From an uncultured Planctomycetota bacterium (GTDB lineage Bacteria; Planctomycetota; Phycisphaerae; Phycisphaerales; UBA5793): a stretch of 64,000 bases of DNA. Made by a program: the position numbers and the translations under genes. Shown here in pieces: positions 1 through 64,000 of the stretch (position 1 is its first letter; each line of letters begins with the position of its first letter). The stretch covers positions 1-64,000 of the forward strand of contig CAADHA010000056.1 in NCBI GenBank assembly GCA_900696685.1, in the 5' to 3' direction. The notes under the pieces were generated by a model. The model was not told the DNA's origin. It ran no database searches and saw only the letters and a list, made by a program, of their open reading frames with translations.

Positions 1-1926
1 ACCAGAGGACAGTTGACAGCCTTCGAGCCGCTGCGGGGCGATGAGGCCGGGGCCTTCGCCGGGACCATCAATCCCTACAAACTCCCGATGGTCTACCTCG
101 CCTACGACAAGCAGCGCACCCTCGGCGCCCGCGTCACGCTCAGGGAGGAGTCGATCGCGCAGCCGCTGACGATCACGCTGCGGCCGCTGGCGGAAGTGAA
201 CTACGAGGCGCAGATCGAGAACGGCTATGAGCCGTCAAACTTTTCGGCCTCGATCGGGATAGGCGATCCGGCGACGATCGTCATGCTCAGTTATGACGCA
301 GGGCCGTACAAGGTTCCCGCCGGGGAGTATGACCTTCGCTTCGGCGGGCAGGAGTTTCTCGCGTTCCGCAAGCCCTTCACAGTGAAGCAAGGCGAGAGCC
401 TCGACCTGGGCGTGTGCAGCCTTTTGCTCACGCCGATCGCGCGCAATGTCGGCAAGCCGGCGATGGAGATCGAGTGTGCCGAGGCGCGCGGGGTGCCGGC
501 GGATTTCCGAATTGAGGCACTGCGCGGCAAGTGGGTGCTCATCGAGTTCTGGGGTTTCTGGTGAGGGCCGTGCGTCACCGGCAGTTTGCCGAAACTCATG
601 GAGTTCTACAACCAGCATCCCGACCTGCGGGACAAGTTCGAGATTCTCGCCCTGCACGAGAGCCGCACGGTGCAGACGCTGGCGCAACTGGATGAGAAGA
701 ACGCCGCCAACGAGCGCGACGTCTGGAAGGCGAAACTACCCTTCCCCGTCCTGATCGACAAGGAAGGGCGGACGGTGAAGCGCTACGGCATCACCGGCTA
801 TCCGACGCTCGTGCTCATTGATCCCGACGGGAATCAGATGAAGGCGGGAAGCCTTGATCTGCTCAAGGAGAAACTGGGGGTCAAGGATCCGCCGCCGGCG
901 CCTCCGCCCGCCCCGCCGTCGAGCGAGCAGGTGCAGGCGAAGGAGTTTCAGTTCACCGGCTCGGTCGTCGATGCGTCGGGCGCGGCGCAGCCCGAAGCGG
1001 AGATCGCGCGGTGGTTTCTCCACCGAGGCGGAGCGCTGCTCCCGCAGGGGGCGATGAACACTGATGCGCAGGGGCGATTCTCCTGGAAGGTGCAGGCGGA
1101 CCAACTTCCCCTCCACTACATCGTGCTCGACAAGAGCCACGCGCTCGGGGCGCTGGTCAAGGTGACGGCGGAGGCGGTCAAGGCGCCGCTGACGATCACG
1201 CTGCGGCCGCTGGCGGAGGTCCGCTTCACGCCGCAGATCGAGGAAGACTTCGGCCCGGTGGTGCTGACAACGTCGTTCGGCTGGCCGGACGCGACGGCGT
1301 TCGTGGTGCAGAGTTACGAGCCGGGCCCCTATCGCGTGCCGGAGGGTGAGTACGAACTCAACATCCGGGGCGATCACCTTGAAGTGCTCCGGCGGCCGAT
1401 CAGCGTCAGGGCAGGCGAAACGCTGGAGATGGATGACGTGCTCGTGAATCTCGGGCCGGCGGCGCGCGCTTTCGGCAAGCCGGCCCTGCCCATTGAGTTC
1501 GCCGAGGCGCGCGGTCTGGCGCCGGACTTCACGCTCGCCGATCTCAAGGGCAAGTGGGTGCTGCTGGAGTTCTGGGGATTCTGGTGAGGGCCGTGCACGC
1601 GCGACAGTCTGCCGCGCCTCAAGGCCTTTTACGAGAAGCACGCCGACCTGCGGGACCGGTTCGAGATCATCGCCATCCACGAGAACCGCACGCTCAAGAC
1701 CTTCGCCGAACTCGACGTGAAGAACGCGAAGACGGAGAAGGAGATCTGGAAGGGTCCGCTGCCCTTTCCCGTCGTGATCGACAAGGAAGGCAGCACGGTG
1801 CGGCGCTATGGCGTGAGCGTTTTTCCGACAGCGCTGCTCATCGACCCGCAGGGCCGGCTCGTCCGGGGCGGCGGTCTGAAGATGCTCGCGGAAAAACTGG
1901 GAGTCGCGTCCGCGCCGCAGCCCTGA
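1..1926 (+). CDS. Tandem TlpA/thioredoxin-like selenoprotein, two in-frame UGA codons; 5' end outside window
   Basis: One reading frame runs from base 1 to the TGA at 1924-1926, broken only by TGA at 562-564 and 1585-1587 (codons 188 and 529 counted from base 1). Both interrupting TGAs sit exactly where the first cysteine of a thioredoxin CGPC motif belongs: FWGFW-UGA-GPC, then SLPKLMEFY or SLPRLKAFY. Later come the DKEG strand and the cis-proline loops (GYPT near codon 268, VFPT near 609). Each Trx domain follows a beta-rich, carboxypeptidase-regulatory-like domain, so the chain is a two-copy module. A hairpin follows each UGA at the same distance. Best read as a probably extracytoplasmic dithiol/selenol oxidoreductase with two Sec residues. 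The start, any signal peptide and possibly more modules lie upstream. A decayed gene is the alternative, but the frame is intact on both sides of both TGAs. Substrate unknown. Confidence 0.8.
579..591 (+). promoter_or_regulatory. Candidate bacterial SECIS hairpin 1
   Basis: CGGCA-GTT-TGCCG forms a perfect 5-bp stem with a three-base loop just after the UGA at 562-564. The loop begins with G at 584, 20 nt after the UGA. Bacterial SECIS elements are small hairpins inside the coding region, close behind the UGA, with a conserved loop G read by SelB. The hairpin codes through TGSLPK, so it fits the protein sequence as well. Its activity is inferred. Confidence 0.6.
1599..1617 (+). promoter_or_regulatory. 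Candidate bacterial SECIS hairpin 2
   Basis: GCGCG (1599-1603) pairs with CGCGC (1613-1617). Above one A-C mismatch, CA pairs with TG, leaving loop GTC at 1607-1609. The loop G is 20 nt after the UGA at 1585-1587, the same spacing as in the first module. The stem sequence differs from the first hairpin while the loop position is kept, which hints at conserved structure. Activity is inferred. Confidence 0.55.
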
Positions 1927-1958
1927 TCCTCGCGCGGGGCGCGTGGACCGGAAGTTGC

Positions 1959-2636
1959 TCAGGCTTCGATGAGACCGACGCGGATGGCGAAGCGCGTGAG
2001 AGCGACTTTGTCGTGCAGGCCGAGCTTCTCCATGATCCGCGCGCGGTGCGTGGCGACGGTGGCGTAGGAGCGGTTGATGCGCCGCGCGATCTCCTTGATC
2101 GACAATCCGCTGGCCGTCAGGCCGAGCACATCGCGCTCGCGATCGCTGAGCAGGCTGAGGCGCTGCTGATCCTGCGCATCGAGCGTGCCGTTGGCGCGCG
2201 GGCGCACGGCGCCGTTCCTGACGACATGGGCCGTCACCTCGGCCGCCCGCTGCGCAAGTTCTTCGCGGGGCAGAGCGACGAGGGCGTTGAGCACGCGCCC
2301 ATCCGCCCGCGCGCCGAGGTGATCGGGATCGGAAACGAGCAGAACGCTGAGGATGTCGGGGAAGCGGGCGGTGAGATCGCGGAACTGCCGCCAGCCCGCC
2401 TGGTCGTCGGCGAAGCCGATGATCGCATCGACGCCGTGTCGGCCTTCGAGCAGTGCGGTCGCGGCCTCGGGCGGGCAGGAACATGCAACGCGATGGGAGC
2501 GATGCGCCGTAAAGGCCGTCGAAAGGGCCTCGCGATCCTCCTCCGATCGGGCCACGATGGCGACGTGGAGCAAAGGCTCTGCGCCACCCTTTGGCGCGGA
2601 AGGCGGGCGCTGAATGTTCGTGCCGCTGCGATTCAT
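1959..2636 (-). CDS. LuxR/NarL-type response regulator with degenerate receiver domain
   Basis: A 225-residue protein with a NarL/LuxR helix-turn-helix in the last ~65 residues: LSDRERDVLGLTASGLSIKE, then IARRINRSYATVATHRARIM. The first ~120 residues resemble a receiver fold (HVAIVARSEEDREAL at strand 1, LSVLLVSDP near strand 4). Where the phospho-acceptor Asp should follow strand 3, the sequence reads DAIIGFADDQAG, so phosphorylation is doubtful. Probably a cytoplasmic DNA-binding transcription regulator. No sensor kinase is adjacent. The gene converges on the selenoprotein gene, ending 32 bases from it, so the two are not co-transcribed. The ATG at 2634-2636 gives a full-length family member. 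Confidence 0.8.
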   Translation of the reverse strand: MNRSGTNIQRPPSAPKGGAEPLLHVAIVARSEEDREALSTAFTAHRSHRVACSCPPEAATALLEGRHGVDAIIGFADDQAGWRQFRDLTARFPDILSVLLVSDPDHLGARADGRVLNALVALPREELAQRAAEVTAHVVRNGAVRPRANGTLDAQDQQRLSLLSDRERDVLGLTASGLSIKEIARRINRSYATVATHRARIMEKLGLHDKVALTRFAIRVGLIEA

Positions 2637-2827
2637 CAGAATTGGGGATGGGTGTTCCGAACGGAGCGATGAATCATAGTGCAGTCATCAATCGCCGTGC
2701 AGAACATCCGGCCCGGCCGGCGGCGAACCTCTCGCGACGTTCGGGAGAGGTACGGTGAATTTCGTGGTGCGATCAGCGCCAAAGGGTCGCCCGCACTCCC
2801 AAACACCCTTTTCAGCAGGAGCAGACG

Positions 2828-2980
2828 ATGTCAGCGAATCCGCAGCAGGACAAGACCAAGGCACAGGCGATGCCCGGCAAGCCCGCCCCCGGCCCCGGTA
2901 CGGGCAAGCCCGCAGCCGCCCCGGCCAAGCCCGCCAACCCGCCCAAGCCGGCCCCCGCGCCCGGCCCCAAGAAGCCCTGA
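2828..2980 (+). CDS. 50-residue Pro/Ala/Lys-rich micro-protein
   Basis: AGGAG at 2817-2821 lies 6 bases before an ATG at 2828, and the frame ends at TGA 2978-2980. A strong hairpin terminator follows at 3018. The product begins MSANPQQDKTKAQAMPGKPA and continues as repeated PGKP, PAKP and PKPAP units ending KKP. It is cationic, has no hydrophobic segment and should be disordered. I recognise no family. It resembles the proline/alanine/lysine-rich tails of nucleoid, ribosome or cell-wall-binding proteins, but stands alone. The ribosome site and dedicated terminator are the main reasons to believe it is expressed. Low-complexity composition in GC-rich DNA is the main reason for caution. Confidence 0.55.
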   Translation: MSANPQQDKTKAQAMPGKPAPGPGTGKPAAAPAKPANPPKPAPAPGPKKP

Positions 2981-3017
2981 TCGCGCAAGGCACTCAGCCA
3001 TCGATTCTGATTCAAGT

Positions 3018-3050
3018 AACAGCCGCACCCTCGGAGGGGTGCGGCTGTTT
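3018..3050 (+). terminator. Rho-independent terminator after the micro-protein
   Basis: AACAGCCGCACCC pairs perfectly with GGGTGCGGCTGTT (13 bp) around loop TCGGAG, followed by a short T run (TTTCG). It lies 37 bases after the stop of the 50-residue gene. Confidence 0.8.
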
Positions 3051-3471
3051 CGCCTCACAGGACATGGCGGGCGGCTCGCATAGAGAAGCAATGCGCGCGC
3101 CTTACTCAAATTTCGCGCAGAAGTCTCTTGACAATCTGGACCTTGGTGATCATCATAGATTGACGTGGGAGGCCGGCAGCCGCAACGGATTCATGCTGGC
3201 CGCATGGCCGCGTCCGGCGCTGCGTGGAGCGCGCCTGTCGAGGGCTCGTGGGAGGGGGTGATAGCCAGCGACTCGCCTTGAATGCGTCGGCATGTTGCGC
3301 GCTGCTGCTGCGCGCTCGCACGATGAAGTTGCGCCGTACATGCGGCAGCCAGGATGGCCGGTGGCGAATTGTCGGCAAGAAGCGAAAACTCCGCATCGCT
3401 AACTCGGGCCGGCCAATGTTGAGCCGGCTGGTCTCGTGGTGGCCTTTCAATCCTGAAACGGAGGAATCATC
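3051..3471 (+). other. Intergenic region, 421 bases, no supported gene
   Basis: Short open frames here lack ribosome sites and recognisable products. TTGACA at 3128-3133, a 17-base spacer and CATCAT at 3151-3156 make a plausible sigma-70-type promoter for the secreted protein gene at 3472, which would give a leader of about 300 nt. The gene's own ribosome site is the GGAGG at 3461-3465. Confidence 0.4.
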
Positions 3472-4446
3472 ATGTTGAAGAAACTGTTCGGTGCATCGGC
3501 GGTGCTCGGCCTGGCCGTATCGGCCGCGCTCGCCCAGAACTCAGTCGTGGTTCCGCAGCAGTTCCTGAACCAGAACACGGCCAACGGCCTCAACTCGGTT
3601 CTGCGCGACGCCCCGAATTCCCGCACGTATCAGTGCGTGTACGGCTCGAACGAACTGTCGGGCATCGCGCCGGGCACGCCGATCACGGGCATCACATGGC
3701 GCGCGTGGCAGGGCCAGGCACAGTGGCCGCCGTCGGACGCCACGTGGACGGCATACGACATCTATCTCAGCACCTCACCCAACGCCCCCGGCTCGTTGAG
3801 CACGACCTTCGCGGCCAACGAGGGCGGCGATCGTGTGCTCGTGAAGAGTGGCTCGCTCACGATCCCGGCCGGGTCGTTCCCCGCAGGCAGCAATCCGCCT
3901 GCAGACCGCTTCGGATAAGTCATCCAGTTCTCAACTCCGTTCACCTACAACGGCGGGCACCTGTGCGTGACGATTCGCCACACCGGCAACAACATCGCCA
4001 GCGCCGCCTTCGTGGACAACGCCACTGAGTACGGCACGGGCGTCCATGGCGGGTACACCACGACCTACGATGGCCCGACCATGACATTCACGTACACGGG
4101 ACCGCTCGTGGCCAAACTGCATTACGGCAGCGGCGCCCGCTACACCTGCTCCATCACCGGCACCTGCCCCGGCACGGTCCGCCTCTCCTGGAGCGGCGCT
4201 CGGCCCAACATTCAGCAGGGCATCGTCTTCGCCCGCAACACGGGCAACTTCGTGATTCCGTCTGGTCCCTGCCAGGGCACGCAACTCGGCCTCGGCACCA
4301 ACCAGCTGCAACTCTACAACACCATCGGCACCGGCAACGGCGCCGGCTCGGTCAACGCCCAGGCCGGCCCCGGCGCCTGCGGCGGCTTCGTGCAGCTGAT
4401 CCAGGTCCCCGGCTGCCAGACCAGCAACGTCGCTCAGGTTCCGTAA
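3472..4446 (+). pseudogene. Secreted protein gene interrupted by one in-frame TAA
   Basis: ATG at 3472 follows AAACGGAGGAATCATC, a clear ribosome site. The N-terminus is a signal peptide (MLKKLFGASAVLGLAVSAAL, cleavage near AQN). The frame stops at TAA 3916-3918 (codon 149: DRFG-stop-VIQFSTPF) and continues open in the same frame to TAA at 4444-4446. The missing codon is probably Gln (CAA to TAA). The last ~100 residues match the C-terminus of the protein at 19369-21285 (GTCPG.VRLSWSGA, FVIPSGPC, SNVAQ.P), the module shared by several secreted proteins here. Function unknown. Either a recent nonsense mutation or a base-call error. A strong terminator follows. If intact the product would be 324 residues. 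Confidence 0.75.
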
Positions 4447-4474
4447 TCTGACCGATTCGCTGTCTTGAATCTCA

Positions 4475-4509
4475 ACGGGAGCGCGGCCCAGCCGCGCTCC
4501 CGTCTTTTC
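4475..4509 (+). terminator. Rho-independent terminator
   Basis: ACGGGAGCGCGGC pairs with GCCGCGCTCCCGT (13 bp, loop CCA), followed by CTTTTC. It sits 29 bases after the stop of the interrupted secreted-protein gene. The stem core GAGCGCGGC recurs in the terminator after the related gene at 19369. Confidence 0.85.
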
Positions 4510-4730
4510 TGGTCGTGCGGCTCAGCGTCAGTGCGAAGTCGATACGCGCATGATGCGGCGATACAAGGCGGTGCACCACCTCCGCCCTGGATGTTGGCGG
4601 GGTTTGCGGGTCGGCGCGAGAGACGCGGCCCTCCTACAATGCTCTCTGTGATTGAGGCTCGCGCCATCTCAAGTCCGCTCGGACCAAGGTCCGATTGGAG
4701 TGCAGCCAGATCCATGCGGAGAGCCGCACG

Positions 4731-5783
4731 ATGACCAGACCGGCAGCGAGGCGAGGTGCGGCCGATCGCCGACACAAGAGACCGGCGTCCGGCGGGGGAC
4801 CGGCTGATGATCGGGCAGCACCGGCGCCCGCCGCAGCGGCGCCCAAGTTGCCCGAGCCGCCTGCCCCGCCCTCCCGGGAAGCCACGATCAATGGCGACGT
4901 CGCACCGCCCGCTCAGTCCATGCCGGCTCAACGTCCAGCGCAGGACGTACTTCGAACCTGGGACGACGAGGCCGATCCCCGGCGGAAACGGATCCCCGAG
5001 GGGCTGTGGATGCGCTGCGTGGCCTGCGGTGAGATGCTCTTCCGCAAGGCCCTCGAAGACAACCTCCACGTCTGCACCAACGACAAATGTCAGCACCACT
5101 ACCGCATCTCGGCGAGCCAGCGCGTGCAGCAGTTGTGCGATCCCGGCACCTTTGAGCCCATGGACGAGCATCTCGTCAGCGCCGATCCGCTGCACTTCAC
5201 CGATCTCAAGCCCTATCCCGAGCGCCTCAAGGCGGAAATGGAGCGGACCGGGCGCAATGAAGCGGTGATGACCGGATCCGGTTACGTCCACGGCCGGCGC
5301 GTCATGCTGGCGGTGCTCGATCTGACCTTCATGATGGGCTCGATGGGCAGCGTCGTGGGCGAAAAGGTGACGCGCGCCATCGAACGCGCCACCGAGCAGG
5401 ACTGGCCGCTGATCATTGTCAGTTCCTCCGGCGGCGCGCGCATGCAGGAGTCGACGCTCTCGCTGATGCAGATGGCCAAGACGTCGGCGGCTCTCGCGCA
5501 GTTTGACGACGCCGGCGGGCTTTACATCAGCGTCCTCACCGACCCGACGACGGGCGGGGTAACGGCCTCGTTCGCCATGCTCGGGGATGTGATCCTCGCC
5601 GAACCGGGCGCGCTGATCGGCTTCGCCGGGCCGCGCGTCATTCAGCAGACCATTCGCCAGGACCTGCCCGAAGGCTTCCAGCGCGCCGAGTTCCTCAAGA
5701 AGACGGGTTTCGTTGACCGCGTCGTTCCGCGCAAAGATCTCCGCCGGGAAATCAGTCGCATCATTGACTATGGCGGGAAGTGA
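4731..5783 (+). CDS. accD: Acetyl-CoA carboxylase carboxyltransferase subunit beta
   Basis: AccD forms the carboxyltransferase with AccA and transfers CO2 from biotin to acetyl-CoA to make malonyl-CoA for fatty acid synthesis, in the cytoplasm. The body matches the family: LDLTFMMGSMGSVVGEK, SSSGGARMQE, DPTTGGVTASFA and FAGPRVIQQTIRQ. The N-terminal zinc ribbon is present but odd: CVAC, then CTNDKC, where the usual second pair is CPKC. The first ~75 residues are a Pro/Ala-rich extension without family similarity. ATG 4731 was chosen because GGAGAG lies 7 bases upstream. A TTG 36 bases earlier is in frame but has no such signal. No accA is adjacent. The 3' end overlaps the convergent ada-like gene by 23 bases. 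350 residues. Confidence 0.95.
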   Translation: MTRPAARRGAADRRHKRPASGGGPADDRAAPAPAAAAPKLPEPPAPPSREATINGDVAPPAQSMPAQRPAQDVLRTWDDEADPRRKRIPEGLWMRCVACGEMLFRKALEDNLHVCTNDKCQHHYRISASQRVQQLCDPGTFEPMDEHLVSADPLHFTDLKPYPERLKAEMERTGRNEAVMTGSGYVHGRRVMLAVLDLTFMMGSMGSVVGEKVTRAIERATEQDWPLIIVSSSGGARMQESTLSLMQMAKTSAALAQFDDAGGLYISVLTDPTTGGVTASFAMLGDVILAEPGALIGFAGPRVIQQTIRQDLPEGFQRAEFLKKTGFVDRVVPRKDLRREISRIIDYGGK

Positions 5784-6894
5784 TTGCACCCATTGACCCA
5801 AGCGCCGTTGCACGCGCGGTCGGCTTCGATCCGCCGTTGACGGACCGCTCATGGTCGAGCAGCCACCGCTTGCGCCACAGGCCGCCGCCGTAGCCGCAGA
5901 GAGTTCCGTCGGCGGCGATGACGCGGTGGCAGGGGATGGCGATGGCGATGCGGTTGTCGCCGTTGGCGCGGCCGACGGCGCGGTGAGCACCGCCGCGTCC
6001 CACGGCTCGAGCGAGCTGGGCGTAGGATCGCGTTTCGCCCGGCGCAATGCGCCTCAGTTCCCGCCACACCGCGAGTTGAAACTGGCCGCCGACGGGCGCG
6101 AGGCGCGTGCGGAAGTTCAGCAACCGGCCGGCAAAGTAGTTCTCGAGTTCGCGGCGGATGGATTGCAGATGCACATTACTCCCGGGCACAACCGTCGCGC
6201 CGAGGCGCCGCCGCAGCGTCGCGATCTGACGCTCAATGGCGCGTCGATCGACGAACTCGAGCAGGTGCAGCCCCTCGTCGCCGGCTATGGCGAGCATCGC
6301 TCCCAGGGGCGTGTCGAGCCAGTCGGCAAAGAGGCACTGCACGTCGCGAACTCGCCCCGGCGGTGCGCCGAACAGGCGCGAGAAAGCGTCGCGAAAACCA
6401 CTGATGGACTCGAATCCATTGCGGCGGCCGATGCGCTCGACCTGAGCGCCGCGGCGAATGTCGCTCAGCGCCTCGCCCAGACGCCTCGCCCGGCAATAGG
6501 CGTGAAACGTCATGCCGTAGCGCCGTTTGAAATACGCCCGCGCACGCGTGGGCACGATGCCGAGCGAGCGCAGGTCGTCGTCGGTGAACCGGCGCCCGGG
6601 CCGCCCCTCGACGCGCTCAAGCAGGCGCTCGATCCACTCCGGCGGCCGGAGACCCCCATCAAGCGGCCGACAGCGCTTGCAGGCCCGGTAGCCGGCGTGC
6701 AGGGCGTCGCCAGCGCTGAAGAAGAACTCGACGTTCTCGCGCCGCGGCTTGCGGGCGCTGCACGTGGGACGGCAGAAGACGCCGGTGGTCCTCACGCCTA
6801 CGAGAAAGACCCCCTCACCCTCCGGGTCCCGGCGCAAGAGGGCATCGTACATGTCCGCTTCACTTGGCCCGGCGCTGGTCCGCTGTGTTATCAT
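5761..6894 (-). CDS. ada: Ada-type bifunctional DNA repair methyltransferase/regulator
   Basis: Repairs methyl phosphotriesters and O6-methylguanine by irreversible transfer to its own cysteines. The N-terminal Ada domain has RTTGVFCRPTC and YRACKRC, giving zinc-site cysteines at about 41, 45, 72 and 75; Cys41 is the expected phosphotriester acceptor. A shortened AraC-like region follows (SLGIVPTRARAYFKRRYGMT). The C-terminal Ogt domain carries the active-site motif IAIPCHRVIAADG. Domain order is as in E. coli Ada. The AraC part is reduced, so autoregulation is possible but unproven. Start 6894 is provisional: an ATG at 6852 would remove 14 residues and still leave the Ada domain whole. Converges on accD with a 23-base overlap. 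377 residues. Confidence 0.9.
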   Translation of the reverse strand: MITQRTSAGPSEADMYDALLRRDPEGEGVFLVGVRTTGVFCRPTCSARKPRRENVEFFFSAGDALHAGYRACKRCRPLDGGLRPPEWIERLLERVEGRPGRRFTDDDLRSLGIVPTRARAYFKRRYGMTFHAYCRARRLGEALSDIRRGAQVERIGRRNGFESISGFRDAFSRLFGAPPGRVRDVQCLFADWLDTPLGAMLAIAGDEGLHLLEFVDRRAIERQIATLRRRLGATVVPGSNVHLQSIRRELENYFAGRLLNFRTRLAPVGGQFQLAVWRELRRIAPGETRSYAQLARAVGRGGAHRAVGRANGDNRIAIAIPCHRVIAADGTLCGYGGGLWRKRWLLDHERSVNGGSKPTARATALGSMGAITSRHSQ

Positions 6895-7131
6895 GATCCC
6901 GTAAGATAACGGTAGCGTGAGAGTCGGCCACCGGTGTTTGAGCGCGGAATTCAGTTCTTCTTCCGCCACGCCCGGGCGCCCCTGCAGTGGCCTCAGCGGC
7001 GAGGCCGCAGCAGTCGGAGTACGCCTTACGCGAATCTATCCGCGGATTCACAGAGTCCTAACAATGCGGAAGTATCCTTCGGCAGCGTGGTCAAAGCGAC
7101 CCTCAAACCGCACTGCAAAGGAGAATGCTCA

Positions 7132-8118
7132 ATGCTGCGAGCGAAGTTGAACCGGATGATCGGCGTTCTAGTCGCGGCCTCGGCTCTGGCCGCGCCGTCC
7201 GTCTTCGGCCAGGTAAAGGTCGATCCTGCCCTGCCGGAATACAAGCCGGTCAAGGGCGTGTCGGGGACCATCAAGAGCGTTGGTTCGGACACGCTCAACA
7301 ACCTGATGACGCTCTGGGCCGAGGGGTTCCTCAAGATGTACCCCAACGTCCAGATCGAGATCGAGGGCAAGGGTTCGACCACGGCCCCGCCGGCGCTCAT
7401 CCAGGGCACGAGCAACTTCGGCCCGATGAGCCGCGAGATGAAGGCGCAGGAGATTGACGAATTCGAGAAGAAGTACGGCTACAAGCCGACGGCGCTGCCC
7501 ACGAGCATCGACATGCTCGCCGTGTATGTCCACAAAGACAACCCAATTCCGGGCATGACCCTGCAGCAGGTCGACGCGGTCTTCTCGAAGACGCGCCGCG
7601 GCGGATACGCCGAGGACGTGACCCGATGGGGCCAACTCGGCATGACCGGTGCATGGGCCAATCAGCCCATCAGCCTCTACGGCCGCAACTCGGCCTCGGG
7701 CACCTACGGCTACTTCAAGGAGAACGCACTGTTCAAGGGCGATTACAAGGACGCGGTGAAGGAGCAGCCGGGCAGTTCATCGGTCGTGCAGGGCGTCGCG
7801 TCGGATCGCTACGCCATCGGCTACTCCGGCATCGGGTACAAGACGGCCGACGTTCGGGCGGTGCCTCTTGCGGCCGACAGTGGAAGCGAATTCGTCGAGG
7901 CCGCGCCGGAGAACGCCTACACCGGCGCGTATCCCCTGGCGCGCTTCCTGTATGTGTACGTGAACCACAAGCCCGGGACGGCGATCGATCCGCTCCGGCG
8001 CGAGTTCGTCCGGTACATCTTCAGCAAGCAGGGGCAGTTGGATGTATTGAAGGACGGCTACTACCCCGTGCCTGCCGCGATCGCCGCGGAGACTCTTGAG
8101 AAGCTCGGAATCCGCTGA
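7132..8118 (+). CDS. pstS: Phosphate ABC transporter substrate-binding protein
   Basis: Extracytoplasmic phosphate-binding protein that feeds the Pst transporter. The signal peptide runs MLRAKLNRMIGVLVAASALA to about AAPSVFGQ. Mature-domain signatures are SVGSDTLNNLMTLWAEGF, EGKGSTTAPPALI and GRNSASGTYGYFKE, the phosphate-loop regions of the PBP family. ATG 7132 is preceded by AAGGAG at 7118-7123, spacing 8, which decides the start over the longer open frame. First gene of pstS-pstC-pstA-pstB-phoU. Phosphate-starvation control is expected for the family, but I could not see a convincing Pho box in the 237 bases upstream. 328 residues. Confidence 0.95.
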   Translation: MLRAKLNRMIGVLVAASALAAPSVFGQVKVDPALPEYKPVKGVSGTIKSVGSDTLNNLMTLWAEGFLKMYPNVQIEIEGKGSTTAPPALIQGTSNFGPMSREMKAQEIDEFEKKYGYKPTALPTSIDMLAVYVHKDNPIPGMTLQQVDAVFSKTRRGGYAEDVTRWGQLGMTGAWANQPISLYGRNSASGTYGYFKENALFKGDYKDAVKEQPGSSSVVQGVASDRYAIGYSGIGYKTADVRAVPLAADSGSEFVEAAPENAYTGAYPLARFLYVYVNHKPGTAIDPLRREFVRYIFSKQGQLDVLKDGYYPVPAAIAAETLEKLGIR

Positions 8119-8164
8119 TCGCGGGAATCGGCCGGCATCGGTCAGGCCTGGATCCTTTGCAAGA

Positions 8165-10825
8165 ATGAACGGGTGGCCGCTTGACGGCGGTTACCCGCAT
8201 TTGCAGGACTCGTCGAATGAAAAGAGTGGGGCCGCGCGACCGGAATCCTTCACCGGCCGCAAGCGCAGCCGCCGCACGAGCCGCCTCGTGCGGTTCGCCG
8301 ACGTGCTGTCCCGCGCGTGCATTACCGTGGGGGGAGTGGCGACGATCGTGGCGGTCTCCACGGTTGCGGTGTTCCTGATCTGGGTCGCGGCGCCGCTCTT
8401 CCTGCCGGCGCGCGTCGAAGGCGTCGATCCGGTTGAAGCGCGCGTCGCCGAGAATCCACCTGAGCAGTTTGCAGTTGACGAATACCAGGCGATCGGCTGG
8501 AGCATCTTCGACGACGGCCGGCTAATCGCGTTCAACCCCGCCACCGGCGCCGCCATCGCGCCTGTCGCCGAACTCAATGACCCGCACCTCACAGCGTGGT
8601 CGATTTCGCAAGTAGACGGAACGGCTTCATTCGGATTCGCCGATGGATCCGTGAGGCTCGGACGCATCGCGTTCAGAGGCGTGTTCATTGATGAGTCGGC
8701 GCTGCCTGAGGCGGTCCAGTCGCTCCATCGAGGCGTCGCGGCCGAGCACGATCATGAAGGAAGGCGCGGCGTCATTTCGCGCACCTCTGAATCGCAGTTC
8801 CGGTTCCAATGGGTGGAACTGGAACTGGGCGACCCGATCGCGGTGGGCAAGTCGCCCATCGCGCTCATCGACCATGCCTTCAGCCACACGTCCAGGACTT
8901 TCTGCGCCCTCACGGAGACCGGCGAACTCAAGATAGAGCAGGTCACGGAGCGGCGCAACATTCTCACGCGCGAAGTGACGCAGGTGGTCAACGAAGGTGT
9001 CCTTCCCTATGTGCCGCGCGCCGCCGGGCCCCCGACCCGCCTGCTCATGTCGGGCCTGGGCGACACAGTCTATCTTGTCTGGAGCGATGGCCTGGCCCGC
9101 CGATTCGACACGCGAATGCTCAAGCAGGCGCAAGTCGTCGAGGAGATCGACCTCGTTCCCGAACCCGGCGCAGAGTTGACGACCGTGGCCTTCCTCATCG
9201 GCAAGACATCGCTGCTAGTAGGCGACTCGCAGGGACAGGTCGGGGCGTGGTTCAGGATCAAGCCCGAGAACGCGCAGACCTCGGATGGCGCGCTGCTCGT
9301 GCGTGCGCATGTGCTGAGAGGTCCGCCGTCCGCGGTGACGGCGCTGTCGGTCTCGGCGCGCTCGCGCCTCGTGCTGGTCGGCCACGCCGACGGGACGGCG
9401 CGCGTCCACCAGGTCACAAGTCACAAACTCCTGGCAGACGTGGATGCGGGAAGCGGGCCGATCGCGCTGGCCAGCCTGGCGCCGAAGGACGACGGACTGT
9501 TCCTGCTCAGCGGCGGGCGGCTGCACCGATGGTCGATGGACACCCGCCACCCCGAGGCGACCTTGGCCGCGCTCTTTGCGCCGGTGTGGTACGAGGGATA
9601 TGTGAAGCCCGCGCATGTCTGGCAGTCTTCGAGCGGAACCGACGACTTCGAGGAAAAGTTCGGCCTGTATCCGCTGATCTTCGGCACGATCAAGGCCACG
9701 GTTTATTCGCTGCTCTTCGGTGTGCCGCTCGCGCTGCTTGCGGCGATCTACACGAGCGAGTTCCTCCATCCGCGTGCCAAGGCGGCGATCAAGCCGGCCA
9801 TCGAGATGATGGCAAGTCTTCCCAGTGTCGTACTCGGCTTTCTCGCGGCGCTGGTGATCGCGCCGTTCGTGGAAAACGTGGTGCCGGCTGTTCTGGTGCT
9901 CTTTGTCGCGTTGCCGGTCACGTTTCTCGTCGGCGCCTATGCCTGGCAGATGCTCCCGCAGCCGGTCATGCTTCGGCTCAACCGCTGGCGGTTCGCGTTC
10001 ATCCTCGGCCTGACGCCCATCGGCGTGCTCTCCGCCTGGCTGCTCGGACCGCTGGCGGAGCATCTCCTCTTCGCCGGCGACATCAAGATCTGGCTTGACG
10101 GACAGATCGGATCCGGGCTGGGAGCCTGGATGATCCTCTTCCTGCCCCTCTCTGCCGTGTTCGCGGGGCTCCTCATGTCGCGATTCGTCAATCCGCGGCT
10201 CAGGCCTCGAGCGCGATCGTGGACCCGGCGTCAGACTGCGACCGTTGACCTGATCAAGTTCATTGCCTCCGGAGTGTGCACGCTGACTGTTGCATTGCTC
10301 ATCTCCTTTCTGCTGACCGCTCTGGGCGCCGATCCGCGCGGCTCATTCGTGGACACCTACATCCAGCGCAACGCACTCGTCGTTGGCTTCATCATGGGCT
10401 TCGCGATCATTCCAATCATCTACACGATCGGTGAGGATGCGCTCTCGACGGTGCCCGAGCACCTGAGGGCGGCGTCGCTCGGCGCCGGCGCGACGCGCTG
10501 GCAGACGGCCGTGCGCATCATCCTGCCGACGGCAATGAGCGGCCTGTTCAGCGCGGTGATGATCGGCCTGGGCCGGGCCGTGGGAGAGACGATGATCGTT
10601 CTCATGGCCGCAGGCAACACGCCGGTCATGGAGTGGAACATGTTCAACGGGTTCCGCACGCTCTCGGCCAACATCGCCGTCGAACTGCCCGAGGCGGTGC
10701 GCAACAGCACGCATTACCGCACGCTGTTCCTTGCGGCCCTCGTGCTCTTTGCCTTGACGTTCCTGCTCAACACCGTGGCGGAAATAGTGCGCCTGCGATT
10801 CCGCCGGAGGGCCTACCAGCTGTGA
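8165..10825 (+). CDS. pstC: Phosphate ABC transporter permease PstC, large form with extracytoplasmic propeller-like domain
   Basis: Inner-membrane channel subunit. After a basic N-terminus and one membrane helix (TVGGVATIVAVSTVAVFLIW, near residue 60), about 400 residues form a soluble domain with WD40/PQQ-like strands such as FGFADGSVRLGR, TVYLVWSDGLARRFD and VLVGHADGTARVHQ. The permease domain follows, with the coupling loop EDALSTVPEHLRAASLGAGA and GLGRAVGETM. 886 residues, against roughly 300 for E. coli PstC. Large PstC proteins of this design occur in other bacteria. ATG 8165 is a choice without a strong ribosome site; the frame is open back to 8096, inside pstS. Stop TGA overlaps the pstA start. 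Confidence 0.9.
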   Translation: MNGWPLDGGYPHLQDSSNEKSGAARPESFTGRKRSRRTSRLVRFADVLSRACITVGGVATIVAVSTVAVFLIWVAAPLFLPARVEGVDPVEARVAENPPEQFAVDEYQAIGWSIFDDGRLIAFNPATGAAIAPVAELNDPHLTAWSISQVDGTASFGFADGSVRLGRIAFRGVFIDESALPEAVQSLHRGVAAEHDHEGRRGVISRTSESQFRFQWVELELGDPIAVGKSPIALIDHAFSHTSRTFCALTETGELKIEQVTERRNILTREVTQVVNEGVLPYVPRAAGPPTRLLMSGLGDTVYLVWSDGLARRFDTRMLKQAQVVEEIDLVPEPGAELTTVAFLIGKTSLLVGDSQGQVGAWFRIKPENAQTSDGALLVRAHVLRGPPSAVTALSVSARSRLVLVGHADGTARVHQVTSHKLLADVDAGSGPIALASLAPKDDGLFLLSGGRLHRWSMDTRHPEATLAALFAPVWYEGYVKPAHVWQSSSGTDDFEEKFGLYPLIFGTIKATVYSLLFGVPLALLAAIYTSEFLHPRAKAAIKPAIEMMASLPSVVLGFLAALVIAPFVENVVPAVLVLFVALPVTFLVGAYAWQMLPQPVMLRLNRWRFAFILGLTPIGVLSAWLLGPLAEHLLFAGDIKIWLDGQIGSGLGAWMILFLPLSAVFAGLLMSRFVNPRLRPRARSWTRRQTATVDLIKFIASGVCTLTVALLISFLLTALGADPRGSFVDTYIQRNALVVGFIMGFAIIPIIYTIGEDALSTVPEHLRAASLGAGATRWQTAVRIILPTAMSGLFSAVMIGLGRAVGETMIVLMAAGNTPVMEWNMFNGFRTLSANIAVELPEAVRNSTHYRTLFLAALVLFALTFLLNTVAEIVRLRFRRRAYQL

Positions 10826-12624
10826 CGCATGCGATCCGACCAGCCGCAGGTCCGTCACGCCAGGCCGCTTCGGGCGGCCGGACGCCTCATGCGCCGGTCA
10901 AGCGCGGAGTGCGCCGGCGCGAACGATCCAGGACTTCGCTGCTGGCGCATGGCGAGCCGATGGTCTGGCTCACGGGCGGCGCGCTGGCGGTCGCCCTGCT
11001 CATGATCACCGGACTGCTGCTGCTGGTCCTGGTGCAGGGGGCGGGAACATTCTGGCCCCGGCCCGTCGAGCGCTTCACCCTGCACAGCGGCGCGGTCCAC
11101 ATGGGCGAGGTCACTCGCGTCGAGTCGTTCGAGCCGGACGAGTCGCTGTTCAGTCAACTCGAAGGCCCGGCGCGCGCCCGGGCCGAAGCGATGCTGGCCG
11201 AGGGCGGCGGACTCATCGAGCGCCGACTGGTGCGCATCGGGAACTACGAACTGACGGGCGAGCACTTCGCGTGGGTCTCCGATTATGAAGTGGCGCAGCG
11301 CGAGGAGCCGGCATGGGCGTTGATCATCGAGCGACTCGAATGGGGGCGATTCTATGGTGAACCGAAGGCCTTCCTGATCGACGGCGAAGTCGCGGCCGAC
11401 TCGCCCGAAGCCGTCTGGGCGCTCTTCAACGAGCATCACCGCCCGTCGCGGCAGCGCTGGCGCGAGCGAAGGCATCTCGAAGTACATGAAATCGGGCGCG
11501 TGAACGCGCGTCAGGAGGCGGCGCGCATCGCCCTGCGCCAGGCGGAGATTGATCACGGCGTCGAATCGCCCCAGGCCGCCGCCGCGGCCGCGCGATTCGA
11601 AGTTGTGCAGCATGAGGTCGAAGGCGAATTCTCTCGAATCCGCGATGCGATCAGGGCGCTCAACGAAGAAAACGCCCGATTCAAGATCGTGCTGAGCACC
11701 GCACAGGGGCAGGAGAAGCACCTCGAGGCGGCCGAGATCGTCCGGGCCTTTCCGGCGAATCAACTTGACGTCACATCGAAGGCGGGCGTGTACGCATCGC
11801 GCTGGAAGGAGTTCCTCACCGCCGACCCGCGCGAGGCCAACAGCGAGGGAGGCGTCTTTCCGGCGATCTTCGGCACGGTGCTCATGACGATCATCATGTC
11901 GCTGCTGGTCGTGCCCTTCGGAGTGCTCGCGGCCCTGTACCTGCGCGAGTATGCGAAGGGAGGCGTGGTCGTTTCAGCCGTGCGCATCGCGGTCAACAAT
12001 CTCGCCGGCGTGCCGAGCATTGTCTTCGGCGTCTTCGGCCTGGGGTTCTTCTGCTACTTGATGGGCGGAACCATCGACCAGGTCTTCTTCCAGGCCAAAT
12101 CGGCGAGCGGGCCGACCTTCGGCACCGGTGGCCTGTTCTGGGCCTCGCTCACCCTGGCGCTGCTCACGCTGCCCGTGGTGATCGTGGCGACGGAAGAGGC
12201 GCTGGCAGCGGTCCCCAACTCGATGCGTGAGGGGTCGTACGCCTGCGGCGCAAGCAAGTGGCAGACGATCAAGCGGATCGTCCTGCCGCGCGCGATGCCG
12301 GGGATCATGACGGGGATGATCCTTGCGATGGCGCGCGGGGCGGGCGAGGTGGCGCCGCTCATGCTGGTCGGGGCGGTGAAACTGGCCCCCGAACTGCCCG
12401 GTGAGATCAACTCGATCGCCCCCTTCTTTCACATCGAACGCAGTTTCATGCACCTGGGCTTTCACATCTATGATCTGGGGTTCCAGAGTCAGAACAGTGA
12501 AGCCGCCAAGCCCATGGTCTTCACCACGACGCTCCTGCTCATTGCCATCATTGCCATCCTGAATCTGGCGGCGATCTGGCTGCGCATGAGGCTGCGGCGG
12601 AAGTTCGTCGCCAATCAGTTCTGA
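10822..12624 (+). CDS. pstA: Phosphate ABC transporter permease PstA, large form
   Basis: Second Pst channel subunit. GTG 10822 overlaps the pstC stop in a GTGA junction, so translation is probably coupled. A basic N-terminus precedes a membrane helix ([20 protein letters not shown]). About 280 extracytoplasmic residues follow, including a long helical, coiled-coil-like stretch ([15 protein letters not shown] to [15 protein letters not shown]). The permease domain then has the coupling motif [20 protein letters not shown] and [15 protein letters not shown]. 600 residues, against about 300 in the classical family. Both permeases carry soluble insertions, so they may contact each other outside the membrane (inference). 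Confidence 0.92.
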
Positions 12625-12641
12625 CCATGGGAGAGACAGGA

Positions 12642-13547
12642 ATGACCGCCTTGGAAGCAGCCGGACCAAGACCTGTGGCCATGCGACCCGCGCGTGGTGC
12701 TGCCGCCCCCGACGAGCCCCACCGCGACCGCCTCAAGGCGATTGCGGCAGGCGAGGACGTGGCGCCCGTCGTCCATGAAGACTTGGCCGGCGAAGAAGCC
12801 GTCCTCGAGATCGACCGGTTCAATCTCTGGTATGGCAGCAAGCAGGCCCTCTTTGACATCAACATGCCCATCTCGCGCGGCAAAGTAACGGCCCTCATCG
12901 GGCCTTCCGGCTGCGGCAAGTCCACCCTCCTGCGATCTGTCAACCGCCTCAACGACCTGCTTGACATCGTCCGCGTCGGCGGCGACATGCGCCTGCTGGG
13001 CGATTCGATCTACGGACCCGGCGTCGACGTGATCGAGTTGCGCAAGCGCATGGGCATGGTCTTCCAGAAGTCCAATCCCTTCCCCATGAGCATCTACGAG
13101 AACGTCGTCTACTCGTTGCGCATCGACGGTGAACGTGACCGGCGGGTGCTCGACGAGGTCTGCGAGCGCAGCCTGCACGGGGCGGCCTTGTGGGAAGAGG
13201 TCAAAGACCGCCTGCATGAGTCGGCCCTTGGCCTGTCGGGCGGGCAGCAGCAGCGCCTGTGCATCGCGCGAGCGATCGCCGCGGAGCCCGAGGTCCTGCT
13301 GATGGATGAGCCCTGCTCGGCCCTCGATCCGATCGCCACGGGCAAGGTGGAGGACCTGATCCACGAACTCAAGGGCGAGTACACGGTCCTCATCGTGACG
13401 CACAACATGCAGCAGGCCGGGCGGGTAAGCGATTACACGGCCTTCATGTACCTCGGACACGTGATCGAGTACGGTCCGACGATCGACATTTTCACCAATC
13501 CGCGCGTGCCGGAGACGGCGGACTACATCACGGGGCGGTTCGGGTAA
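12642..13547 (+). CDS. pstB: Phosphate ABC transporter ATP-binding protein
   Basis: ATPase that powers phosphate import. Walker [10 protein letters not shown], signature [14 protein letters not shown], Walker B VLLMDEP, and the PstB-typical [11 protein letters not shown] and [11 protein letters not shown] are all present. About 60 residues precede the ABC domain, an N-terminal extension without recognised function. ATG 12642 was chosen because GGAG at 12630-12633 lies 8 bases upstream; an in-frame ATG at 12627 would place that ribosome site inside the gene. Fourth gene of the operon, 17 bases after pstA. 301 residues. Confidence 0.95.
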
Positions 13548-13612
13548 GCGGGCGCGGAGAGTTCACCCCACGATTCGCAGAGCCTCATCGTGGGCGTGCT
13601 GGAAGGTCAGCC

Positions 13613-14302
13613 ATGTCACAGCATTTCGTTTTCGAGATCGATCGCCTCAAGAAGCGCCTGCTGGCGCTGGGAGCGCTGGTTGAAGAGAGCGTGCACCGGG
13701 CGGTCCTGTCGGTGCAGAACCGCGACGGTCGGCTCGCCACTCAGGTGATCAAGTCTGACGCCGAGATTGACCGGGCCGAGGTTGAACTCGAGGAGGAGTG
13801 CCTCAAGGTGCTGGCTCTGCACCAGCCGGTGGCGCAGGACCTTCGATTTGTCGTGGCGGTGCTGAAGATCAACAACGATCTCGAGCGAATCGGCGATCTC
13901 GCCACGAACATCGCCAGCCGCGCGTTCTATCTCTCAAGCCAGGCGCCCACGAAGATGCCCTTCGACTTCTTCGCCATGTCGGAGAAGGTCAAGTGGATGC
14001 TCAAGGCGACGCTTGACGCCCTGATCAAGGAAGACACGGCGCTTGCATACGAGGTGCTTGCCGCTGACGACGACGTGGACGCGATCAACCGGGAGATGTA
14101 CACGCGCGTCGAGAACGGCATCCGACAGAGTCCGGACGAACTCGAGCGGCTTATTCACATGCTCGGCGTTTCACGGGCGCTGGAACGCATCGCCGACCAC
14201 ACGACCAACGTCGCCGAGGACATCATCTACATGTACGAGGGGCAGATCGTCCGCCACCAGACCGTACAGGCGAGCCCCGCCGCTCCGCGCGCCGATCGAT
14301 GA
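13613..14302 (+). CDS. phoU: Phosphate-specific transport regulator PhoU
   Basis: PhoU links Pst transporter state to the PhoR/PhoB system and restrains phosphate uptake. The 229-residue protein has the two three-helix bundles of the family, each with its metal-binding core: NNDLERIGDLATNIA in the first repeat and SRALERIADHTTNVAED in the second. It ends the operon, 65 bases after pstB. No phoB or phoR is in the window, so the regulators must lie elsewhere. The stop is 6 bases from the end of the convergent lipoprotein gene, with no room for a separate terminator. Confidence 0.95.
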   Translation: MSQHFVFEIDRLKKRLLALGALVEESVHRAVLSVQNRDGRLATQVIKSDAEIDRAEVELEEECLKVLALHQPVAQDLRFVVAVLKINNDLERIGDLATNIASRAFYLSSQAPTKMPFDFFAMSEKVKWMLKATLDALIKEDTALAYEVLAADDDVDAINREMYTRVENGIRQSPDELERLIHMLGVSRALERIADHTTNVAEDIIYMYEGQIVRHQTVQASPAAPRADR

Positions 14303-14308
14303 GAAGGC

Positions 14309-15334
14309 TCAGTCCGCCACGCGCGACGTGACCATCAGCTCCACCGTCCGGTCATAGAGCATCTTGCCGGGGAAGGTCCAGATGACGGCGTCGCCGACCC
14401 GCCGGTCGCCGTTGTGCGAGATGATCGTGCCGGGCATCTGCACGGCGATCTCAAAGCGATCGTCGCCGAGGTCTTCGGTGATCTCGAACGCCTTCTTGTG
14501 AAAATCGAAGCGCCGGCGGAACGCTCCAGTATCGGTGACAAATGCACTGGAGTGAAGTGCGGAGACGATCGCATCCGTGGTTACGGCGTCGAACTCGGCC
14601 GTCACCGCCTCGAAGACCTTGGAGTTGTCGTCCTTTCCCGCCTGGCTGAGGATCGCGGCGAGGCGGTCGTAATCGGCACTGCGTCGGATGTTGTCGAGGG
14701 CATCGTGAACCGCCAGCCAGGCATCCTGCGGCACGTTTGGATTGGTCTCAAGGAACGCCTGACGCGCAAAGGTCTCGACCTTGGCGATGGCGAAACTGAT
14801 GAGGACTTCGGAAACGCCCTTGAATTCGACCAGGCCCATCTCCTCGCCCTGCTCGCGGTTCGCGGCGAACTTGCTCGCCTGCTCGCCGGCGAGGTCCTGG
14901 AGGAGACCGATCTGCGCGTAGGCGCGGGGCTGATAGGTGCGCGTGAAGTGGTAGTACCATCCGTCTTCGCGCCTTTCGATGCGCAGTTGCGTCGGGAACT
15001 GGAGGTAGGCCTCTTCGAGGGCATCGCCGCGCTGTGCGAAGTTGGAGGGCAGATCGATGCCGGCGGGGATTCGGCGGCGCGCCTCGAATCGCTGCACCTG
15101 CTTGCCCTCAGGCGTCTGGCGCGTACGTCGCTGCACATCCCACATTCCGCCCGCGAGAGGCAGCCGGTCTCCCTCCTCGATGTCGCGGATGTCCTCGCCT
15201 TCGACGAGCAGGTTTATCTCAACGGCCCCGTCGGCGGAGATGATGATCCGCTCCTTGCGTTCGAGGCAGCCGAGCAGACTCGCTCCGACAACCGACGCGG
15301 CCAGCAGGCCAAGCGCACTCCTGAGTCGGCACAT
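14309..15334 (-). CDS. Lipoprotein of unknown function
   Basis: The N-terminus is a lipoprotein signal (LGLLAASVVGASLLGC, lipobox LLGC), so the mature protein should be anchored in the envelope. The mature part, about 320 residues, begins with beta strands (ERIIISADGAVEINLLVEG) followed by helical segments. I do not recognise the family. It converges on phoU and diverges from the carbonic-anhydrase-like gene at 15452; neither position suggests a role. The ATG at 15334 places the signal peptide directly at the start. 341 residues. Confidence 0.75.
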   Translation of the reverse strand: MCRLRSALGLLAASVVGASLLGCLERKERIIISADGAVEINLLVEGEDIRDIEEGDRLPLAGGMWDVQRRTRQTPEGKQVQRFEARRRIPAGIDLPSNFAQRGDALEEAYLQFPTQLRIERREDGWYYHFTRTYQPRAYAQIGLLQDLAGEQASKFAANREQGEEMGLVEFKGVSEVLISFAIAKVETFARQAFLETNPNVPQDAWLAVHDALDNIRRSADYDRLAAILSQAGKDDNSKVFEAVTAEFDAVTTDAIVSALHSSAFVTDTGAFRRRFDFHKKAFEITEDLGDDRFEIAVQMPGTIISHNGDRRVGDAVIWTFPGKMLYDRTVELMVTSRVAD

Positions 15335-15451
15335 GTGAACTCCAATCTCGAACTGGGGCCGGGTCGAGAATAGCGATGCCGGACAATCATAGAGGCAAGC
15401 CGCATGCGGCGTCGGCCGACGCTATAGTGGCCCCGCCGTCGCGGCGCCACC

Positions 15452-15910
15452 ATGCCTGATCTGCCCTACGAAAGCCGTGTTCCCTATGAGCAGTCGCGTA
15501 TCCACGCGGCGGCGATCTACTGCTCGGACGGGCGCGTGGGCGAACACTTTGACGACTTTCTTCAGAACGGCCTCGGCCTGCCGCGCTACGACCGCGTCGC
15601 CCTGCCCGGCGGGCCGGCGTGCCTCGCAGGCCATCCCCAGACGACGCTCGAACAGCGCAGTGTCGTCGATGAACTCCAATTCCTCGTGGATGTGCACCGC
15701 CTCAGGCGCGTGATCCTCATTGCGCACCAGGGATGCGCCTTCTACGCCACGCGCCTGCAACTCCAGGATCGGCGGCTGGAACTGGTGCAGAAGGCGGACC
15801 TCGTCCGGGCCACGGCCGCCGTTCAGGCCGTTACGAAGATTGACCGCATCGAAGCGTGGTTCGCCCGCCTGGTCGACAACTGCGTGCGCTTCGAGGCGGT
15901 CGAGGTGTGA
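15452..15910 (+). CDS. Small beta-carbonic-anhydrase-like protein
   Basis: The 152-residue protein has CSDGR at residues 24-28 and HQGC at 92-95. These match the zinc ligands of beta-carbonic anhydrases (Cys-x-Asp-x-Arg, then His-x2-Cys) at about the family's spacing. It is shorter than typical enzymes of around 200 residues, and the region after HQGC lacks the usual glycine-rich GGV stretch. It may be a compact anhydrase or a relative with another role. ATG 15452 is the first start in the frame and directly precedes the conserved part. The gene is 9 bases from the convergent kinase gene. Fold assignment is fairly secure, activity is not. Confidence 0.6.
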   Translation: MPDLPYESRVPYEQSRIHAAAIYCSDGRVGEHFDDFLQNGLGLPRYDRVALPGGPACLAGHPQTTLEQRSVVDELQFLVDVHRLRRVILIAHQGCAFYATRLQLQDRRLELVQKADLVRATAAVQAVTKIDRIEAWFARLVDNCVRFEAVEV

Positions 15911-15919
15911 CTTGCCCCA

Positions 15920-18900
15920 TCATCCGCCGGTCTGGACCCTCTCCCGCCACGACCGGGCATCCTGTGGCCTGTTGAGTTGCTCGTAGCACTGGACCAGTTC
16001 CATGAAGACCTGGCGAGTCAGGTCGTCACCGACGCCGAGGGTGCGCTCCAGCCCTTCCGACGCGAGACGGAGTTCGACCTCGGCCTCGGCGAGGAGATCG
16101 AGTTCGCGCAGGCAGCGTCCGTATCGCCCGTGGAGGAACCAGCGTCGCCAGTCATCGGCCGCGAGCGAGCGATCGGCGCCGCCCGCGGCTGCGGCGAGCA
16201 GCGGCCGGGCCTCGGCGAGGCGATGTTGCGCACGGTAATGGGCCGCGAGGTTGTTTCGCGCAAAGAGCGTCTCGGGATGGTCCGGGCCATGGTGCGTCTC
16301 CAGCGTTTCGACGGCCTGGCGGTACTCCTGCTCCGCCTCCGTTGGGCGCTCCATGTCCTCTAGGAGTCCTGCGAGGTCCAGGCGCACACGCACGGTCTCG
16401 ATCGCACCCGGGCCGTACAGGGCCGTGCGATCGGCGATGAGGCGCCGGTACTCCGCTTCTCGCGCGTCGTTCTGCCCGGTCAACTCCAGCATGCGAATGC
16501 GGGTCAGCAGGGCGAACTGGACGGCGGGATGGTCGCGTCCGAGGCGATCCGCGGCGTCGACCGCCAGGCCGTTGAGCAGAGCGATGCAGTTTGCGTCCTG
16601 CTGCTCCAGCCAGGCAACGGCAAGATTGGTTGCGAAGTAAACAGCATCGGGATGAAACTCGCCGAGCACGGCCCGCGCGCGATCCAGCAGCGGCGCCAGC
16701 AGCGCCGAGGCGTCCGCGAAGCGGCGCTGCTCGATGAGCCACTTGCCGAGGTTGTTGGCGGCCCCGATGGTGATGTAACTCTCCTCCCCCCACTGCGCCT
16801 GCGCCTGCTCGTAGGCTTCCAGAAGCAGGGCGTGGGATTCGGTGACCGCGCCCGATGCGGTCAGGGCGTGCGCGTAGTTTGACGTGACCGCCACTGCCTC
16901 GCGGCCGAAACCGCCTTCGCGCGCGCGGTGGGCGGCGATGATCGCGCGAAAGAGTCTGAAGGCGTCGTCGTAGCGCCCCTGCCGCGTGCGCAGTCCGGCG
17001 ACGTCGTTGCCGAATTCGAGCGTGTGCTGGTCGTCGGCTCCGTAGATTGCCTGCTGCTTCTCAAACGCGCCGGTGAGGAGCGAGTCGGCCGCTTCAAGGT
17101 TGTTCTGGTCGAGTCGCAGCAGGCCGAGGGCGTTCATGGCCAGAAGGGTCGAGCGGGCCTCGGGGCCGTCGATGCGGGTGAGATCCTCCAGCGCCGCCTC
17201 GAGCAGAGGCTCGGCCGCGGCAGGCAGGCCCGTGTGCAGGTAGAGGCTGCCGAAAGTGTACTTGAGCGCCGCGGCGATACCCGGTTCGCGGCCGACCGCG
17301 GTGTTGAGCTCGGCCACGGCGGGATCGAGGACGCTCACGATGCGGGCGTGGCGGCCCAGTTCGTTGACGCGCGCCTCCTTGAACATCCCCTGGAGGTAGC
17401 GGACGATTCGCCGGCTCTTCTCCGCCTCCATCTCCGCGGTGCGGCGCAGGTCGCGCTCGCGCACCAGGCCGACGCCGACGACGGTCAGCAGGCCCGTCAT
17501 CACGATCAACGCCGCGAGGCTCAGGCGCATCAGGCGCTGCCGCCGCTGCGCCTTCTCGCGCTGCTCGATTTCCGCCAGGCGCTGCCGCCGGCGGCGCGGC
17601 AACTGTTCGAGGCGTTCGGCCAGTTCATCGGCTGTGCGCAGTCGGCGCGAAGGATCGCCCTCGACACACTTCGAGATGTCCTCACGGAGCAGCGCATCGT
17701 CGATGTCCCGCTCCCAGCCGACGGCCAGCGGGCGCTCGAGATCGCCGACCAACAGCTGGTAGAGGAGCACGCCCAGCGCGTAGATGTCGCCCTGCACCGT
17801 AAACGCCTTGCCGATGAGCATCTCGGGCGGAGCGTAGAGGCGCGTGCCGGTGCGGCTGGACTCGTTCTCGGAGAGAAGGCCGGTGAAGCCGGTCATCGTG
17901 ATCTGCCGCGCATCGAGCGCGCTTCGATCAGCGAGGATGCCGATTCCGAAGTCCGAGAGGCGCGGGCGAGGCTCGCCTCCGGCGACCTGATGAATGAGAA
18001 TGTTGGAAGGCTTGATGTCCTTGTGCAGGACACCGACGGAGTGGGCGGCGGCAACGGCCCGGGCGGTCCGCGCGACCAGGTCGAGGCGGGTCGAGAGGGC
18101 CACCTGCGCCAGACCCCCCTGCTGCCTGACCCAGTTGTTCAGATCGCCCGCCTCGGTGAACTCGACCTCCAGAAAGTACGGCGCCTCGTTCAGCTGCACT
18201 TCGTAAAGGCGCGCGATGTCGTCCCGATCGCCGAGAACCTCGCGCAGCAGGCGGAAGAGCGTCAGTTCGCGCTTGAGTGATCGGAGGCGGTCCTGGTCGA
18301 AGCAGAACTTGAAGGCGCGGTGGACGCGAGTCCGCTCGTGCGTGCCGAGCCACACTTCGCCGAAGCCGCCCTCGCCGATGCGCCTCTCCAGCCGCCACCC
18401 GGCGCGGGTGGGAACTTCGAGACCGATCGCAGGGCGCCAGCCGAGAGTCTCATCCTGCCCCGGCGCAAGCGCGCGATGCGCCTTCTCGGAATCCTGGGGG
18501 GCGCGAAGCGGCGACTCTCCCTCTGCGCCAACTTCGAAGACTTCCAGCGGCTCATCGTTGCCCTTGAACAGGTAAGGGCCATGCGCCATCCAGCGCATCG
18601 TGAGCGTGCGCCCGTCGGGGGTGGTCGGATGCCTGCGCACATACTGCCGGGCGCTGTCGAAGAGGGCGCGGGTGAGGAGAATCTGGCCGCCTTCAGCGAG
18701 GCCCATGATGCGTGCCGCCAGATCGATGGCAAGCCCTGAGAGTTTGGCCCTGCCTGCCGGGTCGGCCTCCAGTTCGGAAACCTCGCCGAGGTGCAGGCCG
18801 ATGCGAACGCTGATGGGCGCCTTGGCAGGCCAAGGCTCGCGTCTCAAGGCATCCTGGAAGAGGAGTGCGAAATTGACCGCGCTGCTGACAGTGTTAAAGC

Positions 18901-19099
18901 GGGCAAGGAAACCGTCTCCGGTATCCTTGAGAATCTCACCGTCGCCTACGAACTCGAATACCCCGCGGAAGAGGCGGTCATGGCGCGCAATCAGTTGCGC
19001 GGCATCCGCGTCGCCGAGACGGCTCTTGAGTTGCACCGAGCCCACGATGTCGGTGAAGAGCAGGACAACGAGACGCGTGATTGATTGTGTTTCCTGCAT
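15920..19099 (-). CDS. Class III nucleotide cyclase / Ser-Thr kinase / TPR fusion sensor
   Basis: About 1059 residues. The N-terminal ~190 form a class III cyclase domain: LLFTDIVGSVQLKSRL and ILKDTGDGFLARF keep both metal-binding Asp residues. A Hanks-type kinase follows, with GEGGFGEVWLG, a Lys in AFKFC, HKDIKPSNILIH, DFGIGI and an APPEML-type activation end. One membrane helix (SLAALIVMTGLLTVVGVGLV) leads to about 500 residues of TPR repeats (LLRLDQNNLEAADSLL and similar units). Likely a membrane signalling protein that may both make a cyclic nucleotide and phosphorylate targets. The start at 19099 (MQETQ) puts the cyclase domain first; the frame stays open to 19168. Partners are not evident from neighbours. 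Confidence 0.88.
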   Translation of the reverse strand: MQETQSITRLVVLLFTDIVGSVQLKSRLGDADAAQLIARHDRLFRGVFEFVGDGEILKDTGDGFLARFNTVSSAVNFALLFQDALRREPWPAKAPISVRIGLHLGEVSELEADPAGRAKLSGLAIDLAARIMGLAEGGQILLTRALFDSARQYVRRHPTTPDGRTLTMRWMAHGPYLFKGNDEPLEVFEVGAEGESPLRAPQDSEKAHRALAPGQDETLGWRPAIGLEVPTRAGWRLERRIGEGGFGEVWLGTHERTRVHRAFKFCFDQDRLRSLKRELTLFRLLREVLGDRDDIARLYEVQLNEAPYFLEVEFTEAGDLNNWVRQQGGLAQVALSTRLDLVARTARAVAAAHSVGVLHKDIKPSNILIHQVAGGEPRPRLSDFGIGILADRSALDARQITMTGFTGLLSENESSRTGTRLYAPPEMLIGKAFTVQGDIYALGVLLYQLLVGDLERPLAVGWERDIDDALLREDISKCVEGDPSRRLRTADELAERLEQLPRRRRQRLAEIEQREKAQRRQRLMRLSLAALIVMTGLLTVVGVGLVRERDLRRTAEMEAEKSRRIVRYLQGMFKEARVNELGRHARIVSVLDPAVAELNTAVGREPGIAAALKYTFGSLYLHTGLPAAAEPLLEAALEDLTRIDGPEARSTLLAMNALGLLRLDQNNLEAADSLLTGAFEKQQAIYGADDQHTLEFGNDVAGLRTRQGRYDDAFRLFRAIIAAHRAREGGFGREAVAVTSNYAHALTASGAVTESHALLLEAYEQAQAQWGEESYITIGAANNLGKWLIEQRRFADASALLAPLLDRARAVLGEFHPDAVYFATNLAVAWLEQQDANCIALLNGLAVDAADRLGRDHPAVQFALLTRIRMLELTGQNDAREAEYRRLIADRTALYGPGAIETVRVRLDLAGLLEDMERPTEAEQEYRQAVETLETHHGPDHPETLFARNNLAAHYRAQHRLAEARPLLAAAAGGADRSLAADDWRRWFLHGRYGRCLRELDLLAEAEVELRLASEGLERTLGVGDDLTRQVFMELVQCYEQLNRPQDARSWRERVQTGG

Positions 19100-19275
19100 T
19101 GAGAGGCAGTTCCGATTGCGCGGCCGGCTTGAGGAGTCGCGATGGGCATTCTCAGCCCGGAAAACCACTCGGGAACAGGAGGAGCGTACCTGACCAGACG
19201 GGGTTCAGCAAGCGCCTGAAGGCAGGCCAGGGGGTCGAGAAGAGCACTGTTTGCACCATCATTGCCGGTTTTCGC

Positions 19276-19304
19276 TTGCGTTTGCGAGTCTTCGGGTACA
19301 TACT
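19276..19304 (+). promoter_or_regulatory. Candidate promoter for secreted protein gene
   Basis: TTGCGT (19276-19281), a 17-base spacer and CATACT (19299-19304) resemble a sigma-70 promoter, about 65 bases before the ATG at 19369. Similarity to consensus is partial. Confidence 0.4.
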
Positions 19305-19368
19305 GATGGGAACTCCGCCGGAGGATTCGGCGGCGGCAATGCAGGTGCTACCTTGAGGGGGAGTCGCC

Positions 19369-21285
19369 ATGAGCGGTTTTTCGAGCAGGACTGGAGTGGT
19401 ATCGGGCGTGGTGGCGGCTGCGTTGTCAATGGCTGGGGTCGCCTGGGGCCAGACGCCGGCGGCGACAAGCACGGCCCGCAGCGCCGTCCCCGTCAAGCCG
19501 CTTGAGATCGCGCCGGTCTTCAGCGATGGCTCGCTCGGTGAGTGGATGCCCTACGACCATGGGGAGAGCGGCGAGTTTCCCATGGCGTCAAACGTTCAAT
19601 TCGGCGCGGCTGAGACGACCAAGCTGCGGGGGCCCGGCCCGCACTTCATCCCCACCGACGGCGCCGACTGCGGCGGCTTTGACCCCGTCTGCGGCCAGTT
19701 GTGCTCGCAGACACGCAGGCTGCTCCAGTCCTGCGCACTCACCTACGGTGGGATGCGCATCTCCGCGACCTCTTCGCGCAACAGCACCGGCGAACGAGGC
19801 AACGTGACGCAGGTCTTCCTCGCTTGGGCGAACAAGCGCAGCGCCGGACAACGCGACGATTTCATTCCGCCGCGCACCATCGGCGATACGGTCATCGAAG
19901 TGCTCATCTACGACAACTGGTTTGATCCCAACTGCGGGCCGTTCACCCCCAATCTCATCGGAGGCGTGCTGGTGAACTTCGGCCCGTTAGCCGGCCAGTG
20001 CGGCGTCGACGCCTACTACTTCTCAACGCTCAATCTTCGCGAGTTTCCCGAGGTGTGCATGACGATCCCGGGTCCGTCGGCCCGGTTCGGCTACGAGGTG
20101 GCATTCTGGTTCGACGCCCAGCGCTCCGCGCGCGCCGCGAACAACCAGGCGATGCTCTGGGGCACGAAAGACCGCGAGAACCAGGGTTCAACGCTGCCGA
20201 CCGGGTACGTCGACACCAACTACGACGGTCAGTACGCGCCTCCGAACGAGTGCGTCAACCTGCAGACAGGCGGGTGTCCGCCCATCCTCGCGGCCGCAGT
20301 TGATTTCTGGGGCAACACCGAGCCGGGCAACATCAACCTGTGGGACAACGGCACATTCGTGACCGCCCTGCGGAGCGGCTGCGCGGGCCGCGACCTGAGT
20401 CTCGTCGAGGCGCCGAGCACTGTTTTCGGGTACGACACCCACGTCGCCCGATTCCACCAGGCCGATGACTTCAAGGTGCCCTCGGGACAGACGTGGCAGA
20501 TCGACGATCTCCGCTGGTATGTCTACCAGACGGACGCAAGCCCGGCTGAGCCTGTCGTCGCGGCGTATGTGCGGGTCTGGAACGGTCCGCCCGGAGCGGG
20601 AGGAACGATCATCGGCGGAGACATGACGACCAACCGACTGCTCGCGTCTGAGTTCATGAGCACGTATCGCGCCATCACGGGCGACCAGACGAGTTGCCGC
20701 CGCGCCGTGAAACGGATCACGATCGACATGTCGTGGCTCGGTCAACTCCCGTCCGGCGACTACTGGATTGAACTCGGCACAGAAGGCAATCCGTCATTCG
20801 CCGGCCCCTTCGCAGTGCCCACGGTGCCGCGCAGTCCCAACACTGACAACTCCCGCGTTTACAGCGTGGCGGCCGGCACCTGGAGCGCCAACCTCGACAC
20901 CACGTCGGGCTTCCCCTTCGACTACCCCTTTGAACTCGAAGGCAAGATCATCTCCGGCGGACCATGCTCGGCAAACAACTACACTGTGACGGTGACGGGG
21001 ACCTGCCCGGGTTCGGTGAGGCTGTCGTGGAGCGGGGCCGAACCGAGTCGCCAGCAGGGCATTATCTTCGCCCGCAACCTCGGAAGTTTCGTGATCCCCA
21101 GCGGACCGTGCATGGGAACGAGGCTGGGCCTCGGCTCATCCGCGATCCAGTTGTACAACATCATCAGCACAGGAAACGGCAGCGGCACGGTGAGCGCTCA
21201 GGCGGGGCAAGGCGCGTGCCGCGGCTATGTGCAGTTGATCACAGTTCCATCGTGCGCGACGAGCAACGTGGCACAGATTCCCTGA
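19369..21285 (+). CDS. Large secreted protein with shared C-terminal module
   Basis: ATG 19369 follows GAGGGGGAG. The signal peptide is VVSGVVAAALSMAGVAWGQ, so the 638-residue product is exported. The middle is beta-rich and cysteine-containing, with segments such as MRISATSSRNSTGERG and VIEVLIYDNWFDPNCG; I recognise no enzyme motif. The last ~100 residues (TVTGTCPGSVRLSWSGAEPS to TSNVAQIP) closely match the end of the interrupted gene at 3472-4446 and belong to the module found on other secreted proteins here. That module may be a surface-attachment or sorting domain (inference). A terminator follows at 21311. Confidence 0.8.
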   Translation: MSGFSSRTGVVSGVVAAALSMAGVAWGQTPAATSTARSAVPVKPLEIAPVFSDGSLGEWMPYDHGESGEFPMASNVQFGAAETTKLRGPGPHFIPTDGADCGGFDPVCGQLCSQTRRLLQSCALTYGGMRISATSSRNSTGERGNVTQVFLAWANKRSAGQRDDFIPPRTIGDTVIEVLIYDNWFDPNCGPFTPNLIGGVLVNFGPLAGQCGVDAYYFSTLNLREFPEVCMTIPGPSARFGYEVAFWFDAQRSARAANNQAMLWGTKDRENQGSTLPTGYVDTNYDGQYAPPNECVNLQTGGCPPILAAAVDFWGNTEPGNINLWDNGTFVTALRSGCAGRDLSLVEAPSTVFGYDTHVARFHQADDFKVPSGQTWQIDDLRWYVYQTDASPAEPVVAAYVRVWNGPPGAGGTIIGGDMTTNRLLASEFMSTYRAITGDQTSCRRAVKRITIDMSWLGQLPSGDYWIELGTEGNPSFAGPFAVPTVPRSPNTDNSRVYSVAAGTWSANLDTTSGFPFDYPFELEGKIISGGPCSANNYTVTVTGTCPGSVRLSWSGAEPSRQQGIIFARNLGSFVIPSGPCMGTRLGLGSSAIQLYNIISTGNGSGTVSAQAGQGACRGYVQLITVPSCATSNVAQIP

Positions 21286-21310
21286 CCTTCGTAACGCCAG
21301 GAGAATGCGA

Positions 21311-21345
21311 AGAGGATCGCGGCCCGGCCGCGCTCCTCTGTCTTT
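21311..21345 (+). terminator. Rho-independent terminator
   Basis: AGAGGA-T-CGCGGC pairs with GCCGCG-C-TCCTCT around loop CCG, with one T-C mismatch, followed by GTCTTTG. It lies 26 bases after the stop at 21285, before the convergent protease gene. Confidence 0.75.
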
Positions 21346-21369
21346 GCTCCGGATTCGATCTCGTGCGCG

Positions 21370-22824
21370 TCAGTTGACCAGGCGGGTGGCAATCTGCGAG
21401 GTCCGCCCCGCTTCGGCCGCCTGGATGGTGATCGTCAGGCCGCGAGCGTTGGCGGGAATGACGCGGGTAAGCCTGGCCAATCGGTTGCCGTCCGCGACCG
21501 CCGATCCTCCGAGTCTGGGGCTGGCAAGCCCCAGTGTCACGCCAAGGGGCCGCACAAGCGTCTCACCTGTGCCCGCCAGACTGTAAATGAAATAGACCGT
21601 CAGACCGGGCGAAACGTCGGTGGCCTCGAAGGTTGCCTGCTGACCCGCGGTCAGGGGCGGGACATTGAGCGCAAACGGAGCGCATACACCGCGCGGATTA
21701 GCAAGGGCGGTCTGCCAGGACGAATGGTTCGAGCCCGTGCCCTGGTTTGAACTGCCTGGATCGGAAGTACATCCGCCGTGCGTGTGTACGCCGATCGCCT
21801 CGCCCGTGTCCTCGTTGAGGACGCATGAGCCGGAGTTGCCGCCGCTCGTATCAGTGTGGTAGCGGACGGTCGTCCCCGAGAATGTGCGGAAGGGTCCGAG
21901 GTGGGTCTTCTGGACCTGGTTCCATTCGCGAGGCACGCCGTTGCCGGTGGTGCCGTAGCCTGTGATGCGGATGTTCTGGCCGTTGACCGGCGGCGGCGAC
22001 GAAGCAAGCGTATGGAACTCGCCCTGCGCCTGGTAGGCCGAAAGATTGGTCTCCGTGTTGCGGTAGACGCCGAAGTAGCCCCAGTCCTGCCCTACGCCGC
22101 CGTTGAGCGACTGCTTTGAGGAGACGTCAACGGAGTACTGATCCTCGGGACCGGGGTGCTGGATCTGGCCCTGACCGTTGGACAGAGGCACATTGAACTG
22201 GATCACCTGGAGGCTGCTGGTCGAGCAGTGGCCGGCCGTGATGAACTGGTGGTGCGCATCGTCGAAGAGCCAGGCCGAGCAGCCGATCGGGATGGCTCGC
22301 GCGGAGCGGGGATCGGTTGAGGGGAGGCGATCGTCCGTCGTACCGCAGATCGTCTGCGGAAACTCGGTGTCGTCGTCAATCCCGACGTCAAGGCGAGAGA
22401 TGACAACGCGGTTGCCGCGGCTGCCCGGGCGGGCGAGCAACTCGACCAGCACGGCCGGGCCGTTGAAGTACGCCGTGCTGTGATGCCACTGCTCGATCGT
22501 CCATGCATTGAGATGCTGCGTCGCGCCATCCTCGAGCGAGATGATTCGAAGGATTGAACTGTCGACTGCGTCGATGTCTGGATCAAGATTGACCTCGTCG
22601 AAGTAGAGCCTCAGCCAGCCGGCTCCCTGCGCCTCGATCGTCTCCGACCAGATGACCTGCCGCCCCTGTCCCGAGTGGTTCAGCGCGCCTGAATCGATGT
22701 GGAGTTCGACGGGCTTGCTCGGGATCGGCTGTGCCTGCCCTCGCACCGAGGCGGGCACAGCGCCCAGTGAAAGCCCTGCCAGCAGCGTCGACACGATGAA
22801 GTGGGCAATCGGGCTTCTGGGCAT
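21370..22824 (-). CDS. Secreted trypsin-like serine protease with C-terminal module
   Basis: The signal peptide (FIVSTLLAGLSLGAVPA) is followed by about 130 residues of beta-sandwich-like sequence, then a chymotrypsin-fold protease. The triad is visible: His in FITAGHCS, Asp in GQDWGYFGV, Ser in TSGGNSGSCV. Cysteines near 160, 182, 200 and 346 could form disulfides. The last ~95 residues (VPPLTAGQQATFEATDVSPG onwards) are the module shared with the propeller protein encoded just upstream. AAGGAG before the ATG at 22824 supports the start. Probably co-transcribed with the sorbosone-dehydrogenase-like gene, 40 bases away. Predicted to cleave extracellular protein; substrate unknown. 484 residues. 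Confidence 0.88.
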   Translation of the reverse strand: MPRSPIAHFIVSTLLAGLSLGAVPASVRGQAQPIPSKPVELHIDSGALNHSGQGRQVIWSETIEAQGAGWLRLYFDEVNLDPDIDAVDSSILRIISLEDGATQHLNAWTIEQWHHSTAYFNGPAVLVELLARPGSRGNRVVISRLDVGIDDDTEFPQTICGTTDDRLPSTDPRSARAIPIGCSAWLFDDAHHQFITAGHCSTSSLQVIQFNVPLSNGQGQIQHPGPEDQYSVDVSSKQSLNGGVGQDWGYFGVYRNTETNLSAYQAQGEFHTLASSPPPVNGQNIRITGYGTTGNGVPREWNQVQKTHLGPFRTFSGTTVRYHTDTSGGNSGSCVLNEDTGEAIGVHTHGGCTSDPGSSNQGTGSNHSSWQTALANPRGVCAPFALNVPPLTAGQQATFEATDVSPGLTVYFIYSLAGTGETLVRPLGVTLGLASPRLGGSAVADGNRLARLTRVIPANARGLTITIQAAEAGRTSQIATRLVN

Positions 22825-22864
22825 GGGACGTTGGCTCCTTTCACAAGCAGTTTAAGAGAGGCGT

Positions 22865-24337
22865 TCAGCGTACGGTGTCCGACACCACGTTGGTTGTCTC
22901 GTTGAGTTCAGCAGCCTGGAACCAGACCTGCCTGCCCGAAGTGCCCTGCGGCACGCGGCGCGTCAACGTCGCCACTCCCTGTCCGTTGGCCCTCACTCGA
23001 GAGATGAGTATCGGGTTACGCAGGGCCACGACGACGTTGAGTGGTGGAACGGAGGTGCGGCCCGTCCCGGCCAGGCTGTAGGCAAAGTAGACGTACCCGT
23101 TGGGAGTCGCACCTTCCACGCGCAGGGTCGTGTTCTGCCCTTCCGTGAGAGGCGTCACGGAGAGTTTCATCTTCGTGACGATCCTGTACACGGTGCCGCC
23201 GAGGCTGACGATGTAGACTTCGCCCGCAGCGTCCTCGCCGAAGGACGAGATCGATCCGATCGACCCGCCGCCCAACTGCGAAGTCCGCTCCTGAAACTCG
23301 GTGAGGTTCTGACCGTCGTAACGGAAGGAGTAGATGTTGCGCGAGCAGTAGTCGGCGAAGAAGTAAGTGCCCTGAAGAAGCGGCATGGAGGGGCCGCGGT
23401 ACACGTAACCGCCGGTGATGGAGCACCGCCCGCCGCTGTGGTCGTAGGTGTGAATGGGCAGGGTAAGTTCAGGCGCGTTGCAAGTGCATCCTGTAAGTCC
23501 CGTGCAGCGCAGCCCCTCCATGCACCGCCAGCCGTAGTTCCGGCCGCCGGCGCCCGCCGGCTCATAGTTCACTTCCTCGATGACGTTCTGGCCCACGTCG
23601 CCCATGTACATGTCGCCGTTGGCCCGGTCGAAACTCCACCGCCAGGGGTTGCGGACTCCCAGCGCCCAGATCTCGTCGCGGACATTGGGATTGCTGACGA
23701 AGGGGTTGTCGGGCGGAATCGTGTAAGGCAGTTCGTCAACGTCGATGCGGAGCATCTTGCCGAGAAGGTCCATGCCGTTCTGCGCGCGGTTGCCGGGGTC
23801 GTTGGCGCTTCCCCCATCGCCCATGCCGATGTAGAGGTATCCGTCAACCGGCGAGAACTGGAGATTGCCCCCGTTGTGATTTGAGAACGGCTGGTTGATG
23901 GTGAGGACGATCTGCTCGGAATTGAAATCCGCCACGTCGGGATTAGCGGTCACCTCATAGCGGGCCACGACCGTGTGGCCGGATGTGTTTGTGTAGTTGA
24001 TGAAGAAGTAGCCGTTGTTGTCGTAGTCGGGATGGAAGGCCAGACCGAGAAGACCGCGCTCCCCGCCGACCGAGAGACGGGAACGCACGTTGAGAAACGG
24101 CGTGGGCAGCACCTGCCCGCCCCGGAGAATCCTGATGAGCCCGCTGTTCTGCTCCACGATGAAAAGGCGATCGAAGTCGCCCGTTGGAGAGGTGACAAAG
24201 AGGGCGCCGGACACACCGGAGGCCACCTGCTCGACGGCCAGGGTCTGGCCCTGGGCCGACGTGCCCGCGCCGGCGATCGTCAGAGCGGCCGCACACGCGG
24301 CGGAGAGCATGGAAAGTCGATTCCTGTTCCAGAACAT
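22865..24337 (-). CDS. Secreted glucose/sorbosone dehydrogenase-like beta-propeller protein
   Basis: Signal peptide ACAAALTIAGAGTSAQGQ, then a six-bladed GSDH-family propeller: GGERGLLGLAFHPDYDNNGY, FSNHNGGNLQFSPVDGYLYI, GDGGSANDPGNRAQN, ALGVRNPWRWSFD and DVGQNVIEEVN. Members of the family may bind PQQ and calcium and oxidise sugars, but many are of unknown activity. A cysteine cluster (CMEGLRCTGLTGCTC) interrupts one blade. The C-terminal ~100 residues (SVTPLTEGQNTTLRVEGATP onwards) form the same module as in the protease encoded 40 bases downstream. The two are probably one operon. 490 residues. Confidence 0.88.
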   Translation of the reverse strand: MFWNRNRLSMLSAACAAALTIAGAGTSAQGQTLAVEQVASGVSGALFVTSPTGDFDRLFIVEQNSGLIRILRGGQVLPTPFLNVRSRLSVGGERGLLGLAFHPDYDNNGYFFINYTNTSGHTVVARYEVTANPDVADFNSEQIVLTINQPFSNHNGGNLQFSPVDGYLYIGMGDGGSANDPGNRAQNGMDLLGKMLRIDVDELPYTIPPDNPFVSNPNVRDEIWALGVRNPWRWSFDRANGDMYMGDVGQNVIEEVNYEPAGAGGRNYGWRCMEGLRCTGLTGCTCNAPELTLPIHTYDHSGGRCSITGGYVYRGPSMPLLQGTYFFADYCSRNIYSFRYDGQNLTEFQERTSQLGGGSIGSISSFGEDAAGEVYIVSLGGTVYRIVTKMKLSVTPLTEGQNTTLRVEGATPNGYVYFAYSLAGTGRTSVPPLNVVVALRNPILISRVRANGQGVATLTRRVPQGTSGRQVWFQAAELNETTNVVSDTVR

Positions 24338-24670
24338 GACTTCTCCCTTCGAGATCAGTTCGATGATCGCGTGAATGTGCAGTGGTAAACCCTCTCCGTC
24401 ACAGGATTCTTCCTCTCTCCCTCACTTCCCGGACCCGAGAGGAATGAACAAGCGCCGAAGGCCTGGCGACCAATGCCGTGTCCCGACAGCCCCGCAAACC
24501 TGCATGAAGATACCGGCGCACTGCCCGGAACGCAACCCGGAAAGTCGTGGGAAGTTGAGAAAATGTGTGTTTTGGATGATGTTTGGTGTGCCTGCAGCGG
24601 CTAATTGCACCGCCTGTGAACGTGGGCCACGTTCCTGCGCTCCCGCACGATCACTCGACATTCAGACAGG
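24338..24670. other. Intergenic region, 333 bases, with one symmetric operator-like site
   Basis: No supported gene. It should hold the promoter for the minus-strand pair starting at 24337, but no convincing -10/-35 pair was seen. The one clear structure is the near-perfect palindrome GAACGTGG-G-CCACGTTC at 24618-24634 (8-base arms), a possible binding site for a dimeric regulator. Confidence 0.45.
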
Positions 24671-25252
24671 TCAGTCCAGGCCGAGAGGCCGAGGATCGCG
24701 GAAGGGCCGGCTCGTGAGCGTGTTCACGCCGAAGGAAGCGAGCGTGACGAGCAGGCCGGCCGCCCAGGCGACTCGTCGCGGCCAGATGTCGAATCTCGGG
24801 ACCGTTTCGTTTCGGCTCGCGGCATCCTTGAGCACTCTTGCCCCCGCCTCATGGAGCGTAATCCGCTTGGACCTGACTTCCTTGAGGTCTGGAAGCGGGG
24901 CTGTCCCTTCCTTCACCTTGGCGTCGTAATTCGCCTTGGCTGCACGGTAGTCATCGAGCGCGGCCTGGTAAACCGGCTCGGCACCGCTCACGATGAACAT
25001 CTCGGCCAGGCGCGAGTCATCGGGCGGGTACATCCGTCCGACCGATGTCGGGCCCGGCAGCAGCCACATGGGCAGAACGATGGCAATCGGCATGAGAACG
25101 GCGCCGATCAGGGCATAGCCAAGTCGCAGGCCGGCTCCCATTCCCACCCAGAAGATCAGCAGCATGATCGGGATCATGTTGGGGATCTGAAAGCCGCCCG
25201 CGAAGAAGCCGACGGCCACGCCGCACGCCAGAAATGAAATCAGTCTTGCCAT
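24671..25252 (-). CDS. Membrane protein of unknown function
   Basis: 193 residues. Two or three hydrophobic helices occupy the first ~65 residues (FLACGVAVGFFAGGF, MIPIMLLIFWVGMGAGLRLG, LIGAVLMPIAIVLPMWLL). A soluble region with a short amphipathic helical stretch follows (VYQAALDDYRAAKANYDAKV), and a last helix lies near the end (RVAWAAGLLVTLASFGVNTL). I do not recognise the family. The gene stands between the propeller gene and the DUF4097 lipoprotein on the same strand, with gaps of 333 and 94 bases, so co-transcription is unclear. The start at 25252 puts the first helix at the N-terminus. Confidence 0.7.
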   Translation of the reverse strand: MARLISFLACGVAVGFFAGGFQIPNMIPIMLLIFWVGMGAGLRLGYALIGAVLMPIAIVLPMWLLPGPTSVGRMYPPDDSRLAEMFIVSGAEPVYQAALDDYRAAKANYDAKVKEGTAPLPDLKEVRSKRITLHEAGARVLKDAASRNETVPRFDIWPRRVAWAAGLLVTLASFGVNTLTSRPFRDPRPLGLD

Positions 25253-25346
25253 AAGGCCGCAATGCTAGGCCGCCTCCAGCCGCTGACAACGCGCGGCGTT
25301 GGGGTGCTCGGGTGCCGCGCCGGCTGATCCCCCTCTCAAAGCAGCG

Positions 25347-26258
25347 CTATTGCGTCGGCGGCGCTGTCGAGACATCGCGGATCGTTACAGAGACCACCCC
25401 GTTGGAGGTCTGGATCGTGCTCTCCGGGCCCTCGTCGGCGATGTGCATAGTCCGCGACCCCTCCGTTCCGACGGTCCGAAGCGTCGAACCAGTGATGCGG
25501 ATGGAGCCGTTCGACGTCGTCGCAGAGATCCGCCCGCCGAGGGACCGCGGCACATCAAGCGTTACCGGGCCGTTGGATGTATGAATGCGGATGGCATCGG
25601 AGGCGCCGTCCTGTGCGCGGCAGGTTACGCTCCCATTCGAAGTGTTTACGGTCACTGCGCCTCGGGAGCCCAGCACATCAACGGCGCCATTGGAAGTCCT
25701 CACGTCGACGGGACCGTCGGGATCCGTGACCTGGACGCTGCCGTTCGAAGTCTGAACTCGGACGCCGCCTCCCTGCCGCAGGACCGTGACGGCGCCGTTG
25801 CTCGTTTGCGCAACTGCTTCGCCGCCAAGGTCGGAAAGAGCGATGCTGCCGTTGGAGGTTTCAACAGTGACTCCGACGGCGTCGGGGAGCCGGATGTCAA
25901 ACGCGCAGCCATCCTGGCCTCGTCTGGGCTCAGGCAAGACGGCGGCGATGCTGAGCGAGCCGTCCGCGAGCCGCTCGACTCGTACCTCAACGGCGGCGAG
26001 TCGCAGATCCGCCTCCTCCTGAGAATCGCCTGCCGCAACGATGCGCGCGACGATGGCAACGTCGTTGCGGGCGGGGTCGGCGGCAATCCGAACGGAGCCG
26101 TTCCGCGTCGTGACGCGCAGAGGCAATCCGGCCTCATGCACAGCCGATACGCTCCGCTCCTCCTTCGCCAGGTACGCGCTGCCCTTCAGGCCGCATCCGG
26201 CCAGAGTCAGTACGAGCGCTGCCGTCGTGATCACGGTCAATCGTGTCAGTTGCATCAC
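25347..26258 (-). CDS. DUF4097-type lipoprotein with repeated TSNG turns
   Basis: Lipoprotein signal TTAALVLTLAGC. After about 120 residues, the remaining 180 form a repeat with a TSNG turn roughly every 16-24 residues (TSNGSIALSDLGG, TSNGAVTVLRQGG, TSNGSVQVTDPDG and others, eight in all, plus one TRNGSVRI near the N-terminus). This is the pattern of DUF4097 'putative adhesin' beta-helices. The mature protein should be anchored in the envelope with an elongated beta-solenoid. Role unknown. The repetition shows in DNA as recurring CCGTT(G/C)GA(A/G)GT and is coding, not a CRISPR. 303 residues. Confidence 0.85.
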   Translation of the reverse strand: MMQLTRLTVITTAALVLTLAGCGLKGSAYLAKEERSVSAVHEAGLPLRVTTRNGSVRIAADPARNDVAIVARIVAAGDSQEEADLRLAAVEVRVERLADGSLSIAAVLPEPRRGQDGCAFDIRLPDAVGVTVETSNGSIALSDLGGEAVAQTSNGAVTVLRQGGGVRVQTSNGSVQVTDPDGPVDVRTSNGAVDVLGSRGAVTVNTSNGSVTCRAQDGASDAIRIHTSNGPVTLDVPRSLGGRISATTSNGSIRITGSTLRTVGTEGSRTMHIADEGPESTIQTSNGVVSVTIRDVSTAPPTQ

Positions 26259-26316
26259 GGTTCGATCTCCCTGGTCGGGACCGGCAGCAGGACAGCGGAA
26301 TCCGGCCCGACCATCA

Positions 26317-26325
26317 TGGTATGAT
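26317..26325 (+). promoter_or_regulatory. Candidate extended -10 promoter
   Basis: TGGTATGAT is an extended -10 element (TG-n-TATGAT) about 155 bases before the gene at 26480. No good -35 is visible, which extended -10 promoters can tolerate. Confidence 0.35.
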
Positions 26326-26479
26326 CTCCGTTATTGGGGATCGCGCGGCTGCGGTCTCAGAAACCGGCGGCTATTTGCCTGCCGCAGTCTGATCGTGCGT
26401 CTTCTGAAGCGCCGGCCTGCCGCAATTCCCGGCCAGAGACCGGCATTTCCCAATGACACAATGAAGATGGAGAGACCCC

Positions 26480-27988
26480 ATGGACGCTCAGAAGTGCTTG
26501 GCAACAAAGGTGTTGCGATCGCTGACCACCGCAGTACTTCTCACCGGCCTGGTCTGGCCGGTGTTGCCGGCTTCGGCTCAGCAGGTCATCAGTTTCGGGC
26601 CCCAGTCCCGGGCAATCTCCTCCTCCGAGCGTGTTTCCGAACGCGACGTCGAGTCGCTGATTCAGATTCTGCGCCTCGATGACGATCAGCGGGACCTGGT
26701 CCGTGCGTTGTACGAAGGCCACCGGGCCGCGTGGCAGGAGGGGTCCAGTGAACACCGCGCCCTGGTCCGCTCCATCTTCGAGTCGGCGCGCGAGGGCGGC
26801 AACTACAACAACATCGGCCCGCGCATGAACGAAGCGCAGAAGAACTGGACCGCTCGCGGCGAAGCCCTGGAGCGGGACTTCTTCGAGTCCGTCCGCGGCC
26901 TGCTGTCGCCCGATCAGGCGGCCGCCTGGCCTCGCTTCGAGCGCGACCATCGCCGGCGCTCGCTCCTCGCGAATGAATCGCGCCTCAGCGGTGAAGGACT
27001 CGACCTCATCGATGTGAGCGAATCGCTTGACCTCGAGCCCGCAGCGCTTGCGCGCCTCGACCCTGTTTCGAGTGTCTACGCGGATGACGTAGATCGCGCG
27101 CTGACGGAGCGCTCGCGGGCGCTGGAGGCGCTTCAGAAGAAGACGTCCCCGGTCGCCGAGGGCGCGATGCAGGACGTTGACCCCGAAGTCATCAAGGAAC
27201 TCCAGTCGCGTGTTCATGAAAAACGACTGGTGCTCCGCGACCTGCACGAGCGATACCTGAACCTGTTCGAAGGGCAACTGGGAGGCGAAGCGGCGGCGCG
27301 GTTTCGCGAGTTGTGCCGCCTGCGCGCATTCCCGGGAGTGTACCGCCCCACTGCGGCGGATCGCTACCTCGACACCGTCGCGGATCTCCCGTCACTCAAT
27401 GAGGAACAGCAACGAGCCCTTGCCTCGATTACCGACGAATTTGACCGCCAGGTCGCCGGTATCAACGACCAGTTGGCTCAGTTGATCCGGACGGAAGAGA
27501 CCGAGCGGCAGGAGGACGGCATGTTCTTAAACGGGCCGGGAATGGCGATGAACATGTCCTTCGGCGACACTCAGGTTGCCTTCGGAGGTGACGGGAGCGA
27601 AGAACGCGTGGGCGTCTTCATGATGTCCGCACGGGCCGAGGGAGAGCCGGCGCAGGTCCGCGGGCTGCAGCGCGTCGCGGCAGCCGAGCCCGGCGCGGCA
27701 TTCATCCACTTCCCAACCGCGGAGGAGGACGACTCGCCGCGCGGCAAACTCAGCCGGTCAAAGCGCGACCTGGTCTCGAGAACAATCGAAGCCGCACATG
27801 CCCTCCTCTCGCGCGAACAGCAGGCCGCAGCCCCCAAGCCTGACGAACGCCAGCGACTGGCGCCTGAAGAACGGGCCCGGCTTCGCATGCGCGAGGCGCT
27901 CGAGAATGCGGTGATCCGCACCGCGGACGACGGCGGACGTGAGATCACCATCACGGTCGAGCCTTCCAGCGGCGGTCAGCGACCTTGA
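26480..27988 (+). CDS. Exported helical protein, Spy/CpxP-like, copy 1
   Basis: ATG 26480 follows GGAGAG. Signal peptide LTTAVLLTGLVWPVLPASAQ. The mature part is almost entirely charged helices with LTxxQ-like motifs (LLSPDQAAAW, LSREQQAAAP), as in the periplasmic Spy/CpxP group. It is much longer (502 residues, against about 160 for Spy) and seems to contain several repeats of that unit. It is a paralogue of the protein encoded next at 28260: both share VESLIQ.L.LD.DQ.DLVR.L-type helices, the FPGVYRPTAADRY / FRGIYSPTRADGY block and an AAPKP segment. Function unknown; chaperone-like binding is a guess. Confidence 0.75.
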   Translation: MDAQKCLATKVLRSLTTAVLLTGLVWPVLPASAQQVISFGPQSRAISSSERVSERDVESLIQILRLDDDQRDLVRALYEGHRAAWQEGSSEHRALVRSIFESAREGGNYNNIGPRMNEAQKNWTARGEALERDFFESVRGLLSPDQAAAWPRFERDHRRRSLLANESRLSGEGLDLIDVSESLDLEPAALARLDPVSSVYADDVDRALTERSRALEALQKKTSPVAEGAMQDVDPEVIKELQSRVHEKRLVLRDLHERYLNLFEGQLGGEAAARFRELCRLRAFPGVYRPTAADRYLDTVADLPSLNEEQQRALASITDEFDRQVAGINDQLAQLIRTEETERQEDGMFLNGPGMAMNMSFGDTQVAFGGDGSEERVGVFMMSARAEGEPAQVRGLQRVAAAEPGAAFIHFPTAEEDDSPRGKLSRSKRDLVSRTIEAAHALLSREQQAAAPKPDERQRLAPEERARLRMREALENAVIRTADDGGREITITVEPSSGGQRP

Positions 27989-28042
27989 CCCCCCGAACGG
28001 GTGGATGAAGGCGCCTGAATCAACCAGAGTGAGGTCCTCACC

Positions 28043-28073
28043 CAAGCGCCCGGCGGTGTCAGCCGGGCGCTTG
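28043..28073 (+). terminator. Rho-independent terminator
   Basis: CAAGCGCCCGGC pairs perfectly with GCCGGGCGCTTG (12 bp, loop GGTGTCA), 54 bases after the stop at 27988. There is little T tract downstream (TCAATCC). It separates the two paralogues, so they are probably not a single transcript. Confidence 0.7.
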
Positions 28074-28259
28074 TCAATCCCTGAGGACGGCAGCCCTCAT
28101 CAACGCCGCAAGAGTGAGGCGGGAATCCCGGCAATAGGTTCAACCGGAATCCGTTAATCCGGTACCATAAGGGTCGTCCCACACCTCCCGGGCGAGGGTC
28201 AGAATGGGCAGCCTGATAGAACGCCCGGTCGAGAACGATTTCCTGAAAGGATCTGAGCC

Positions 28260-29636
28260 ATGATGAGCAACTCGATGAATCGTGCGATCGGGCGCTGGGT
28301 CTGCACAGCCGTGGCGTGTGCATCGCTGATGCTTGGCAGTGCCGTCGCATCGGCGCAAATGGGAGGCTTCGGAGGCGCCAACTTCCGCCCCGCACTCAAC
28401 AGCGGCGAGATCGATCGCATGATCGAATCGCTGGCGATGGATGCCGATCAGGCCGACCTCGTCCGCTCGCTCTTCGCGGGCTTCCGCGAAACGTACGAGC
28501 AGGCGTCGCGTGATGCGCAGGACCGCATGCGCGACATGTTCCGCGAGGCGCGCGAGTCGGGCCAGTTCCAGAACATGGCGTCCATGGGACTGAACACCGG
28601 GCGCGAGTGGCAGAAGCGGAGTGAGGCCCTCGTCCAGTCCTTCTTCAGCGACGTGCAGACGGTTCTGACCAAGGAACAGCAGGGGCATTGGGACCGGTAT
28701 CAGCGCGAGTGGCGGCGTCGCAACTCGATGCGAGGCGGCGGGCAGCCGGGCGCGCTCGCGGGCGAGAACATTGACCTCTTCGACCTCGTCGATCGGATCG
28801 AACTCGAGGATGAGGAGTACGACCGGATCGACCCTGTCCTCGAGGCCTATGCGATCGAACTCGACCCGGCCCTTTCCAACCGGGATCGCGCCGTGCAGGA
28901 CATGATGAACCTGTCTTCCGCCCTGCTGGAGGGGAAGTCCACCATCGAAGATCTCGAGTCCAAGTTCAAGGCAGTCCAGCGGTCGCGCGTGCAGGTGCGC
29001 GACGTCAACGACCGCTATGTGCAGCACCTCGGCTCACATCTTCCGCCGGAAAAGGCGCAGGCGCTTGAGCGCGCGTATCGCCAGCAGAGTTTCCGCGGAA
29101 TTTACAGCCCCACGCGAGCGGACGGCTACTTCGAAACCGTCCGCCGGACCGGAACCCTCTCGGACCCGCAGAAGAGCGCCCTCGAGATGATCGAGCGCGA
29201 CTTCCGGAGCCAGACGGACCAGATCAACCGCCAACTGGCTGAACTTCAGAAGAAGCGCGAACTCGAGGACCAGCAGCGGTTCTTCGAGCGGATAACGGCA
29301 ATGGCGCAGGGGGCGATGGGCCAGCAGCGGATGCGCGGCGAGGGCGGCCCCGGGGCATTCTTCGGCGGCGGCCCAGGTGCACAGGACGACCCGCGGCAGA
29401 CCCTCTTCCAGCAGAAGGAGGACCTCGTCGAGAGTACGCTTAACACCGTCGTCGCCCTGCTCACGCCCGAACAACTCGCCGCTGCGCCCAAGCCCGAGCG
29501 GCGGCGCGGAGGCTGGCGCGGCGCGGAGGACGGCGGACGCCAGTTCGACCGTCTGGAACGCCTGAACGTCGAGCAGCGTATGCGCGAGCGCGGCGGACAG
29601 ACCGACGAAGGCGGCCGCAACCGCCGCGGCAACTGA
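28260..29636 (+). CDS. Exported helical protein, Spy/CpxP-like, copy 2
   Basis: Signal peptide WVCTAVACASLMLGSAVASA. 458 residues, mostly charged helix, with LTKEQQGHW and LTPEQLAAAPKP as LTxxQ-like motifs and a Gly/Arg-rich end. Clearly paralogous to the protein encoded at 26480 in order and spacing of segments. It lacks the long acidic insertion of copy 1 and instead has a Gly-rich stretch (FFGGGPGAQ). ATG 28260 follows GAAAGGATCTGAGCC; an AGGA ribosome site fits. A hairpin terminator lies just beyond. Probably an envelope protein with a structural or stress-binding role (inference from the family only). Confidence 0.75.
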   Translation: MMSNSMNRAIGRWVCTAVACASLMLGSAVASAQMGGFGGANFRPALNSGEIDRMIESLAMDADQADLVRSLFAGFRETYEQASRDAQDRMRDMFREARESGQFQNMASMGLNTGREWQKRSEALVQSFFSDVQTVLTKEQQGHWDRYQREWRRRNSMRGGGQPGALAGENIDLFDLVDRIELEDEEYDRIDPVLEAYAIELDPALSNRDRAVQDMMNLSSALLEGKSTIEDLESKFKAVQRSRVQVRDVNDRYVQHLGSHLPPEKAQALERAYRQQSFRGIYSPTRADGYFETVRRTGTLSDPQKSALEMIERDFRSQTDQINRQLAELQKKRELEDQQRFFERITAMAQGAMGQQRMRGEGGPGAFFGGGPGAQDDPRQTLFQQKEDLVESTLNTVVALLTPEQLAAAPKPERRRGGWRGAEDGGRQFDRLERLNVEQRMRERGGQTDEGGRNRRGN

Positions 29637-29673
29637 TCTCCTCGAGCGCGGCATCAGCAGCGATGTGAATCAG

Positions 29674-29702
29674 GAGGGTCTTCGGCCAGGCCGGAGACCC
29701 TC
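29674..29702. terminator. Hairpin terminator between convergent genes
   Basis: GAGGGTCTTCGGCC and GGCCGGAGACCCTC pair over about 12 bp with one G-T wobble, around a small loop. The hairpin lies between the stop at 29636 and the end of rnc at 29722. T-rich bases are sparse on both sides, but it may serve both genes. Confidence 0.6.
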
Positions 29703-29721
29703 GTTCGTCAAGTCAACACAC

Positions 29722-30483
29722 TCACCGCGACCCCGGCCGCGCCGTCGCCGCCGGAGATTCCTCAGGCACGAGGACCGGCTCGCGCGTGCGCTCATCGAGC
29801 ACGGCCACACCCAACTCGAGCAGGGCGTTGAGCGCGGCCTGCTGCTCGGCCTGCTTCTTGCTCGGACACCAGCAGGAGGGAAAGCGCCGGCCGTCTATCT
29901 CGACGCACACCTCGAAGCACTTGGAGTGATCGGGGCCTTTCTCGTCGAGAAGCAAGTACACCGCAGAGTGGCCGAAGTGGCGCTGAGCGTGCTGCTGGAG
30001 GACGGACTTGAAGTTCTCATGGTGCCCGCTCGACGCCGCAGCCGCGATCGGTTCGGCGAGGTGTCGCAGGACAAACTCGCGCGCAGGCTCGAGACCGCCG
30101 TCAAGGTAGATCGCCGCGATCACCGTCTCGAACACGGCCGCGCTGAGCGAGTTGGGCAGGTCGCTCGCCCGCCCCATCCCCTTGCCGGTGACCAGGAGCG
30201 AATCCAGCCCGAGGGTGCGTGCCACGCCGGCACAACTGCGCCGGGAGACTGCCGCCGACTTGATCTTCGTGAGTTCACCTTCCAGCAGGTGCGGGTAGCG
30301 GCCATAGAGGTACTCACACACGATCATCCCGAGGATCGAGTCGCCGAGGAACTCCATGCGCTCATTGCTCTCGAGGCGGCAGTCGGCCACGGAGGCGTGC
30401 ATGAGGGCGGATTCGAGAATCGCCGGGTTGGCGAACTGGTAGCCAAGAAGGCGCTCGGCCTGTTGACGGGTCGCTTCGTCCAT
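29722..30483 (-). CDS. rnc: Ribonuclease III
   Basis: Cleaves double-stranded RNA in rRNA precursors and selected mRNAs. The signature NERMEFLGDSILG is present near residue 41, with the second acidic cluster in FETVIAAIYLDGG. The double-stranded RNA-binding domain follows from about residue 158 (NFKSVLQQHAQRHFG to KKQAEQQAALNALLEL). Length 253 is slightly over the family's ~226 because of a Pro/Ala/Arg tail. ATG 30483 begins with MDEATRQQAERLLGY, as in other members; the frame is open another 309 bases upstream, but that stretch forms strong hairpins and looks like leader. Divergent from rpmH. Confidence 0.95.
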   Translation of the reverse strand: MDEATRQQAERLLGYQFANPAILESALMHASVADCRLESNERMEFLGDSILGMIVCEYLYGRYPHLLEGELTKIKSAAVSRRSCAGVARTLGLDSLLVTGKGMGRASDLPNSLSAAVFETVIAAIYLDGGLEPAREFVLRHLAEPIAAAASSGHHENFKSVLQQHAQRHFGHSAVYLLLDEKGPDHSKCFEVCVEIDGRRFPSCWCPSKKQAEQQAALNALLELGVAVLDERTREPVLVPEESPAATARPGSR

Positions 30484-30497
30484 GGACGCTTCCTCAG

Positions 30498-30682
30498 GGC
30501 TGCCGCTGGACGGCAGCCTGGTCACCTGTCCCGCGCCGCCTCCGCGGCGCGGACGACCGGGCAGGTGATCGCGCCAGCCCGCGCACCCATGGCGGGCTGG
30601 CAGGAGCAGATGCCCCGTCGAGCGAAGAACGCTAGGGCGCATCGAGCCGCCGGTCAGCGGGTCCGCCCCGCTTATGCGCCCT
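30498..30682 (-). promoter_or_regulatory. Hairpin-rich rnc leader, candidate RNase III autoregulation site
   Basis: Four stems lie directly upstream of rnc. The first is GGCTGCCG/CGGCAGCC (30498-30518). The longest, 30522-30568, is an arm of 10 pairs (TCACCTGTCC/GGGCAGGTGA) topped by 8 pairs (CGCGCCGC/GCGGCGCG), with a 7-base bulge. Then GCCAGCCCGC/GCGGGCTGGC (30573-30601) and AGGGCGCAT/ATGCGCCCT (30634-30682), the last enclosing a smaller stem. E. coli RNase III cleaves a stem in its own leader to limit expression. A similar role here is inferred. No conserved motifs of RNase P, SRP or tmRNA were found. Confidence 0.45.
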
Positions 30683-30818
30683 CTCACTCCGGCAGGAACT
30701 GCATCGGCTGGTCCACGGGGCGGGTTGAATCTATACTGCGGGTCCCGGGTCGATGGACGGCCCGCCGCTGAACTGACATTTCCCGGTTCCATGAGCCGGC
30801 CCTGAAGGCAGTTGACTC

Positions 30819-30953
30819 ATGCACTATCCGCACAAGACCAGCCGCATCAAGAAACTCCGCAAAGTGGGCTTCCGCGCGCGGATGAAGACCGGCGCCGGCC
30901 GACGCATCATCAACTCCAAGCGCCGCGCGGGCCGCTCTCTCAACACCTATTGA
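30819..30953 (+). CDS. rpmH: 50S ribosomal protein L34
   Basis: A 44-residue basic protein, the normal L34 length. It reads HKTSRIKKLRKVGFRARMKT, then GAGRRIINSKRRAGRSLNTY, matching the family core GFRARMKT..GR..... RR..GR. Part of the large ribosomal subunit. ATG 30819; TATACT at 30732-30737 is a possible -10 in the divergent region with rnc. In many bacteria rpmH is followed by rnpA and yidC; here the next gene is on the opposite strand and overlaps the rpmH stop by 7 bases. L34 is too short to be found by length-based searches, but the sequence match is clear. Confidence 0.95.
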   Translation: MHYPHKTSRIKKLRKVGFRARMKTGAGRRIINSKRRAGRSLNTY

Positions 30954-31399
30954 ACCGCCGCGGAGGCGGGAATGTGGTGCAGACGCGGAAGCAGGCAGAC
31001 CTGAGACCATGCGTCCTGAGCCGGCGACCAGATGTGCCGTCCGAGGCACGATTCGATCAGGGTCGGGAACGCGAGAAGGCCCGTCCGACAGCAGAGCAGT
31101 TCGGCGCCGACGGTCTCGATTTCGTCGAGGGCGCGGTCGAAGCGCGCGATGGCTCTGTCCTGCTCGATGACACTCCGCGGATGCATGGTCGCATCCCTGT
31201 GGATTCGCGCATGGCAACTGCACGCGCGCGCGAAGGCCTCGCGCAGATCGGACACGACCGGTCGCAGAAAGACCAGCGATTGAATTGCCTGGTCAAGCGT
31301 GAAGATGCGTCGCGGAGCGAACCTTTCAGGTGAGCACGGCGCTCGGACGGCGGGATCCGCCAGTGCCGGCCGCCTGTCCTGTGACGGTCGAAGACCCAT
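30947..31399 (-). CDS. DUF2203-like protein
   Basis: 150 residues. After about 25 residues comes RIFTLDQAIQSLVFLRPVVS, resembling the FTLEEAN-LLP-LRP opening of DUF2203. A helical stretch leads to FDRALDEIETVGAELL and a C-terminal TGLLAFPTL...GRHIWSPAQDAW, where the family usually has G-x-DFPA-x2-x-GR...W. The match is partial and some family residues are changed. Role unknown. ATG 31399 was chosen because GGGAGAGAGG lies just upstream; an ATG at 31423 is possible. Converges on rpmH with a 7-base overlap. Confidence 0.55.
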   Translation of the reverse strand: MGLRPSQDRRPALADPAVRAPCSPERFAPRRIFTLDQAIQSLVFLRPVVSDLREAFARACSCHARIHRDATMHPRSVIEQDRAIARFDRALDEIETVGAELLCCRTGLLAFPTLIESCLGRHIWSPAQDAWSQVCLLPRLHHIPASAAVQ

Positions 31400-31607
31400 G
31401 GCCACCTCTCTCCCGACGGCCATTATCGCGGAAGATGCGTGTACTCGTCAATGCAATTTGTGCAAGTCGCGTGATTTTTCTCTTGATTTGCGCGCGGCTC
31501 CAAGATGGGCAAGATCGAAGGTCTGGCGAATGGGACCTGGGCCGGGCCGACATCCCCGATACGGGAGTCTGGAGACTCTGCGCGACTCGGTGAGTCAATG
31601 CCACTGG

Positions 31608-32705
31608 TCACACATTGAACAGGAAGTGGCATACGTCGCCGTCCTGGAGGATGTACGACTTGCCTTCGGAGCGCATCTTTCCTGCGGCCCTTATGGCGTG
31701 CTCCGACTCGTACCTGACCAGGTCGTCGATGCTGTAGGTTTCGGCGCGGATGAAGCCCCGTTGAATGTCGCTGTGGACCGACCCCGCGGCCTCAGGCGCC
31801 GTTTCGCCCTTGCGAATGGTCCAGGCGCGGATCTCCGGCTCGCCGGCGGTGTAGAAGCTCTGAAGGCCGAGGAGGTCATAAAGCGCCCGCGCCAGGACGG
31901 CGAGGGCCGGCTCCGTCAGACCCAGTCCCTCGAGCATCTCCTGCCTTTCCGCCGCGGCAAGATCGGCGATCTCCGCTTCGAGTTTGGCGCAGATCGGCAC
32001 CAGGCGAGCCTGGGCGCCTTCGTTCGCTTCCACCCACTTGCGAAGGGCGGCGACGGCCGCCGATTGCCCCGCCAGATCGCCCTCATCGACGTTGGCGACG
32101 TAGAGCACCGGCCGCAGCGAGATCATCCCCATCGACCTCAACTCGGTCAGTTCGTCCCTTGACCACTCCTCGCCGCGCAGCGGTTTCTGCTGCTCGAGCA
32201 GGGCCTGTGCGCGCGTGGCGATCTCAACGCGCTTCCTGCCCGCCGCATCACCCGTGCGGGCGCGGCGCTGTGCCTTGTCGATCGCTCCTTCCAGCACCTG
32301 GAGGTCCGCGAGGAGCAACTCCGTTTCGACTGCCTGCACGTCGCGCACCGGATCGAGCGTCTCGAAGACGTGCGAGACGTCAGGATCGCGGAAGCAGCGC
32401 ACGACGTGTGCGAGGGCGTCCACCTGTCGCACATTCTCGAGGAAGGCGTTGCCCATGCCCTCTCCCTGCGCTGAGCCGGCGACGATCGCGGGGATGTCCA
32501 CGAGGTCGATCGTGGCAGGAACGTACTTGCGCGTCCTGATGTATCGGCCGATGAGGGCCAGTCTCGGGTCGGGTACGGGCGCGGTCCCGTGCACGGCCTT
32601 TGTCGTGGTGAAGGGATAGTTGGCGACTTCGACGTGCATGCCCGTCATCGCCTTGAACAGCGCGCTCTTCCCGACGTTGGGCAGTCCGACGATGCCGACT
32701 TGCAT
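31608..32705 (-). CDS. ychF: Ribosome-binding ATPase/GTPase YchF
   Basis: OBG-family P-loop protein that binds ribosomes and prefers ATP. G1 is GLPNVGKSALF, the switch region NYPFTT, G3 DIPAIVAGSAQGEGMGN, and the atypical G4 NVDEGD replaces NKxD, as expected for YchF. A coiled-coil insertion (LADLQVLEGAIDKAQRRART) and a C-terminal TGS domain (RAWTIRKGETAPEAAG to DGDVCHFLFNV) complete it. 365 residues against the usual ~363. The ATG at 32705 starts directly before VGIVGLPNVGKS; the longer open frame upstream adds nothing conserved. Its promoter probably lies in the 111 bases toward the PGPGW gene. Confidence 0.95.
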   Translation of the reverse strand: MQVGIVGLPNVGKSALFKAMTGMHVEVANYPFTTTKAVHGTAPVPDPRLALIGRYIRTRKYVPATIDLVDIPAIVAGSAQGEGMGNAFLENVRQVDALAHVVRCFRDPDVSHVFETLDPVRDVQAVETELLLADLQVLEGAIDKAQRRARTGDAAGRKRVEIATRAQALLEQQKPLRGEEWSRDELTELRSMGMISLRPVLYVANVDEGDLAGQSAAVAALRKWVEANEGAQARLVPICAKLEAEIADLAAAERQEMLEGLGLTEPALAVLARALYDLLGLQSFYTAGEPEIRAWTIRKGETAPEAAGSVHSDIQRGFIRAETYSIDDLVRYESEHAIRAAGKMRSEGKSYILQDGDVCHFLFNV

Positions 32706-32816
32706 GATGACGCGAGACTCCGTGCGCGAAGGAACCTGAAAGTTCGAGCCGCAATCGTAGCCCGGATTGAGGGTGGAGCATCGCGGGAAACGTTGCAGAG
32801 CCGCGCTCAATGAAAC

Positions 32817-33257
32817 TCATTGTGCGCTCACAACGCCCCGGTCCCGGGCGCCGAGGTTGAGCGGCTCGCAGCCGCGGCGTCGGCGCATCCAGTTGATCGG
32901 GCGATGCACCCAGCGGCGGCGCACGAGCCACTTCTCGAAGCGGTACTTGCCAGGCAGGTCGATCATCAGGAAGCCGAGCAGGAGTGTGAGCAGGCCCTGG
33001 CCCGGAAGAGCGAGCATGGCCAGGCCCGCGAGGATCAGCACGCCGCCGAAGAGGTTCTTGCCGACGAGCATCACGAGCCGCACAATCGGATGCCGTCCAG
33101 CCCACCGGCCTGGCGGCCGCCTGTCATGCGCGAAGTAGTCCGTCGGCACGCGGACGACCAGAACGGGCACGAGCAGCAGGCCGAGTACAAAGACCAGGAC
33201 CGACAACCCGCCGATTGCCCAGGACAGTGCCTCGTTCTCGGCGATCCACTGGAGCAT
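32817..33257 (-). CDS. PGPGW-type membrane protein
   Basis: 146 residues with two or three membrane helices: ALSWAIGGLSVLVFVLGLLL near the start, and a central hairpin containing ALPGQGLLTLLLGFLMIDLP, the hallmark of the PGPGW family (Pfam 'putative transmembrane protein'). The end is strongly basic (WMRRRRG), so it probably faces the cytoplasm. The family's function is unknown. It sits between the EPS cluster and ychF on the same strand, 178 bases after the glycosyltransferase gene, and may be transcribed with either. Confidence 0.75.
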   Translation of the reverse strand: MLQWIAENEALSWAIGGLSVLVFVLGLLLVPVLVVRVPTDYFAHDRRPPGRWAGRHPIVRLVMLVGKNLFGGVLILAGLAMLALPGQGLLTLLLGFLMIDLPGKYRFEKWLVRRRWVHRPINWMRRRRGCEPLNLGARDRGVVSAQ

Positions 33258-33435
33258 GGGATTGGTCGGCGCCCTTCTCGTGCTGTTCGATCCGCCGCGC
33301 CGGGTCGGCGCAGCGCTCGCCTGCTGCGCGACGCTCGCAGCGTGGATCGATCATATCGCTGCCTATCGTCGGCTGCGTAACGGCGGGTCTGCGCCGCCCG
33401 CGCCATGCGAACATCGGCACTGGCGGTGCGCCCTG

Positions 33436-34656
33436 TCACCCGCGGTGCGCCGGCCGGGCGCCCTGAGGCAACGCGATCGACGCATAGGACGCGGCCATGC
33501 GCGCGGCGACGGCGCCTGCGCTGTGCCGGCTCTCCAGGGTCGTGCGACCCAGACGACCCAGGCGCTGAGCCAACTGCGGATCGGCGATCAGCCGGCTCAG
33601 GGCGCCGGCCATCGCGCCCGCATCGTCATCCGGGACGAGCAACCCGTCCCGTTCATCTTCGATGAGGTGCGGGATGCCGCCCACTCGCGTGGCCACGACC
33701 GGCCGGCAGGCGGCCATCGCCTCAAACACGAGCATCGGGCAGCATTCGCTGCGGCTGCTGATCGCGACTGCGAGGCAGCGGCGCAGCAGCGGCGCAGGGC
33801 GACTGACCCACCCGACGAACCGGACGCTCTCACCCAGGCCCATCTCGCTCACCATGCGCCGCAACGCCGCCTCCATCGCGCCGCTGCCCGCGATCACGAG
33901 CCGGGCGCCGGGATGACCCGACTGCATGCGCTGCCACGCGCGAAGGAGCATGGGGAAGTTCTTGACGGGAACAAGACGCCCCATCGCCAGCACCATGGGC
34001 GCATCGCCGAGCCACCGCTCCAGGTCGGGCGAGAGTCCGGTACGGTCAGACTCGATGGCCGCCGGATCGAAGCCGTTGGGAATGTACGCCAGGTTGGCCT
34101 CGTCACCTCGCAAGCCGGGCAGAAGCGATGCCAGGTGCGGGCTGACGATCGTGACCAGCGCGGTTCGCGGCAGCACCCGCTTCATCGCAAGGCGCCACAG
34201 AGCGATCTTCCATCGCGGCTGCGAGGTCCGCATCTCCTCGAACATGTCGGCATGAACCGTGCGCACAACCCGGGCGCCGAGGCGCCGCGCGGCGATCATG
34301 GCCATGAGGTGGCTGGCCGGGTTGTGGCAGTGGATGATCGCGGGCCGCAGCGGCGCCAGGTTCCGCGCCAGGCACATCAACCGCCCGGCGCGACCAAGAG
34401 TGACGACAAGCGGTCGGTAGCCCTCCGCCCGAAGCATCTCCGTCGCGGTTGATTCCGCAAGCGAGACGAAGTGGATCGGCCAGCCGGCACGCTCCAGAAG
34501 TCGCGCCCACTGCGCGACGGCCGTGATGATCCCCCCCCCTTCGCTGCCCAGGAGCAGGTGAACGACGCTCCCGTCAAGCGCGTGCGGGCCAGGGGCCACG
34601 GAAGGCGGCGAAGGCGGATGGTCCGGCGGGGACGGGATCGTCACGGATGCGCTCAC
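33436..34656 (-). CDS. GT4-family glycosyltransferase
   Basis: A two-domain GT-B enzyme of about 406 residues. The N-domain has HLLLGSEGGGIITAV and IIHCHNPASHLMAM. The C-domain carries the family-4 nucleotide-sugar binding region: VLAMGRLVPVKNFPMLLRA, GSGAMEAALRRMVSEMGLGE, then SSRSECCPMLVFEAMAACRP and ATRVGGIPHLIEDERDG, the E-x7-E region. Transfers a sugar from a nucleotide donor, probably to the repeat unit of the polysaccharide made by this cluster. GTG 34656 overlaps the stop of the BY-kinase-like gene in a GTGA junction. Acceptor and sugar unknown. Confidence 0.9.
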   Translation of the reverse strand: MSASVTIPSPPDHPPSPPSVAPGPHALDGSVVHLLLGSEGGGIITAVAQWARLLERAGWPIHFVSLAESTATEMLRAEGYRPLVVTLGRAGRLMCLARNLAPLRPAIIHCHNPASHLMAMIAARRLGARVVRTVHADMFEEMRTSQPRWKIALWRLAMKRVLPRTALVTIVSPHLASLLPGLRGDEANLAYIPNGFDPAAIESDRTGLSPDLERWLGDAPMVLAMGRLVPVKNFPMLLRAWQRMQSGHPGARLVIAGSGAMEAALRRMVSEMGLGESVRFVGWVSRPAPLLRRCLAVAISSRSECCPMLVFEAMAACRPVVATRVGGIPHLIEDERDGLLVPDDDAGAMAGALSRLIADPQLAQRLGRLGRTTLESRHSAGAVAARMAASYASIALPQGARPAHRG

Positions 34657-35438
34657 TCGTGCCAGACCACCTGAACCGGATGCAGCCCGACGTCCGCCGC
34701 CTCGCTCGCCAGGCGCTCCACGACGGCGCGGGTGGTGCGGCCGCGGGCAACGGAAAGCACGAGACGATCCACTACGCCCGCGATCATCGCCAGGCTCCAG
34801 TGCGGCCCCACGCAGGGCAGCGACCAGATCAGGCGCTGATAACGCTCGCTCAGCGCCTCATGCAACTCCCGCAGCAGCCCCGAATCCGCCATGCGGGCCA
34901 GGGAGAACCGACCCAGGCCCGCGAGAGCATCAAGGTTGGCGACGGAGTGGCTCATCGGCTGAGGCGTCGGCAGGTGCTGGCCGCACTCGATGGCGGTAAG
35001 GACATCGGCGATGTTGGGGACAGTGCGGCGGAGGCGGCGCCCCGTCTCGCAGGTCGAGCCGCCAATCTCGACCAGCACAGTCGAGTAGTCCCACCGCGCC
35101 CAGAGGCCCGCGAGGGAAACGGCGGTGAAGGAATGGCGATTGCCGCGGCCGGGCGCGGCCGTCACGCCGATTGAGAGCGTGTCGCCGTCGAAGGCGCCCT
35201 TGACCGCCGTGGCGATTTGTGCCAGGCGCGTCGCCGAGGCAGAAGAGTCCCCCTCGGAGCAGACCTGTCGCAGAACGCGGCCAAGAGAGCCGAGCGGTAC
35301 AGGCGGAGCCTGCGCTTCGATGCGGCGAAAGATCCACCGCGGCCGCGAACGCAATGCCTCCACGGTTGCACCGTCCGCGCCGGGACGCAGATCACCCGTG
35401 GTCGAAGGGCGGCTCACGATGGCGTGCGACTCCTCCAT
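34653..35438 (-). CDS. BY-kinase-like (CpsD/Wzc C-domain) protein lacking the P-loop, copy 2
   Basis: 261 residues. The layout matches CpsD/ParA-like BY-kinase domains: GDTLSIGVTAAPGRGNRHSF at the P-loop position, WDYSTVLVEIGGS at the Walker A'/B strand (normally VLLIDAD), and VVDRLVLSVARGRTTRAVV near the end. The nucleotide-binding Lys-Ser/Thr is missing: the loop reads PGRGNRHS, so ATP use is doubtful. The last residues (VGLHPVQVVWHE) resemble those of the paralogue at 39751 (GMRPIDVIWYD). It sits 8 bases after a Wzz-like gene and overlaps the GT4 start. Likely a regulatory partner of chain-length control (inference). ATG 35438 follows GGAGGTGAG. Confidence 0.65.
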   Translation of the reverse strand: MEESHAIVSRPSTTGDLRPGADGATVEALRSRPRWIFRRIEAQAPPVPLGSLGRVLRQVCSEGDSSASATRLAQIATAVKGAFDGDTLSIGVTAAPGRGNRHSFTAVSLAGLWARWDYSTVLVEIGGSTCETGRRLRRTVPNIADVLTAIECGQHLPTPQPMSHSVANLDALAGLGRFSLARMADSGLLRELHEALSERYQRLIWSLPCVGPHWSLAMIAGVVDRLVLSVARGRTTRAVVERLASEAADVGLHPVQVVWHE

Positions 35439-35446
35439 GCCCGCCC

Positions 35447-37078
35447 TCACCTCCCTCCGCCGGGCAGGCGCATGAGCAGCCGGCGCGCAGGGCCGGGAAG
35501 TTCGCCGATGAGATGGACGGGCAGCACATGCGCCATTTCGTCGATCTGCCATGACGCGATGAGGCGGCTGCGCATCAGGCTCCGAATCGTGGGCAGCAGA
35601 AGCATCGCCGCGATCGCGGCGGCCAGCGTCCACAGGAGCTGTGCAGCCGCGTCCGGCGAGTCGGGCGATGCGTGATTCCCGACGCGAGGCTGACCGACGA
35701 GCGAGATGTGCGCAAAGGGGATCACGCTCGACAGTCGGCTCTCGAGCAGGGCCAGTTCGGCATCAATGGTGCGGAGCGCCTCCTCGGTCGTCGCCCGCTG
35801 GGAGGCAAGTTCGTCCATGCGCTGGGCCGTCTGCATCGCCTGCGCCAGTTCATCGGCGAGGCGCGACTCTGTTTCGGCCAGACCCAGTTCGCGTCCGGCG
35901 AGCGTGACGAGTTGGCGGTTGTTCTGCGCCTGTCGTTCAAGGAGGCCGACGTATTCGAGGCTCGGCTCCTGCACTTTCTCGCGGATCACCAGGATCTCTT
36001 CGTTGTTGAGGTCGCGCTTACGGCTCTCGATCTCGAGGCGGAGGCGGACCATGTCCTCGTGCTTGGCGGTCTTGACGGCAAGGTCGGCGGCGTAGCGGGC
36101 CTCAAGCGCGCTGATCTCCTCCTTGAGTTGCCCGATGCGCTGGTTCTGCTCGACAACGATCCGCGAGGTCTGCTCCACTGCGACGCCCTCGAGTTTGCGG
36201 GCGATGTCCTGCCGGTTCGCCTCGGCCTCCAGGAGGTCGGTCTCGAGTTCGGCCCGGCGCGATCGCGCGTCGATGAGCCGGGATTGAATGTCCTGAGCAC
36301 CGGCCTGCGGGTCGTGCCTGCCGATCTCAAGGCGGTAGAGGGTGACCGCACTTGCGGCCTGGCGGAATCGTTCCGCCGCATCTTCGCGCACGGGCCGCAG
36401 TTCCTCCAGCCGCGCCATCGTCCGTGATCGATCCTCGTGGCGGAGCAGATCTCTCACGGCAGCAAGCAGCAGGTGCGGCGCCCGCTCGGCCATGACAGGA
36501 GACGGCGCTTCGAGATTGACGCGAACGACCTCCCCGACCGCGCTGTCTTGTGCCGGAAGGGCGCGAAGAGACGCAGGAGCGGGCACGGAGTCCGATTGTG
36601 CCACACCCAACGCGGCTGCAGCCCGGACCGGCCAGGAACGGACGGCCGCCCAGGCGTCAATGGCGCGGCGGCGCCAAGGCCCCGCCACAGCGCTGGCTGC
36701 TCCCGCCGCTTCACGAGCCTCTTCCTCAAGTGCAGCCGACACGGTTCGGAGGAGCGGGTCGGACACGAGCAGGTCGCGCAGTTCCGTCGGCGTGATCTTG
36801 ACACGCAGCGTGGAGGCTACGGGGTCGCCCGCCTCCCCGGCGATTCGATACTCGGCCACGATCCGCCAGACGGGAGCCGTGGCCCAGAGGTGCGATACAC
36901 CGACGATCACGCAGAGCACCGGCGTCGCCAATGTGAGCAGCGGCTGAGTACGCATCGAGGCAAGCACATACAAAGCGGCCCGGCGAAAGAGACCGTGTCG
37001 CGGCCGCACCGGATGCGACGGGCCTGCGGGCGAGCCGCTCGACGGCAGGAATCGTGCTGGTCGATCGGAATCGGACAT
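35447..37078 (-). CDS. Wzz/Wzc-N-like polysaccharide chain-length protein, copy 2
   Basis: 543 residues with a membrane helix near 46-68 (LTLATPVLCVIVGVSHLWAT) and a second near 485-505 (LWTLAAAIAAMLLLPTIRSL). Between them lies a long extracytoplasmic region, largely coiled coil (RRAELETDLLEAEANRQDIA, RIGQLKEEISALEARYAADL). This is the architecture of polysaccharide co-polymerases that set chain length and help export. Followed within 8 bases by the P-loop-less BY-kinase-like gene, the same order as the pair at 40542/39751. ATG 37078. No tyrosine-rich tail is visible at the C-terminus, which ends in RRLLMRLPGGGR. Confidence 0.82.
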   Translation of the reverse strand: MSDSDRPARFLPSSGSPAGPSHPVRPRHGLFRRAALYVLASMRTQPLLTLATPVLCVIVGVSHLWATAPVWRIVAEYRIAGEAGDPVASTLRVKITPTELRDLLVSDPLLRTVSAALEEEAREAAGAASAVAGPWRRRAIDAWAAVRSWPVRAAAALGVAQSDSVPAPASLRALPAQDSAVGEVVRVNLEAPSPVMAERAPHLLLAAVRDLLRHEDRSRTMARLEELRPVREDAAERFRQAASAVTLYRLEIGRHDPQAGAQDIQSRLIDARSRRAELETDLLEAEANRQDIARKLEGVAVEQTSRIVVEQNQRIGQLKEEISALEARYAADLAVKTAKHEDMVRLRLEIESRKRDLNNEEILVIREKVQEPSLEYVGLLERQAQNNRQLVTLAGRELGLAETESRLADELAQAMQTAQRMDELASQRATTEEALRTIDAELALLESRLSSVIPFAHISLVGQPRVGNHASPDSPDAAAQLLWTLAAAIAAMLLLPTIRSLMRSRLIASWQIDEMAHVLPVHLIGELPGPARRLLMRLPGGGR

Positions 37079-37236
37079 TGAGCACCCAGACGGCCTGACA
37101 GCCTGTGATCATGCCGCGTCGCTTCGTACGCCGCGCTCGAGCACTGCATGATAGGGGAGCACGGCCCGCGCCGGCGGCCGAAGGAAGGAGTTCGTTGCCT
37201 GCCTGGATCTCCGCGATCCCGACTGTCGCCGGTGCA

Positions 37237-38028
37237 TTACGTGCTCGACCACACGCTCCTGACCTCGGCCCGCAGGTCGGCCAGGCTGTAGCCGAACTCC
37301 TGGAGGCGCGACTCAAGAGCCCGTTCGGCTCTTCGGATGCTTCGCCCGTTGAAGAACTCCCTCTTCCATGCCTCCCACTGACGAAAGTACGATTCGTTGA
37401 CGTCGGGCTTGACTTCACGGCTGACTTCGACCGGCTCCAGACCCGCGAATCGGAAGAGGTCCGCAAGAATCGCGGCCGGACGCGTGACGAGATGTTCGTA
37501 ATGGATGACCTTCGCACGTTGAAGGCGCGGCAGGTCCTGTCTCATGATCTCGTGACACACGACCCAGTGTTCAACCAGGCGAGCGAGCGAGGTGCGGCGC
37601 TTCCACTTCTTTGTTGCGCCCGCCACCGCAACGGGGTGCCGGAGGATGAAGATGAAGCAGGACGAGGGGAACATCGCCTGCAGGAAGCGGGACTTGATGA
37701 GGTTGGGCGGCGACTTTTCGACGAGGTGGGAGCGGGAAACATCCCAGTGGCGCGACCACTGCTCCCAGAGGAGCCGGCGGCTGGCGTCCGAAACGAGGCT
37801 CGAAGACTCGGTGAGATGCATCGCCGGGGCGAAACCGAACTCTCCCGGCCCGCCGAATGCGCTGGCGCGCGGAAACACGGTCTGAAGGTGCTGCCCCTCA
37901 TCCTCGGGCACGCCGGTGTCATGGAAGCCGGAGGTCGCGGAGTGATCGGCGAGGCATCGCGCCAGGAGCGAGGTGCCGCTTCGATGCAGACCGCCGATGA
38001 AGATGAATGTGTGTCTGCTGGAGTCCAT
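37237..38028 (-). CDS. Sulfotransferase family protein
   Basis: 263 residues. The 5'-phosphosulfate loop is FIGGLHRSGTSLLARCLADH near residues 10-29, and the 3'-phosphate site region is FIFILRHPVAVAGATKKWKR. A catalytic-base candidate lies in HLVEKSPPN. These are hallmarks of PAPS-dependent sulfotransferases. Within the EPS cluster it probably sulfates the sugar chain, a modification common in marine organisms (inference). Gaps to the neighbours are 69 and 158 bases on the same strand, compatible with one transcript. No strong ribosome site precedes the ATG at 38028. Confidence 0.85.
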   Translation of the reverse strand: MDSSRHTFIFIGGLHRSGTSLLARCLADHSATSGFHDTGVPEDEGQHLQTVFPRASAFGGPGEFGFAPAMHLTESSSLVSDASRRLLWEQWSRHWDVSRSHLVEKSPPNLIKSRFLQAMFPSSCFIFILRHPVAVAGATKKWKRRTSLARLVEHWVVCHEIMRQDLPRLQRAKVIHYEHLVTRPAAILADLFRFAGLEPVEVSREVKPDVNESYFRQWEAWKREFFNGRSIRRAERALESRLQEFGYSLADLRAEVRSVWSST

Positions 38029-38097
38029 GGCGCCGCAAAGACTTGCCCACGCGGGTGTGACCTGATCGCTGCGGCGTCGTGACGCCGGCCGCCGACG

Positions 38098-39645
38098 CTA
38101 GGCGCTTCCCGCCGCCAATGTCGGCTTGAGCGCGGCGGCAGGGCCGTAGGCCCGCATCTGGACGAGCGTCGGCAGCATGCGGTCGTGCTCGGGGATCTCA
38201 CCGATGCGCTGTTCGCGACGGTAGACGTGGTACGCGGCGCCGCACAGCCCGAAGACGATGAAATACAGTTCATTCTCGAGGACGTTGGATGTGCCGGCGA
38301 AGAAGAAGAAACCGAACGTCGTCGAAGCCACGGCGGTCGCTTCAAACTTGAGACGGCGGTCGATCGTCGCGAAGGCGGCACAGAAGGCACTGACTGCGGC
38401 TGCGAGGTAAAGGCCGAGGTAGACGAGCACGCCCTGCAGGCCGTTCTCCGCCAGGAGCTGCATGAAGGCGTTGTGCACCCGGAGATAGGACCCGGGGGCC
38501 CCGGGCTCGCGATAGATGTTGTAATAGATGCCCCAGCCGTTTGTTCCCACGCCGACGACCGGATGATCGAGGAACATGTTCAACGCCATCTGCCACATCG
38601 CCACGCGGTACTCGATGGTGCGGGTGGCCGTGCCCGGGCTGGCGACCCGCTGGGCCGCAACGTCGAGATTCGACGCGGCGAGTACGGCCAGGGCGACAAC
38701 GGCGAAGACCGCCACCAGCGCCAGTTTTGCGAAGCGGTGACGCACCGGCCCGGCGAGGAAGACGATCAGCGCCGCGACGACGAAGCCGAGCGTGCCGCCA
38801 CGCGACCCCGTCCCGACAATGTTGAATGCGATGACCAGAAGCGATACGGTCAGTAGCGCCTTCTTCCACCACTCGCGGTAATACATCAGCAGTCCGAACG
38901 CAAGCGTGCCGGGCAGCGTCTGGGCGAGGGCGTGGAAGGTCGAGCCGCCCGACGGGCCGACGATGCGCAGGGCCCCCTCGAACGTCCCGAGCACGTTCAC
39001 CTGCGCCTCCGGATCGGACTTGCCGAGGCGCTCGAGCATTGACTTGCCCGTCGCCACTTCGCTGAGCGTGGCGAATGCGACGAGCGTGCCGCTGATGACG
39101 ATGCACAGCACGCAGCGGTGGAATACCTCCCGGTCGGACACAGCCAGGATCAGAATCGCCATCAGCGCGACGACGTTGGTGCGGCGATTGACGAAGTCGA
39201 GGCCGATCTCCCAGTGGGGCATGAAGGGCAGACCGATCAGCGAGACGACCAGGTAGAGCACTCCGAGGATGATGAGCGGATCGCCGAGTTTGCGGGACCA
39301 GCCCCTGACCTGATCGGCGAGTATGGCAGCGGTGAAGAAGACGATCGTGATCGCGATGGCGATCTTCGTTCCGCTGATGCGGCCCCCCTGCCCGAACGTC
39401 TGCATCCGGTCCCAGAGGACCAGGAGCATGATGAGGTAGATGCCCATTCGGAAGTCAAGGCCGAGGACAATGATCGCGCCGATGGTGCCGATGATCGCCG
39501 CGGTCAGCACGATCGGAAAGACGGGGCTTGAGGTGCGCCCGATGAGCACGCCGAGGACGAACATGAGTCCGAAGATGGGAACGAACAGCAGGGCGAAGAA
39601 CGCCCATTGCCGCCAGTTCTGTCCCGGAGTCGTTGTGGTCAGCAT
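38098..39645 (-). CDS. O-antigen ligase/polymerase (Wzy/WaaL-type) membrane protein
   Basis: 515 residues with about eleven to thirteen hydrophobic helices, for example AFFALLFVPIFGLMFVLGVL and VFPIVLTAAIIGTIGAIIVL. A large extracytoplasmic loop contains the Wzy_C-type sequence FLDHPVVGVGTNGWG and RVHNAFMQLLAENGLQG. It polymerises or transfers polysaccharide repeat units on the outer face of the inner membrane. Lying between the two Wzz-like genes, it is the likely polymerase of the system. Whether it acts as polymerase or ligase cannot be told from sequence. ATG 39645. Confidence 0.87.
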   Translation of the reverse strand: MLTTTTPGQNWRQWAFFALLFVPIFGLMFVLGVLIGRTSSPVFPIVLTAAIIGTIGAIIVLGLDFRMGIYLIMLLVLWDRMQTFGQGGRISGTKIAIAITIVFFTAAILADQVRGWSRKLGDPLIILGVLYLVVSLIGLPFMPHWEIGLDFVNRRTNVVALMAILILAVSDREVFHRCVLCIVISGTLVAFATLSEVATGKSMLERLGKSDPEAQVNVLGTFEGALRIVGPSGGSTFHALAQTLPGTLAFGLLMYYREWWKKALLTVSLLVIAFNIVGTGSRGGTLGFVVAALIVFLAGPVRHRFAKLALVAVFAVVALAVLAASNLDVAAQRVASPGTATRTIEYRVAMWQMALNMFLDHPVVGVGTNGWGIYYNIYREPGAPGSYLRVHNAFMQLLAENGLQGVLVYLGLYLAAAVSAFCAAFATIDRRLKFEATAVASTTFGFFFFAGTSNVLENELYFIVFGLCGAAYHVYRREQRIGEIPEHDRMLPTLVQMRAYGPAAALKPTLAAGSA

Positions 39646-39750
39646 GTCAGGAGAGTGGTGCGGCGGGACCCTGGGTTAATCGACCGGAGGCGTCGCGGCC
39701 GGCCAGGGCGACGCGCGGCGCGGGCCGGGGCACGCAACGCCCCGGCGACG

Positions 39751-40461
39751 CTAGTCATACCAGATGACGTCAATCGGACGCATTCCCGAACGAAGGGCCT
39801 GCTCGCCGATCTCCCGCACCGGCCCGCCGCGCGTCGAGCCGCGCACCAGCGCCAGCACGAGGCGGTCGCAGCAGCCGTTGAGCGAAAGGAAAGGGAAGCC
39901 GGTCTCAAGGCGCGGAGCGGCGAGCACGACTCGATCGTGGTTCTTCTTCAGTGCGGCCACGAGGGCCGCCAGACGCCCCGTCGAGATCAAGCCGAGGACA
40001 TCCGCCTTGCCGGCAGCGATGGCCCCTGTGCGCGGCAGGCTGGCGTGCAGGCGGGCGATCTCTGTGAGCGCACGGCCCGAAGCGGCCGCGTCGCACGCCG
40101 CAGCAAGGTCGGGCGACGAGGCAGTGAGCGCTCCGCTGAGCGCCTTGGCGCCGCTGGCGAGGTCGATCAGCACGGTCGAGCGCCCCCATCGCCCCCAGAG
40201 CGCTGCAAGCGCTGCCGCGGTCTGCCCGATTTTCTCATCCGCCTCGACAGCGCTGATTGCGACGGCCACGCTTCCACCCTGGTTCGCCGCGTCGCACGCT
40301 GACGCCAATTCGCCGATCGCCATGGCGATGCGGGCGTTGGCGGGCGCGGAAACGAGGCGAATGAGGAACGACCCCACCGAGTGTGAGGTGTTGAGCGTCG
40401 CGTTCGAGCCGGTCGAGCCCGTGCCGGACGTGGAAGGTATGGCTGCGGTCTGGGTGGTCAT
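39751..40461 (-). CDS. BY-kinase-like protein lacking the P-loop, copy 1
   Basis: 236 residues. The order of segments follows CpsD: a strand at the P-loop position (SVAVAISAVEADEKIGQTAA), the Walker-type strand GRSTVLIDLASGAKALSGAL (D in IDLA), KNHDRVVLAAPRLETG and CDRLVLALVRGSTRGG. The glycine-rich P-loop is gone completely, more so than in the copy at 34653. The end (GMRPIDVIWYD) matches that paralogue. It follows a Wzz-like gene by 80 bases. Probably a non-catalytic regulator derived from a BY-kinase. An adaptor for the co-polymerase is one possibility. 105 bases separate it from the Wzy gene. Confidence 0.6.
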   Translation of the reverse strand: MTTQTAAIPSTSGTGSTGSNATLNTSHSVGSFLIRLVSAPANARIAMAIGELASACDAANQGGSVAVAISAVEADEKIGQTAAALAALWGRWGRSTVLIDLASGAKALSGALTASSPDLAAACDAAASGRALTEIARLHASLPRTGAIAAGKADVLGLISTGRLAALVAALKKNHDRVVLAAPRLETGFPFLSLNGCCDRLVLALVRGSTRGGPVREIGEQALRSGMRPIDVIWYD

Positions 40462-40541
40462 GTCTGTGCTCGCACGAGGTTCCTGCGTTCAACCGTTGCG
40501 GAGGGCGGCGCTCATTGCAATCGGCGCCTCAGTCATCAGGC

Positions 40542-42182
40542 TCACACGCCTGCGAACATCCGGGCCGGCCCGCCGTGCGGGACGGCGGCAACGACGCGCA
40601 TTCCCGGAATGGCCGAGACCTGCCGCGACGTGTGCAGCGTCTGATTCAGATAGTCATAGGCGATCGGAAGGACGAGCGCGGCGAAGACGCCGATGCCCAG
40701 CGCGAGGATCGCCGCGAGAAGCATGTTCGGGAAGTCGCTCTTGCGCTCGTTGAGCACCTGCGTATTGGTGCGCGACACGACGCCGGTGAAGAGGCGAGGA
40801 CCGGCGAGGAGATTCTGCAACTGGCGCACCTGCGTCGTCAGCTGCTTCAACTGCTCCTCGTCGGCGATCGACTCCCGCTGCATGCGCTTGAGTTCGATGT
40901 CGGCCTTGACGGCGTCGTGCTGCATGGTGGTCATGGCGGCGATGGCCTCATCGAGCGCGCCGAAACGGGCCTGGAGAGCAGTCAGCTGCAGTTTCGCCTC
41001 GACCCACCGGCTGTACAGGGACTGGTGGCGGGGATCGAGGGTCTCCATCGTGTTGCTCTGCGTGCCCGAGAGCCTGCTCTCATCCCGCCGTGCGTCCTCG
41101 AGGCTCTTGCGCATCGCCTCAAGGCGGACTTCCAGTCCCTTGACCGCGGGAGAGTTCGGACCCAGCGTCGCCGACTTCGATGCGATTTCAGCCTGAAGGT
41201 CGGCGATCTCTTTCTCGAGCGTTGACCTGAGTTGGGGGTCGGCGCGGAGCGCCTCGGTGTCCCGAACCAGGGACCGGGTCTCCGGTATGGCCAGCAACTG
41301 CTCGGAGAGGGTCGCGAGTTCGGCCTCGATCGAGTCGGCACGGGCGCGGAAGGTGCTCTTCTCATTGCGCAGGCTCTGAGCCGTCTCCTGTGCCGCGCGG
41401 GCGTAGGCCTCGGGGTCGAAGAACTCATACTTGGTGCGCGCCTGCTGGAGTAGAACGTCGTTCTGCGCCACGCGCTCCTGCGCGCCGCGGACGAGGTCGT
41501 TGAGGACGGTCACCTGCTGCTGAACGCCGGCACGGAGTGCGGCGTCCGTGCGCTCCTGCAGGAGATCCATGATGGTGTCGCCGACTTTCTTCGTGATCGC
41601 AGGCGTATCGCCGTAGACGTAGATGGGAATGACCGTCGATCCTTCGGTCGGCGTGATGCTCAGCCATGTGGAGGTGAGTTCATCCATGCCCTTGGAAACG
41701 TAGTCGATCTTGAACTGCCCGCGCAGGAACTGGAGCGAAGCGACCTTGGCGATGACCTTCTTGATCCGAGTCCGCACGTCAGGTGGCTTGTCGGCCCGGG
41801 CCTGGAGATGTTGATCAAGCCCGGAGCGTGTTACGACCTCGCGCAGGAAACTGAGCGAGCGGGTCTGCTCGATGAGGTTCTTGACGAGTTGGGCCGCGGT
41901 GAGCGGAGCGGCCTGGGAGACGGCGCCGCTCTCGATGCTCATCTGGGGCAGTGGCGTCGGGTGGATTTCCATCGTCGCCTGCCCTTCCCACGTCGGCGTC
42001 ACCAGCCACGTACCGAAGAGCACCAGGCCCATCGAGGCGACAAAGAGGACGACCACGGCAAGCCAGTGCCGCGTCCATGATCGGACGAAGTTGTCGATCA
42101 TCATGGATCGAACCTCGGGAAGGGGCCAGCCCTGAGCGTCAAAGCCGATCGGGGCCGATTCTCGCTGCTGTGGGGAGTTCAT
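40542..42182 (-). CDS. Wzz/Wzc-N-like polysaccharide chain-length protein, copy 1
   Basis: 546 residues. Membrane helices near 41-62 (WLAVVVLFVASMGLVLFGTW) and near 495-520 (MLLAAILALGIGVFAALVLP) bracket a long extracytoplasmic part. The Wzz domain is recognisable (ITPTEGSTVIPIYVYGDTPA), followed by coiled coil (STLEKEIADLQAEIASKSAT). It ends SAIPGMRVVAAVPHGGPARM, like the region where Wzc joins its kinase domain (..GIPVLGVIP), so the separate P-loop-less protein downstream may be the split-off partner. First gene of the cluster; its promoter should lie in 42183-42746. Confidence 0.87.
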   Translation of the reverse strand: MNSPQQRESAPIGFDAQGWPLPEVRSMMIDNFVRSWTRHWLAVVVLFVASMGLVLFGTWLVTPTWEGQATMEIHPTPLPQMSIESGAVSQAAPLTAAQLVKNLIEQTRSLSFLREVVTRSGLDQHLQARADKPPDVRTRIKKVIAKVASLQFLRGQFKIDYVSKGMDELTSTWLSITPTEGSTVIPIYVYGDTPAITKKVGDTIMDLLQERTDAALRAGVQQQVTVLNDLVRGAQERVAQNDVLLQQARTKYEFFDPEAYARAAQETAQSLRNEKSTFRARADSIEAELATLSEQLLAIPETRSLVRDTEALRADPQLRSTLEKEIADLQAEIASKSATLGPNSPAVKGLEVRLEAMRKSLEDARRDESRLSGTQSNTMETLDPRHQSLYSRWVEAKLQLTALQARFGALDEAIAAMTTMQHDAVKADIELKRMQRESIADEEQLKQLTTQVRQLQNLLAGPRLFTGVVSRTNTQVLNERKSDFPNMLLAAILALGIGVFAALVLPIAYDYLNQTLHTSRQVSAIPGMRVVAAVPHGGPARMFAGV

Positions 42183-42746
42183 GGGCTGATCTCGGGGATT
42201 CAGGTCGATTGCCTATCGTCGAGACGCAGGTGCGGTCCGAATGCCGAAGGAGGGGCGGATGCGCCTTGCGATCTGGCCGCCCACAACAAGGATGCGGATA
42301 CCGGAGTGCTAGGATACCAGCGTCTGGCATCGGCGTAAAGTGCCTCGACTCATAAACATGGACCGGCGTGCCATCGGGCCGTCAAGGATCCGGGCAACCG
42401 GACAATCGTTGCAGACGGCCGGGGAAGACGGTGTGGAACGCGTCTTCTGCTTGCAAATCGGCCCAGCGCCACTATACTCGCTGTTGGAACGTCGCGTCTC
42501 TGAATGCACGCCGGGAAGTTCCCGGACGGAGGCTTGGCCGGCTCGATTTCCGCACGGCACCGTGCGGCTCCCGGCGTTGCCCCCCGGGCAGGAAAGACAC
42601 GATCCGGCTCGCACGGCCGGGGACCGTCGGCGACAATGTTCGCGGAGTCGCGCGTTGGTGACATTGCGGGCGTCGATTCGCCAAAGCGGGTCTTACCGGC
42701 GCGCATGCCGGCCGACGTGAAATCGATCTACAAGGGAGAGCGGAAA
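42183..42746 (+). other. Divergent intergenic region and long leader of the secreted propeller gene
   Basis: 564 bases without a supported gene, between the divergent EPS cluster and the gene at 42747. Plus-strand transcription probably starts near 42485, from the promoter described separately. That would leave a leader of about 260 nt with hairpins such as CCGGGAA-GTT-CCCGG-type pairing near 42510. No known riboswitch was recognised. A minus-strand promoter for the EPS cluster must also lie here, but none was convincing. Confidence 0.4.
42451..42478 (+). promoter_or_regulatory. Sigma-70-like promoter
   Basis: TTGCAA (42451-42456), a 16-base spacer and TATACT (42473-42478): the best match to consensus in the window. 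It points at the secreted propeller gene starting at 42747. Confidence 0.5.
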
Positions 42747-44372
42747 ATGAGACGAACCGGAATGGCAATGGGTTGGGCGGTGGCGGCCGGTCTGGCCGGG
42801 GCGGTCCAGGCGTCGGCGCAGCCCATGCGCCTCGTGAGCCAGTACGCCAACGGAACGCAGACCACAGACCAGTCGCGCGAGCCGTCGATCAGCGCCGATG
42901 GAAGGTATGTGTGCTTCGAGTCCCGCCATTCATTCGTCCCGGAAGACACGAACAACTACTGGGACATTTATGTCAAGGACATGATGACGGGCGAGATCAA
43001 GTTGTGCAGCCGCAGCACGGCCGGCGTGGTCGGCAACGGCTTCAGCACGATGGCGATCATCTCAGGCGACGGTTCGATCGTATGCTTCATGAGCACCGCG
43101 ACGAACCTGGTGCCCAATGACACCAACAACCAGTGGGACTACTTCGTCCATGACCTCACGACGCGCGAGACGACGCGCATCAGCGTCCGCTCGGACGGCG
43201 GGCAGGCCAACGGCGGAGCCAACTGCTCGTGCCGCGTCTACAAGTTCCCGGCCGTGTCGCACGACGGGATGCTCATCGCCTTCCAGAGCAACGCGAGCAA
43301 TCTCTCCGAGAACGACGACAACGACGCGGTCGACATCTTCCAGCACAACCGCCTCACGGGCGAGACGAAGCGCATCACCTACAGCCACACGGGCGGCGCG
43401 CCCAACGGCCACTCCTTCGTCCGCAACTGCTCGCCCGACGGCCGGTTCATCGCGTTCTACAGCCTCGCGTCCGATCTTGTCCCCGACGACACCAACGACG
43501 TCCGCGACATCTTCATCCACGACACGCTCCAGGGCGTCACCGAGCGCATCAGCATCACCTGGAACGGAGGCGAGACCAACGACATCAGCGAAGCCCCCGA
43601 TGTCTCCGCAGACGGCCGCTACGTCGCCTTCGCATCCCTCGCGACCAACCTCGTGCCGGACGACACCAACGGCGTGTGGGACGTCTTCCTCCGCGACCGC
43701 GTCCTGCGGACGACCGAGCGCATCAGCGTCCGCAGCGACGGCGCTCAGGGCAACGGCTACAGCCGGCATCCGTCCATCTCCGACGACGGACGGTGGATCA
43801 CCTTCCATTCGCTGGCGACCAACTTTTTGCGCGGCGATTTCAACGGCTGGCGCGACGTGTTCATGCACGACCGCGTCACCCGCGAAACGGTGTACATCAG
43901 CGGCGGCATCGGCGGCATCGGCGACCGGCCGAGCCTGGACGGCTTCATCTCCGGCGACGGCCGATGGGTCGTGTTCGACAGCGTCGCCACGAACCTCGTC
44001 GAGAATGATCTGAACAACAATCGAGACGTGTTCCGCCTCGACCGATTCGGCAAGACCCTCACGTTGACCGGACCGAATCCCGGTGAAGTGGACCAGATCA
44101 ACCGGTTCGCGATTGACGGACTTCTGCCGGGCGCGGGCGTCATCCTCTATTACGACTTCCGTTCCGGAAGTTCACCCGTGGATGAGTGCAGCATGATCCG
44201 GCTGGACCTCAGGAATCCGAAACTGGTCGGCGGGGCCTACGGAGAGGCCGATGGCCGTGCGGTCATCAGGCGATTCATCCAGGGCGGCGCATCGGGCCGG
44301 ACGGTCCGTTTCCAGGCGTACTGCCCGACAAGTTGCGTCAAGAGCAACGTGCTCGTCTACCGATTCGACTGA
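42747..44372 (+). CDS. Secreted PD40/TolB-like beta-propeller protein with C-terminal module
   Basis: ATG 42747 follows AAGGGAGAG. Signal peptide MAMGWAVAAGLAGAVQASAQ. About 400 residues consist of repeated PD40-type blades: S-x-DGRYV-FxS-x-ATNLVP-DTN-x-WDVF-x-HD followed by TGET-RIS-R and a Gly/Asn loop. Examples are SADGRYVAFASLATNLVPDD and SGDGRWVVFDSVATNL. The last ~105 residues (FGKTLTLTGPNPGEVDQ to SNVLVYRFD) are a more divergent copy of the C-terminal module shared by secreted proteins here. Likely an extracellular binding protein; ligand unknown. 541 residues. Confidence 0.85.
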   Translation: MRRTGMAMGWAVAAGLAGAVQASAQPMRLVSQYANGTQTTDQSREPSISADGRYVCFESRHSFVPEDTNNYWDIYVKDMMTGEIKLCSRSTAGVVGNGFSTMAIISGDGSIVCFMSTATNLVPNDTNNQWDYFVHDLTTRETTRISVRSDGGQANGGANCSCRVYKFPAVSHDGMLIAFQSNASNLSENDDNDAVDIFQHNRLTGETKRITYSHTGGAPNGHSFVRNCSPDGRFIAFYSLASDLVPDDTNDVRDIFIHDTLQGVTERISITWNGGETNDISEAPDVSADGRYVAFASLATNLVPDDTNGVWDVFLRDRVLRTTERISVRSDGAQGNGYSRHPSISDDGRWITFHSLATNFLRGDFNGWRDVFMHDRVTRETVYISGGIGGIGDRPSLDGFISGDGRWVVFDSVATNLVENDLNNNRDVFRLDRFGKTLTLTGPNPGEVDQINRFAIDGLLPGAGVILYYDFRSGSSPVDECSMIRLDLRNPKLVGGAYGEADGRAVIRRFIQGGASGRTVRFQAYCPTSCVKSNVLVYRFD

Positions 44373-44442
44373 AGTCGGACCGGCGGCACAACAAGGTGGA
44401 GGATGCGGAGGAAGGGCGAGCTGACCATTCCCGGCGGCGCGG

Positions 44443-46524
44443 TCAACCTTCCTCGGCCGGCTGGGCGAGCGTAACTTCGATCCAGATCATCTCGCCGCTG
44501 CGCTTCACGCCCAGCCTGATCTTGTCGCCCGGCTTGTGCTTGCCCAGTTCCGTCATGAGAGCGCGGATGTCATTGACCGGAGCCCCGTTCCAACTGAGGA
44601 TGAGAGCGCCGGCTTTGAGACCGGCCGCGGCCGCTGGCGTGCCTTCCGTTACGCCGTCCAGAAGCACGCCCGTGGTTTCGGCGTTGTAGTTGGGCTGGAT
44701 GCCCAGGCGCACGCGAGACCGGACCATCGGCTGGGCCGGCGCCGCGTCTTCGCCTGCTCCGCCAGCCGCTGCTTCCGGAGGCTGATCGAGCATGTCGAGC
44801 CGGAACCCGCCGCCCGTCCTCTGAAACTCGAGTTTCTCCGGCATCGAGGCAAAATGCAGTGCCAGCCGCTCGGCGAGGCGTGCAATCTTCACCGCGCCGA
44901 CGGGATTGATGAGCGAGGCGACGTCCGCCGGTCTGTGGTACTGCGGATGCAGTCCCGTGAAGAAGAACAGCACGGGAATACCCACGTTGTTGAAACTGGC
45001 GTGATCGCTCGGTCCGCTGCCGCTCTGCTGGCTGACGACCCGCATTCCGCTGGAGTCGAAGAAGGGCTTGACAACGTCCGCCAGCCCCGTCGCGCTTCCA
45101 ATGCCGCTGACTTCGACGCTGTTGTTGCGCAGCCGGCCCACCATATCGAGGTTGAGCATGATGTTTACCTGGTCGGAGGTCAATGTCGGCTTGCGCGTGT
45201 AGTGCCGCGACCCGTTCAGGCCCGATTCCTCGGCGGAGAAAGCCATGAGGAGGATCGAGCGCGCATCGGTGTCTGCGGGCATCTTCGCATACTCCTCACT
45301 GAGCCGCTGAGCGAGGAGGAGCACGGCGCTGGTGCCCGAGCCGTTGTCGTCGGCACCGGGGTGGATGGTTCCCGTTGCGGCCCTGCCCCCGTTGCTTCCG
45401 AAGAAACCGTACCCGACGTGGTCGTAGTGCGCGCCGATGATGATCCACTCGTCCTTGAGTCTGCCGTGGCCGCGGATGACTCCGCCGACGTTGTCGGTCG
45501 GGTTGCGCGTGCGGCGGAGTTCGACGTTCAGCCCGGCCGTGACCACTTCATTGAGATGCGTCGCGGCGAACGAGTCGGCATCGGCGAGACGCTTGAATTC
45601 AGCGAGACTCCTGCCGCCTGCCGCCCGAAGCAGCCGGTCGCCTGCCGCCAGTGACACCTGCACGACGGGCACGCCGACGCGCCTCCACGTTGATTGCTCG
45701 GCGGTGAGCAGTTCGTGGGTTCGCGGATCGCGCGTGCCCGGCGGGTTGATGACGATGACGCCGGCGGCGCCTTTCCGTGCCGCCTCGATCAACTTCGTCT
45801 GAAGAGAGGCGGCATCGCTCCAACCGTCGCGCCCGCCGTTCCACAGGCTGCGGCCCGTTTCGTCGCTGGGTTCGTATCCGAGCATGACCGCGATGCGGCC
45901 CTTGAGGTCGATTTCGCCGTAGTGGTTCTGTCCGCCGGGCCCGGAAGCGATGCCGTAGCCGACGAAAGTCATTGGCCCGCCGGCGGCGCCGTCCCCCACT
46001 CCCAGGGCGCTGACCTCGCGCCCCGGTTCGAAGGCGGCAAGAGTGCCCGACGCGTCGGCGAAGGTGAGCTCCTGCCGCACCGCTTCCATGCCTCCGGGCA
46101 TGTCGAAAGGCTGGCGATAACTGATCCAGTGCGAACCGTCTCCGACGGCATTGCCCTCGGAGTCATACTCAGGGAATGCGGGCTGGAGACCGAAGTGCCT
46201 GAACCAGAACTCGATGTATTCCGCAGCGAAGCGGTTCCCCTTCGTCCCCGGCGCGCGGCCCTCGAAGAAGGGGTTGGCCAGCGTGGTGATGTGAGCCATG
46301 TAGGCGCGGACATCGGGGTCGAGCGAGGCGAGAATCGCGGGCATGTCCACGTCGCCGTTGGCGTCAATCCATCCTTCGGTCGAAGAGGCGACGTTGCCGG
46401 GCGCGGAGGCCGCGGACTGGGCGAGCGCGTGGCCGCCGATGCCGAAAGCGAAACTGCCCGCAAGCAGGATCGCGGCGGCGGGAATGGACAACGTGCGCGA
46501 CATACGGATGATCCGATCGAGCAT
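44443..46524 (-). CDS. M28-family zinc metallopeptidase with PA and PDZ domains
   Basis: Signal peptide IPAAAILLAGSFAFGIGGHA. A PA-type insert (GKRIAVMLGYEP-like region, GAAGVIVINPPGTRDPRTHE) precedes the peptidase core. The di-zinc site is complete: GAHYDHVG (His), GADDNGSGTSA (bridging Asp), FSAEESGLNGS (catalytic Glu and ligand Glu), LNLDMVGRL (Asp) and QYHRPADV (His). A PDZ domain ends the protein (VTEGTPAAAAGLKAGALILS). Predicted exported aminopeptidase; the PDZ may bind substrate termini. ATG 46524 sits directly before the signal peptide. An upstream ATG would add 23 residues. 693 residues. Confidence 0.92.
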   Translation of the reverse strand: MLDRIIRMSRTLSIPAAAILLAGSFAFGIGGHALAQSAASAPGNVASSTEGWIDANGDVDMPAILASLDPDVRAYMAHITTLANPFFEGRAPGTKGNRFAAEYIEFWFRHFGLQPAFPEYDSEGNAVGDGSHWISYRQPFDMPGGMEAVRQELTFADASGTLAAFEPGREVSALGVGDGAAGGPMTFVGYGIASGPGGQNHYGEIDLKGRIAVMLGYEPSDETGRSLWNGGRDGWSDAASLQTKLIEAARKGAAGVIVINPPGTRDPRTHELLTAEQSTWRRVGVPVVQVSLAAGDRLLRAAGGRSLAEFKRLADADSFAATHLNEVVTAGLNVELRRTRNPTDNVGGVIRGHGRLKDEWIIIGAHYDHVGYGFFGSNGGRAATGTIHPGADDNGSGTSAVLLLAQRLSEEYAKMPADTDARSILLMAFSAEESGLNGSRHYTRKPTLTSDQVNIMLNLDMVGRLRNNSVEVSGIGSATGLADVVKPFFDSSGMRVVSQQSGSGPSDHASFNNVGIPVLFFFTGLHPQYHRPADVASLINPVGAVKIARLAERLALHFASMPEKLEFQRTGGGFRLDMLDQPPEAAAGGAGEDAAPAQPMVRSRVRLGIQPNYNAETTGVLLDGVTEGTPAAAAGLKAGALILSWNGAPVNDIRALMTELGKHKPGDKIRLGVKRSGEMIWIEVTLAQPAEEG

Positions 46525-47105
46525 GGCCTGTGAACCCTTCCGATGGTGTTGGAGCGATGTGGCGCGGGGCGGTATGGCAATCATATGTCTCAACGCCGGG
46601 CTGGACGCTTCTGAAGAGTGCAGGCGGGAGGAGCCCGGTTCAGCCGCACTTCCTCGATCACGTGAAAGAATCGTCGTGAAGTCAAGGACGGGCGGCCATC
46701 ATCAGGTCTGTCTTTCGTCCCCGAGGCGAGCACGAGTGCAGCCGCGCGTGAAGCCACGCACGGGCGCAACCATCGCGAGAATAAACGGGACAGGTACATT
46801 TATTTCTGCCAAGAAATCCAGCGCAACTACTTGGTAATCAAAGAGATAAAATGTACCTGTCCCGTTTGTTTTGTCATTGCGGCACACGGTCCCGGCGAGG
46901 AGCCGATCGCGGGGCGAGCACCTGAATCCGGGGGCTGCGGCGAGAGGAACACCGGGTTGAGCGAGGGCCTCTGCTATGATTGGCCCTGCTGAGTCGCCGA
47001 TGCGCGTCGGCTGGACTTGAGCCGGTGGTTTCTTCTTTGACGGGATTCTCCGCTCCCATGCCGCCAACCATTGCTTCGTCCCGCCCCCTCTCCGTCGAAC
47101 CTCCC
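46525..47105. other. Intergenic region, 581 bases, holding a palindromic repeat
   Basis: No supported gene. The minus-strand open frame across 46702-47145 runs through the palindrome and has no family similarity. The region contains the divergent promoters for the M28 peptidase and gcvP, which I could not place, and the REP-like palindrome at 46783-46867. Confidence 0.5.
46783..46867. repeat. 85-bp inverted repeat, REP/RAYT-type palindrome
   Basis: AAACGGGACAGGTACATTT at 46783-46801 is repeated exactly, inverted, at 46849-46867 (19-base arms, 47-base spacer). The core GGGACAGGTACATTT is a sequence I associate with palindromes next to RAYT (REP-associated tyrosine transposase) genes in many bacteria. 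No transposase lies in the window, so this would be a solo, non-autonomous copy. It is AT-rich compared with its surroundings, consistent with transfer. Confidence 0.7.
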
Positions 47106-50057
47106 ATGACCAAGCCAACTGAGCCTCAGAAGTCCGACGGATCATGCGATGCCATGCTCGTGGCGACGGATGTCTTCGCGGACCGCCACATCGGCCCGAG
47201 CGCGGATGAAATTGATGCGATGCTCGCGAGCCTCGGCTTCGAATCGCTCGAGGCGCTCAGCGACGCGATCGTGCCCGAGTCGATCCGGTTGAGGCGGGCG
47301 CTGAAGATCGAAGAGGCGCGCAGCGAGTTTGACATCCTCGCCGAGTTGCGCACCATCGCCGACCAGAACAAGGTGAACCGTTCATTCATCGGGATGGGCT
47401 ACCACGGCTGCATCACGCCGCCGGTCATCCTCCGCAACATCATGGAGAATCCCGGCTGGTACACGCAGTACACCCCCTACCAGGCGGAGATCTCGCAGGG
47501 CCGCCTCGAAGCGTTGCTCAACTTCCAGACGATGATCGCGGACCTGACGGGCTTGCCGCTGGCCGGCGCTTCTCTGCTCGACGAGGCGACGGCGGCGGCG
47601 GAAGCGATGGCGATGTGCTTCGCCATCGCCGGCGGCAGCAGCGGCGACCGCCGCGCCTTCTTCGTCGCCGACCACTGCCATCCGCAGACCATCGCCGTCG
47701 TGCGCACGCGGGCGAAGTCGATGGGGGTGCAACTGGTTGTGGGCAATCCGGCCGCGATCGACTTCTCAGGCAAGGGGCACGCGCTGGAGTCCAGCGGCTT
47801 CTGCGGCGTGCTGGTGCAGTATCCAACGACGGACGGGCGCATCGAAGACTTTGCGCCCCTGGCCGAGGCAGCACACGCAGCCAAGTCGCTGCTCGTCGTC
47901 GCGGCTGATCCGCTGGGACTGGCGCTGCTCAAGGCGCCGGGGGAGTTCGGGGCAGACGTCGCGGTGGGCAGCACGCAGCGTTTCGGCGTGCCGATGGGCG
48001 GCGGCGGGCCGCATGCCGCGTACATCGCCACGCGCGAGGAGTTTGTGCGGCGTCTGCCGGGGCGGATCATCGGCGTCTCGCGCGACGCCACGGGCCGACC
48101 GGCGCTGCGCATGGCCATCCAGACCCGCGAGCAGCACATCAAGCGCGAGAAGGCCACCAGCAACATCTGCACCGCGCAGGCGCTTCTGGCCATCATGGCG
48201 GGGATGTACGCCGTGTACCACGGGCCCAGCGGCCTGCGACGCATTGCGGGACGCGTCCACGCTTACACCGCAGCCCTTCTCGTCGGCATTGAGCAACTCG
48301 GACATGAAACCCTCGGCAACGGGCCGGTCTTCGACACACTGCGCGTGCGCCTCGGCAAGGGCGTGAAGGGCGACGCGGTGCACGCGGCCGCGGAGGCGCT
48401 GGGGATCAACCTGCGCCGCTATGCCGACGGCACGGTAGGCATCGCCCTCGACGAGACCGTTTCTCCCGCCGACATCGTCAACATTCTCGCTGCAGTGACC
48501 GGAAAGGCTGACGGGGCGGCCGCAGTCAACCTCGAAACTCTGCTCGCCGAGGCGCGCAAGCGCGGCCTGCTCAACCTCGGCCCCTTCGAGCGGACCAGCG
48601 CCTACCTCACGCACCCGATCTTCAACACGCACCACTCCGAAACGGAGATGCTGCGCTACATCACGAAACTCCAGTCGCGCGACCTTTCGCTGGCGCACTC
48701 GATGATCGCACTCGGCTCGTGCACGATGAAACTCAACGCGACGAGCGAGATGATCCCCGTCACCTGGCCGGAGTTCGGCAATATTCACCCCTATGCGCCG
48801 GCGGAGCAGATGCGCGGGTACCAGCGGATCTACGGCGACCTCGAACGGTGGCTGGGCGAGATCACCGGCTTTGCGGCGGTCTCCCTCCAGCCCAATGCGG
48901 GCTCGCAGGGCGAGTACTCGGGCCTGCTCGCCATCCGCGCTTATCACGAATCGCGCGGCGACACGCACCGCAACGTCTGCCTCATCCCCGTCTCGGCGCA
49001 CGGCACCAACCCCGCCAGCGCGGTCATCGCCGGCTTCAGCGTCGTGGCGGTCGAGTGCGACCGGCACGGCAACGTCGATCTCAACGACCTGCGGGCCAAG
49101 GCAGCCGAGTACGCCGACCGCCTCGGCGCGCTGATGATCACCTATCCCTCCACGCATGGCGTCTTTGAGCCGAAAGTGAAGGAAGTCTGCGCCGTGGTGC
49201 ACGAGTTCGGCGGGCAGGTGTACATGGACGGGGCGAACATGAACGCGCAGGTCGGCCTGTGCCGGCCGGCGGACATCGGGGCCGACGTCTGCCACCTCAA
49301 CCTGCACAAGACTTTCTGCATCCCCCACGGAGGAGGCGGGCCGGGCATGGGGCCCATCGCCGTGGCGAAACACCTCGCGGCCTTTCTGCCGGCAAGTCCG
49401 CTGGCGGAAGACGGGCATGCTGTCGGCGCCGTGGCCGCCGCCCCTTACGGCAGCCCGAGCATCCTCACCATCTCATGGGTCTACATTGCCCTCATGGGCG
49501 CGGGGGGCCTCTGCAAGGCGACGCAGGCGGCGATGCTCAACGCCAACTACATGGCCCACCGCCTCAAGGAACACTACGACGTGCTCTACAGCGGCGTCGG
49601 CGGGCACGTCGCACACGAGTTCATCCTCGACTTCCGCGCCTTCGAGAAGTCAGCCGGGGTCAAGGTCGAAGACGTGGCCAAGCGCCTCATGGACTACGGC
49701 TTCCACGCCCCCACGATGAGTTTCCCCGTCCCCGGTACGCTCATGATCGAGCCGACCGAGAGTGAATCCAAGGCGGAACTCGACCGCTTCTGCGAAGCAC
49801 TCATTCAGATCCGCGCCGAGATTCGCGCGATCGAGGAAGGCCGCGTGGACCGGGCCGACAACCCCCTCAAGCACGCTCCGCACCCGATCCACGTCGTCGC
49901 GGCTGACCAGTGGCCGCACAGGTACAGCCGCGAAGAGGCGGCGTACCCGGCGCCCTGGCTGCGCGACGCCAAGTTCTGGCCGCCCGTGGCGCGCATTGAC
50001 AATCCATATGGGGATCGGAATCTGGTGTGTACGTGTCCGCCGATGAGTGAGGTTTGA
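47106..50057 (+). CDS. gcvP: Glycine dehydrogenase (decarboxylating), P-protein of the glycine cleavage system
   Basis: PLP enzyme that decarboxylates glycine and passes the aminomethyl group to GcvH. Single-chain form of about 983 residues with both halves: [17 protein letters not shown] and [16 protein letters not shown] near the start, [15 protein letters not shown] in the N-half. The C-half has the PLP lysine in [20 protein letters not shown] and [14 protein letters not shown] 47106 was chosen as closest to the conserved start. The frame is open further up and ATG 47058 is possible. No strong ribosome site precedes either. gcvT and gcvH are not in the window. Confidence 0.95.
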
Positions 50058-50084
50058 CCTGCGCGCTCCGCAGGCCGCGCCTCC

Positions 50085-50221
50085 GGTGGCATGGCCTTGC
50101 GCTTCGCCTGGCAATGCCGAAAGGGCAAGTGCGGTCGATCGCGTCACACCGCTCCGCATAGCGACGCGAAGCGCGACTCCATGCCACCCCGCACTTCCCA
50201 GCCCAGCGACGCCATGCCACT
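50085..50221. repeat. REP-like inverted repeats after gcvP
   Basis: GGTGGCATGG followed by GCGCTTCGC on the plus strand (50085-50108) recurs inverted as GCGAAGCGC..CCATGCCACC (50167-50188). A third copy of the core (inverted GTGGCATGGCGTCGC) ends at 50221. The segment lies between convergent gcvP and rplS and may act as terminator or repeat element. Confidence 0.5.
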
Positions 50222-50237
50222 CGTTGCGGCGCCGCGA

Positions 50238-50669
50238 TCACTCGCTCGCCGCGGCGGGTTCGGCGGGGGTCGTCGCCCCGTTCGCGGCGGACTCGCCTTC
50301 GACGAGGCGCTGGAGGCCGCGGCGCTGGTCGCGGAGGCGGCGGCTCTTGCCGACGCGGTTGCGGAGGAAGTACAACTTCGATCGACGCGCGTCGCCGCGC
50401 CGGACCAATTCGATCTTGGCGATGCGCGGCGAGTGGATCGGCACGACGATCTCCACGCCCTCATTGGAGACGATGCGGCGGACCGTGATCGTTTCGTTGA
50501 TCCCGCTGCCCTTGCGGGCGATGAGCACGCCCTGGTAGACCTGGATGCGCTCCTTCTCGCCCTCGATGATGCGGCGATGCACGTCGATCGTGTCGCCGCT
50601 GGTGATATCGGGAAGATCCGTCTTGATCTGCTTCTCAATGACGCTGGCGAGGAGTTGCTGCTGGTTCAT
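50238..50669 (-). CDS. rplS: 50S ribosomal protein L19
   Basis: Sits at the 30S-50S interface. Family features: DITSGDTIDVHRRIIEGEKE, RIQVYQGVLIARKGSGINET, VRRIVSNEGVEIVVPIHSPR and RRGDARRSKLYFLRNRVGKS. An extra Ala/Pro/Glu-rich tail brings it to 143 residues against about 115. ATG 50669 with AGAGAGA upstream; the longer open frame adds nothing conserved. Last gene of rpsP-trmD-rplS, 95 bases after trmD. Confidence 0.96.
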   Translation of the reverse strand: MNQQQLLASVIEKQIKTDLPDITSGDTIDVHRRIIEGEKERIQVYQGVLIARKGSGINETITVRRIVSNEGVEIVVPIHSPRIAKIELVRRGDARRSKLYFLRNRVGKSRRLRDQRRGLQRLVEGESAANGATTPAEPAAASE

Positions 50670-50764
50670 GGCGTGTCTCTCTGAGGCTGAGGTGAAGACG
50701 CAAGCGTGGCCGCGGGTCGAGGGGCACACGTGCGCCGCTGGTTCCTTTTCGCGTTCCGGACGGT

Positions 50765-51478
50765 TCAGGCGTCCGAAGGATCGTTCCTTTCAAGCAGGTC
50801 CGGCCGCCGCTGGGCCGTCCGCATTCTTCGCTGCTCCATTCTCCATCGATCCACCTCGCCGTGATCGCCGCTGCGGAGGATGTCGGGCACTTCCCGGCCG
50901 CGCCATTCGCGCGGCCTCGTGTACTGCGGACAGTCGAGCAACCTCTGTCCGCCATCAATCAGGCTGAAACTGTCCTGCTCGGCCGACTGCTCATGTCCGA
51001 GAGCGCCGGGCAGGAGCCGCACGATGGCGTCGATGAGCACCATCGCCGGCAGTTCCCCGCCGCTGAGCACGTAGTCGCCGATGCTCAGTTCCAGCGGATC
51101 GAGTTCTTCGATCACCCGTTCGTCGATGCCCTCGTAGTGGCCGGCAATGAGCAGGAGCCTCTCTCGCTGCGCCAGTTCGGCCACGATGGCCTGCGTGAGG
51201 GGCCGGCCCTGGGGCGTAAGGAGGATTCGCGTGGCCCGTCGTGGGTCGAGCGCCTCGGCCGCGAGGACCGCGTCCCATACCGGCTGGCACATCATCACCA
51301 TGCCCGGGCCGCCTCCGAAGGGGCGATCGTCTACTTTGCTGTGTTTGTTCTCCGTGTAGTCTCGAATATTGACCAGATTGAACTCAACAAGGCCTGCCGC
51401 CTGCGCCCGACCTGTGATTGAAGCGTTGAGGACGGGAGGAAAAACCTCCGGAAAGAGGGTCAGCACATCGATGCGCAT
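50765..51478 (-). CDS. trmD: tRNA (guanine-N1)-methyltransferase TrmD
   Basis: Methylates G37 next to the anticodon in tRNAs to prevent frameshifting, using SAM. SPOUT-family knot: [42 protein letters not shown] and [20 protein letters not shown], the last being the SAM-binding knot. The C-terminal domain includes [20 protein letters not shown]. 237 residues, near the usual length. ATG 51478, 47 bases after rpsP. In many bacteria rimM separates rpsP from trmD; it is missing here. Confidence 0.97.
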
Positions 51479-51525
51479 CGCTCACCACCCGTTGCCGGAG
51501 AATCGCCCGGGCCGGAGACTGGACC

Positions 51526-51816
51526 TCACTGGCCCGCCGGCGCAGCCGGGGTGAACTTCTGCCCCGGCGTGGGATCGACGCCGATGCGCTTGAGCAGTCC
51601 TGTTACCGTCTCGCTGGGCTGGGCGCCGACGCTGAGCCAGTAACGGATTCGATCGGCGTCAAAGTTGATCTGCCGGGACTGATCGGCGAGCGTGGGATCG
51701 AACCAGCCGAGTTCCTCGATGACGCGCCCGTTGCGGGGCGAACGGGAATCCATGGCGTTGAGGCGATAGCGGGGCGTGTGGCGTCGGCCAAAACGCTTGA
51801 GACGCAGACGAACCAT
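51526..51816 (-). CDS. rpsP: 30S ribosomal protein S16
   Basis: 96 residues, starting MVRLRLKRFGRRHTPRYRLN and containing SPRNGRVIEELGWFDPT and INFDADRIRYWLSVGAQPSE, the S16 signatures. Ribosome assembly protein of the small subunit. First gene of the rpsP-trmD-rplS group. No ffh gene precedes it; the next gene upstream on this strand is the unrelated small membrane protein at 52118, separated by a terminator hairpin. Confidence 0.97.
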   Translation of the reverse strand: MVRLRLKRFGRRHTPRYRLNAMDSRSPRNGRVIEELGWFDPTLADQSRQINFDADRIRYWLSVGAQPSETVTGLLKRIGVDPTPGQKFTPAAPAGQ

Positions 51817-52044
51817 GTACGGGTGCTCCGAGAGATGCCAGGGCCCAGGCCTCGAAACCGCTTCGAGTATCCGCCGGGATCGCCGCCAGAGCGGGCGGGG
51901 ACGTGGGGCGGAATAGGGGCCGTTTCCACCGGTTTTCAGGACGCAGAGTGTACGCCGCCGGTCGTGCGGTTCAAGTTGACGCTGCGCCGGCCGGTTCTCG
52001 GCAAGGGCGCCCTGCGAGCCGGATCAGGCGAACCACAACAGAGA

Positions 52045-52070
52045 CGGGCCGCGGAGCAATCCGCGGCCCG
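52045..52070 (-). terminator. Hairpin terminator of the coiled-coil/small membrane protein pair
   Basis: CGGGCCGCGGA pairs perfectly with TCCGCGGCCCG (11 bp, loop GCAA). In the minus-strand direction it is followed by TCTCTGTTGT. It lies 47 bases after the stop of the gene at 52118-52312, inside a 301-base gap that otherwise holds the unseen rpsP promoter. Confidence 0.7.
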
Positions 52071-52117
52071 CCGAAGGTACGTGCTGAAAGAGACGAGGAC
52101 TCGCGGCCAGGCTGCCG

Positions 52118-52312
52118 CTAGCGACCCCGGCTCAGGAGAGACCATGGTGAGGCCTTGGCAGAGGAGTCGGACGCGAGTTCGCCACCCTTGACCCACAGAG
52201 CCACGACGAGGACGACGAGGGCGAAGACGCCCGCGAGGGAAAGGACCGTGTAGACGTCGAGGTTTCCACCGGTGGACACGCGGCGTGGCGCCGAACCCTT
52301 GAACTGTGACAT
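52118..52312 (-). CDS. 64-residue single-pass membrane protein
   Basis: ATG 52312 is preceded by GGAGG at a spacing of 7 (GGAGGTCTACTC-ATG). The product begins MSQFKGSAPRRVSTGGNLDV, has one membrane helix (VLSLAGVFALVVLVVALWVK) and a Ser/Lys-rich tail, so N-terminus in the cytoplasm is likely. It is 46 bases downstream of the coiled-coil protein on the same strand and is followed by a terminator, so the two look like an operon. I recognise no family. The ribosome site, spacing and terminator support it as a real gene. Confidence 0.7.
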   Translation of the reverse strand: MSQFKGSAPRRVSTGGNLDVYTVLSLAGVFALVVLVVALWVKGGELASDSSAKASPWSLLSRGR

Positions 52313-52358
52313 GAGTAGACCTCCGGAAACCGGCCGAATGGGCCGCGATCGTCGTGGA

Positions 52359-53219
52359 TCAAAGGCGCGAGAGCCCCAGCCCGCCGCGTACCTCGTCGTT
52401 GATCTGGACCTGGCCCTGGTCGAGTTCGACGTACCCGACGGCGCGGTTGAGTTCGACCTTGGTGATGATGAGGTTGCCGAGGAAGTTGCCGCCGCGCGCA
52501 AGAAGGAACTTCATGTTCTCGGAGACGCCGTCACGGCTGCCGAGATTGACCTCGACATAGCGATTGCCGTCGGCGCCCATGACGACGCTCATGACGCGGC
52601 CGCTCACGAGCGGCGAGGCGACGGGCGGTCCGAGGTCTTCGCCGGGCGCGCGGCGCGAGTCGGTCCCGCCACCGGCAAGCTGAGTGCGAAGCACCTGCAT
52701 CTGCTCCTGGAGGGTGCGCTGCGCCTGGAGGGCGACGTCAAGGCGGCCGAGCGTGTCGCGCAACTCGTCCTCGAGGTCCGTCGTGCGGGCCATGAGCACC
52801 AGCGATTCATCGCGCCGGCGGGTAATCTCCTCGCCCATGGTCTTGATGATGTTGGCGTTTGTCTCGGCCGCAGCACTGAGGCGGGTGAGTTGCGCCTCGA
52901 TCGCGTCCTTCTCCTGCCGCACCGTCGAAAGTTGCGAACGCAGATCGGCCAGACGGGTGCCCGCGGCGGCGGCGTCTTCCTTGAGTCCTGAAATGATTTT
53001 CTGCAGCGCCGACTCGGACTGCGCCTTGGCGATGTTGGCGAGATCGAGATCGCGGCTGGCGAGCGCGGCAGTCGTCTCGGCCGCGACGCGCTTGGCGTTC
53101 TCCTGCTGGTAGCGGGCCTTCCAGGTGTCGTTGTTCATGACCAGCGGCACTGCCAGGGCCATGATGAATACTGACAGCAGGGCCCAGAGCACGATGAATA
53201 CCTTGGTGAGGGTGTGCAA
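52359..53219 (-). CDS. Membrane-anchored coiled-coil protein with C-terminal beta domain
   Basis: TTG 53219 is chosen because GGAGG lies 8 bases upstream and the membrane helix follows at once (VFIVLWALLSVFIMALAVPL). About 150 residues of coiled coil come next (RLADLRSQLSTVRQEKDAIE, TTDLEDELRDTLGRLDVALQ). The last ~85 residues are beta-rich (SGRVMSVVMGADGNRYVEVN, VQINDEVRGGLGL). The plan of one helix, a coiled coil and a beta domain is reminiscent of MreC, but family motifs are not evident. Partner of the 64-residue membrane protein downstream. Envelope-organising role is only a guess. 286 residues. Confidence 0.75.
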   Translation of the reverse strand: MHTLTKVFIVLWALLSVFIMALAVPLVMNNDTWKARYQQENAKRVAAETTAALASRDLDLANIAKAQSESALQKIISGLKEDAAAAGTRLADLRSQLSTVRQEKDAIEAQLTRLSAAAETNANIIKTMGEEITRRRDESLVLMARTTDLEDELRDTLGRLDVALQAQRTLQEQMQVLRTQLAGGGTDSRRAPGEDLGPPVASPLVSGRVMSVVMGADGNRYVEVNLGSRDGVSENMKFLLARGGNFLGNLIITKVELNRAVGYVELDQGQVQINDEVRGGLGLSRL

Positions 53220-53417
53220 CGATCGATCCTCCACACAGCGCTGGTGTTTGGTCAACCCTGTCCGGCCCCCCGTGGCGAGGAATACCCGGAGCAGAGTCGA
53301 ATGTCCGTCGAACCAATCCGGCCGGGGCCGCCTTCTCAACCGTCGATCGTGGACCCGAGCCTTTGCCTATCCGTCCGCCCGCCGGGGTCGCCCGGGGGTG
53401 TGCGGTAACGCTAATCA

Positions 53418-54545
53418 TCACTGCAAGTCATCCGGTGTCAACACCGTCCCCTCGGTTTCCATTCCCGACCCGGCGGCATCGACTGAGGCGGTCAGGCGGA
53501 GGATGGCCGCGGCGGCCTGAATCCTGACCGCCTCTTCGCCGCTGGAATCAAGGACTCTGGCGAGGTGCGGCAGGGCGTCCCCGGCTGGGTATTGGCCAAG
53601 AGCGAAGACCGCCTGACACTGGATGGCCGCAAGTGCCGGATTGGTCCGATCCCGGAAACCCGGACCCAGGTATTCGAGCACGAGTTCGATCGGCTGGGGA
53701 TCCCCCAGTTGGGCCAGCGATGCGAGGGCGGCAAGGCGGACTTCGGCACTGTGGCGGTATTGCCTCCACATGGCCACGATGTTGCGCAGGTCGCCGATCG
53801 TGCGAGCGGCTCCGAGGCGCCCGAGCATGGAAGCCGCGAGGGCCATCACTTCCCCGTGATCGGGCCGCCGCGAGTACAACTCCGCGCGGATGCGCGCGAC
53901 GGCGAAAGGATCGCCCAGTTTGGCCATTGCTTCCGCAACCTGCAACTGCACGATGCGCTGCTGCTGAGGCGTGGCCCGCGGTGAGCAGAACTCGATTGAC
54001 TCGCGAAGCATGGGCAGGGCGCTGGCTTCGCCCAACTCCCCGAGCACGAGTGCCGCATTCCCCGCCGCCTGCGGGTCGTCGCCCTTGAGCATCTGCGCCA
54101 GCGGACCAAGGTTTACGCTCAATCCATTGCGCTTCAAGGCGTAGGCGGCGGCGGCGCGCACGGAGGCGGAGTCATCACTCAGCATTGCATGCACGAGCGG
54201 CACCGCGGCCGAGTAGCGATGCTGGCCGATCGCCATTGCCGCGACAAAGCGGACACCGAGATTGACATCCTCGATGCCTTCGCGCGCCGCTGTCTCGCCG
54301 AGGCGCGGCTCGCCGGCGAGCGCTTCGATTGCGTTGGCGCGGTAGAGCGCATACTCGTGCTTGCGCACCTGATTCAGATAGGAGACGGCCTCGGCCCGCA
54401 GTTGCCTCTGCTCGTCGGGATCGGTCGCCAGGGCTGCATAGGAAGCAGCGAGCGGAGGCTGGGTCGTAGCGCCGGGTCCGCAACCCGCGAGCAGAACAGC
54501 GCTCACCGCAACCGTCGACAAAAATGCCGCCCGCAAGATGCTCAC
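53418..54545 (-). CDS. HEAT-repeat lipoprotein
   Basis: GTG 54545 overlaps the lnt stop codon in a GTGA junction. Lipobox VAVSAVLLAGC, then about 340 residues of HEAT/PBS-type helical repeats: RFVAAMAIGQHRYSAAVPLV, SVRAAAAYALKRNGLSVNLG, AGNAALVLGELGEASALPML and RLAALASLAQLGDPQPIELV. HEAT scaffolds bind proteins, so this is probably an envelope-anchored scaffold. The coupling to lnt is notable because Lnt acylates lipoproteins like this one, but no specific functional tie is shown. 375 residues. Confidence 0.85.
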   Translation of the reverse strand: MSILRAAFLSTVAVSAVLLAGCGPGATTQPPLAASYAALATDPDEQRQLRAEAVSYLNQVRKHEYALYRANAIEALAGEPRLGETAAREGIEDVNLGVRFVAAMAIGQHRYSAAVPLVHAMLSDDSASVRAAAAYALKRNGLSVNLGPLAQMLKGDDPQAAGNAALVLGELGEASALPMLRESIEFCSPRATPQQQRIVQLQVAEAMAKLGDPFAVARIRAELYSRRPDHGEVMALAASMLGRLGAARTIGDLRNIVAMWRQYRHSAEVRLAALASLAQLGDPQPIELVLEYLGPGFRDRTNPALAAIQCQAVFALGQYPAGDALPHLARVLDSSGEEAVRIQAAAAILRLTASVDAAGSGMETEGTVLTPDDLQ

Positions 54546-56344
54546 GCCTGATCTCCGGAAGCCCGACGCGAACCGCGAAAAACAGTGGCCCAGAGTGTCA
54601 GCAGGGCCGTCAGACCCAAGCACATCCAGCCGAACGCGTCGCCGACCGCGGCGTAGAGCGTGGGGCGGGCATGCAGGGTCATGGAGGCGATCATAACACC
54701 CTCGGCGTTCCACGCCGCGCTGCCGGGCGGGAGACTCGGCCCGTACCGGATGATCCGGCCGGCCGAGTCGATCGCGGCGCTGATCCCGGTGTTGGCCGCG
54801 CGGACCATCGGCACGCGATTCTCGATGCAGCGGAAACGGCCGATCTGGAGATGCTGCTCGCGCCCGCCGCGGAGTCTTCCGAACCAGCCGTCGTTGGTGA
54901 GATTGATGAGCAGATCGGCCCGCCCGTCATCTCCGCCGTTCACCAGCGCACGGCAGACATAAGACATGGTGGACTCGAAGCAGATCGGCGTGCCCACGAG
55001 CACTTCGCCGTGCTCACGGCCGGCGCTGGACACGGCGAGGCGGGTGAAGTCCCTTCCCGCGTCGAGGTCGAAAGACATTCCTCTGGCGCCGAGGTTGAGC
55101 AGCCGCTGCTGCATACCGGGCCAGCGGTGTGCGATCGGGATCACCTCGCCGAAGGGCGTGCGGTGCACCTTGTCGTAGCGCCGCTCAGCGATGCGGCCCT
55201 GCGCGCTGAAGAGCAGGGCGGAGTTGTACCGCGCCTTCCACTTCCACCGGCCCGCAGTGCGCTCGACGCCCTGGGCATCAGTCGCCGTCTCCGGAACGTA
55301 CTGGAGATCCTCCACGGCGGACGCGCCCACGAGAAGTGGCGTCTGCATCTCCTCCGCCAGGAGCGCCAGCGCTTCGTGGAAGTACCGCACCGCGCGGAGG
55401 TCGCGGCCGGTCTCACGCTCGATCCGCAGCGTGTCGCGCATGGCTTCGATGTTGAGGGCCACGCCGGGGACCATGGTCTCGGGCCAGACGACCAGGTCGG
55501 GCGCATCCCCGTTGCCCCCCCCCGACGCCCACGCGCGTGTGATCTCGACAAAGTGCGCGAAGTCGCGGAACTGCTCCTCGATCGTCCACGCCTGCTTGTT
55601 GTTCTGCGGCAGGTTGGTCTGGACGACGGCGACGCGCAACCGCTCGAGGGCGGGATCGGCAAGCAAGCGGTCCGCCTGCGCCACCCGCCACAGGCCGTAG
55701 CCGATCGCAAACGCCTGCACAACGGCGAAGACGCCCAGCGAGACGCGGATCGAGAGGGCCATGCGGCCAGCCCGCAGGAGCGGCAGCGTCAGCAGGTCGG
55801 CAATGACGCCGGCCAATGTCGCCGCGGCGAAACTCACGAAGTACGTCCCCAGCAGGTCCGCGGCCTGGCACAGGACGGGCTGGGCGATGAGCGGATGGGC
55901 CAGAAAGAACCACGGATATCCGGTGAGGAACAGGGGCGAGCCGCGGAACATCTCCGTCGCCGTCCACAAGACAGGGACGAGCAGAACATTGGTCAGTCCG
56001 GGCATCAGGGGCGGTCGGCCGCGCGGCCGCAGCGTCGCCAGCAGCCAGACAAAGGCAGCGGGGAATGCCCCCTGGGCGACGGCGAGCATCACGTAGCCGG
56101 GCCCGGTCACGTCGATCATCCACCGCTGCACCCACAGCCACGCGAGAGCCGATGTGAACCACACGCACAGCACTGCTCGAAGCCGGCTCGTCGTGCGAAG
56201 GGCGAGGAGCGCGAGGGGGATCAGCGCAAGGTACGCGAGCGGCCAGAGGTCATAGGGTGGGAAGGCGAGCGTGAAGAGGACCGCGTGAAGCAGCCCCGCC
56301 GTCAGCGCGCCGATCCAGGATGTGGGCCGAGGAATTGGACTCAA
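54542..56344 (-). CDS. lnt: Apolipoprotein N-acyltransferase
   Basis: Adds the third acyl chain to lipoproteins at the inner membrane. About seven hydrophobic helices (LLHAVLFTLAFPPYDLWPLA onward) precede a nitrilase-like domain with the triad Glu in LVVWPETMVPG, Lys in YDKVHRTPFGE and Cys in GTPICFEST. NLTNDGWFG is also conserved. A last helix ends the protein (GWMCLGLTALLTLWATVFRG). 600 residues, slightly longer than E. coli Lnt. The start is uncertain: TTG 56344 is the first available codon in frame. Translationally coupled to the HEAT-repeat lipoprotein gene. Confidence 0.93.
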   Translation of the reverse strand: MSPIPRPTSWIGALTAGLLHAVLFTLAFPPYDLWPLAYLALIPLALLALRTTSRLRAVLCVWFTSALAWLWVQRWMIDVTGPGYVMLAVAQGAFPAAFVWLLATLRPRGRPPLMPGLTNVLLVPVLWTATEMFRGSPLFLTGYPWFFLAHPLIAQPVLCQAADLLGTYFVSFAAATLAGVIADLLTLPLLRAGRMALSIRVSLGVFAVVQAFAIGYGLWRVAQADRLLADPALERLRVAVVQTNLPQNNKQAWTIEEQFRDFAHFVEITRAWASGGGNGDAPDLVVWPETMVPGVALNIEAMRDTLRIERETGRDLRAVRYFHEALALLAEEMQTPLLVGASAVEDLQYVPETATDAQGVERTAGRWKWKARYNSALLFSAQGRIAERRYDKVHRTPFGEVIPIAHRWPGMQQRLLNLGARGMSFDLDAGRDFTRLAVSSAGREHGEVLVGTPICFESTMSYVCRALVNGGDDGRADLLINLTNDGWFGRLRGGREQHLQIGRFRCIENRVPMVRAANTGISAAIDSAGRIIRYGPSLPPGSAAWNAEGVMIASMTLHARPTLYAAVGDAFGWMCLGLTALLTLWATVFRGSRRASGDQA

Positions 56345-56579
56345 GGAAGATCATTATCCCCTCGCGGCGCGGCATGGAAAGCGGCGCAACAGTTGAGGGC
56401 GGCATGGATGCACACTCACCCTGATGTGAAGTGGACCACGTCATTGCGCGGGCTGCCTCTGGTCCAGATGCACATGCAGTCCAGAGCGAGGCGCCCGGCC
56501 AACTCCTCAGCCGAGATGCACCCGCCTCAATTCTCGGGGAGGTGTGAGACAATGCCCGCCAACCCCTCCATAATTGCGC

Positions 56580-57176
56580 ATGTCCACGGATTCACGGATT
56601 GATCTCCTCGCGCAGGAAGCGGCCCGGCTGGTTCACTCCGGGAAGGTCGAGTCGATTGATGATGCGATTCGCCGCGTTGTGGAAGAAACGGGCTGGGTGG
56701 ACGTGCCGCGCCCCAGCCGGGGTCTGGTCCGACGCCACGTGCAGGGACTCTCGATGCAGGCGCTGGGGGCACAGGAGTACCAGAAGCGCATCGTGAACGT
56801 GTGGGAGGTCGCGGAGCGGATCATGAACGTCCTTGACGACGGCGATCCGCACCTTCTGGGCCGGGCGGCGCGCGGCCACATCGACGCCGGCGTGACGTTG
56901 TACATCCGCATCTTCACCAGCCAGCGCATCGGGGCTTTGGCGGAGCGCCTCGTCGAGGCGGGCTATCCCGAGCCGCGATTCTCGACGGCGGACAGTCCGC
57001 GCTTCGGCCGCTTCGACCGTCTCGAACTCACTGACCATGGGCTGCCGATCGTGATCACGCGCTGCGCCCCGCACCAGCGCGAACTGGCGGAAGTCGATCT
57101 CTTCTCAGGCCGGCCCATCGAGTCCATCACCCTCCCCGCCCTGCGCCGACAGATCGAGTCGAGCGAGGGGATGTAG
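56580..57176 (+). CDS. Conserved-looking hypothetical protein
   Basis: 198 residues, no signal peptide or membrane helix, so cytoplasmic. Residues 1-45 are helical (LLAQEAARLVHSGKVESIDD, AIRRVVEETGW); then PRPSRGLVRRHVQGLSMQAL. The second half mixes helices and strands (VWEVAERIMNVLDDGDPHLL, GVTLYIRIFTSQRIGALAER). A segment rich in charged and His residues (PIVITRCAPHQRELAEVDLF) could be functional. I do not recognise the family. Base composition and the absence of low complexity suggest a real gene. It is 234 bases from divergent lnt and 13 bases from the convergent secreted protein gene. ATG 56580 is preferred over TTG 56574. Confidence 0.65.
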   Translation: MSTDSRIDLLAQEAARLVHSGKVESIDDAIRRVVEETGWVDVPRPSRGLVRRHVQGLSMQALGAQEYQKRIVNVWEVAERIMNVLDDGDPHLLGRAARGHIDAGVTLYIRIFTSQRIGALAERLVEAGYPEPRFSTADSPRFGRFDRLELTDHGLPIVITRCAPHQRELAEVDLFSGRPIESITLPALRRQIESSEGM

Positions 57177-57189
57177 GGCATGCGCGCGA

Positions 57190-58545
57190 TCAGTTCTCAA
57201 CCTTGAGCAAGGCCCAGGCGGGCGGGCTGACTTCGCACGTCAGGTGATCGACCGCCTGCAGGACATGCAGGCCGAGCGCATCGGCAGGGATGAACAGGTT
57301 GAATTCAGCGCGGCCATCTGGACCGGCCACCGCGGTCCCCGCAATGCGGGGATCGACGATGTCGATCTCCGCGCCCTCGCACTGAGGCCAGGGGTGAGGC
57401 TGACCGCGCTGCGTGCCCCAGAGGAGAGAAACGCGCCCGCCGGGCGTGCCGTGGTTGACCTCGATGACATTGCGCCGCCCGGGGCGTGAAGGTTTCATGC
57501 TCCACACCGTCAGTCCCATGTCGAGCGGTTCGAGGCGCGCGGCACGGTATCCGGACTGCATCGAGTACTGCACCGTAACCGCGATCTGGCGGTCATCGTT
57601 GATTCCCCATGGCGACATGCGTAGGTCGTGGGCGCAGGGAACCATGAGCAGGTCAGCCACTGCAGTGGTCAGGTTGTGGTGGTGCAGCGTGGCTTCAAAC
57701 TGGTTCGGAGACGTCTCGTATCCGCCGAGCGCGATTCCATCACAGTTGACCCAGATGATCCCGGCCCCGAGATTGTCAGGAGGCATGGCCAGTTCACGCG
57801 GGACCAGGTTCGTCCAGAGCACGGCGCGGGATAAGCCGTCTGCTCCTTCCGTCGCGCCTGCAATCTCACCACGCTCATTGATCTCGCCGCCGTAGATGCG
57901 CCTGTCGCCCGGGTTGAGGGGCGGCAACTCGTGAAGCACTCCCCGATCCCAGAGCCACGCCTGCCAATTACTCCGGACGACAGCCTGATTCAAGTTGTTG
58001 ACCGCGCCGCTGAAGGGCATCGACCCGAGAGACCACCACTCCCCGTCTTTCCACATGAAAGGTTGAGTGCGAAAGATGCCCGTCGTGTACTCACCGACCA
58101 CGATGAGGTTGTCATTGATGCCTGTCGCGAGGCTGTCCTGGTCGAGAATCGGAACGACCGTGCTCTCGTCGGGCCACATCACCGCCTGCTGGGGGTAGAG
58201 GGGGCTTGTGAAATCCTGACCGACAATCACGCCTTGGCCGTTGATGCCATGTGCATAGCCGCGATTTCGTTCCTGCTCCAGCGTCGGAAGCACGATGACG
58301 CGGCTGCCGCGCCAGACGACAGGGCCGTACATGTTGGAACCGACGGCGTACCCGCAAATGTCGCCATTCCCGCCCAAGGATGCCGGAGCCGCCGAGACGT
58401 ACCCTTCCGGGACCGGCAGCACAGTCATCGAATAGCGCTGGGCAAGGACGGGCATCGGCGAGTGCGCGATGGTCGCCGCGGCCAAGGCCACGCCCGTGGC
58501 GCGGAGGCGGGCCGATTGTCTGCGGGCACATGCTGGTTGGTTCAT
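57190..58545 (-). CDS. Secreted HAF-repeat-like protein with C-terminal module
   Basis: ATG 58545 follows AGGAG. An N-terminal signal region (ATGVALAAATIAHSPMPVLA) is followed by about 300 residues of repeats of the HAF type, in which A-x-GIN-x-x-G-x-IVG alternates with x-x-A-x-x-W-x-x-G: AHGINGQGVIVGQDF, ATGINDNLIVVGEYT, FMWKDGEWWSLGSM and GEINERGEIAGATEGADGLS. These form propeller-like extracellular domains of unknown role. The last ~105 residues (GLTVWSMKPSRPGRRNVIEV onwards) are a divergent copy of the shared C-terminal module. 451 residues. Confidence 0.78.
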   Translation of the reverse strand: MNQPACARRQSARLRATGVALAAATIAHSPMPVLAQRYSMTVLPVPEGYVSAAPASLGGNGDICGYAVGSNMYGPVVWRGSRVIVLPTLEQERNRGYAHGINGQGVIVGQDFTSPLYPQQAVMWPDESTVVPILDQDSLATGINDNLIVVGEYTTGIFRTQPFMWKDGEWWSLGSMPFSGAVNNLNQAVVRSNWQAWLWDRGVLHELPPLNPGDRRIYGGEINERGEIAGATEGADGLSRAVLWTNLVPRELAMPPDNLGAGIIWVNCDGIALGGYETSPNQFEATLHHHNLTTAVADLLMVPCAHDLRMSPWGINDDRQIAVTVQYSMQSGYRAARLEPLDMGLTVWSMKPSRPGRRNVIEVNHGTPGGRVSLLWGTQRGQPHPWPQCEGAEIDIVDPRIAGTAVAGPDGRAEFNLFIPADALGLHVLQAVDHLTCEVSPPAWALLKVEN

Positions 58546-58694
58546 CCTCTGCTCCTTCGGCGGTCCCGATCGAGGCCGGCCGTCTCAGGGGACAAAGCGG
58601 CCGCTTCCTCCATTCAGGATACGCAATTTCAGGGACTGTGATGCAGGGGCGACCACTTTTTCATCAACTTTTCCGGGTTTCCGCCGCGTCGCTC

Positions 58695-58725
58695 TTGACG
58701 CGCCCCCCCCCGCCTCCGCTATCCT
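58695..58725 (+). promoter_or_regulatory. Candidate promoter with poly-C spacer
   Basis: TTGACG (58695-58700) and TATCCT (58720-58725) are separated by 19 bases that include a run of nine or so C residues, about 75 bases before the gene at 58803. Spacing is longer than ideal. A homopolymeric C tract between -35 and -10 could vary in length and so alter expression (inference). Confidence 0.3.
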
Positions 58726-58802
58726 CCCGCAAGCGACCTTGCCGGCGATGCCCAGCCGGCGCGACTGAGCCCAACTCGGAACATCAGCAAAGGCGAGTGA
58801 TC

Positions 58803-59993
58803 ATGAAGCAGAGACGCGGCGTCCGGACTCGAGTGCTGCTTCTTCTCGCCGCTGCACTGTCGGCCGCCTTGCTGACGGGGCGGACCCGTGCCCAGGAGTG
58901 CTACAACATCCAGGCTGCGGATGTCTACGTGAAGATGGATTTCTGGAAAGCGCCTGATGAGCAAACGGCGGAGGCGTGGCACTTTGACCCCAACAACAAC
59001 ATGCAGTGGACGCAACTGCCCAACGACCCCGCCTCAGCACGGCCGCGCGCCCGCTTCAATGTCGAGGACCTCTACCTCCACGAATTGATGCTGGATGATG
59101 AAGTGTGGTTCATCGGAGTGGACAACATCCAGGTCGTTACGGGCGCGCCGGGGAACTTCACAAACGTCAGCGGCGTCGCCGAGTACGTGGAGATGCTCGA
59201 CCGGATCGTCTTCGCGGTTCAAGACCCTCAGAGCGCGGGGATCCAAATCATCTACGACCCCTGCGGGACGCGCGTCTGGCCCATCGCAGCGGGGAGCGAC
59301 CTGACGCCCTACCGGCTTCACCCTCACACCAGCAACCCCGGCGGCTACGGCATCAGAATGAAAAAGGAGGCTCTGCTGGCGAGCACGGGGTGGCGCTGGA
59401 AGAACCCAGCGGGCGTGGCACCTGCGGACGTCTATGTCGTGCTCACCATCCTCCACGACATGGTGAAGAAGCCGAATCCCCCCTGTCTGCGACACGTCAA
59501 CGTCGGCGTTTCGTGGATCAGCGCCGGCGACGGCTGCGCCTACGACTTCTGCCTCAGCGCGGGCCAGCCGACCGTACTCAAGGTCGGCTCGCCCGTCAAC
59601 GCACTCGACGGTTGGGCCGCACTGGTTGCCGCCGTGCCGCACACGCTTGATCACACGGCCGCGCTTCAGTTATACTGGAGACACGGGACGGAGAACACGC
59701 TGCTCATCGGCAGCAGCATCGGCGACTCAGTCAGCCAACCTGTCGCACACAAGTGCGAGCCGGAGGGCATGGAGATTCCCTGGCACACACACGCGCCCGG
59801 GGTCACCGGGCATCTGCGGCCTTCACTCGGACTTTCATTCTGGCAGGGCAGGTACGATCTGAACAGTCCGCAGGGGAACGAGGTCTTTACCGCCGCCTCC
59901 TTCGACGTCCCCGCACACAGTGTCGCAGCGCCGACCAACCACCGCGCCCTTTACATGGTGTTCTGGCACGGACTCGGTGCGCCGGAACCCTGA
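58803..59993 (+). CDS. Secreted protein of unknown function
   Basis: ATG 58803 follows AAAGGCGAG. Signal peptide VLLLLAAALSAALLTGRTRA with cleavage near AQE. The 396-residue product is beta-rich with scattered cysteines (CYNIQAADVYVKM, YDPCGTRVWPI, NPPCLRHVNVGVSW, GDGCAYDFCL) that could form disulfides. No enzyme motif or known domain recognised. Unlike the other large secreted proteins here it does not end with the shared C-terminal module, finishing in NHRALYMVFWHGLGAPEP. Neighbours on both sides are on the opposite strand, so it is probably transcribed alone. Confidence 0.75.
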   Translation: MKQRRGVRTRVLLLLAAALSAALLTGRTRAQECYNIQAADVYVKMDFWKAPDEQTAEAWHFDPNNNMQWTQLPNDPASARPRARFNVEDLYLHELMLDDEVWFIGVDNIQVVTGAPGNFTNVSGVAEYVEMLDRIVFAVQDPQSAGIQIIYDPCGTRVWPIAAGSDLTPYRLHPHTSNPGGYGIRMKKEALLASTGWRWKNPAGVAPADVYVVLTILHDMVKKPNPPCLRHVNVGVSWISAGDGCAYDFCLSAGQPTVLKVGSPVNALDGWAALVAAVPHTLDHTAALQLYWRHGTENTLLIGSSIGDSVSQPVAHKCEPEGMEIPWHTHAPGVTGHLRPSLGLSFWQGRYDLNSPQGNEVFTAASFDVPAHSVAAPTNHRALYMVFWHGLGAPEP

Positions 59994-60016
59994 TCAATGG
60001 GGCAGATTGCGACCGC

Positions 60017-60994
60017 CTATTCCTTCGGCACAACGACGAGGAAACTGCGCTGGCGGACCTGGCGGACCTGGCCGTCGAGGCCGGTGATGCGCTCCTCGAT
60101 CGTCCGCCCGTTGTAGGCGTTGTGGGGGAAGCGCTCCTGGAGTGCCTGGACCTCGGGGCTGTAGAGACCCGTCGCCGGATCGACCGCGCCTTCTGCAAAG
60201 ACGCCCACGCATACATGGCTGCGGTTGGGACCGTGGTAATAGAAGGCCAGTTCGTTCTGCGCGCGAAGTTGAAGCGCGGCCTCCTCGGCCAGTCGCCGAG
60301 CGTCGGCGGCGGTCGTGTCGCGCTCCGCCTCGTAGACGGCGATCTGGAGGGTGTAGAGCGTCTCGACGCCGGGATACAACTTCCGCGCCTCGGGCAGATT
60401 GAGTTCGCGCAAGCGGCCCGTCGGCGTCGCCGAGCCGTGCCGCGCGAGGTAAGCCGTCCGAAAAGGGATCACTCCCCCCACTTCCGTGGACTTGAACTGG
60501 CGCAGGTCCGCCTGAGCCTGCGGCGAACTGCTCGACTCGTAGCGGCCGTAGCGCACGATTGAACCGCGTTCGCTGCTGTCGATCCACGCTCCGTTCAGGC
60601 CGGTCAAATCGCGGAATGAGCGCATCCACTGCATCGCCTGGTCGCGGTGGTTCGGATCCGTGATCGTGACGAGGACGATGGACCAGCCCGGAGCAGGGGC
60701 CGGGGCCAGATCGGGCATGGCGACGGGCGCGTCGGAAACCGTGAACCGCTCGCCGCCGTCAGGCGTCCAGCGCACAGTGCGCGACGGCGATTCAGGCGGA
60801 GAGCCCTGCTCCGCGTGCATGGGATCCTTCAGTCCGCCTGCGTTCTGGCGCGGGGCGGCTGGCTCGGACTTGTCGCAGCCCGGCATGGGCATTGCGAGTG
60901 GGAGAAGAAGGGCCATGACGAGGGCGCGACCAATAAAAACCCCACCCGCCGTGCGAAGAAGGAGAGCGAAGAAAATGTGATCCCGGCTTTGCAT
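60017..60994 (-). CDS. Lipoprotein of unknown function
   Basis: 325 residues; a lipoprotein-type signal with hydrophobic stretch ALVMALLLPLAMPMPGC. The frame starts with 20 residues ahead of it, so an internal ATG closer to the signal may be used. Mature part has Pro/Ser-rich linker, then a mixed alpha/beta region: WSIVLVTITDPNHRDQAMQW and YTLQIAVYEAERDTTAADAR-type strand-helix units that recall SPOR-like repeats, though the match is weak. Envelope-anchored, function unknown. The stop is 23 bases from the convergent secreted protein gene. Confidence 0.7.
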   Translation of the reverse strand: MQSRDHIFFALLLRTAGGVFIGRALVMALLLPLAMPMPGCDKSEPAAPRQNAGGLKDPMHAEQGSPPESPSRTVRWTPDGGERFTVSDAPVAMPDLAPAPAPGWSIVLVTITDPNHRDQAMQWMRSFRDLTGLNGAWIDSSERGSIVRYGRYESSSSPQAQADLRQFKSTEVGGVIPFRTAYLARHGSATPTGRLRELNLPEARKLYPGVETLYTLQIAVYEAERDTTAADARRLAEEAALQLRAQNELAFYYHGPNRSHVCVGVFAEGAVDPATGLYSPEVQALQERFPHNAYNGRTIEERITGLDGQVRQVRQRSFLVVVPKE

Positions 60995-61195
60995 GTCCCA
61001 CCTCCCGTTATGTCGCGCAAGATATTATGCAGCAATAACTTAGGTCAAAATGCTGATTCAGGGCGAACTTCAAGCAACTTCGACGCGCCAGTCGATACCA
61101 TCCTCCGGAGCGGAGAATGCACTGGCCGGCAGTCGGCCGCGCGGGCCCGTTGCCCGCCGACGCCTGTCGCACATCGCGCGAGGAGTTCTTCGTCC

Positions 61196-61501
61196 ATGAG
61201 CGATATCGCTCCACTCGGCGGCGGAATGGTTCCGCCGGTTGATCTGCACCAGTATAGATCGAACGGCTCGGTCGATGCGTCGCGCCTGCCCGGTTCGCGC
61301 GCCGATCGCGAGGAAGACACGATCGAACTCTCGCCGACGGCCCGCCGTCTGCTCCTGCTTGACCGCCTGCTGCACGACCCACCGGTGCGTGAGGACCTGG
61401 TGAACCGGGTGCGCGAGGAGATCGCATCTGGGAAGTACGAGTCGGAAGAGAAGATCGATCGTGTGATTGACGAGTTGTGGATCGATCTCTACGGGCCGTG
61501 A
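61196..61501 (+). CDS. FlgM-like anti-sigma factor
   Basis: ATG 61196 follows GAGGAG. 101 residues. The first half is polar and probably disordered. The C-terminal half (DTIELSPTARRLLLLDRLLH, then VREDLVNRVREEIASGKYES and EEKIDRVIDEL) resembles FlgM, where a helix pair binds the flagellar sigma factor FliA/sigma-28. FlgM holds flagellin genes off until it is exported through the hook. No flagellar genes are in the window, so the link rests on sequence alone. A terminator follows 73 bases on. Confidence 0.65.
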   Translation: MSDIAPLGGGMVPPVDLHQYRSNGSVDASRLPGSRADREEDTIELSPTARRLLLLDRLLHDPPVREDLVNRVREEIASGKYESEEKIDRVIDELWIDLYGP

Positions 61502-61574
61502 GGCCGAGGTCCGCGCTCGGGGCGGCCGGCGCTGAATGAGGCCGGGGCGTCCGCACAATCTGACAAGCCATCCG

Positions 61575-61612
61575 GGGCCGCGCTTCGCATCAGCAGCGCG
61601 GCCCTGTTCTTC
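61575..61612 (+). terminator. Rho-independent terminator
   Basis: GGGCCGCGCT (61575-61584) pairs perfectly with AGCGCGGCCC (61595-61604), loop TCGCATCAGC, followed by TGTTCTTC. It ends the FlgM-like transcript ahead of the amidohydrolase gene. Confidence 0.7.
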
Positions 61613-61669
61613 GTGCGGCTGGTTCCGCTGGGCTACACTCTGCGCCCCGGACATTCGTGAGGATGGGTC

Positions 61670-64000
61670 ATGTCACGATTCGCCAGATTCGGCGCGTTCC
61701 CGTTGATGACGCTTTGCGCCCTTGCGGCCTTTGCAGCGGCACAGCCGCCGCGCGCACCGGCCAACGGTCCGCCGCCCAGCGTGCCTCGCATTCACGCTCT
61801 CGCCAATGCACGCATCATCGTCGGACCCGGTGAGGTCATTGAGAAAGGAACCATCGTGGTGCGCGACGGCGTGATCGAGTACGTCGGCGCCGAGACGAAC
61901 ATCCCCGCCGATGCTCGCGTCTGGGACCTCGCGGGTCACACCGTTCATGCGGGTTTCATCGATCTTGCGGTGCCGGTTCGTCCTCCGGCGTCGATGCCGA
62001 GTTCGCCCGGCCTGCACTGGAACGGCAAGGTCCGCGCCGAGTTCAGCGCCCTCAACGCCGCGCCGATTGAGCGAGGCATCATCGAGTCGCTTCACAAGAT
62101 CGGTTTCACGGCGGCGCAGATCGTGCCGGACACGGGCATTTTCCGCGGAAATGCAGCCACGATCGCCCTCACGGCCGAGGGGGCGGAAGTGATCATACAC
62201 CAGGCGCGCGGCGCGCAGGTGGTCCAGTTCGAATCAGGCGGCTGGCGCAGCGACGAGTATCCCGGCTCGCTCATCGGAGCGGTGGCGCTCGTGCGACAGA
62301 CGCTCATCGACGCCGACTGGTACGCACACTGCCTGGACATGTACCGTCTCAACCCCATGCACATCGAGCCGCCCGAGCCGAATGACTCGCTCGCGGCCCT
62401 GCGCGGAGTCGTGCGGACCCCGCCGCACCGCGTTTTCTTCAACAGCAGCGATGAACTTGACCTGCTTCGCTTCGCACGCCTGCGCGACGAGTTCAATCTC
62501 AATGTTTATGTACGCGGCAGCGGAGAGGAGTATCAGCGTCTGGGCGATGTGCTTGAGACCAACGTGCCCATTGTCCTGCCCATCAACTTCCCCGGCCCGC
62601 CCAAGATCGAGGCGATTGAAGATGCCGACAGCGTCGATCTCCAGACGCTCATGCACTGGGAGCAGGCGCCGACCAACCCGCGCCGCCTCATCGAGGGCGG
62701 GGCCACTGTGGCGCTCACGACCGCCTCGCTGCGTCAGCGCGACAAGTTCCTCGAAAACCTCCGCATGGCGATCAAGGAGGGCTTGACGGAGGAGCAGGCG
62801 CTCGCCGCCCTCACCACCACGCCGGCGAAGATTCTCGCGCTCGACAAGGTGATGGGCCGCATCGAGCACGGCATGATCGCGCACCTCGCCGTCATCGAGG
62901 GAACGGGCGAACTCTTCGGCAAGGACCGCACCGTCACCGCCCTCTGGGTCAACGGTGACCGCATCGAACTCAAGCCCGCGCCTCCCGTGAATGTCCTGGG
63001 CACGTGGCACGCCTGGCTCAACGAGAACGAGGAAGCCCGCTTCGAACTCGCCATCACCGGCAAGCCTGATGCACCGGAAATCGAAGCGAAGGCAGGCGAA
63101 GCGAAGATCAAGGCCAAGGCCGTCTCATGGCGCGTCGAGCGCCTCAGTTTCGTCCTGCCCGGCCATCTGCACGGCCGCGGCGCATGGGAGCAATACTCTT
63201 GCGTCGTCGAAGGCGATGCGATGCGCGGCGTGATTCGCACCTCCGACGGCCAGGAGACTCGCTGGACCGCCGTGCGTCCCCCCCCCTCGGACGCGCCTTT
63301 GAAGGAAGCAGACGCAGAGGATCACGCAGACGACGGCGCCGAGACGGAGGAGAAGAAGGACGAGAAGGAAGAGCCGTACGAGGCCGCGCCGGCGCAGTAC
63401 CCCACTCCGTTGGGCGCCTACGGGCTTCTGGAGCCGCGCGCACGCCCCGAGGCCGTGCTCGTGCGCAATGCGACGGTCTGGACCAGCGCCGACACCGGCA
63501 TCCTCGAGCAGACCGACATGCTGGTGCGCAATGGCACGATCGCGCAGATCGGGCGCAACCTGGCGGCGCCCACTGGTGCAGTCATCATCGATGCCACGGG
63601 AAAGCACCTCACGCCGGGGCTGATCGACTGCCACTCGCACACCGGCATCGACCGCGGCAGCATCAACGAGGGGACGCAGGCGATCACGGCCGAAGTTCGC
63701 ATCAGCGACGCCATTGACCCCGATGACATCAACTGGTACCGACAGCTCGCGGGCGGTCTCACCGCCGCGAATCAACTGCACGGCTCGGCGAATCCCATCG
63801 GCGGGCAGAACTCCGTCGTCAAGATCCGCTGGGGACTCGGCCCGGACCAGTTCCGCTTCGAGGGCGCCAGGGGCGGGATCAAGTTCGCGCTGGGCGAAAA
63901 CGTCAAGCAGGCGAACTGGGGCGACAACTACACCTCGCGCTACCCGCAGTCGCGCATGGGCGTCGAGACGCTCATCCGCAGCGCCTTCATCGCCGCCCGC
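61670..64000 (+). CDS. Secreted tandem amidohydrolase-family protein, 3' end outside window
   Basis: ATG 61670 follows GTGAGGATGGGTC (GAGGA). Signal peptide FPLMTLCALAAFAAAQ. Two amidohydrolase modules lie in tandem over the 777 codons seen. In the first, the strand-1 motif that should bear the metal-binding HxH reads TVHAGFIDLAVPV, so no HxH; it ends TTTPAKILALDKVMGRIEHG. In the second the site is intact: LTPGLIDCHSHTGIDRGS. An acidic linker (EEKKDEKEEPYEAA) joins them. The first module is probably a non-catalytic scaffold and the second a metal-dependent hydrolase of unknown substrate. The frame is open to the window edge. Confidence 0.88.
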   Translation, partial: MSRFARFGAFPLMTLCALAAFAAAQPPRAPANGPPPSVPRIHALANARIIVGPGEVIEKGTIVVRDGVIEYVGAETNIPADARVWDLAGHTVHAGFIDLAVPVRPPASMPSSPGLHWNGKVRAEFSALNAAPIERGIIESLHKIGFTAAQIVPDTGIFRGNAATIALTAEGAEVIIHQARGAQVVQFESGGWRSDEYPGSLIGAVALVRQTLIDADWYAHCLDMYRLNPMHIEPPEPNDSLAALRGVVRTPPHRVFFNSSDELDLLRFARLRDEFNLNVYVRGSGEEYQRLGDVLETNVPIVLPINFPGPPKIEAIEDADSVDLQTLMHWEQAPTNPRRLIEGGATVALTTASLRQRDKFLENLRMAIKEGLTEEQALAALTTTPAKILALDKVMGRIEHGMIAHLAVIEGTGELFGKDRTVTALWVNGDRIELKPAPPVNVLGTWHAWLNENEEARFELAITGKPDAPEIEAKAGEAKIKAKAVSWRVERLSFVLPGHLHGRGAWEQYSCVVEGDAMRGVIRTSDGQETRWTAVRPPPSDAPLKEADAEDHADDGAETEEKKDEKEEPYEAAPAQYPTPLGAYGLLEPRARPEAVLVRNATVWTSADTGILEQTDMLVRNGTIAQIGRNLAAPTGAVIIDATGKHLTPGLIDCHSHTGIDRGSINEGTQAITAEVRISDAIDPDDINWYRQLAGGLTAANQLHGSANPIGGQNSVVKIRWGLGPDQFRFEGARGGIKFALGENVKQANWGDNYTSRYPQSRMGVETLIRSAFIAAR

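Follow-up and report, generated by a model that had tools for sequence, protein, structure and literature searches.

Bacterial selenoproteins comprise 119 families in a 2026 inventory, most of which carry one selenocysteine (Sec) and a few of which carry two or three (PMC13188914). The UxxC selenoproteins tabulated there include thioredoxin (Trx), thiol-disulfide isomerase-like (cd02966), redoxin (PF08534), and Prx-like (PF00578) proteins, all of which have a Trx-type domain whose first active-site position is Sec, as is very likely in the protein described here; however, they contain a single Sec (one to two in the Prx-like proteins, as UxxC or UxxU) (PMC13188914). Double selenoproteins are also tabulated, including the rhodanese/DsbD-like TsoB and MbdU, which are alike in having two Sec per chain but whose domains are unrelated or single and whose motifs are other (PMC13188914). 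UxxU and CxxU forms and fusions have likewise been described, and a tandem double-Sec-Trx protein is found neither among the forms described in that account (PMC2398784) nor among the Table 1 entries consulted in the inventory (PMC13188914). Literature searches returned no paper on such a protein, a term search of PMC12013277 gave no match, and an earlier description may exist. Set against these two sources, Sec in Trx-type domains is already known and the tandem double-Sec build is a new variant.

The best NCBIfam, PDB-sequence, and Foldseek relatives of the protein encoded at the start of the 64-kb stretch of DNA analyzed here (herein referred to as the window) are the periplasmic ResA/StoA/TlpA thiol-disulfide oxidoreductases (NF002854, NF041202; PDB 4nmu, 1su9). 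These share with it a Trx domain and a CGPC-type site; the window protein differs in that UGA replaces the first Cys, in possessing an extra beta-rich domain and in its two modules, and it scores under the NCBIfam cut-offs. A Sec-containing ResA-like domain is also captured by NF041054 (ResA-like WAxxUGC selenoprotein), which matches both modules at 7.5e-17; its Sec motif is different, however, and the score of 61.6 bits lies below its cut-off of 300.

The window opens with one frame that runs from base 1 to base 1923 and whose only in-frame stops are two TGAs; read through to its terminal TGA, it comprises 641 codons (Table 1). The original prediction had described this frame and placed both TGAs at the first Cys of CGPC in thioredoxin/TlpA domains. 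Frame and coordinates were found again, and each TGA does take the place of the first Cys in a CGPC motif of thioredoxin type (FWGFW-U-GPC). The Pfam matches surrounding the two sites are to thioredoxin-type domains, namely AhpC-TSA in two stretches (E 5e-28) and Thioredoxin_8 likewise in two (E 1.1e-22). The W-UGA-G-P-C pattern (TGGTGAGGNCCNTGY) has two matches in the window, precisely at these sites, as against a mean of 0.01 in 100 shuffles, none of which had two. Base 1 of the window is also base 1 of contig C56 (in a genome of 4.3 Mb and 215 contigs, from a planctomycete probably of the class Phycisphaerae), and because the frame is open there the gene is 5'-truncated; the orthologue introduced below has 693 residues to the 641 here, and hence about 52 N-terminal residues are absent from the window gene.

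Table 1. Features of the double-UGA gene, its surroundings, the Sec machinery of the genome, and the second double-UGA design (window positions unless a contig or locus is given)
Feature	Position	Strand	Basis
Double-UGA gene, 5'-truncated at contig start	1..1926	+	Frame; G003 orthologue with both UGAs
Module 1 (N-terminal part absent): beta-rich domain and ResA/TlpA-like Trx domain	1..912	+	50% identity to module 2 over 288 residues; Pfam
Module 2: beta-rich domain and ResA/TlpA-like Trx domain	943..1923	+	Pfam; identity to module 1; AlphaFold2 pLDDT 92.0; Foldseek to DipZ and ResA
Putative Sec codon 1 (UGA) in FWGFW-U-GPC	562..564	+	Frame, pattern count, orthologue
Putative Sec codon 2 (UGA) in FWGFW-U-GPC	1585..1587	+	Frame, pattern count, orthologue
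Candidate SECIS hairpin 1, loop AGUUU at 583-587	576..594	+	Folding, family loop conservation, fdhF comparison
Candidate SECIS hairpin 2, loop AGUCU at 1606-1610	1599..1617	+	Folding, family loop conservation, fdhF comparison
LuxR-type regulator, convergent with double-UGA gene	1959-2636	-	
Ada-type methyltransferase regulator	5761-6969	-	
Phosphate-binding-like protein	6934-8118	+	
Transport permease	8096-10825	+	
selD	C48:30682-31611	+	346.7 bits
selB	C48:31778-33670	+	375.6 bits
selA	C48:33844-35208	+	522.4 bits
tRNASec	C48:35285-35380	+	68.2 bits; ARAGORN anticodon TCA
Second double-UGA design	L074:33-1367, L075:3132-4133, L081:5903-7210	-	TlpA-like FWGTW-U-GPC and Thioredoxin_7 with PW-U-G[W/Y]C

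A search of the genome for selA, selB, selD, and tRNA-Sec had been proposed with the original prediction, and all four are present in a complete selD-selB-selA-tRNASec cluster on a single contig, on one strand and above their cut-offs (Table 1). SelB combines GTPase domains with SelB winged-helix domains (wing_3, 2.1e-15; wing_2, 8.4e-5), the genome's own SelD (L029) has an in-frame TGA within ANCAGUAGKL (GUAGK), and a third UGA gene, on contig C89, encodes a single TlpA-like protein. Two further tRNA-Sec matches above cut-off are tRNASer and not tRNASec. TGA is the terminal stop of 21 of the 22 long window ORFs that we picked by hand, and hence is not a general sense codon, in agreement with what had been proposed from the letters of the window. 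An alternative is that UGA is read as Cys or another residue, through a tRNA other than tRNASec or an altered code, which would suit the Cys that relatives have at the position; yet with TGA terminating these ORFs and the sel cluster complete, and with a conserved loop and AGT codon (described below) that SelB-dependent decoding would call for but general suppression would not, such a reading is very improbable. Sec decoding at both UGAs is, at the level of sequence, strongly supported.

Among 101 genomes (the genome itself and 100 relatives), a full-length match with two TGAs occurs in one other only, G003, which belongs to the same genus; the matches in G001, G002, and G004, also of this genus, are partial and weaker only, and G001 carries a UGA gene of like kind. 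The G003 orthologue is identical to the window gene at 575 of 640 aligned residues and pairs UGA with UGA at both sites, at an overall dS of 0.396 and with a dN/dS of 0.19 before the UGAs, 0.146 between them, and 0.102 after the second. Base-calling error is very unlikely because the orthologue has TGA at both sites, which speaks against the possibility, allowed for at the outset, that TGC or TGT had been misread as TGA. A gene at a contig edge in a MAG-type draft of 215 contigs might be suspected of being a pseudogene or an assembly fault, its UGAs being genuine stops or errors in the sequence; this is nonetheless extremely unlikely, as both TGAs are kept in the orthologue at a dS of ~0.40, dN/dS is 0.10 past the second TGA, and the corresponding codon is TGA in related modules elsewhere in the phylum.

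Recoding of UGA competes with release, and the two UGAs might hence serve regulation, with selenium supply setting the share of full-length, module-1-only, and truncated product. This competition and the mostly single-module composition of the family speak for such a role, and a stop at the second UGA would spare module 1, an outcome that is compatible with a two-Sec oxidoreductase as well. However, purifying selection after the second UGA is at least as strong as before it, indicating that the full product matters, and we consider regulation of this kind an unlikely account of the gene.

The G003 protein starts MNHRLPKIAALLAGMALCAAAHAQP, which by eye resembles a signal peptide (the window gene lacks its own start); from this orthologous N-terminus, the product is probably exported, and probably to the periplasm. 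Four distant matches with one TGA were rejected: L070, L071, and L073 lack a W-U-x-x-C site within any Trx context, and L072 has an out-of-context WUTWC only.

With the U of UGA numbered as nt 1, simple folds of the two window sites give hairpins of -12.4 (site 1) and -17.2 kcal/mol (site 2) with loops GUU and GUC from nt 23; in a short 13-36 segment, site 1 reaches just -6.8 kcal/mol. In a published bSECIS model, the loop spans 3-9 nt, has G in the first two positions, and lies 16-37 nt from the UGA, and the stem comprises 4-16 bp with MFE <= -7.5, the usual loop pattern being N1-G-[G/U]-N-N2 with N1 and N2 paired (PMC13188914). Both window hairpins conform to this model as it is given there, and A-G-U-Y-U suits the usual loop pattern. 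Escherichia coli fdhF has GGTCT (GGUCU) at nt 22-26, the same position as the loop AGU(C/U)U of the wider family to which the window modules belong. Across 25 distinct family sites nt 22-26 read AGTTT in 11, AGTCT in 11, and AGGTT, AGTAT, and GGTCT in one each, such that the loop AGUYU is found at 22 of 25. Codon 8 is Ser in 23 family sites and AGT in all 23, whereas AGT accounts for 13 of 238 Ser codons in the remainder of the genes that carry 22 of the family sites, and for 7.3% of 780 Ser codons in the long window ORFs. No probability attaches to this contrast because the family sites are related by descent. Codon 9 is TTG in 12 of the 25 sites, CTG in 12, and ATG in one.

Within the candidate stem, pair 21-27 forms in 24 of the 25 sites, pair 20-28 in 23, and pair 18-30 in all 25, the last of these being CG in 22, GC in two, and TA in one. 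All seven stem pairs are standard in 126 of 175 cells versus 43-109 after sliding by one to three columns, which is a modest contrast because the -3 slide reaches 109. Folding energies relative to synonymous shuffles were not significant at the window sites (p 0.253 and 0.143; 0.205 and 0.165 in another run); site by site over 22 sites, the same kind of test gave a mean z of -1.32 with p <= 0.03 at four (L105, L122, L207, and L230), and over 90 UGA sites of mixed groups a mean z of -1.35 with 32% at p <= 0.05. RNAalifold over 22 sites did not return the hairpin but a different pairing, at -1.99 kcal/mol as against values near 0 for synonymous shuffles, and Rfam found no SECIS.

The two halves of the window protein share 50% identity over 288 residues, and module 2 is 30-38% identical to single-module relatives. 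The four modules, two from each species, cluster together (100/99) in a tree of 29 rows, and their cluster splits into (win1,G3_1) and (win2,G3_2) with support of 100/100 and 100/99, a topology indicating one internal duplication older than the species split. The model of module 2 (pLDDT 92.0, pTM 0.85) has strands to about residue 168 and a Trx fold thereafter; a full-length model built from five sequences is moderate (pLDDT 78.2, pTM 0.47). CarboxypepD_reg matches the N-terminal part below its cut-off only. Foldseek matches module 2 best to the C-terminal domains of DipZ (4.9e-9) and to ResA (from 1.1e-8), and the closest solved sequence is ResA, PDB 4nmu (4.6e-14). Both modules carry UGPC active sites, together with YPT and FPT, the Pro of which we take to be the cis-Pro of the Trx fold. 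The ResA subfamily model NF002854 scores 122.3 bits and does not reach its curated cut-off of 170; we hence name the protein ResA-like and not ResA.

A family profile built from eight modules and searched in 392 Planctomycetota genomes gave 39 top matches in 23 genomes, spanning model position <=59 to >=345. Among the sites read, UGA members carry W-U-G-P-C or variants of it (WUPPC, GUHSC, TUYPC, RUGPC, and TUGRC), other members have Cys (WWCGPC, WCNTS, and GCPSC), and some divergent paralogues are without any active-site pair, such that, these paralogues aside, homologues align UGA or Cys at the position, which was the comparison initially put forward. At L230 (G551:C170), neighboring paralogues carry GUHSC in one and Cys in the next, and further paralogues in its genus, g335, lack an active site. 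Stop counts for the profile include terminal stops, and the one TGA counted for L215, L231, L232, L233, and L240b can be a terminal stop. UAG as a further recoded codon was rejected: in nine loci whose match was read through (L209, L212, L213, L214, L227, L228, L229, L245, and L246), TAG falls on the match end or no more than a few codons away from it, and L241 (TAG) and L242 (TAA) have an ordinary WCGPC at the one site read. On the minus strand of L200 / L243, adjoining a family gene, EFGAHW-U-GGC places a UGA in a Trx-like context.

The DNA pattern FWGxW-UGA-GPC was found in at least 116 stretches of a collection of species genomes. The matches listed comprise 80 loci with 81 sites, mostly under Planctomycetota titles and also under Verrucomicrobiales, Akkermansia, Armatimonadetes, and more; at all 81 listed sites U is preceded, at a distance of 12 residues, by the G-[K/R/Q] of Trx domains, a feature that the pattern leaves free. 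Many of these loci (L074-L153) have an RAMYPHERSLV motif after the Sec position together with a CACGAGC-GGUC-GCUCGUG-type hairpin, and in genes of this type the SECIS position is unlike that of the window family. One locus, L127 (WYBR01000133.1), is titled Vicinamibacteraceae and is letter-identical in its gene to the G003 stretch L062, and the title looks wrong. Across 298 genomes of the class, selA matches occur in 109 (104 above cut-off) and the UGA pattern in five, from three genera, all five of which have a selA match (in G303, two contig-edge pieces, both below cut-off); the pattern is absent from all 189 class genomes that lack a selA match, and a reversed-pattern control gave 0 in the class genomes. 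Of 72,556 plasmid records, 83 match the Trx part and none covers more than 80% of the protein.

Two Sec-containing Trx domains in one chain had been thought unusual; this stands, but the arrangement is not unique, as 3 of the 80 listed loci encode a second double-UGA design (L074, L075, and L081; Table 1). These proteins are single chains of 334-445 aa and resemble the window protein in having two Trx-type domains, in both of which the first active-site codon is UGA; they differ from it in that their two Trx domains are dissimilar and no module is duplicated. Hairpins with a GAGGAGUUCCUC stem-loop lie 3' of their second UGA.

The genes that neighbor the double-UGA gene in the window (Table 1) and the surroundings of the orthologue provided no functional link to it, and ORFs around the G003 orthologue had no informative Pfam match.

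Judging from sequence, we consider it highly probable that the gene encodes an exported tandem ResA/TlpA-like oxidoreductase in which Sec would stand for the attacking Cys in both CGPC sites, and two Sec per chain are very likely. SelB bound to the hairpin just 3' of each UGA would deliver Sec-tRNASec, and the two-module form would descend from one UGA-containing module that was duplicated within the gene. The protein is most likely a thiol/selenol-disulfide oxidoreductase outside the cytoplasm, where its UGPC sites would reduce or exchange disulfides of a presumed substrate. The genome encodes one DsbD_TM protein, and the electrons to recharge these sites could plausibly come from a membrane protein of DsbD type.

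More broadly, we think it probable that the window protein belongs to a family of exported Planctomycetota selenoproteins with beta-rich and Trx domains, whose E. coli-like SECIS loop is held by codon choice, and that intragenic duplication in one genus gave rise to an oxidoreductase with two Sec and two active sites, made by two recodings each with its own SECIS. The second, differently built double-UGA Trx protein, which occurs in other bacteria of the set, suggests that multi-Sec Trx proteins may have had repeated origins in the phylum. The invariant AGT at codon 8 offers a simple handle by which further members of the family could be found. UGA-containing Trx-like genes are frequent in Planctomycetota, and a gene caller for which UGA can only be a stop would break them up or cut them short. 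On this reading, the gene would extend the known bacterial multi-Sec proteins to a tandem-duplicated, probably exported Sec-Trx architecture and would provide a natural construct for the efficiency with which two UGAs are recoded in one message.
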